NCBI GenBank assembly: GCA_027314685.1
Contig: DAHVAI010000427.1
Location: forward strand, 1-23,810
Source of the DNA: Nitrososphaerota archaeon
GTDB taxonomy: Archaea > Thermoproteota > Nitrososphaeria > Nitrososphaerales > CADDZS01
Direction of reading: 5' to 3'
Length of the DNA: 23,810 nucleotides
Both the position numbers and the translations under genes were made by a program. The notes below the pieces were generated by a model. That model was not told the DNA's origin. It saw only the letters and a list, made by a program, of their open reading frames with translations, and did no database searches. This document shows, piece by piece, positions 1 to 23,810 of this stretch; position 1 is the stretch's first letter; every line of letters begins with the position of its first letter.

Positions 1-180
1 CTCCACTTGTATTGGTTCCCGCAAATTTTGTGCTTCGTTATTCTGATGGGATTCCATGGATGGCTCGGCAATTTCCCCGCTTTGCTTCGGCGACTTTCTG
101 GCGCTAGGATTTCGCTTGAGTACTACGTGCACTCTAACATCAGGATCTGCTGAAGGATCCGGCTGCAATTGCAGTATCAA
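1..180 (-). CDS. Partial unidentified protein, truncated by the window edge
   Basis: A minus-strand frame stays open for 60 codons from a TTG at 180 to base 1, where it leaves the window. An in-frame TGA lies upstream, so the TTG is the first usual start. The visible part begins MILQLQPDPSADPDVRVHVV and continues as a polar stretch rich in Lys, Ser, Glu, Asn and Gln, with no transmembrane segment. I do not recognise a family. The open frame at the edge and the protein-like composition are the only support, so it could be a chance frame. The spacing to the divergent gene at 451 is enough for two promoters. Confidence 0.35.
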   Translation of the reverse strand, partial: MILQLQPDPSADPDVRVHVVLKRNPSARKSPKQSGEIAEPSMESHQNNEAQNLREPIQVE

Positions 181-282
181 CCCTGCAAATTGCGACCAAT
201 CTCATTAGAGACTTGTGGATTGGGGATACGAATTTGCCGCTAGGGCCACTAAACCTGTAGCTCTAGTTACTAGCTATCCCAA

Positions 283-432
283 ATGAAACGAGTGATCCCG
301 CCAAGAGGCAATTTGAGACAAGAACCTCCATTATTGGAGAATCTGTTACCTGACCACGAGCTAATCCCGGATTCGAAGTACAATATCATACTCCTAAAAT
401 ATCCACACGTAGTAATTAACACTCGTGTCTAG
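283..432 (+). CDS. Small hypothetical protein, 49 residues
   Basis: ATG at 283 opens a 49-codon frame ending in TAG at 430-432, 18 bases before the TTG of the coiled-coil gene. An in-frame TAG lies just upstream, so the ATG is the only start. The product starts MKRVIPPRGNLRQEPPLLEN and ends with a beta-like hydrophobic stretch (NIILLKYPHVVINTRV). I know no family for it. The TATA-like CTAAAATAT at 394-402, probably the promoter of the next gene, lies inside this frame. That makes this either a leader-type small gene or a chance frame; homologs with the same synteny would decide. Confidence 0.28.
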   Translation: MKRVIPPRGNLRQEPPLLENLLPDHELIPDSKYNIILLKYPHVVINTRV

Positions 433-450
433 GGTACGCTCTCAAAAGCT

Positions 451-2346
451 TTGAAAAAGCAGATAGTTAAAAGCTACTTGGAGGGGCTGGATGAAGATGA
501 GATCTCGAAGAATCTGGCATCCAAGGGCATCGAGCTGGACCTGGCCGCCCTGCGTTCAAGCATCGAAGAATTTGAATCAGGCATCCAGAAGAGTGGGGTA
601 GAGAAAGCCGGCGAAGCGCTCGGAGTCAGCCGAGTCGCAAACGAGCTCGGAGAAGTTGCCAAATTCAAGCGAAAGAATGGTATCGAGCTCGAAGAAATGC
701 TTCAGGGTGCCAAGGTCGCAAGGGTGCTAAAGAGCTACCGCGTCGGTATCCCCGAACTAGACGTTTTTATTTCGACTGCCTATTCCAGAGCATCTCGCGA
801 GAAGTTGACTCCTGAAGCTCTTGTCGCTCAGATTTCTTCCCTTGAAGTTTTGGAAAAGAAGTACGATGTGAGCTTTGACGAGCTCAAGTCGCAGTACGAA
901 GCGCTAGGAAAAGATATCAAGACAAAGCTTGCCGAAAAAGGCAGCATTGAAGAGCAGATAGATGAGCTCAAGAAGCAAAAAACGGAGCTCCTGGCACAGA
1001 ACAAGGTTGATGAAGCAAGACTAGAGGAGTTTCAGAGTACTCGCGAGACACTTCATTCGATGGGGCTCGATCCAGACGATCTAGACTCTGTGAAAACTTT
1101 TCTCCTCGCGCTGAAGGGTCAAAACTTTGATCCGGCAATAGTAATTTCAAGGATAAATCATATCGAGGATTTGCAAAAGGAGAAATCGTTTCTTGAGCAG
1201 GAAACAAGAGCTGCAAACGACGAGCTTCACTGGAAGCGAGCACTTCTTGCTGAGCTAAAAAATCTCCAGGAAACAAACATGAGCGTCCAGCAGGTGGACG
1301 CGATCCAGAAGATTGTGGTGAGAATTGCCGCTGACAGAGGAATTGAGAAGAGCTCAGCCTACTCTCAATTTCACGAAGACATTGTGAAAAACTACGACTC
1401 TGTTCTCGGCTTGAGCTCGGTCATTACAAAGCTTCAGAGGGAGCAGAATGATATAGAACAGCAAGCAGCGAAGAGAGCACGCGAGCTCGAAGAGGAAGAA
1501 GCCAAGCACAATGAGAAGCTAAAGAAAATTGAAAATATGTATTCCAAGATATCATCTCAAATTGAAGATTACAACAAACTAGCGGAGATTGGCGTCGACG
1601 CAAAGACTATCCAAAGGTGGAAGGAGGTTATTGAATCTTCGGGACTTGACCCTGCGAGCGTGGAATTGCAGCTCAAGCAGTATTCCAACCTACAGGATTC
1701 CGAAAGGAAAATCATGGATGAGATAGAGATTCTAAAGGCCCAGGCCGCCTCATTAAACGAGAACGTTGCAACTCTGGAGAGAGAAAAGAAGAGCATCGAA
1801 TCTTCGATCAAGACAATGAACGACGTTGCTCTATCACAGATAGATTCGGCTAGCTCGAAGATAGCTTTCTCAATCTCTGCTTTGAACGAAGACGCAAAGT
1901 CGAAGTTGACCCAGTTGAGCGAGGAAAGTCAAAGAGCGCTGAACTATCAGCGCGCATCATTCGAACAAGATACGCGGAAGATGCTGGAACAATCTGGCGA
2001 GAACCTGAAAGCTACGGTATCCAAGCTTGGTTCTTCCGTCGAAGAGTTTGCTACTCGCATGAAGAATGTGATCGACGAGGCGACCCCACAACTCAAGACT
2101 GTCTCTGCTGCGCTAGAAGCCGGCGAGCAGCTTGGCAAGTACAAGAACATACTTCCATTACTTGAACTCATGGACGAGAAGAACGTCAGTGAGTCTCAGG
2201 CTTTGATTGCTATGTGGAACGTGTCCAACCGATTCAAGGCATGGGTTGCCGAACACTACAAGTCAAAGCCCGATATATCTGCGACAGTCTCAAAGCTCGT
2301 TGACCAGATAAACGAAGAAATGCAAAAGAGCACACAAATGGCTTGA
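451..2346 (+). CDS. Large coiled-coil protein with repeated two-helix modules
   Basis: A 631-residue soluble protein with long heptad-like Glu/Lys/Leu segments (about 140-200, 243-275, 325-375, 415-560) that resemble the arms of SMC/Rad50-type proteins, but with no Walker A or B motif, so it is not an ATPase. The coils are separated by short modules that look alike, near residues 97-138, 202-243 and 378-418, with weaker ones near 8-45 and 276-320. Each reads roughly hydrophobic-Gly-hydrophobic-Asp, helix, helix, Leu-Gln/Glu. The N-terminal stretch also resembles a degenerate HTH. The start is TTG at 451; an in-frame TAG at 430-432 leaves no other good start. A TATA-like element lies at 394-402. 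It overlaps the V4R gene by 4 bases (TTGA), so the two are probably translated together. Function unknown; a structural or DNA-associated scaffold is inference. Confidence 0.85.
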   Translation: MKKQIVKSYLEGLDEDEISKNLASKGIELDLAALRSSIEEFESGIQKSGVEKAGEALGVSRVANELGEVAKFKRKNGIELEEMLQGAKVARVLKSYRVGIPELDVFISTAYSRASREKLTPEALVAQISSLEVLEKKYDVSFDELKSQYEALGKDIKTKLAEKGSIEEQIDELKKQKTELLAQNKVDEARLEEFQSTRETLHSMGLDPDDLDSVKTFLLALKGQNFDPAIVISRINHIEDLQKEKSFLEQETRAANDELHWKRALLAELKNLQETNMSVQQVDAIQKIVVRIAADRGIEKSSAYSQFHEDIVKNYDSVLGLSSVITKLQREQNDIEQQAAKRARELEEEEAKHNEKLKKIENMYSKISSQIEDYNKLAEIGVDAKTIQRWKEVIESSGLDPASVELQLKQYSNLQDSERKIMDEIEILKAQAASLNENVATLEREKKSIESSIKTMNDVALSQIDSASSKIAFSISALNEDAKSKLTQLSEESQRALNYQRASFEQDTRKMLEQSGENLKATVSKLGSSVEEFATRMKNVIDEATPQLKTVSAALEAGEQLGKYKNILPLLELMDEKNVSESQALIAMWNVSNRFKAWVAEHYKSKPDISATVSKLVDQINEEMQKSTQMA

Positions 2347-3170
2347 CTTCAGATAAATCTCAAGAGATCGCCCACCTTGTAGAGAGGGTGGCAAAGGCAG
2401 ATCAAGAGTTTGGATCTGACCTGCTCACGACCGCAGAGAAGCTACTCTTGCAGAAACTAACTCGCGGCAGGGGATCCCAGCTGGATTCAATACTGGGTTT
2501 GATGCAGAATATTAAAGGGAAATCCGAGAGTTCGCAGATCTCTGGTGAGAATATGTCAGATCGTGGCACGTATCTTGCCAGAGGATTTTCAGCGGCGGTA
2601 GAAATGCTCGAAGGAATGGATTCGCAAGGACTGTCTGATATGATCGCACTCTTGAGGGATACCGGCGGACCGGAGCCAATAGATGCGGATGCAGACCTGC
2701 CTGTTGCAAACGTAGTTAGTGTCGAGCCTTTGCCGCACGTTGTTTCCTGCTTGAAAGCGGCAAGACTAAAGTCGATGCAAAAAGCACTCTACAACAAGTT
2801 TGGTCCCGGCGCGCATCAAAAACTCTACAACGCTGGCGAGATTTATGGGAAAAGGATAGCCCTTGATTTCAAGAACAAAAATCCCGGTCTCGAGAAAACG
2901 ATAAGAGAGATTGAACGAGTTACCAAATTAGCTGGTTGGGGCGAAATTTCATTTCACAGAGTGGATGCCCGAAGGATTGAATGTACAATCAAAAACACGG
3001 TTTTTAATTACACGATGGATGAAGCCAAGAATTCATGTTACTTTGCATCAGGAATCGCTGGTGGCATTATTTCTGCGTTGCTTCCCAAGGTGGGGCATTT
3101 CGTAGCAAGTGAATCAGAGTGCGTTTCTGACGGCTGCGGCCACTGCAAGTTTGAAACAATCGCAGAGTGA
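2343..3170 (+). CDS. V4R-domain (4-vinyl reductase-type) protein
   Basis: A 275-residue protein whose last ~140 residues match the V4R family (Pfam 4-vinyl reductase), a small-molecule-binding domain. The signature is visible at the C-terminus: Cys232, then a Gly-rich segment (SGIAGGIISALL), then Cys260, Cys265 and Cys268 in CVSDGCGHCKFE, probably a metal or ligand site. The first ~125 residues are helical and unrelated to V4R as far as I can see. Translation starts at a TTG overlapping the stop of the coiled-coil gene, a typical coupled arrangement. The pair may form a sensor and its structural partner, which is inference. No catalytic or DNA-binding domain is fused here, unlike many bacterial V4R regulators. 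Ligand unknown. Confidence 0.8.
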   Translation: MTSDKSQEIAHLVERVAKADQEFGSDLLTTAEKLLLQKLTRGRGSQLDSILGLMQNIKGKSESSQISGENMSDRGTYLARGFSAAVEMLEGMDSQGLSDMIALLRDTGGPEPIDADADLPVANVVSVEPLPHVVSCLKAARLKSMQKALYNKFGPGAHQKLYNAGEIYGKRIALDFKNKNPGLEKTIREIERVTKLAGWGEISFHRVDARRIECTIKNTVFNYTMDEAKNSCYFASGIAGGIISALLPKVGHFVASESECVSDGCGHCKFETIAE

Positions 3171-3440
3171 TTACGCCGGAGCTTGGCATGGAGACTGGCC
3201 CTCGATGCTGGAATTGTGATATTATAATTCATTTCGCCTGATCTATGTCAGTGTGTGCGAAGAAGCTGCGAAAATTTATCAGGAGCTTAGAGAGCAGGGC
3301 ATAATCATAGACGATTTCAATAACAGTTGCCTCGATCGTAAAGTCCATCGATGACTAGTTGTTAACACACTAGACGAGCAAGATTCAGATATATACGAGG
3401 GCTCCGAGTAAACAAGTGGGAATTCAACTCTGAAACTTGT
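3171..3440. other. Intergenic stretch without a supported gene
   Basis: Between the V4R stop and the end of the broken Zn-ribbon gene I see no convincing gene. A plus-strand frame of about 44 codons (3220-3354) reads protein-like in part (EEAAKIYQELREQGIIIDD) but has no ATG start and no recognisable family; it may be a remnant. Confidence 0.4.
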
Positions 3441-4114
3441 CTAACTCTGAACCACAACTCCAGATCCTGATCTCTTTTCAAAGCCAAATCTCCTTCTACC
3501 AGATGGGCGACAAGAGATCACCGTTTCATATTCTTTGTGTGCTACGAGTGATCTAGAGATAGTTTAGCAAAGATCGTTGTGCCGAACTCTAGTTAAACCT
3601 TGGAATTTCGGACAAACCTTCCGTTGGACATGGGGTACTCGAGCGGCGTCAGGCGGGACATTTGGCGCGAGTCGAAAATGGACCAATCCTTCTTCATCGA
3701 CTTGGTAGTTCCGCAAACGCTCCAGCGGAGTTTCCAGGTATGTTTTCTCTCCTTGCTCCACGAGGGCTTTGGCCTGTTCTTCTGAAGACATATCTTCCAT
3801 GCCTTCTTTGAGTGAAAGCAATTGCACTCGCGGCAGAAGCTCAAGTCAAACCTCTGGTGGCTCTGGCACTCCTTCGTTATGAACTCATATATCGGATCCG
3901 CGTGTGGCTGGGCGCACTTTTCGCCCAATCCTGCTCCACACGCACGAGAGTGATGCGTGGTCAGACAAAAAGCGCAAAACTCCTTTCCTATTTCCAGTTG
4001 TAGTCGCTCGTGCCATCTGCCGCAGTGCCTGCACAATACGACGCCCTTTTGGCCAGGATCCGTCTCAAATGACGGTTTTCCGTCGTCTTTGAACAACAGT
4101 GTTTCTGTGGCCAC
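3441..4114 (-). pseudogene. Broken Cys-rich Zn-ribbon protein
   Basis: A GTG at 4114 preceded by a well-spaced GGTGA opens a frame encoding a Cys/His-rich protein: CRHCGRWH, then FCAFCLTTHH, then FCRECNCFHS, a pattern typical of zinc ribbons. After FCRECNCFHS (about 3804-3812, at a TTT/AAA run) this frame turns into poor-quality sequence. The -1 frame continues as good protein sequence (KEGMEDMSSEEQAKALVEQ). One missing base would join the two. That frame meets TAA at 3564-3566, yet the same frame stays open and protein-like beyond it to TAG at 3441 (HKEYETVISCRPSG, RRRFGFEKRSGSGVVVQS). I read this as one gene with a frameshift and probably a nonsense mutation. The post-TAA extension is less certain than the frameshift. 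Role unknown; nucleic-acid or protein binding is typical of such ribbons. Confidence 0.55.
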
Positions 4115-4193
4115 GATTTTTCACCAGATTCGGGAAAAATCAACGCGCTAGATGATTTAGACTTCTTGAGCAGGCCAGAATTGAGACAGTAAT

Positions 4194-4445
4194 TTAGTTC
4201 TGGAATTCGGCAAAATTCTCCGCCATAGGAGACTTAACACGTCCCTTTCTCCAGTTTCTACCACAAATACTCTGATTGACTGGGCGATTCTCGGCCTTGG
4301 TCCCAACTACGGTATAGTCTAGTAGCGGAACTAGTATCCTTCTCCATGTGCTTTCCTCGGGTCTCTTTCCCAGAAGAGAGAGCAAAGTAGGCAACTGCGA
4401 TTTCTGAAATCGAAACGACGGACTCAGTTCGAAATATCCCACCAC
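4194..4445 (-). CDS. Uncertain frame, possible homing-endonuclease remnant
   Basis: GTG at 4445 gives 83 residues; the frame is open back to TAG at 4479-4481. The extended reading contains QGEGGAVYEISVVGYFELSP followed by SFRFQKSQLPTLLSLLG. This loosely recalls the first LAGLIDADG helix end (GEG), a beta strand and a 'P-x-F-x-I-x-Q-K' strand with following helix. An overlapping frame reads YYLAG directly before it. The resemblance is weak, there is no second motif, and no host intron is visible. It may be a decayed endonuclease, or a chance frame. Confidence 0.25.
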   Translation of the reverse strand: MVGYFELSPSFRFQKSQLPTLLSLLGKRPEESTWRRILVPLLDYTVVGTKAENRPVNQSICGRNWRKGRVKSPMAENFAEFQN

Positions 4446-4757
4446 TGATATTTCATAAACCGCCCCGCCTTCACCCTGCTAAATAGTACTAGAGCTGTCC
4501 AACGTCCACTAGTCTATGTTGAGATGAACCTAAACAGGGGTGCAAGAGGAATGACAAGTCCTTTGAGAAAACAGAAATCTCAACTAGAGAAAGCGCCACA
4601 ATGTGCGATACTCCAAACACTATACACAACAGGAATTGAATCTCAGATCAATAGGACAACCACTTTGACAGCAGGTTGAACTTCAACTCGGGGCAATGAT
4701 AAAATGCCATAGAGAATCTCGGGTCCTGTTTAACGCGAGCTTACAATTGCGTCTGAT
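4446..4757. other. Gene-poor stretch
   Basis: About 310 bases between the uncertain frame and the SRPBCC gene. Apart from the short minus-strand extension (GEG region, 4446-4488), I find no frame, RNA or repeat that I can support. It may hold the terminator of the SRPBCC gene, but no clear hairpin or T-run was found. Confidence 0.4.
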
Positions 4758-5210
4758 TCAACTCGTCTTTGCGCGATATTCTTTTTCGAGTTCTCTTACA
4801 AACACATCCATCTCTCCGTAAAAGACCCTCTTGACGAAATGCTTCGCCAGTGGCGAGAAGAAACTAGTTAGAAATCCTTTGGGTTCTATTCTTGTACGAT
4901 ATGCTAAAGTCGTCTCTGAACCATCGGAAGTTAGTACGTATTCCGATCTTGCATGCGCATCTTTCCCATCATATTCGGAAACCCACTTGTTTGGTCTTTC
5001 CAGGGAAACTTTGACGTCAAACGACATTCTCTTGAAGTACATTTCTTCTTCGTCGCGTAACACGATTGTTTCAGGAGTCCTTGAGATAATTTCTCTTGCC
5101 TTCAATGGTTTGACCAATTTGCTGTCATCGGGCGAAAGGTCAGTCCACCAGTCGAAAACGAATTCCTTTGGAGCGTCTATTGTTCGAGAGAAAGAAATTT
5201 CGAAGGTCAT
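4758..5210 (-). CDS. SRPBCC-fold (polyketide cyclase/START-like) protein
   Basis: A 150-residue soluble protein with the layout of SRPBCC/Polyketide_cyc2 proteins. An N-terminal beta strand (FEISFSRTIDAPKEFVFDWW) contains the typical I-D-A-P-x-x-x-V/F-F-x-W-x-x-D motif. Antiparallel strands (IISRTPETIVLRDEE, RMSFDVKVSLERPNKWV, TLAYRTRIEPKG) follow, then a long C-terminal helix (AKHFVKRVFYGEMDVFVREL). The family binds hydrophobic ligands in a deep pocket; the ligand here cannot be read from sequence. A GGTGA Shine-Dalgarno lies 9 bases before the ATG. The small Zn-finger gene ends 50 bases upstream on the same strand, so they may share a transcript. Confidence 0.8.
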   Translation of the reverse strand: MTFEISFSRTIDAPKEFVFDWWTDLSPDDSKLVKPLKAREIISRTPETIVLRDEEEMYFKRMSFDVKVSLERPNKWVSEYDGKDAHARSEYVLTSDGSETTLAYRTRIEPKGFLTSFFSPLAKHFVKRVFYGEMDVFVRELEKEYRAKTS

Positions 5211-5260
5211 CTTGTCAGCTCACCACCAACCGTGCTAGTCAGTAGCCTGTGCGATATGTA

Positions 5261-5422
5261 TCAGGTGACAGTCTGATCAACCCAGCTGACCACATTGTCG
5301 CAACAGACATAGTTTGTCTTCTTTACCCTGCCCTCTTGCGTAACTGAAAGAGACACGGGCTTTTGGCATTCGCGATGGTTTGCCGATCTGCAATTGTCGC
5401 AAATCAAATTTGTTCTCGACAT
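5261..5422 (-). CDS. Small Zn-finger protein, 53 residues
   Basis: An ATG at 5422 opens a 53-residue frame with paired metal ligands: ICDNC (Cys8, Cys11), His16, Cys19 and a Cys40-Cys41 pair. This resembles small archaeal zinc-binding proteins. A clear TATA-like element (CAAATATAATAA on the plus strand, 5463-5474) lies about 45 bases upstream, fitting a short leader. The frame ends 50 bases before the SRPBCC gene. A longer overlapping frame on the same strand (5277-5477) has a less protein-like composition and splits the Cys pattern, so I prefer this one. Function unknown; the protein is too small for catalysis and may bind nucleic acid or a partner. Confidence 0.55.
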   Translation of the reverse strand: MSRTNLICDNCRSANHRECQKPVSLSVTQEGRVKKTNYVCCDNVVSWVDQTVT

Positions 5423-5462
5423 GTATCTTCACTAGTGACTCTCGATTAACGAAAGAGAATTT

Positions 5463-5474
5463 CAAATATAATAA
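5463..5474 (-). promoter_or_regulatory. TATA-like promoter of the small Zn-finger gene
   Basis: On the minus strand this reads TTATTATATTTG, a good archaeal TATA box. A start site about 25 bases downstream would leave a leader of roughly 15-20 bases before the ATG at 5422. Confidence 0.45.
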
Positions 5475-5564
5475 CATAGAGCGACAACACGAATCTTGGT
5501 GCTAGATGCGGAGGGACTACTACTCACCAGAACAAGCAGGTTATCAAGTAGGAACTTTTCCAAA

Positions 5565-5909
5565 TCAAGCTCTCAGAATAGGAAGTAAGACTATTCCAAA
5601 CACCATGAAAAAAAATACAAGAAACGAAAGTAGTACGTAGAGACGGTCTTTCTCCCAAAGATAATTCAAAAAGAGCTCAAAAACTCTCAGCACTGGCGTT
5701 AGTATAAGGATAACAACTCCGAGAAGTATTATCGCAATTGGGTCTCCGGCTGTCAAGCCCGTGGCGATTTGATCGAGTCCAAAACTTGAGCTCGTCAACG
5801 TACTTATGCTTCCTGTAACGAAGTAAAGAACCGAACCAGAAACAACAAGTATGGACGACAGAATCACTCCAGTCCGGAGTGTTAGACTGATTATTCCTTC
5901 TAACTTCAC
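5565..5909 (-). CDS. DUF1634 membrane protein
   Basis: A 114-residue membrane protein with three hydrophobic helices: about 10-33 (TGVILSSILVVSGSVLYFV), about 55-75 (AIILLGVVILILTPVLRVFE) and about 88-110 (LYVLLSFLVFFFMVFGIVLL). Size, topology and the RVFE motif after helix two fit DUF1634, a family repeatedly found beside TauE/SafE transporters. Its ATG overlaps the stop of the transporter gene (ATGA), so the two are translationally coupled and probably work together. A role as accessory subunit of the exporter is inference from this conserved pairing. Confidence 0.85.
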   Translation of the reverse strand: MKLEGIISLTLRTGVILSSILVVSGSVLYFVTGSISTLTSSSFGLDQIATGLTAGDPIAIILLGVVILILTPVLRVFELFLNYLWEKDRLYVLLSFLVFFFMVFGIVLLPILRA

Positions 5910-6766
5910 GGCAGAAGACCCAAACCTTTCAGTATAAGCTCAATGCCCAGAGCTATCAGAACTAGAGTGAATATCTGACGTAATCTTCTGCTTAGCATCT
6001 TGTTCAGATATCTAGCGCCAATCAAGGATCCTATCATCACTCCCGGAATGGTAGATGCGACTAACAGCGGCTGTATGAACCCAAGACTCCAGTATAATCC
6101 ACTGCTTGTTGCAGCCGTGACCCCGATCATGAAGTTGCTGGTAGCAGTGCTTATCTTAAACGGAAGCGCCATCATGAAATCCATCGCAAGAACCTTGAAT
6201 GCACCAGAACCGATGCCGAGAAGTCCAGACATGAAACCAGCTACGACCATGCCTAGGACACCAAGCGGATATCGCTTCCCAACGTATGGAACATCTTGTT
6301 TCAGTGCCTGATCATAATACGTTCCGGTCAGTTTCAATTTTCTCGAGAACAGATCAGGTTTGACATTTTCTGGTAGCTCTTTCTGCATCTTTACAAAATT
6401 TGGAAAGGTCGAGAAAATTAATACGACTCCGAATATAGTTGATATCACCTGCAGTAGATTCAACCTCTCCATAGTGTATAGCGTCAGTGAACCAACAATA
6501 GCGCCCACCGTGGTACCTATCTCAAGCGATATTCCAACCCGCATGTTTGAAAGTTCGTCTTTCACGTAGGCTGAGGCCGAACCACTTGAAGTGGATATGG
6601 TCGATATCAGCGAAGTCCCCAGAGCGTACTGCAGAGGCACACCCAGAAAAAGGAAGAGGAATGGAGTGAGCACAACACCACCACCCAATCCAGTCAGTGA
6701 ACCGAGAAGTCCTGCGAGTATTGCAGCGGCAAACACAAGTATTACGAATGTTGGTGTGATATCCAC
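5906..6766 (-). CDS. TauE/SafE-family anion exporter
   Basis: A 286-residue polytopic membrane protein of the sulfite exporter TauE/SafE family. Two half-repeats are visible, each opening with the family's Gly-rich signature: LLGSLTGLGGGVVLTPFL near residues 20-37 and MSGLLGIGSGAFKVLAM near 178-195. The first is followed by GTSLISTISTSSGSA and the second by ATSNFMIGVTAATSSG. About eight hydrophobic helices can be drawn. Family members move sulfite, sulfoacetate or related small organic/sulfur anions; the substrate here is not predictable. Start is GTG at 6766. It forms a two-gene operon with the overlapping DUF1634 gene. Confidence 0.88.
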   Translation of the reverse strand: MDITPTFVILVFAAAILAGLLGSLTGLGGGVVLTPFLFLFLGVPLQYALGTSLISTISTSSGSASAYVKDELSNMRVGISLEIGTTVGAIVGSLTLYTMERLNLLQVISTIFGVVLIFSTFPNFVKMQKELPENVKPDLFSRKLKLTGTYYDQALKQDVPYVGKRYPLGVLGMVVAGFMSGLLGIGSGAFKVLAMDFMMALPFKISTATSNFMIGVTAATSSGLYWSLGFIQPLLVASTIPGVMIGSLIGARYLNKMLSRRLRQIFTLVLIALGIELILKGLGLLP

Positions 6767-6946
6767 AATATATCAAAATCCTGTCTCTCATCTAATCTCT
6801 TTGAGATCCTTGGCGAATCGGCTTCGATTTTCAGAGAATTTAATGCTCGTTTAAGCTTTCGTTCTGTTATGCTTTAGTTGGATGCACACCATCTACTTGT
6901 GTCAAGACTAGCTGTCAAAGGATTGATCATGCTGCCTTGGCAATTT

Positions 6947-8269
6947 TCAGATAACCCATTCTTCCCTTTCGACGTTTCGGTATCGGAAGCTCAACTTGTC
7001 TATTGGGTATCTTCTATTAGGGTAGAGTATCGCTTCAGCATGCTCACCCTCTCTGTACATCGCGTCCACGAGCCTTCCCATCGAGTCTCCCTTCATTATT
7101 CCGCTTCCGCTTCCCCCGCCGCAGATTATCATCCCATTTTGCGCAAAGAGAAAAGGAATTGAATCCGCTGTGTGCATTGAATAATATCCCGCCCACATGT
7201 TCTTTGGAGCAAGGTTCTCAAATTCGGGAAGGTATTTCCGAACTATAGGATACACGTTCTTCTCGTAATAATCCGGCTCGGCTTTCAGATCGTTCAGTGT
7301 CTTCTCAGGAGTGTTGTAGTAAGGTCTGTTGAAATCGTCCTCACAGGCTACCCAGAATTCATTCTCTTCGTCGACTGCCTTGATGTAACAACCCGACTTC
7401 GGCAGTATGATAAAAGGAAGAACTCCTTGCTTGCTAAAGTTAGGATTGTACATGAGACTCTTGAGTGCGGAGCCCTGGGCCGGAATTGTGAATATCTGAC
7501 GCTTTTTCGCTTTGACATGTCCATCAATTCCCAGAGGATCTAAGAGCTCGTTATTCCATACGCCAGCTGCAATGACCACATTCTCCGCGGAGATATCTCC
7601 ATTGATATTCCCTTCCACGTGCACACCTGTCACACGACCTTCCTGCCAAACGAAAGGCTCACCGTCAATTCCGATAGGTTCTTTGGCTCCTGAAATCAAA
7701 GACACGACATTTGTGTTAACTGACACTTTTCCTCCCAGCGAGACGAAAGCATTTGCATAGAATCTGGTGAGCTTTGCAGGATCTAGCCGGCCGCATTTTA
7801 TCCCAAAAACCGCTCCCGAGACATCTCCAAGCTTCATGAGACGCACCTCATCATCGGAAGAGCCGAATTCAGTTACAAGAGAAGGTATTCTCTTCTTCAG
7901 ATCCTGTTTGTCCAGGAGCTCTATCTCGATCTTGTTATCATGCATCTCGTCGATGTACTGGCGGTTTGCAGAGAGCTGTTTTTCATCCATGACCCAAAGA
8001 TAGCCTGTCTTCCTTAAGCCAAGGTCCAATCCCGACTTTTGAGTGTCCAAGTAAAAATCAATCGAAGTATCGGAAAGAACTAGATTATCACTTGAAGTGA
8101 AGGTGTTCCGGAACATGGCATTGCTCCTGGCAGAGTTCCCTTGACCGACATCGGAGAACTTGTCCAAAACAAGAATCGTCTTCCCGGGATTGTTCTTTTT
8201 GATGTGGTAGGCACACGAGAGACCTAGTATTCCTGCGCCTATAATGATCAAATCATATTTGTCAGCCAT
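6947..8269 (-). CDS. FAD-dependent oxidoreductase, DAO family
   Basis: A 440-residue flavoprotein of the DAO superfamily (D-amino acid, glycine and sarcosine oxidase type). The N-terminal dinucleotide-binding fold is clear: YDLIIIGAGILGLSCAYHIK with Gly11-x-Gly13-x-x-Gly16, then the ribose-binding acidic residue in ILVLDK. A C-terminal FAD contact region follows (IICGGGSGSGIMKGDSMGRL near 395-415). Between them lies a substrate domain with ENVVIAAGVWNNELL. Likely reaction: oxidation of an amine or amino acid with O2 or another acceptor; the substrate is not predictable. ATG start at 8269. It lies 180 bases upstream of the TauE gene on the same strand, with room for a separate promoter. No gcv or sarcosine partner genes are nearby. 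Confidence 0.85.
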   Translation of the reverse strand: MADKYDLIIIGAGILGLSCAYHIKKNNPGKTILVLDKFSDVGQGNSARSNAMFRNTFTSSDNLVLSDTSIDFYLDTQKSGLDLGLRKTGYLWVMDEKQLSANRQYIDEMHDNKIEIELLDKQDLKKRIPSLVTEFGSSDDEVRLMKLGDVSGAVFGIKCGRLDPAKLTRFYANAFVSLGGKVSVNTNVVSLISGAKEPIGIDGEPFVWQEGRVTGVHVEGNINGDISAENVVIAAGVWNNELLDPLGIDGHVKAKKRQIFTIPAQGSALKSLMYNPNFSKQGVLPFIILPKSGCYIKAVDEENEFWVACEDDFNRPYYNTPEKTLNDLKAEPDYYEKNVYPIVRKYLPEFENLAPKNMWAGYYSMHTADSIPFLFAQNGMIICGGGSGSGIMKGDSMGRLVDAMYREGEHAEAILYPNRRYPIDKLSFRYRNVEREEWVI

Positions 8270-8385
8270 ATCTGGCTACTTCACAGATTCTTGCACATTG
8301 GTAACGAATTCTCCGTGACTCACACGAGCAACTTTGTTAGGGCATTCTTCGGGTTAAAAAGGGCACCGATTAGCTGATTGCGTAT

Positions 8386-8400
8386 AGCGGGCCTCTGGGG
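8386..8400 (-). repeat. 15-bp copy of the tRNA-Lys 3' end (attachment-site-like)
   Basis: AGCGGGCCTCTGGGG here is identical to 9722-9736, which is the last 13 bases of the minus-strand tRNA-Lys gene plus 2 flanking bases. Both copies have the same orientation and lie about 1.34 kb apart with corA between them. Allowing mismatches, similarity continues a few bases further into the T-loop region. Confidence 0.55.
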
Positions 8401-8409
8401 GCTTTGACT

Positions 8410-8415
8410 AAAAAA
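8410..8415 (-). terminator. T-run downstream of corA
   Basis: On the minus strand a run of six T lies 25 bases past the corA stop, enough for archaeal oligo-T termination. No strong hairpin precedes it. Confidence 0.4.
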
Positions 8416-8439
8416 CGGATAAAGCCCTGACTTTGCATC

Positions 8440-9426
8440 CTACGCGTTAAACCATCCAACGCGCCTGAAGTACCAGACCATGATAACTGCCGGAATCAGC
8501 ATACCAATGAGAAGCACCAATAGAGAGGTGTATGGACCAAAGAAATTCAATGGTCCTGTCACTAGTCCACCTGGAAGAGGGACGTTCATTCCATATATTG
8601 AGCTTATCAGCGTTGCAGGAATGGAGAGAGTGAAAAGAATCGTCAGGATAGAAAGGACGCTGTTCGTTCTGTCACTGCTGATAATGAAGTCGGTGTCTTT
8701 GTATATCTCAACTATCTCTTTCATCTCTTCAACTGTGCCGGAGGCTCTTCCAATTTTATGATTGATGTCGCTGAAGAATACTGAAAGACCATCTTCGCTG
8801 TACTTCTGCGCTTTCGATGTGATTTCTGGCACGAACAATCTGAGAGGAAAGATGATTTGCCTCAGAATGGCGATCTGCCGGCGTACACGATTTATGGCGC
8901 TGGCCGATGACTTTTTCTCGTCGAATACTTTGGTCTCGATGTCGTCGAGACCGCTCTGGACATCATCCAGAATGCGGAACATGCTTTCAGTTAGTTTGTC
9001 GATTATTCGGTACACAAGATAAGCTGTTGATTTCATTAGTGCTTTCTTGCCTTGCGCATCACCATTGCATGTTTGAAACAGTTCTGAGAGAACCCTGAGT
9101 TTGTTCGGATGAAGTGTAACGAGATAGTTTTTCCCAAGGAACATTGACACTTGATTGGAGCTTATGATTCCTAGACTGTCTTCGACGGGGAAGCGTAATG
9201 CAATGAAAAGATATTCTTCATGCTCCTCGACCTTGGTCGTTTGTCTCGTTGAAATTGAGTCCTCCAGATTCAAAGGATGAAATCGGTAATCTTTCGCGAG
9301 CTTTGCTATTTCAGTTTGAGTCGGGTCAATGATATCTACCCAGATCACACTCTCACTGATAATCGACCTGATTTTTCCTAGTTCGGTAACAGATTTTGGA
9401 GCTAGATTCTTTTCGATACTTGCCAT
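8440..9426 (-). CDS. corA: CorA-family divalent metal transporter
   Basis: A 328-residue protein with the CorA layout: a cytoplasmic N-terminal alpha/beta domain, a long helical stalk (about 140-255) and two C-terminal membrane helices. The first helix (SILTILFTLSIPATLISSIY) runs into the GMN signature (residues 279-281) that forms the selectivity loop, here GMN followed by VPLPGG. The second is LLVLLIGMLIPAVIMVWYF, with a basic C-terminal tail (RRVGW). It probably forms pentameric channels for Mg2+ (or Co2+/Ni2+). The ATG at 9426 has a GTGA element nearby. The gene sits between tRNA-Lys and a repeat of the tRNA's 3' end, which may mark it as acquired by site-specific integration. Its composition does not obviously differ from that of the neighbours. 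Confidence 0.92.
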   Translation of the reverse strand: MASIEKNLAPKSVTELGKIRSIISESVIWVDIIDPTQTEIAKLAKDYRFHPLNLEDSISTRQTTKVEEHEEYLFIALRFPVEDSLGIISSNQVSMFLGKNYLVTLHPNKLRVLSELFQTCNGDAQGKKALMKSTAYLVYRIIDKLTESMFRILDDVQSGLDDIETKVFDEKKSSASAINRVRRQIAILRQIIFPLRLFVPEITSKAQKYSEDGLSVFFSDINHKIGRASGTVEEMKEIVEIYKDTDFIISSDRTNSVLSILTILFTLSIPATLISSIYGMNVPLPGGLVTGPLNFFGPYTSLLVLLIGMLIPAVIMVWYFRRVGWFNA

Positions 9427-9521
9427 GGTCCATTGTCACGAGTTGAGCATGATTACCTCTACCAAAGAAATCAAGTTTCTGGAATTTTTTCGAGTATCCA
9501 CGTTTTAGCTTAAGGCTGGTA

Positions 9522-9659
9522 TCAACCCACGTTATTTAGCATTATTCTGAGAAAGGATACCACGAGCGTGGGAGCTCCACGATATGCTGCCTGCCTCTTA
9601 ATTTCGGTCAGAATGCCCATTTTGGACATTTGCTCGCCGAAGTATTTCCCGCGGTACAA
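9522..9659 (-). CDS. Possible 45-residue protein between tRNA-Lys and corA
   Basis: A TTG at 9659 (or ATG at residue 11) opens a 45-codon frame starting MYRGKYFGEQMSKMGILTEI and ending with a hydrophobic stretch (TLVVSFLRIMLNNVG). The composition is protein-like, with a possible amphipathic or membrane-edge helix. I recognise no family. It lies inside the tract bounded by the tRNA-Lys repeats. Support is only the open frame. Confidence 0.3.
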   Translation of the reverse strand: MYRGKYFGEQMSKMGILTEIKRQAAYRGAPTLVVSFLRIMLNNVG

Positions 9660-9701
9660 TTATTGATTTTCGATGGGGGGAGCATACAGAGCAAGCGGAA
9701 A

Positions 9702-9720
9702 CATTTCCCGAGGGGAAATG
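9702..9720 (-). terminator. Perfect hairpin directly after tRNA-Lys
   Basis: CATTTCCC and GGGAAATG form a perfect 8-bp inverted repeat with a 3-base loop (GAG), starting 3 bases beyond the tRNA-Lys 3' end. It could act in termination or 3'-end processing of the tRNA transcript. No T-run follows, so classic termination is uncertain. Confidence 0.45.
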
Positions 9721-9721
9721 G

Positions 9722-9736
9722 AGCGGGCCTCTGGGG
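9722..9736 (-). repeat. tRNA-Lys 3'-end copy of the 15-bp direct repeat
   Basis: Same 15 bases as 8386-8400. Here they form the acceptor stem and part of the T-stem of the tRNA-Lys gene. The intact tRNA on one side and the short repeat on the other side of corA is the arrangement left by integration at a tRNA 3' end. Confidence 0.55.
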
Positions 9737-9830
9737 ATTCGGACCCCAGACCCCTGGATTAAAAGTTTCACCAGTTCGCGCAATTTCTCGCGTCAAACAC
9801 CAGTGCTCTACCTGGCTGAGCTAGAGGCCC
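9724..9830 (-). tRNA. tRNA-Lys(UUU) with a non-canonical 33-base intron
   Basis: Read on the minus strand, the acceptor stem GGGCCTC pairs with GAGGCCC. The D-stem is GCTC/GAGC, the T-stem TGGGG/CCCCA with loop TCCGAAT, and the discriminator base is G. No CCA is encoded. If the gene were read straight through, the anticodon stem would carry a U-U mismatch and a long insert. Removing 33 bases (9799-9767) restores stem CTGGA/TCCAG around loop CTTTTAA, anticodon UUU. The intron thus falls at tRNA position 30/31, not the canonical 37/38. The junctions form a bulge-helix-bulge: bulges GG/U and AA/A around helix CACU/GGUG, with outer helix AGAG/CUUU and inner helix GUU/AAC. Spliced length is 74 bases. 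Confidence 0.82.
9767..9799 (-). other. Intron of tRNA-Lys at position 30/31
   Basis: 33 bases whose removal gives a perfect anticodon stem. An internal CGCG/CGCG hairpin lies in its middle. The splice sites sit in two 3-base bulges, the substrate expected for the archaeal tRNA-splicing endonuclease. Confidence 0.75.
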
Positions 9831-9865
9831 AAGATGCTAATTGAAACAAACGCGTTGCTCGAAGC

Positions 9866-9873
9866 AATATTAA
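9866..9873 (-). promoter_or_regulatory. TATA box of tRNA-Lys
   Basis: AATATTAA lies about 36-43 bases before the tRNA 5' end. This gives a start site roughly 10-15 bases upstream of the mature RNA, the usual archaeal tRNA spacing. Confidence 0.5.
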
Positions 9874-9929
9874 GCATTCGCCAGTTGAAAGCGCGCATTT
9901 TCACGAGCTTTCGTTGTCGGCGAAAACTG

Positions 9930-9936
9930 TTAAATC
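9930..9936 (+). promoter_or_regulatory. TATA box of tRNA-Asp
   Basis: TTAAATC lies 34-40 bases before the 5' end of tRNA-Asp, the same spacing as the TATA box of the divergent tRNA-Lys. The two promoters sit back to back in 139 bases. Confidence 0.5.
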
Positions 9937-9991
9937 TGCTACACAGAATTGTATTTGCGTCAGACTACTGCCCAGGTAGTATAGCTCGGTT

Positions 9992-10004
9992 ACTTCTGCC
10001 GATG
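9992..10004 (+). other. 13-base intron in the D-loop of tRNA-Asp
   Basis: Thirteen bases near position 20/21 interrupt an otherwise standard D-loop. This is close to the shortest archaeal tRNA introns known. The boundary could also be 9993-10005. Confidence 0.65.
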
Positions 10005-10016
10005 AGTATGTGAGAC

Positions 10017-10036
10017 TGCGTAGGATTCGCCTCTAG
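10017..10036 (+). other. 20-base intron in the anticodon loop of tRNA-Asp
   Basis: Twenty bases between positions 32 and 33 (33/34 and 34/35 give the same mature RNA). Its ends fit a relaxed bulge-helix-bulge. The anticodon is complete only after removal. Confidence 0.7.
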
Positions 10037-10119
10037 TGTCACTCTCGCGACCCGGGTTCAAATCCCGGCCTGGGCGCTCTAACCCACGGTTAAGCTCCCT
10101 TCCGAATTTCAAGCCGTCA

Positions 10120-10127
10120 TTTAAGTA
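10120..10127 (+). promoter_or_regulatory. TATA-like box of a broken small gene
   Basis: TTTAAGTA lies 20-27 bases before the GTG at 10147, the spacing of a leaderless archaeal transcript. It supports that GTG as the original start. Confidence 0.4.
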
Positions 10128-10146
10128 CGGTAAGTCCTTTTCCTTC

Positions 10147-10357
10147 GTGACTGCAGATATCCACGAGTACGCATAGAAGCTCGAGCAGAACCTCGCACGC
10201 CTTTCGAATATCGCAGAAGATCACTGACAACGACAAGCAGCCTCTCGAGATTAAGGATCTGAAAGTCGCAAAGGCACTAAAGATAATGGTAACGAAATCC
10301 TATCTTCTCACCGAGGAAGAGCTTGCGATATATGCGTTGAAAAACGAAGAAGAATAG
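10147..10357 (+). pseudogene. Small gene broken by a stop and a frameshift
   Basis: From the GTG at 10147 the frame reads VTADIHEYA, then TAG (10174-10176), then KLEQNLARLSNIAEDH and a TGA at 10225. The +1 frame then gives clean protein sequence from about 10214 to TAG at 10357: ITDNDKQPLEIKDLKVAKAL followed by KIMVTKSYLLTEEELAIYAL and KNEEE. The downstream frame has no ATG, GTG or TTG before its middle, so it is not a gene on its own. Joined, the parts would make a charged, helical protein of about 70 residues. I do not recognise the family. The well-placed TATA box and two lesions argue for a recently inactivated gene rather than chance frames. Confidence 0.5.
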
Positions 10358-10918
10358 GCATCCGATTCGATTTGCGCGGGTGTAGCTCCTATGAAGAGCA
10401 AATCAAATGCTGCAATTACTTAGACGTTGTGCAATCTGAAGAATAGTATTGCGCTGTCTAGGGGAATTCTGACGCCGATAGTCTTGAATCTCTCTCCCAG
10501 GAGTTTCGTAGAAATTCAGCACAATTCCGCAACTCAGTGGAGACTTGCCATCGAGCTAGATTTTTGCGATTCATACTTTGATGCTCACTCAGTCTGCATT
10601 CTTTATTTCACTGATGGTGGTTGATGAGCAGTTCAGTTTGTTGGCTCACTTTGTCAGCCTCGGCAAGACCTACTACTTTGTTCCGTTGATAGGCGGAGTT
10701 GAGAAGTGTGCATTGTCATTCTTTTAGTTGTTTATGAGTCTGTTTTCATCTGGTCTCTTTGTAACTCTATTTATGCGCCCACTCCACCCACTGCGTCGAA
10801 CAGCGGGTTGCAAATGTAACAGGGATGGCAACTCTTATAGTTCCAAACGAATATGCATCCCCAAATCCAGAAAACGATATTACGACCTACCCAACTGAGG
10901 TATCATTGATTTCAACTA
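10358..10918. other. Gene-poor stretch of 560 bases
   Basis: No gene here can be supported with confidence. A 65-codon plus frame (10427-10624) has poor composition. Another plus frame (about 10580-10725) reads MLTQSAFFISLMVVDEQFSL and on to CALSFF before TAG, and the same frame continues with a hydrophobic stretch (LFMSLFSSGLFVTLFMRP). This could be the remnant of a membrane protein. The last 100 bases probably contain the promoter of the gene at 10919, but no clear TATA box stands out. Confidence 0.35.
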
Positions 10919-11239
10919 ATGTCCATCGACGAGCGCATTGAAGAATTGGAATTCAAGATGAGCAAGCTGTACGAGATGATAGTTGATCCAAAGCGAACAC
11001 ACTTCAACCACGTGATAATGGATTACAGCCTATCGAGGAACGAGGTTAACAAAATATTCGGCCTCATGGATGAGATCACAACCAAAACCGATCCAAAAAA
11101 TCCAGATGCATTCGGAGCAGAGGTGGGCAAGCTCGTACCTCGTTTAAAGGAAGAGCGACACTTTGTTGAAGCGACTGTCAGAGCTCTTTACGAGGATGGA
11201 AGATATCAAGAGGTTTTCAAGAGGTTCTACGAACGCTAA
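10919..11239 (+). CDS. Hypothetical helical protein, 106 residues
   Basis: ATG at 10919 starts a soluble, charged, largely helical protein. A first amphipathic helix (IDERIEELEFKMSKLYEMI) is followed by further helices (SRNEVNKIFGLMDEITTK; GAEVGKLVPRLKEERHFVEA). It ends RYQEVFKRFYER. There are no Cys or membrane segments and no catalytic motif; I cannot name a family. It may dimerise through the first helix. The stop lies 2 bases from the stop of the convergent Hsp20-like gene, so transcripts from the two strands must overlap at their 3' ends unless termination is precise. The gene is compact and well formed, so I consider it real. Confidence 0.7.
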   Translation: MSIDERIEELEFKMSKLYEMIVDPKRTHFNHVIMDYSLSRNEVNKIFGLMDEITTKTDPKNPDAFGAEVGKLVPRLKEERHFVEATVRALYEDGRYQEVFKRFYER

Positions 11240-11241
11240 AT

Positions 11242-11868
11242 TCACCTTATTCTGACCTTGTAGTATTCATTTGAATCTTTTTTCAACTTGAATCGTGCTT
11301 CTAAAATGCCATTGACAAACGATGTCTCAATTGATCGAGGGATCACTGGAACGTATAAAGGAATTGCAGCTGCCAGATTTTCACCACTTTTCAATCCACT
11401 TATTCTGAGCACTAGGCAGTTCTGGGTGACTTCGATCTCCAAGTCTTCTTTCCTGACGCCGAGCATAAGAGCGACCAATCTCAGTTCGTTGCGCTTTGTG
11501 TCCACCATTGTCTCGATTACTGGATCTCTATTCCGCCATTCCAGAAACCTCCTGCGAATTTCAGAATCGAAAGTTGCAATCCCGTCGCGATTTCTCCCTG
11601 ATATCCTTTCGGGAAGCATAAGAGGTAGTCTAGGATGATTGACTGACTCGAATGAGTTCTCATCGTCGAGGTCTCTCAGTATGGATTCGGCCATCGCTTT
11701 CACTTGTTGCAACTTGTTCTTGATGATATCGATGCTTTGATTTGTGCTTATGCGATTTTGATGAACCTTGTCTTCTGCTCGAAGGAAGTCCTGCATCGAC
11801 TTGAATCGTCTGTGATTCCATCTGGCTTTTCTCATACGCTTCCTCTTCTTCCACTTGATGCGCGTCAA
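11242..11868 (-). CDS. Hsp20-like protein with a basic N-terminus
   Basis: A 208-residue protein. Residues ~1-25 are strongly basic (MTRIKWKKRKRMRKARWNHR), and a helical linker (about 26-75) follows. The last ~95 residues have the alpha-crystallin/CS-like beta-sandwich pattern: PVIETMVDTKRNELRLVALM, then VRKEDLEIEV, NCLVLRISG, a proline-rich turn, and NGILEARFKLKK, which matches the Hsp20 'G-x-L' strand. It lacks a clear C-terminal I-x-I anchor, so it may not assemble into large oligomers. It is the last gene of the dnaK-dnaJ cluster, 36 bases after dnaJ, so a role with those chaperones is likely. The basic head could contact nucleic acid or ribosomes (inference). Confidence 0.75.
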   Translation of the reverse strand: MTRIKWKKRKRMRKARWNHRRFKSMQDFLRAEDKVHQNRISTNQSIDIIKNKLQQVKAMAESILRDLDDENSFESVNHPRLPLMLPERISGRNRDGIATFDSEIRRRFLEWRNRDPVIETMVDTKRNELRLVALMLGVRKEDLEIEVTQNCLVLRISGLKSGENLAAAIPLYVPVIPRSIETSFVNGILEARFKLKKDSNEYYKVRIR

Positions 11869-11904
11869 ATCGAAAACTTATCCCTGAAATAAATAACTAG
11901 AATG

Positions 11905-13041
11905 TCATCTCGACAGCCCGCTCTGTTTAAGTTCCCTCAGTATCTCCCTTTGCCTTTCAGTTAGCTTTGTTGGAACAACCACTTTTACCTGGACGTATTG
12001 GTCACCTTTTTTTTGTGTGTCTATACTCAGTAATCCTTTTCCCCTCAACCGCAAAATTGTTTCACTCTGAGTTCCCGGCGGTATTGTCACCTGGATTGTT
12101 TGTCCATATATCGTTGGAACTGGAATGCTTGATCCCAGCGCAGCTTCAGCGATATTGATAGAAGCCTCGCAAAGCAAATCCTGTTCCTTTCTTGTGAAAA
12201 TCTTGTGCGGCAGCTCCTTGCAGATGACGTACAGGTCTCCATGGCGCTTCCTGGAATTTTCCTCATTAGTGCCGCCTTCGCCTCTCAGCCTCAAAGTGGC
12301 TCCATCTTCAATGCCCGCTGGGATCTTTACTTCTATTCTTCTTGTTACCTCTATAGACCCAGTCCCACTGCAGGCTTTGCAAGGACTTTCCACGACCTGT
12401 CCACTACCATTGCAAGTAGGGCATGTAACGATGCGTATCAAGTGGCTAAATCCAGCGGAACTTGATTCTTGTACCTGCCCCTGACCGCCGCATCTCAGAC
12501 AAATTCTCACTTTGGATCCAGGCGCTGCTCCCGATCCTTTGCATATTTCGCATCTTTCGGTTCTTGGAACTTCGATTTCCTTTGTTACGCCGGTTGCTAT
12601 TTCTTCAAGCGTTAGCTCTAGTTCGTATCTAAGGTCCTTGCCCGCGTCGTCGTCGTGTCTTTCTCTACGGCGATGACCGTACACGTTGCTTGTACCAAAG
12701 AAGAAATCTCCGAAGAACGAGTCAAATATGCTACCACCGCCAAATCCCATATCGCGGAAGATCTCGTCAAAGTTAGCAGTCCTGAAAATGTCTTCTGATG
12801 AGTATCTGCCCTGAATTCCTTCATGGCCGAATCTGTCATATTCTGCTCGCTTTGAATCATCAGATAGCACAGCATAGGCTTCTGAAATTTCCTTGAACTT
12901 CTCCTCGGCGTCCTTGGATTTGTTCCGGTCGGGATGGTACTGCATTGCAAGCTTTCTGTAGGAGGCCTTGATCTGGTCTATCGTAGCATCCTTTGGGACG
13001 CCCAAAACCTCGTAGTAATCTCGCTTTACCGACGAGGACAT
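11905..13041 (-). CDS. dnaJ: Chaperone DnaJ (Hsp40, class A)
   Basis: A 378-residue full-length type I Hsp40. The J domain (about 8-72) carries the HPD motif at residues 36-38 (QYHPDRN), which stimulates DnaK ATP hydrolysis. A Gly/Phe-rich linker (GFGGGSIFDSFFGDFFFG) follows. Four zinc repeats are intact: CEICKGSG, CLRCGGQG, CPTCNGSG and CKACSGTG. The C-terminal substrate domain includes GDLYVICKELPHKIFTRKEQ. The ATG at 13041 lies 18 bases after the dnaK stop with a GTGATC-like element before it, so dnaK and dnaJ are one operon. It acts in the cytoplasm with DnaK. Archaeal copies are thought to derive from bacteria by transfer. Confidence 0.97.
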   Translation of the reverse strand: MSSSVKRDYYEVLGVPKDATIDQIKASYRKLAMQYHPDRNKSKDAEEKFKEISEAYAVLSDDSKRAEYDRFGHEGIQGRYSSEDIFRTANFDEIFRDMGFGGGSIFDSFFGDFFFGTSNVYGHRRRERHDDDAGKDLRYELELTLEEIATGVTKEIEVPRTERCEICKGSGAAPGSKVRICLRCGGQGQVQESSSAGFSHLIRIVTCPTCNGSGQVVESPCKACSGTGSIEVTRRIEVKIPAGIEDGATLRLRGEGGTNEENSRKRHGDLYVICKELPHKIFTRKEQDLLCEASINIAEAALGSSIPVPTIYGQTIQVTIPPGTQSETILRLRGKGLLSIDTQKKGDQYVQVKVVVPTKLTERQREILRELKQSGLSR

Positions 13042-13059
13042 TCAAGGGATCACTCTTTC

Positions 13060-14934
13060 TTAGTTACTGGATGATTTTTCACTCTCTGAGCTGACCTTGT
13101 ACTCTGCATCAACCACTTTCTTTTCGGACGCGTCGGAGCCGGAGGAGTTTGAGGTCGAGGAAGAACCAGGGTTGGGAGCGCTGGCCGCTGCTTGCTGGTA
13201 CGCTATTGTTCCGATTTCCTTTAGGACATTCGAGACATTCTCGGTCTTTTGCTTCACCGCTTCTATGTCAGTTCCGGCGATGGCATCCTTGAGTACTTTA
13301 GAGGCGTTGTCTAGTTTAGTCAAGAGGTCTTGAGGTATCTTGTCTTTGAGGTCAGCCTTTGTCTTTTCTACAGTGTAAAGTAGGCTGTCCGCGTTGTTTC
13401 GAATTTCAGCTTCTTCCTTTTTCTTTTTGTCTTGCTCGGCGTATTGCTCTGCCTCCTTGATCATTCGCTCCTTGTCCTTTTCGTTTAGCTTGGTAGAGGC
13501 AGTAATTGTAATGCTAGTCTGCTTTCCACTGGCTAGATCCTTAGCTGAGACATTCAATATGCCGTTGGCATCGATGTCAAAGGTTACTTCTATCTGTGGC
13601 ACTCCTCTAGGAGCCGGAGGTATGCCGGTGAGATTAAAGTTGCCCAAAGACACATTGTCTTGAGCCATCGCTCTTTCTCCTTGTAAGACATGGACTGTGA
13701 CAGCAGTCTGGAAATCTGCAGCGGTTGAGAAGATCTGGCTCTTCTTAGTAGGAATAGTGGTGTTCCTCTCGATCAGCTTTGTGAAGACTCCGCCAAGAGT
13801 TTCCACTCCGAGCGAGAGAGGAGTTACGTCCAAAAGTAAAATGTCAGTAACTTCGCCTGTAAGTACAGCGCCTTGGATCGCAGCCCCCGTTGCGACACAT
13901 TCCATGGGGTCAACGCCTCTCTCAGCCGTCTTCCCCATCACTTTTTCAACGAAATTTCTAATTATTGGCATCCTCGTCGGACCGCCAACGAGAATTACCT
14001 TGTCGATATGCTTTGTTTCAAGTTTGGCATCTTGAATTGCCTGCATCATGGGGTGACGGCATCTCTCAATCACAGGAGATATCAGTTCCTCGAGCTTTGC
14101 TCTGGTGAGAGTCAGGTTGAGGTTCTTTGCGCCTGAAGAATCCGATGCAATGAATGGGAGATTGATCTCAGTAGTCACCGTAGTCGACAGTTCTATCTTT
14201 GCCTTTTCTGCTGCCTCTCTTATCCTTTGCATGGCTACCTTGTCATTTTTTAGATCGATTCCTGATTGTGATTTGAATTGAGAAACTACATAATCGATCA
14301 GAATGTTGTCCATGTCGGTTCCGCCGAGCTGGGTGTCACCGCTTGTAGATTTCACTTCAAAGACACCAGAGCCAAATTCCATGATTGTTACATCCAGCGT
14401 ACCGCCGCCTAGATCGAAGACCATGATCTTCTGATCCTTGCCGCCCTTGTCTAAACCGTAGGCGAGTGAAGCAGCCGTGGGCTCGTTGATTATTCTAACA
14501 ACTTCTAAGCCTGCAATAGAACCTGCATCTTTGGTAGCTTGTCTTTGATTGTCATTGAAATACGCAGGAACGGTGATAACAGCTTTCGTTACCTTCTCTC
14601 CGAGAAATGCTTCAGTATCATTCTTTATCTTCTGGAGGATGAATGCTGAGATCTGCTGTGGCGTGTACTCCTTTCCGATAACCTTCACCTTGTAGTCGGT
14701 GCCCATCTTCCTCTTGATGGCCATGATCGTTCCCTCGGGATTCGACACAGCCTGTCTTCTAGCCGGCTCGCCCACAAGCAGTGCACCATCTTTCGAAAAC
14801 GCCACGTATGATGGAAATGCTTTCCCACCAACACTTGTCCCCTCAGCGCTCGGAATGATTGTCGGCCTACCACCCATCATTACAGCAGCTGCTGAGTTGC
14901 TAGTTCCAAGATCGATTCCAATTATTTTTGGCAA
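13060..14934 (-). CDS. dnaK: Chaperone DnaK (Hsp70)
   Basis: A 624-residue complete Hsp70. The nucleotide-binding domain shows the phosphate-1 loop ([16 protein letters not shown]), the connect/phosphate-2 region ([13 protein letters not shown]) and the adenosine motif ([17 protein letters not shown]). The linker contains [17 protein letters not shown], the substrate domain follows, and the lid ends in a Ser-rich tail with the usual VVDAEYKV. The start is TTG at 14934 with a GAGGTG Shine-Dalgarno 9 bases upstream; an ATG at 14939 is out of frame. It is divergent from hsp20, with 138 bases between the starts. The expected nucleotide exchange factor gene grpE, which usually precedes dnaK, is not here. 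It folds and refolds proteins in the cytoplasm with DnaJ. Confidence 0.97.
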
Positions 14935-14976
14935 ACATCTTCACACCTCTTCCTCTTTTGTAATGGGAGTGATATA

Positions 14977-14986
14977 TGTTAGTAAC
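14977..14986 (+). promoter_or_regulatory. TGTTAGTAAC element upstream of dnaK
   Basis: This 10-mer recurs exactly at 17095-17104 over the thermosome promoter. Here it lies about 45 bases before the dnaK start, in the dnaK-hsp20 intergenic region. It may be part of a regulator site shared by chaperone genes, but a single 10-mer match is modest evidence. Confidence 0.35.
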
Positions 14987-15026
14987 AGGAGAAGAGTAAC
15001 TGAGCAAATAAAAAATTTACGAAGCG

Positions 15027-15034
15027 AATAAATA
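15027..15034 (+). promoter_or_regulatory. TATA-like box of hsp20
   Basis: AATAAATA lies immediately before the 27-base palindrome. A second A/T-rich tract at 15007-15019 is an alternative, and read on the other strand it could serve dnaK. Confidence 0.4.
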
Positions 15035-15061
15035 GAGTAGCCTACCTAGGGTAGGCTACTC
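15035..15061 (+). promoter_or_regulatory. Perfect 12-bp palindrome before hsp20
   Basis: GAGTAGCCTACC and GGTAGGCTACTC are perfect inverted repeats separated by TAG, ending one base before the AGGTGAT Shine-Dalgarno. It sits where the transcription start is expected, so it can act as a repressor operator. If transcribed, it would form a stable hairpin next to the ribosome-binding site. Its centre ACCTAGGGT matches the ACCTNNNGT core at the thermosome promoter. Confidence 0.7.
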
Positions 15062-15072
15062 AGGTGATAACC

Positions 15073-15606
15073 ATGAGCACGAGGACAATAAGAAGGAAGA
15101 ATAGTAACACAACAGGTTCGACGACTCAACTAGCAACAAATCCACAGCAGACATCTATTGCAACTGGTTTCGACCAAATGTTCGACCAATTCAGGCGCTC
15201 GTTCGATGACTTGATGTCACCGTTCTATCCATTTACAGGAATTGCCACGGCGACTCCACTTTCACAACTCCCCATTAGATCTTCAATTGTGGATCTGGTG
15301 GATGAGGGTGACCAGTACACCATCTACGCAGAGCTTCCGGGATTCAGCAAAGATCAGGTTGATGTCAAGGTCAACAAGGACGGGCTGGTACTAAAAGCCG
15401 AACAAAAGGCCGAAACGGAAGAGAAAAACAAGAACTATCTGCACAGGGAACGATCATACTCGGCCTTTGAAAGAGTGATTGAATTCCCTGAGGAAGTGAA
15501 CCCACAGAAAGTGGACGGTACGATGAAGGACGGGATTCTCCAACTCACCATACCGAAGAAGGAGCCGAAGCCTGAAGAAAGGTTGACCAAGGTCCAGCTA
15601 AAGTGA
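15073..15606 (+). CDS. hsp20: Small heat-shock protein Hsp20
   Basis: A 177-residue small heat-shock protein that holds unfolding proteins. A Ser/Thr/Gln-rich N-terminus and an aromatic segment (FDQMFDQFRRSFDDLMSPF) are followed by a full alpha-crystallin domain (about 75-165). It contains VDLVDEGDQYTIYAELPGFS, KVNKDGLVLKAE, the YLHRERSYSAFERVIEFPEE region and the hallmark GILQLTIPKKE. The tail ends in KVQL, a likely anchor resembling I-x-I. I place the start at ATG 15073, 5 bases after AGGTGAT; a GTG at 15064 lies inside that Shine-Dalgarno and is unlikely. The gene is divergent from dnaK and preceded by the 12-bp palindrome. A hairpin and T-run follow the stop. Confidence 0.95.
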   Translation: MSTRTIRRKNSNTTGSTTQLATNPQQTSIATGFDQMFDQFRRSFDDLMSPFYPFTGIATATPLSQLPIRSSIVDLVDEGDQYTIYAELPGFSKDQVDVKVNKDGLVLKAEQKAETEEKNKNYLHRERSYSAFERVIEFPEEVNPQKVDGTMKDGILQLTIPKKEPKPEERLTKVQLK

Positions 15607-15621
15607 TCCCTCTCCTTTATG

Positions 15622-15651
15622 GGGGCTTGCTTCTGCCCCTTCCCATTTTTT
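15622..15651 (+). terminator. Hairpin and T-run after hsp20
   Basis: GGGGC and GCCCC form a 5-bp stem with an 8-base loop, followed after a short C-rich spacer by six T. This looks like a terminator between hsp20 and the regulator gene, which has its own promoter. Confidence 0.55.
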
Positions 15652-15654
15652 GAG

Positions 15655-15683
15655 CTATAATCATCGTCCTACTTTGTTAGGAC
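15655..15683 (+). promoter_or_regulatory. Promoter and palindrome of the ArsR/Phr-like regulator
   Basis: TATA-like CTATAATC (15655-15662) is followed by GTCCTA and TAGGAC as an inverted repeat (15666-15683, 6-base spacer). It lies where a repressor would block initiation. The half-site CCTA/TAGG also occurs in the hsp20 palindrome with a 7-base spacer, so autoregulation is plausible. Confidence 0.5.
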
Positions 15684-15696
15684 TCAACATGAAGAG

Positions 15697-16398
15697 ATGA
15701 TGGATAAACTGCAAGTTGAACAAGACAGTAACTCAGATGAATTCGACAACATTCTCTCAATGGTAGAGAACTCCGTCCGACGAAGTATTATAAAGCGACT
15801 GAGTCAGGAACCCAGCTATCCGCTACAACTATCAAAGGAGCTTGGATTAGGGCAACAACTCGTAGCAAAGCATCTCGATGCACTTGAAGAATCCGGCCTA
15901 GTTGAATCTTCGATGGAACCCAGTCCTACTGGACCTGATAGAAAGGAGTACCTGTTGAAGAAAAGCGTTTCTTTGACGGTGGATTTTGCTCCCAATCTTT
16001 TTTCAGCCCGTCTTATTAGCTTGAGCTCGAATTTTCAAGATCTAGATAGAACTAAACAGTCCTCTACGCTTTTGGAGAGAATTGAGAAGATTGTCCGATC
16101 GACCGAGCGGAGGAGTAAGATAGGTTCGATCGGTAAGATCATATCGGACATCGACAATCACCTTCGCGATCTCGAAGAGGAAAGAGCAGGTTTGTTGTAC
16201 ATCAGAAACCTTGCGATGAGCGAAGCAGCAAAGTTAGTAAGAGAATCGGAGCAAAGCACAGATTCTAGAAGAGTGATCTATCGTATTCTTGACTCACATT
16301 CCAAGGATGTGGGAGATATCTCCGAGTCGATCAACCTCAGGGAGGAAACTGTCCGAAGCCTCCTGAGCGAAATTGAGAAAAGCGTGAGCGGACTATAG
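15697..16398 (+). CDS. ArsR-type winged-helix regulator, Phr-like (heat shock)
   Basis: A 233-residue transcription regulator. Residues ~15-90 form a winged helix of the ArsR type: NILSMVENSVRRSIIKRLSQ, then the HTH PLQLSKELGLGQQLVAKHLD, then ALEESGLVES and a wing (GPDRKEYLLKK). This arrangement, the following VSLTVDFAPNLFSA segment and the long helical middle resemble Phr, the Pyrococcus heat-shock repressor (comparison from memory). Unlike Phr, the C-terminus adds what looks like a second HTH (DVGDISESINLREETVRSLL, about 204-223). There are no metal-binding Cys, so it is not an arsenic sensor. It sits between hsp20 and the thermosome genes, both of which carry palindromic promoter sites. 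Start ATG 15697 or 15700. Confidence 0.8.
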   Translation: MMDKLQVEQDSNSDEFDNILSMVENSVRRSIIKRLSQEPSYPLQLSKELGLGQQLVAKHLDALEESGLVESSMEPSPTGPDRKEYLLKKSVSLTVDFAPNLFSARLISLSSNFQDLDRTKQSSTLLERIEKIVRSTERRSKIGSIGKIISDIDNHLRDLEEERAGLLYIRNLAMSEAAKLVRESEQSTDSRRVIYRILDSHSKDVGDISESINLREETVRSLLSEIEKSVSGL

Positions 16399-16416
16399 AA
16401 CCTACTCCGTTTCGAG

Positions 16417-16434
16417 GATAATCCTGAGATTATC
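16417..16434 (+). terminator. Inverted repeat after the regulator gene
   Basis: GATAATC and GATTATC form a perfect 7-bp stem with loop CTGA, 18 bases past the stop. No T-run follows, so a role in termination or mRNA stability is tentative. Confidence 0.35.
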
Positions 16435-16474
16435 TACTTGCACGGCAACGACGCAACGTGCTCGACTTTGTTCC

Positions 16475-16521
16475 ATCGACGATCACGAGATTTCGACCAT
16501 TCTCAATAGATCGACGATCAC
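16475..16521. repeat. Two 12-bp direct repeats before an orphan TATA box
   Basis: ATCGACGATCAC occurs at 16475-16486 and again at 16510-16521, 35 bases apart. The second copy ends 14 bases before the TATA-like sequence at 16536. They could be activator sites. Confidence 0.5.
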
Positions 16522-16535
16522 TTTTGGCATAATAG

Positions 16536-16546
16536 AAATATAAAAG
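16536..16546 (+). promoter_or_regulatory. Strong TATA-like box without a downstream gene
   Basis: AAATATAAAAG is one of the best TATA boxes in the window, yet no plausible plus-strand protein starts within the next 500 bases. It could drive a non-coding RNA or be chance. Confidence 0.35.
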
Positions 16547-16579
16547 GGACACTCCTAAGACTTCTCTTATCAGCTGTCT

Positions 16580-16792
16580 TTACCACACGCTGCATGGAAC
16601 GGAATCGTCTTCGGGATAGTCGTCGAGACGATCTTCATTCGCCGATTCTCTGACATTTCCGCACCTTAAGCACTTGTACGAAAATTTGTCATTGGCCGCC
16701 CGAAATAGATCCGTACATGCTCCGTCCTCAGCTTGCACTTCTCGCAGTTCAGCTTTTCGACCAATGAATCTGACAATTATTGTAGGCAACAT
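16580..16792 (-). CDS. Possible small Zn-ribbon-like protein
   Basis: ATG at 16792 gives 70 residues. The C-terminal part, SYKCLRCGNVRESANEDRLD followed by DYPEDDSVPCSVW, resembles small zinc ribbons of the Y-x-C-L-x-C-G ... D-x-V-P-C-x-x-C kind. The last position is Trp immediately before the stop, where such ribbons have Cys. One more Cys (ACTDLF) lies upstream. It is either a real gene with an unusual ligand set or a decayed one. TTG starts exist further upstream, but the ATG fits better. Confidence 0.35.
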   Translation of the reverse strand: MLPTIIVRFIGRKAELREVQAEDGACTDLFRAANDKFSYKCLRCGNVRESANEDRLDDYPEDDSVPCSVW

Positions 16793-16796
16793 CGAA

Positions 16797-16966
16797 TTAC
16801 AAAGGAATATATTGATCAGCAAATCGGTTTTTGCCCTCAAAAATATCTCTTTCTTGTTTGTCGAACACCAGAAGTTTCTTCAGCTTACAATCAAGATCGC
16901 CTTCCCGTAGGACGCAAACATGTAATCTTCAAGGCCGTCCATCCGATAGCCGCATTTTTTAATTTC
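16797..16966 (-). pseudogene. Possible decayed gene fragment
   Basis: Two minus-strand frames join into protein-like sequence across a one-base shift near 16921. The upstream frame reads EIKKCGYRMDGLEDYM; the other reads CVLREGDLDCKLKKLLVFDK followed by QERDIFEGKNRFADQYIPL and a TAA. The second frame has no start codon. Family unknown. Support is composition only. Confidence 0.28.
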
Positions 16967-17081
16967 TCATGTGCTTCTGAAAGGTAGCATTACCCGCGAG
17001 CGCATGTGGAATTCCTCCATCCTTCAGTTCAGCCCTCGAGTGCGGAGAGTCCTTTCCAAGAAGCAAGATCTAAGAGAAATT

Positions 17082-17090
17082 TTTATTAAA
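17082..17090 (+). promoter_or_regulatory. TATA box of the thermosome operon
   Basis: TTTATTAAA, preceded by a purine-rich stretch (AAGAGAAA) that may be the BRE. Transcription should begin near 17110, inside the palindrome downstream. Confidence 0.6.
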
Positions 17091-17095
17091 ATGCT

Positions 17096-17114
17096 GTTAG
17101 TAACCTCCAGTTAC
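17096..17114 (+). promoter_or_regulatory. Phr-like operator at the thermosome promoter
   Basis: GTAAC and GTTAC form an inverted repeat with a 5-base spacer (17100-17114), within the wider pattern GTTA-N3-AC-N5-GT-N-A. As I remember it, the Pyrococcus Phr site has a similar A/T-flanked AC-N5-GT core. It covers the expected start site. The core ACCTCCAGT shares ACCTNNNGT with the hsp20 palindrome. Confidence 0.5.
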
Positions 17115-17140
17115 CATCTATTTCATAGAGGTTGTGGAAT

Positions 17141-18799
17141 ATGAGTCAAACCATTCCCGCTACGACCAAATCAGGTACACCTGTTTTAATTTTGAAGGAA
17201 GGTTCGTCAGAATCCAAAGGCAGAGAATCGCAGCGCAACAACGTCTTTGCAGCCAAACTGATCTCAGAGATTGTCAAGTCTAGCTTGGGACCGAGGGGCA
17301 TGGACAAAATGCTCGTAGACTCTCTGGGAGATGTCACCATCACCAACGACGGAGCTACAATTTTGAAAGAAATTGATGTTCAACATCCCGCAGCTAAAAT
17401 GATCGTAGAGATATCAAAGACTACAGACAACGAAGTGGGCGACGGGACAACGTCAGCTGCAGTCCTTGCGGGCGCTTTAATTGAGAATGCCGAAGAGTTG
17501 ATCAATAAAGAAGTACATCCAACCATCATTGTGGACGGATACAGAAAGGCTTCAGAGAAAACTCTGGAATTCCTAGACAAGCTCGCAATCGAAGTTCCGC
17601 CAACGGACAAAAAGTGGCTACAAAAGATAGCAAAGACGAGTATGGCCTCGAAGCTGATCAGCGGCGATTCTGATCATTTGTCACAGCTTGCCGTAGACGC
17701 ACTGCTCTCGGTTGCAGAGCAAGACACTTCTGGTCAGAACAAATACAGGGTCGACCTGGATAATGTTCAGGTTGAAAAGAAAGCCGGTGGCTCAACTAGC
17801 GATACGAAACTGATCAAAGGAATAGTTCTCGACAAGGAAGTTGTTCACGCTGGAATGCCCAAGAGAATCGAAAGCGCCAAGATCGCGCTTGTCAATTCTG
17901 CTTTGGAAATCGAGAAGACTGAATTCTCTGCAGAAATCCGAATTAACGATCCAACAAAGATGAAGAAATTCTTGGACGAGGAGAACGAGATGCTAAAGTC
18001 AATGGTTGACAAGGTGGCAAACACTGGCGCAAACGTCCTGATATGCCAAAAGGGAATCGACGATATTGCGCAGCATTTCCTAGCGAAGAAGGGCATCTTA
18101 GCAGTCAGAAGAGCAAAGGAATCAGACATGACAAAGCTTTCCAAGGCAACTGGCGGACGAATAGTTACAAACCTCGATGACCTAACCGAAAAAGACATTG
18201 GCAACGCAAGTCTAGTCGAAGAGAGAAAGGTGGAGACGGACAAATGGGTGTTCGTCGAGGGCTGCAAGAATCCGAAAGCAGTCTCGCTGCTCATTCGCGG
18301 AGGTTCGCAAAGAGTCGTAGATGAAGCAGATCGAAGCATGCATGATGCGCTGATGGTTGTGAAGGATGTCATCGAGCATCCTGCAACCGTTGTCGGCGGC
18401 GGGTCCACAGAAGCTGAGCTTGCTTACAAACTGAGAGACTGGGCAAATTCGCTTTCAGGAAGAGAACAGCTAGCCGTTCAAAAATTCGCAGACGCGTTGG
18501 AATCGATACCACTGACACTCGCTATCAACTCGGGAATGGATCCAATTGATACTCAAGTGGAATTACGTGCCAAACATGGTCAGGGCAAGAAATGGTACGG
18601 CGTTAACTGCATGCAGAGCAAATGTAGCGACATGGAAGCAGAAGAGGTGTACGAGCCAGAATCGGTAAAAGAACAGATAATCAAAGCTTCTACCGAAGCG
18701 GCAAGCATGATCCTTAGAATCGATGACGTCATAGCATCAGGAAAGACAAAGGCACCTCCAACTCCGCCTAGTGGAGGTGGCGGGGAAGGGATGTATTAA
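17141..18799 (+). CDS. thsA: Thermosome (group II chaperonin) subunit, copy 1
   Basis: A 552-residue subunit of the archaeal cytosolic chaperonin, which encloses and folds proteins in an ATP-driven double ring with a built-in lid. Equatorial ATP-site motifs are present: LGPRGMDKMLVDSLGDVTIT with NDGAT, and VGDGTTSAAVLAG, whose Asp is the catalytic residue. The hinge, the apical domain (RVDLDNVQVEKKAGGSTSDT) and the second equatorial half (VVGGGSTEAELAYKLRDWAN; SGMDPIDTQVELRAKHGQG) are complete. The tail is PPTPPSGGGGEGMY instead of the usual repeated GGM. Start at ATG 17141 (MSQTIPA) with AGAGGT 8 bases upstream; this matches the second copy, so the TTG at 17132 is rejected. Promoter and operator lie just upstream. 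Confidence 0.96.
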   Translation: MSQTIPATTKSGTPVLILKEGSSESKGRESQRNNVFAAKLISEIVKSSLGPRGMDKMLVDSLGDVTITNDGATILKEIDVQHPAAKMIVEISKTTDNEVGDGTTSAAVLAGALIENAEELINKEVHPTIIVDGYRKASEKTLEFLDKLAIEVPPTDKKWLQKIAKTSMASKLISGDSDHLSQLAVDALLSVAEQDTSGQNKYRVDLDNVQVEKKAGGSTSDTKLIKGIVLDKEVVHAGMPKRIESAKIALVNSALEIEKTEFSAEIRINDPTKMKKFLDEENEMLKSMVDKVANTGANVLICQKGIDDIAQHFLAKKGILAVRRAKESDMTKLSKATGGRIVTNLDDLTEKDIGNASLVEERKVETDKWVFVEGCKNPKAVSLLIRGGSQRVVDEADRSMHDALMVVKDVIEHPATVVGGGSTEAELAYKLRDWANSLSGREQLAVQKFADALESIPLTLAINSGMDPIDTQVELRAKHGQGKKWYGVNCMQSKCSDMEAEEVYEPESVKEQIIKASTEAASMILRIDDVIASGKTKAPPTPPSGGGGEGMY

Positions 18800-18818
18800 G
18801 GAGGTCGTGTTGGAAGAT

Positions 18819-20480
18819 ATGAGTCAAGTAATTCCAGCAGCAACTGAAGGAGGACAGCATGTCCTACTCCTGAAGGAAGGATCATCTGAAAGCAGAGGAA
18901 GACAAGCTCAGACCAACAACATCTATGCGGCGAAACTGATCTCGGAGATAGTAAAGACAAGTCTGGGTCCTAGAGGAATGGACAAGATGCTCGTTGATAC
19001 TCTGGGAGATGTAACCATAACAAACGATGGAGCAACAATGCTCAAAGAGATCGACGTCCAGCATCCTGCTGCAAAAATGCTCGTCGAGATCTCAAAGACA
19101 ACGGACAACGAGGTTGGTGACGGCACGACATCAGCTGTAGTACTCGCGGGATCTCTTCTGTCCAATGCAGAAGAATTGATTAAGGAAAATGTCCACCCTA
19201 CCATTGTAGTAGACGGCTACAGAAAGGCTTCGAGTAAGACCCTCAAGGCGCTCGAAAAGATTGCGATAAAGGTCCCACCCGAAGACAGGAAGTGGCTAAT
19301 CAAGATCGCAAAAACCAGCATGGCTTCCAAACTCATCAGCAAAGACTCGGATCAGCTTTCCCAGCTTGCAGTGGACGCACTTTTGTCGGTCGCAGAGAAG
19401 GTCGGTGACGACTACAGGCTGGACATCGACGATGTCAAGGTTGAGAAGAAGACTGGTGCGGGGATTGTGCAGACCCAGTTGATCAAAGGAGTAGGACTGG
19501 ACAAAGAAGTCGTCCACGCTGGAATGCCGAAAAAAATCGAGAATGCGAAGATCGCTCTGATCAACTCGCCCTTGGAAATCGAAAAGACAGAATTCGATGC
19601 AAAGATAAACATCAGCGACCCCTCGCAGATCAAGCAGTTTCTGGACGAAGAGAATTCGATGCTAAAAGGCATGGTTGAAAAGATAACCAGCACAGGCGCA
19701 AATGTCCTGATCTGCCAGAAGGGAATTGACGACATAGCTCAGCATTACCTTGCCAAGAACAATATTCTGGCGGTAAGGCGAGCCAAGGAGTCGGACATGA
19801 CCAAATTGGCAAAGGCAACAGGTGGAAGAATTGTGACCAATCTCGACGACCTGACAGAGAAAGACCTAGGTTCCGCGAAGCTCGTCGAAGAAAGAAAAGT
19901 TGAGGAAGACAAATGGGTGTTCGTCGAGGGCTGCAAGAATCCCAAGGCGACTACCATTCTCGTACGTGGTGCGACACAAAGAGTGACGGACGAAGCCGAA
20001 AGAAGCATGCACGACGCACTGATGGTCGTTAAGGATGTGATTGAACATCCTTCGATTGTAGTGGGCGGTGGAGCTGTTGAGGCAGAGCTTTCACAGCAGC
20101 TAAGAGACTATGCTAACTCGCTATCCGGCAGAGAGCAGCTGGCAGTGCAGAGGTACGCCGACGCGTTGGAGACAATTCCGCTGACACTTGCCACAAACTC
20201 CGGAATGGATCCAATAGACACTCAGGTAGAACTTAGAGCAAAGCATGGCCAGGGAAAGATATGGTACGGCGTAAATTGTCTAGCGGGCAAGTGCAGCGAC
20301 ATGGAGTCACAAGAAGTCTACGAGCCACTTGCAGTCAAGGAGCAGATAATCAAATCTGCTACTGAGGCAGTCAACATGATACTGAGAATTGACGACATCA
20401 TAGCCTCTGGCAAGAGCAAACCGCCACCGACGCCACCAGGAGGAGGCCCTGGCGGAATGAGCGGCGGAGACCTAGACTAA
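18819..20480 (+). CDS. thsB: Thermosome (group II chaperonin) subunit, copy 2
   Basis: A 553-residue paralog of the preceding gene, very similar along its length (MSQVIPAATEGGQHVLLLKE against MSQTIPATTKSGTPVLILKE). It has the same ATP-site motifs (NDGATMLKEIDVQHPAAKML; VGDGTTSAVVLAG). The tail ends GGMSGGDLD, longer and acidic. The stop of copy 1 overlaps the AAGGAGGT Shine-Dalgarno of this gene, so they are co-transcribed. The ATG at 18819 aligns with the start of copy 1. GTG 18807 and TTG 18810 lie in frame closer to the Shine-Dalgarno and cannot be excluded. The two products probably form mixed rings. A tandem duplication is evident; a 35-base stretch is identical between the copies. Confidence 0.95.
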   Translation: MSQVIPAATEGGQHVLLLKEGSSESRGRQAQTNNIYAAKLISEIVKTSLGPRGMDKMLVDTLGDVTITNDGATMLKEIDVQHPAAKMLVEISKTTDNEVGDGTTSAVVLAGSLLSNAEELIKENVHPTIVVDGYRKASSKTLKALEKIAIKVPPEDRKWLIKIAKTSMASKLISKDSDQLSQLAVDALLSVAEKVGDDYRLDIDDVKVEKKTGAGIVQTQLIKGVGLDKEVVHAGMPKKIENAKIALINSPLEIEKTEFDAKINISDPSQIKQFLDEENSMLKGMVEKITSTGANVLICQKGIDDIAQHYLAKNNILAVRRAKESDMTKLAKATGGRIVTNLDDLTEKDLGSAKLVEERKVEEDKWVFVEGCKNPKATTILVRGATQRVTDEAERSMHDALMVVKDVIEHPSIVVGGGAVEAELSQQLRDYANSLSGREQLAVQRYADALETIPLTLATNSGMDPIDTQVELRAKHGQGKIWYGVNCLAGKCSDMESQEVYEPLAVKEQIIKSATEAVNMILRIDDIIASGKSKPPPTPPGGGPGGMSGGDLD

Positions 20481-21050
20481 ACTCGTGCCTTCCTAAAAAT
20501 CAACTTACTTCCGAAAAGCGGCACACGCTGCTTTCCCTCCATTCATTTTGCACTAGTAATGGATGCATGATGGTCGTAATTCGCAAAGTTAATTTGCAAG
20601 GTTCTCGCTACATAGAATATTCTACTTGGATACAGAATTCAATTCTGACGAAGATTCGACCAGCCTCTCGAAAAGAATACTGAGAGTTGCTGATTTTACC
20701 AACGCGACCGCCCCAGAGAAAGGGTTTTATCCAAAGGGTGTAGTCGGTTCTGTCCAAAACGTTAGATTTCGAATTTCCAATAGTGAATAGAATCGAGCCT
20801 TTTGCCCGAAAGGATAGAGGCAAGAGGCGCTATGGAATCCTGAGAAAATTGTTCACTGCATTCAGCTCGGAACCAGGTATTCTCGGCTTGGCGAACGCTT
20901 CATCAAACGTCATTGAAATACACGGAATGCAACGTGCAGGAGGAAGAAAGGAGATAACCGAAAGTAAGCTAGTTCTGAAGCATTCAGAAGGAGAAGAGGG
21001 AGGCACTGGACAGAAGTTGGCCGCTCCATACACAGAGCACACGCCGAGTC
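20481..21050 (+). other. Gene-poor stretch with a possible frameshifted remnant
   Basis: No intact gene is supported here. From TTG at 20626 a plus frame reads LDTEFNSDEDSTSLSKRILR and on to NVRFRISNSE, then TAG (20788-20790). The +1 frame continues from 20783 as NRIEPFARKDRGKRRYGILR and further to about 21050 (ASSNVIEIHGMQRAGGRKE). Both halves look protein-like, so one decayed gene is possible, but I recognise no family. It would converge with the broken PPOX gene. Confidence 0.28.
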
Positions 21051-21052
21051 TT

Positions 21053-21362
21053 CTAGTTTCTTGCGAGTTTGTCTATGTGCTCATCTGCTGTATTCGTTGT
21101 TTGTTCCACGACCTTTCCACGAATTGTTACCATATCGTATTGGTTCGTGGATTCGGATACAGCGATTGCAACCTTTTGATTTCGTTTTGCCTTTCTCTGT
21201 TTCAGCCTTCCCTCAGCCGTGTTAACGAGGACGAAATCCTTGCCTCCCCTATCGACCCAGACTCGATTTACCTGGGGGTGACCCGTCCTTCATTATTGTT
21301 GCGAGGTAGCCAAAATTTTTCCCATCGATGAGTTTGACAGCTTTTTCACTCAATTCTACCAA
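21053..21362 (-). pseudogene. Broken PPOX-class (F420/FMN) oxidoreductase-like gene
   Basis: From TTG at 21362 the frame reads MVELSEKAVKLIDGKNFGYL followed by ATIMKDGSP, the opening of pyridoxamine-5'-phosphate-oxidase-like (PPOX) flavin/F420-binding proteins. It then runs into a stop at 21249. After removal of one base near 21270-21274 the protein continues PVNRVWVDRGGKDFVLVNTA, EGRLKQRKAKRNQKVAIAVS and VTIRGKVVEQTTNTADEHID, ending KLARN at 21053. The order (P-V-x-x-V-W-V-D, V-N-T-A-E-G-R, V-A-I-A-V, I-R-G-x-V-V-E, A-D-x-H-I-D-x-L-A) is diagnostic. It lacks the usual last ~30 residues. It has a frameshift and a truncated end, so it is probably inactive. A TATA box lies at 21402-21408. Confidence 0.75.
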
Positions 21363-21401
21363 TTCGATTCAGCTCTGAGAGCAAAAGAAAATCTTCCTCG
21401 C

Positions 21402-21408
21402 TTTATAA
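21402..21408 (-). promoter_or_regulatory. TATA box of the broken PPOX gene
   Basis: TTATAAA on the minus strand, about 40 bases before the TTG start, suggests that the gene was transcribed, and perhaps still is, with a short leader. Confidence 0.45.
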
Positions 21409-21514
21409 GAAATTTTCGTTCCGTAACTGAAAAATAATTCTAGCTTCGACTTTTCACCATGAAAGTGTCATTTCAGAAAACCAGAACGCTTCGTTTAGAA
21501 AAGTGTGGTGGGCT

Positions 21515-22073
21515 ATGGCAGCGGAAAATCTACTTCAAGAGATAGAGAACAAGAAGAAAAAAGTATTGATACATTCGAATCAGAGTACTCCGGCAAAATT
21601 GAAGAAGTTGGAAGAAATGAAGAGCTGGAAAAGAACAGAATACGAGAAATTGCAAAAAGACAAGCGAAGGAACTCTCGCAGAGGGAGAGGATCAAGATAG
21701 AACGGGCGGCAAAACTCCAAGCGAAAAGAATTATTTTCGAGGCTACTCAAAAGATGCTCAAAGATAATCTCAACTCTCTAAAACAGACTCTCGAAGAATG
21801 GACTAGATCGAATGATTACGAAGATTTGCTCCCGCGAATGGTGAACTACGCGTCAAAGCGACTGGGCGTGGATATCAGAGTCATGTGCAGGCAGGCAGAC
21901 GTTAGGGTCCTAGAAAAGACGTGGGGTAGAAATTGCCTCCTCAAACTTGAACTCTTTGGGGGGGCTTTAGAGCTTAAAAGAAAGACGGAACCCCGTAGCT
22001 CGATCTCACATTTGAGGAGATTCTCCGAACATGCGAAGAAGAGGTCCGTAGAATAATAATGATCGAGGCCTGA
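21515..22073 (+). pseudogene. atpE: Broken A-type ATP synthase subunit E gene
   Basis: Pieces in three frames line up as one A/V-type ATP synthase subunit E, the peripheral stalk. Frame one, from ATG 21515, is MAAENLLQEIENKKKK. At the A6 run 21557-21562 the -1 frame takes over: KSIDTFESEYSGKIEEVGRN, IKIERAAKLQAKRIIFEATQ, SNDYEDLLPRMVNYASKRLG, ending LFGGALEL. Near 21975-21983 a second -1 step gives KKDGTP, a TAG at 21996, then LDLTFEEILRTCEEEVRRII and MIEA with TGA at 22071. The last block (L-D-L-T-F-E-E-x-L-R-x-x-E-E-E-V-R) is the family's C-terminal signature. Two missing bases in A-rich runs plus one stop codon make it a probable pseudogene. No other ATP synthase gene is nearby, so it is likely a stray duplicate, with the working copy elsewhere. 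Confidence 0.8.
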
Positions 22074-22277
22074 TTAGATTACAGGCCACTGCTGGGAAAT
22101 AGACCTGTCAATAGGCGGACACTTTTTAACAGACTCAGATTTCATGGTTTCGTTGGAATTCTCAATTCTGAAATCTCGGATTGCCTTTCGGTCGCTCATC
22201 TTCCCTCCCAGTGCATCTGATGGAGATTTTAGAGTACGGCCTTCATTTTTTGGATGCCTTGATTTACGCGACTGCAA
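22074..22277 (-). CDS. Possible 67-residue basic protein
   Basis: TTG at 22277 (or an ATG at residue 27) opens a frame rich in Lys, Arg and Ser: MQSRKSRHPKNEGRTLKSPS, then SDRKAIRDFRIENSNETMKS, ending IDRSISQQWPVI. It has no Cys pair, membrane segment or known motif. Its stop directly abuts the stop of the broken atpE gene on the other strand. Support is the open frame only. Confidence 0.28.
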   Translation of the reverse strand: MQSRKSRHPKNEGRTLKSPSDALGGKMSDRKAIRDFRIENSNETMKSESVKKCPPIDRSISQQWPVI

Positions 22278-22499
22278 GACATTATGAAACGGAACTTTAC
22301 ACCAGCGATGAATATTTCAAAGATATCCAATTTGTAAATTATGTCTGAGTGCTCACGTACTTCGTAACGGGAATAAATCTGAAGCGTTCGAACCCGATTT
22401 AGCTAACTATTTCTTCACAAGCGATGCACCTAAAGTTAGGCTCTCGACCTGGGCGCTTTTTTCATCCGGGATACTTGGCTGCTCCTCGTTAGCGCCAGA
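22278..22499. other. Short intergenic stretch, nothing firm
   Basis: No gene is seen. At about 22450-22459 CCTGGGCGCT repeats the last bases of tRNA-Asp and its flank, followed by a T-run. The match is too short to call. Confidence 0.4.
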
Positions 22500-23315
22500 T
22501 CAGCGGATTACTTTGATTGTCCAGATATCACCAGAGAGTTTTCTATCCATCAGATATTCGTACGGAAGTGTGAAGTATCCCTCTATGCCCCACTTTTTTC
22601 CCCAAGAATTCCTCACTATGAACCACTTTCTCGAATCTTGATAGCCGGCTGCAATTACGGCGTGTTTTCCGACCAACTTTTCAGATTGTTTTGGGATTTC
22701 GAGATGACCAGCTTCCCTTACCCTTGCGTCTTCAAAGCTTGAGTATACCTTAATTCCGAAAACAAACGGAAAACCCGATGCCAAGCAGGATTTCATGTGT
22801 TCTAGATTATAACTCACTCTTTCATATTGGACGGCTTTGTACCTTACTGCTTGTTTGTAGCATCGAGCTCGTGGTCGTAGCTTGAGGAGTCTCTCCTTGT
22901 AGGGCCAAAGGATTTCCTTGCAACACCCCAACTTTGATACAGATTTGATTCCATCTCTTATCTGCGCCCCCGAATCACTGTCCGCGGTCCCCTCCATCGC
23001 TCTTTCGTTGTAGTAGATGAACAACCTTGAGGGAATGAACGCCTTCCGGACTTTTTCCCTTCTTTCGTCGTACTCGATTGCCGCCGCGATAGCGTTGGCT
23101 GTGCAGCTGTTCATGTTTCCCTGGTTGTAAGCTGGTGGAAAACCAGTCCGTAGATCTACTTCAGGAGGTAGATTCTGAATTACTTCCGACGGGGGCGAAT
23201 ATCGATAGTCTCTATCGTCATGATCATCCTTCATCCACCCGTATCTCGGGGCTGGAGGGTCTTTCAACTTCGTTCCGGATCCCAAAAGAATCGCTCTTAA
23301 GTACATTTTTGGCAT
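22500..23315 (-). CDS. Papain-like (C1A) cysteine peptidase
   Basis: A 271-residue protein with the full C1 peptidase catalytic set. Numbered from the ATG at 23315, the oxyanion-hole Gln65 and nucleophile Cys71 lie in AYNQGNMNSCTANAIAAAIE, the general base His218 in GKHAVIAAGYQD, and Asn236 in WFIVRNSWGKKWGIEGYFTL, the typical N-S-W-G motif. A short N-terminal part (PRYGWMKDDHDDRDYRY, then LPPEVDLRTGFP) replaces a long propeptide. No signal peptide is seen, so it is probably cytoplasmic. A longer reading to 23375 exists, but its first 20 residues look non-coding and would overlap the divergent cyclase start. ATG 23306 is also possible. Substrate unknown. Confidence 0.85.
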   Translation of the reverse strand: MPKMYLRAILLGSGTKLKDPPAPRYGWMKDDHDDRDYRYSPPSEVIQNLPPEVDLRTGFPPAYNQGNMNSCTANAIAAAIEYDERREKVRKAFIPSRLFIYYNERAMEGTADSDSGAQIRDGIKSVSKLGCCKEILWPYKERLLKLRPRARCYKQAVRYKAVQYERVSYNLEHMKSCLASGFPFVFGIKVYSSFEDARVREAGHLEIPKQSEKLVGKHAVIAAGYQDSRKWFIVRNSWGKKWGIEGYFTLPYEYLMDRKLSGDIWTIKVIR

Positions 23316-23374
23316 CCGAATCAAAATTTCCACATCAAGCTTAACTATCGGTTGACTGGAAAAGAAAGTATTCA

Positions 23375-23810
23375 ATGCAAACCGACCACCAAGGTGACGG
23401 TCTTGGTGAATCCTTGGCCGAGGGATACCGTCAACTTGTTGCCATCATGTTCACAGACATTGTTGGCTTCACAGCATTTACCCAGAGCAACGAGGGACTT
23501 GCGCTGGATCTGCTCGATGAGCATCGAAAGTTGCTGCGGCCAATTCTCTCAGCTCACGGCGGGAAGGAAATCAAAACGATTGGAGATTCGTTCATGGTGG
23601 AATTCCAGAGTGCTCTGGATGGGGTCATGTGTGCGATAAAGCTGCAACAACTTATGTCGCAGAGGAATTCTGGATCAACTTCAACAAGGCAGATTCAACT
23701 CAGAGTTGGAATACATGTCGGTGACGTTGTCAAGTCCGGAAATGACGTTTATGGCGATACAGTCAATTTGGCTCAGAGAATCGAATCGATCTGCGAGCCC
23801 GGAGATATTG
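23375..23810 (+). CDS. Class III adenylate/guanylate cyclase, N-terminal part
   Basis: ATG at 23375 opens a frame still open at the window end (145 codons). It is a class III nucleotidyl cyclase catalytic domain placed at the N-terminus. The first metal-binding Asp28 lies in FTDIVGFTAF, Lys67 and the second metal Asp71 in EIKTIGDSFMVEF, and then LRVGIHVGDV and VYGDTVNLAQRIES. The latter holds the substrate-contact Asp and the transition-state Asn and Arg. The Lys/Asp pair fits ATP rather than GTP as substrate, so cAMP synthesis is likely. Similar archaeal and bacterial proteins continue into AAA/TPR or sensor regions; what follows here is off the edge. It diverges from the cysteine peptidase across about 60 bases. 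Confidence 0.88.
   Translation, partial: MQTDHQGDGLGESLAEGYRQLVAIMFTDIVGFTAFTQSNEGLALDLLDEHRKLLRPILSAHGGKEIKTIGDSFMVEFQSALDGVMCAIKLQQLMSQRNSGSTSTRQIQLRVGIHVGDVVKSGNDVYGDTVNLAQRIESICEPGDI

Follow-up and report, generated by a model that had tools for sequence, protein, structure and literature searches.

The chaperone genes of a Nitrososphaerota archaeon lie clustered around a gene for a winged-helix regulator in the 23,810-bp stretch of contig DAHVAI010000427.1 analyzed here (the window), and the locus raises the question of which regulator acts on which chaperone promoter. A preliminary description of this DNA had suggested that a single Phr-like protein controls hsp20, the thermosome genes and itself.

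Genes of the chaperone island

The genes, together with one stem-loop between them, are as follows.

11242..11868, − strand: HSP20b, a second, divergent Hsp20-like protein with weak Hsp20 matches
11905..13041, − strand: dnaJ, from profile matches
13060..14934, − strand: dnaK (Hsp70), first gene of the probable dnaK-dnaJ-hsp20b operon
15074..15606, + strand: hsp20 (small heat shock protein), in an open reading frame from 15064
15621..15640, + strand: terminator-like stem-loop with a T tail in the gap between hsp20 and REG1, from a terminator scan
15697..16398, + strand: REG1, an ArsR/Phr-like winged-helix regulator of 233 aa
17141..18799, + strand: thermosome subunit 1, from profile matches
18822..20480, + strand: thermosome subunit 2, from profile matches, its start picked within the listed open reading frame

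The hsp20 product matches Pfam HSP20 at 9.4e-24, while HSP20b matches the NCBIfam Hsp20 model at 6.2e-13 (48.7 bits, under the cut-off of 140) and Pfam HSP20 at just 0.088. Judged by strand and spacing, dnaK, dnaJ and hsp20b probably form one operon, and the two thermosome genes, 22 bp apart, are probably cotranscribed. Terminator-like stem-loops number three in the region against 1.5 expected from shuffles. A GC stem followed by a T run can also be seen by eye between hsp20 and REG1 in the relative L001.

REG1 consists of an N-terminal wHTH, a long helix and a helical region at the C-terminus. It matches Pfam HTH_5 at 3.3e-10, and its best match both in sequence (3.8e-19) and in fold (5.8e-12) is Phr (PDB 2p4w), in agreement with the preliminary recognition of a Phr-like winged-helix regulator beside the chaperone genes. 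The AF2 model of REG1 (mean pLDDT 85.7) predicts the N-terminal wHTH and helical C-terminal part that characterize the Phr fold. It superposes on 2p4w in part (TM 0.47-0.55; rmsd 6.9-7.8 Å, or about 7-8 Å), so the domain arrangement of REG1 may differ from that of Phr. The score against the NCBIfam Phr model (NF053602), 67.5 bits versus a curated cut-off of 320, rules out REG1 as Phr proper, and none of nine genomes has a match above that cut-off. The weak Phr match is also unspecific, since the same model gives matches in seven of 14 control genomes, bacteria among them; for the relatives L112, L141 and L046, SurR outscores Phr. The protein P0001, encoded on JGI contigs, is 95% identical to REG1. 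No second Phr-like regulator (REG2, below) was seen within the window.

The type-1 site of the hsp20 promoter

15027..15035, + strand: TATA-like box of hsp20, AATAAATAG, abutting the candidate operator
15037..15059, + strand: type-1 candidate operator of hsp20, GTAGCCTAC-CTAGG-GTAGGCTAC, in an inverted repeat reaching 15035-15061

The leader of hsp20 contains the repeat GAGTAGCCTACC-TAG-GGTAGGCTACTC (15035-15061), the perfect 12-bp palindrome of the preliminary description; when the leader was dinucleotide-shuffled 300 times, no repeat of this quality arose. The hsp20 site reads GTAGCCTACCTAGGGTAGGCTAC. The 23-bp pattern GTANNCTACN5GTAGNNTAC has a single occurrence in the window, with 0.02 expected at up to two mismatches. 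The TATA-like box was placed by analogy with the relatives L001 and G254, in which TATATATA sits 2-3 bp ahead of the hsp20 site. The motif first proposed to unite the hsp20 and thermosome promoters, GTWRN3ACCTN3GT, does have exactly two matches in the window (15037 and 17096; 0.06 expected), although it was picked after the data had been inspected.

Scans of related genomes confirm the expected conservation of both the hsp20 and the thermosome sites. The hsp20 promoters of L001 and G254 carry matching type-1 sites, relatives have the form GTATACTAC-N5-GTAGTATAC at promoters of REG1 and chaperone clusters, and more distant relatives have GTATACTACN5GTAGTATAC or variants. The exact core TACTACN5GTAGTA occurs once each in seven of the first eight genomes, always at one of the promoters of the REG1-chaperone cluster. 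Wherever a genome has such a cluster, its exact cores lie there (13 of 13), several of them being near copies. A regulator gene linked to hsp20 together with a site at the hsp20 promoter is found in the window, L001, L002, G254, G221, G349 and others. Among 256 Bathyarchaeia there are 13 exact type-1 sites; the seven in genomes with a REG match at 1e-30 all lie at a REG, hsp20 or REG-grpE-dnaK promoter, and none of the six in genomes without such a match is within 1.5 kb of the queried chaperones. In the sampled Nitrososphaeria, 30 loci were inspected out of about 53 exact type-1 places, and five lie at chaperone promoters and 25 elsewhere. The non-chaperone loci include genomes with unlinked REG homologues (G200, G205, G309 and G388) and REG2-only genomes (G265 and G358).

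Of 39 chaperone-linked promoter regions, from which near copies (L121 and L122) and loci with no usable promoter (L132, L134, L136 and L155) had been left out beforehand, 24 have 8-9 of 9 pairs at a spacer of 5, and at most two do at any even spacer. Of the REG homologues that lack a chaperone neighbour, 32 were tested, taken from 41 unlinked loci after short, copied or cut loci had been omitted, and none showed such a repeat; a context scan with extended Hsp20 queries had classed 14 of 55 loci, including L003, L008, L032, L039, L041 and L055, as chaperone-linked. No good inverted repeat was found at the promoters of L125-L127, that of L131 is imperfect, and six of the 10 thermosome-group regions (L139-L148) fall under 8 of 9 pairs. 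The regions L130, L133, L139, L141 and L144 pass, yet their best repeat is in another register.

Type-2 sites of the thermosome and dnaK promoters

14978..15000, − strand: type-2 candidate operator of the dnaK operon, GTTACTCTT-CTCCT-GTTACTAAC, one mismatch
17096..17118, + strand: type-2 candidate operator of the thermosome operon, GTTAGTAAC-CTCCA-GTTACCATC, one mismatch

Type-1 and type-2 sites share a frame of two 9-bp half-sites separated by 5 bp (9-5-9), but the half-sites of type 2 differ (GTTASTNAC). Because both half-site types have GT...AC and the N5 spacer, cross-binding is possible. The thermosome and dnaK sites are the two one-mismatch places of the type-2 pattern in the window, where 0.23 matches are expected at up to three mismatches. 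A TATA-like box (TTTTTATTAAAA, 17080-17091) closely precedes the thermosome site and another lies 4 bp upstream of the dnaK site; the hsp20 and thermosome sites do stand just past their TATA-like boxes (AATAAATAG and TTTTTATTAAAA), as originally noted. The half-site GTTAGTAAC is also present in the dnaK promoter of L001. The preliminary description did not include the dnaK site. The thermosome palindrome that it reported, GTAAC-CTCCA-GTTAC (17100-17114), is present but by itself at chance level, since a 5-bp arm pair turns up in 69% of cases when the last 100 bp are shuffled; it is superseded by the 23-bp site.

In 29 relatives, 42 of 46 type-2 places lie upstream of thermosome, hsp20, grpE-dnaK, CDC48 or REG2. 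This holds for 18 of 19 places in nine family genomes, whose thermosome sites partly defined the pattern, and for 24 of the 27 places found when 20 more genomes with REG2 were scanned; a reversed control pattern gave 2 and 3, respectively. Several of the genomes compared are near copies. HSP20b homologues in relatives carry type-2 sites, and REG2 there adjoins thermosome and HSP20b genes. Relative to the TATA-like box, 26 of 44 chosen sites are located 0-6 bp and 15 are located 11-19 bp after it, a placement that fits repression; in G254 the thermosome site precedes a TATA-like box.

The promoter of the regulator gene

15666..15683, + strand: GTCCTA-N6-TAGGAC, an even-centred palindrome

This third palindrome had been taken for the operator of REG1. 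A 6-bp arm pair of this kind appears in 14% of shuffles, and the element was seen in neither L001 nor G254 at the corresponding place; it is probably no operator. Nor does the window hold a conserved site at the promoter of REG1 itself. As regards possible autoregulation, the type-1 site heads REG1-containing clusters in relatives, and type-2 sites lie ahead of REG2 itself in some genomes.

One regulator or two

Taken together, the sites make it fairly probable that two paralogous Phr/HSR1-like regulators are involved, REG1 on hsp20 and REG2 most likely on the thermosome and dnaK operons. The latter assignment is favored because type-2 sites in relatives mostly precede chaperone genes, CDC48 or REG2, and their core fits the HSR1 site. 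A REG1 dimer would bind the 23-bp site through the half-sites of GTAGCCTAC-N5-GTAGGCTAC; bound directly past the hsp20 TATA box, it would block recruitment of RNA polymerase and repress hsp20, and perhaps its own gene too, by read-through. REG2, presumably encoded in the same genome, would most likely repress the thermosome and dnaK-dnaJ-hsp20b operons, and heat would release the repressors. If REG2 lies outside the window, the regulon is not self-contained, as had first been thought possible.

Control of all three promoters by REG1 alone, with both half-sites tolerated in the common 9-5-9 frame, seems unlikely. The frame GTn5AC-n5-GT is indeed common to the sites and was caught by the first motif, REG1 is placed between hsp20 and the thermosome genes in both the window and L001, and G254 has type-2 sites with just REG1 found at 1e-15. 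However, the G254 contig has just 28 bp ahead of its HSP20b site, and this is the flank on which five relatives have REG2, so that genome may still encode REG2. Moreover, in eight of the nine family genomes REG2 neighbours a thermosome gene that carries a type-2 site, and type-2 sites occur in REG2-bearing genomes that have no second REG1-kind match at 1e-30. The single regulator first proposed for hsp20, the thermosome and itself is thus not supported by the relatives, whose two site types go with two different regulators. One shared operator is out for the palindrome at the regulator, which is at chance level, and less likely for hsp20 and the thermosome.

That the regulators are activators, or answer another signal such as redox or metal, the chaperones then being an output of stress in general, is more doubtful still. 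The family resembles the redox regulator SurR, which scores above Phr for some members, and the position of the G254 thermosome site would suit an activator, but 41 of the 44 sites chosen follow a TATA-like box by no more than 19 bp and the targets are classical heat-shock genes. Least probable, and only a slight prospect, is that the hsp20 repeat is an mRNA hairpin (an RNA thermometer or leader stabiliser) rather than a DNA operator. Its 12-bp RNA stem is stable (-24.7 kcal/mol, z -5.3, equalled by no shuffle), but it ends before the Shine-Dalgarno-like stretch GGTGAT, which is therefore not hidden. In archaeal promoters transcription starts shortly downstream of the TATA box; with the box abutting the repeat, the start is expected inside or just past it. 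Furthermore, the letters TACTAC/GTAGTA recur in relatives beyond what pairing alone would need, and type-2 sites that are direct repeats form no such hairpin.

A wider reading, slightly more likely than not, is that an HSR1-type master regulon for heat shock is ancient in Nitrososphaeria and Bathyarchaeia, with REG2 governing the genes of the thermosome, the Hsp70 system, Hsp20, CDC48 and REG2 itself through a single 23-bp operator of 9-5-9 form. The duplicate, REG1, would have diverged in its half-site and taken over a local hsp20 or hsp70 operon, and the window would represent both circuits interlocked in one chaperone island.

Comparison with known systems

A heat-shock regulator or operator for Nitrososphaeria or Bathyarchaeia was not found in the literature searched, in which this kind of control is described for other archaea. 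The candidate sites in both groups suggest that Phr-type control extends outside Euryarchaeota, as the preliminary description had anticipated. The two groups are related to Crenarchaeota but not identical with them. If correct, the scheme would supply explicit candidate operators that tie two Phr/HSR1-like regulators to the thermosome, Hsp70 and Hsp20 in these lineages.

Phr of Pyrococcus furiosus (PDB 2p4w) resembles REG1 in its ArsR-type wHTH and helical C-terminal part and in targeting hsp20 from a site beside the transcription start, as predicted for REG1. The published Phr operator, TTTA/TGGTAA/AAAA over the start site, differs from the hsp20 site of the window, GTAGCCTACCTAGGGTAGGCTAC. 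Phr/HSR1 regulons are said to be without thermosome genes, whereas here the thermosome is marked by type-2 sites. SurR (P. furiosus PF0095), the second-best match of REG1 in sequence and fold, has a similar length and two-part layout; its known role is sulfur/redox control, whereas the genomic context of REG1 is chaperones.

HSR1 of Archaeoglobus fulgidus is likened to REG2 by operator and targets. Its operator, CTAAC-N5-GTTAG, fits inside the type-2 site, as in GTTACTAAC-ATAAG-GTTAGTAAC of G322; the window thermosome core is GTAAC-N5-GTTAC, and some relatives contain the HSR1 form. The reported HSR1 targets (hsp20, CDC48 and HSR1 itself) are all found for REG2, scattered over different relatives, with grpE-dnaK and the thermosome marked here in addition, and the lineage is Nitrososphaeria/Bathyarchaeia instead of A. 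fulgidus. If the scheme is true, REG1 and REG2 would illustrate how operators diverge once their regulator has been duplicated, and their presence would back the proposal that Phr/HSR1-type control is ancestral in archaea (PMC5852551).

The chaperone island and its promoter repeats

Gene calls and family matches show that chaperone genes flank the finding on both sides, forming a chaperone island; a tRNA search of the window found no tRNA genes. The island reads as follows:

14934 to 11242, minus strand: dnaK, dnaJ and HSP20b (a second, divergent Hsp20-like protein)
Plus strand: hsp20, then REG1 (15697 to 16398, an ArsR/Phr-like winged-helix regulator), then two thermosome genes

The closest locus, L001 in an archaeal MAG (G001), has an identical gene order, and a Nitrososphaerales MAG supplies the closest organism-named REG1 homologue (84%). 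About 700 bp (16399-17095) separate REG1 from the thermosome promoter, and between them lies a minus-strand ORF (16580-16840) with a CLRC motif and no Pfam match. G001 carries two dnaK-dnaJ clusters (L205, L211), one window-like beside hsp20-REG1 and the other behind grpE; the window's organism may therefore also possess two Hsp70 systems.

The palindrome described earlier at the hsp20 promoter is borne out, with perfect 12-bp arms at 15035-15061 that were equalled in none of 300 shuffles. Those reported for the thermosome promoter (GTAAC-N5-GTTAC) and the regulator promoter (GTCCTA-N6-TAGGAC) are also present, but shuffles produce arms of their size by chance. The string said to be common to the hsp20 and thermosome promoters, GTWRN3ACCTN3GT, occurs exactly twice in the window and is a piece of a larger shared frame, namely two 9-bp half-sites that start with GT, mostly end with AC and lie 5 bp apart (9-5-9). 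The dnaK promoter, for which the preliminary description listed no such site, shows the same frame (14978-15000, minus strand).

The REG1 family

The HTH of REG1 is ArsR-type (Pfam HTH_5). Its designation as Phr-like holds in that Phr is the top NCBIfam model, followed by SurR, but the score of 67.5 bits is far below the cut-off of 320. Since 7 of the 14 control genomes, some of them bacterial, also yield a match to the Phr model at E <= 1e-5, this weak match is unspecific, and at L112, L141 and L046 SurR outscores Phr. P. furiosus Phr (2p4w) is both the top PDB sequence match and the top fold match of the AlphaFold2 model (mean pLDDT 85.7, 71 sequences), with E 5.8e-12, TM 0.47-0.55 and rmsd 7-8 A. 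A contig scan gave 55 REG loci, labelled mostly Nitrososphaerota/Thaumarchaeota, Bathyarchaeota or archaeon, with one Thermoplasmata; with the extended Hsp20 query set, a chaperone gene lies no more than 2 kb away at 14 of them. In the Thermoplasmata MAG (L055), an Hsp20b-like gene immediately precedes a REG2-like gene. The family has no match at 1e-30 in 343 of 400 Nitrososphaeria genomes, and a homologue search starting from one small genome retrieved MAGs named as Thaumarchaeota and Nitrososphaerales, some of which have Tara records.

Two putative operator types in relatives

The prediction that such sites would recur before chaperone and regulator genes of relatives held for two types. By eye, TACTAC-N5-GTAGTA, the core of the putative hsp20/REG1 operator (type-1), is common to the promoters of L002, L015, L016 and L038. 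The exact pattern occurs seven times in the first eight genomes, once in each of seven and always at REG-chaperone cluster promoters: before hsp20 (G002, G007, G008), before REG (G004, G005, G006), or before the thermosome gene after REG (G003); G001 has a variant. Among 256 Bathyarchaeia genomes it is found in 13, seven of which have REG at E <= 1e-30; all seven sites there head a REG, hsp20-REG or REG-grpE-dnaK unit, counting G594, where the contig stops after REG and a chaperone is not visible. In the other six, REG is absent at 1e-30 and no queried chaperone lies within 1.5 kb of the sites. Nitrososphaeria carry it in 44 of 400 genomes (about 53 places). Five of 30 inspected loci are hsp20-REG or hsp20-dnaK-REG promoters (G007, G008, G221, G254, G349) and 25 have no chaperone alongside, the latter including genomes with REG lacking a chaperone neighbour (G200, G205, G309, G388) or with REG2 only (G265, G358). 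Where a REG1 cluster exists, 13 of 13 exact sites lie at its promoter, several of these genomes being near copies (G004, G005, G455 and G453; G007 and G008).

REG2, a 25-34% identical paralogue adjoining a thermosome gene, occurs in 8 of the 9 genomes of the window's family. G001 carries both regulators, and a homologue search of the family found REG1 as the sole one in G254. In a quick tree (71 of 119 rows), REG2 loci are set apart on a long branch of their own (support 100). Their thermosome upstream regions contain GTTAGTGTC-N5-GTTAGTATC or a close variant, the putative thermosome/dnaK operator (type-2). Searched genome-wide as GTTASTNWCN5GTTASTAWC with at most one mismatch, it gave 19 distinct sites in the nine genomes, 18 upstream of thermosome or HSP20b and one inside an ORF (reversed-pattern control, 2). 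Twenty further genomes with REG2-like matches, comprising 3 Bathyarchaeia and 17 genomes of the Nitrososphaeria draw, contained 27 distinct sites (control, 3). Of these, 24 lie upstream of thermosome, HSP20b, grpE-dnaK, CDC48 or REG2; at two of the 24 (L279, L291) the sequence is cut off and the assignment relies on N-terminal similarity. Three have no assigned gene (L272, L282, L289), and 5 of the 20 genomes have no site at this threshold. The pattern was derived from family thermosome sites; HSP20b, grpE, CDC48 and REG2 sites played no part in making it. The window's thermosome and dnaK promoters each differ from it by one mismatch. By eye, an ORF that begins at the L282 site (G612) has an HEYLH motif and possibly encodes a metallopeptidase.

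The 9-5-9 inverted repeat

At linked loci, where a REG homologue has a chaperone neighbour, 24 of 39 promoter regions show eight or nine complementary pairs in this frame; in the same regions even spacers reach at most 2 each, and spacers 3 and 7, centred on the same point, 17 each. Regions that fail include L125-L127, L131, the L151 REG promoter, L119 (core exact, outer letters unpaired), several Nitrososphaeria hsp20 promoters (7/9) and, within the thermosome group (L139-L148), six of its ten regions. The best repeat falls in a different register in L130, L133, L139, L141 and L144. None of 32 regions upstream of unlinked homologues reaches 8/9; five (L003, L008, L032, L039, L041) had been moved from the original 37 to the hsp20-linked set, and the two of 37 that reached 8/9 both belong to these five.

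By eye, members of L139-L148 (Bathyarchaeia) have three consecutive half-sites with a 14-bp period in the REG-thermosome interval, such as GTATACAAC-N5-GTTTACAAC-N5-GTGGTATAC in L139, which suggests cooperative binding by more than one dimer. A third regulator clade (L009, L029, L030, L033-L035, L042, L043, L049; several near copies) has no queried chaperones nearby and carries GTATACAAC-N5-GTCGATAAC or variants directly upstream of the homologue, and in 8 of 9 loci 14 bp separate this element from the REG match. Autoregulation through the same frame is possible there.

A proposed two-repressor model

A crude TATA score was applied to 44 sites picked from both types, excluding those of the 20 further genomes and of the L139-L148 group. 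It placed a TATA-like box 0-6 bp upstream of 26 of them, 11-19 bp upstream of 15 and at least 24 bp upstream of 3. Among these 3 is the thermosome site of G254 (L213), the only one of the 44 with such a box downstream, which could reflect activation or another promoter. Some thermosome promoters of L114-L118 have, by eye, a second inverted element around the TATA box (e.g., GCCGATAATTTTATATAATTTTCGGC in L116), which falls outside what the described operators explain. A review describes Phr as blocking polymerase from such a position (PMC9133787). By analogy, REG1 and REG2 would be repressors, since a protein at sites just after the TATA box would block polymerase.

Most likely, two paralogous repressors with diverged half-sites share one common frame. 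REG1 would serve hsp20 and perhaps its own gene; REG2, should the organism's genome encode it outside the window, would serve the thermosome and dnaK-dnaJ-HSP20b operons. Because the type-1 and type-2 frames are alike, a single regulator might instead act at the hsp20, thermosome and dnaK promoters, which we consider unlikely. That the hsp20 repeat acts as an RNA hairpin, computed to be strong, is very improbable, as the hairpin stops short of the Shine-Dalgarno-like stretch and the letters themselves, beyond mere pairing, recur in relatives.

Comparison with known systems

The literature gives several points of comparison. The site reported for HSR1 of A. fulgidus, CTAAC-N5-GTTAG (PMC9133787), forms part of type-2 sites in certain relatives, G322 among them. 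Phr and HSR1 are assigned to arCOG01684; an ancestral origin has been proposed for them, and hsp20 and CDC48 are given as their targets (PMC5852551). Their regulons are said to be without thermosome genes (PMC10653856). Crenarchaeota are said to have no known thermal-responsive regulator (PMC10746257), and our literature search found no description of such regulation in Nitrososphaeria or Bathyarchaeia. On account of the HSR1-like site, these published traits and the outcome of that search, we file the system as a variant of the Phr/HSR1 kind, set apart from Phr itself and apparently new for Nitrososphaeria and Bathyarchaeia.
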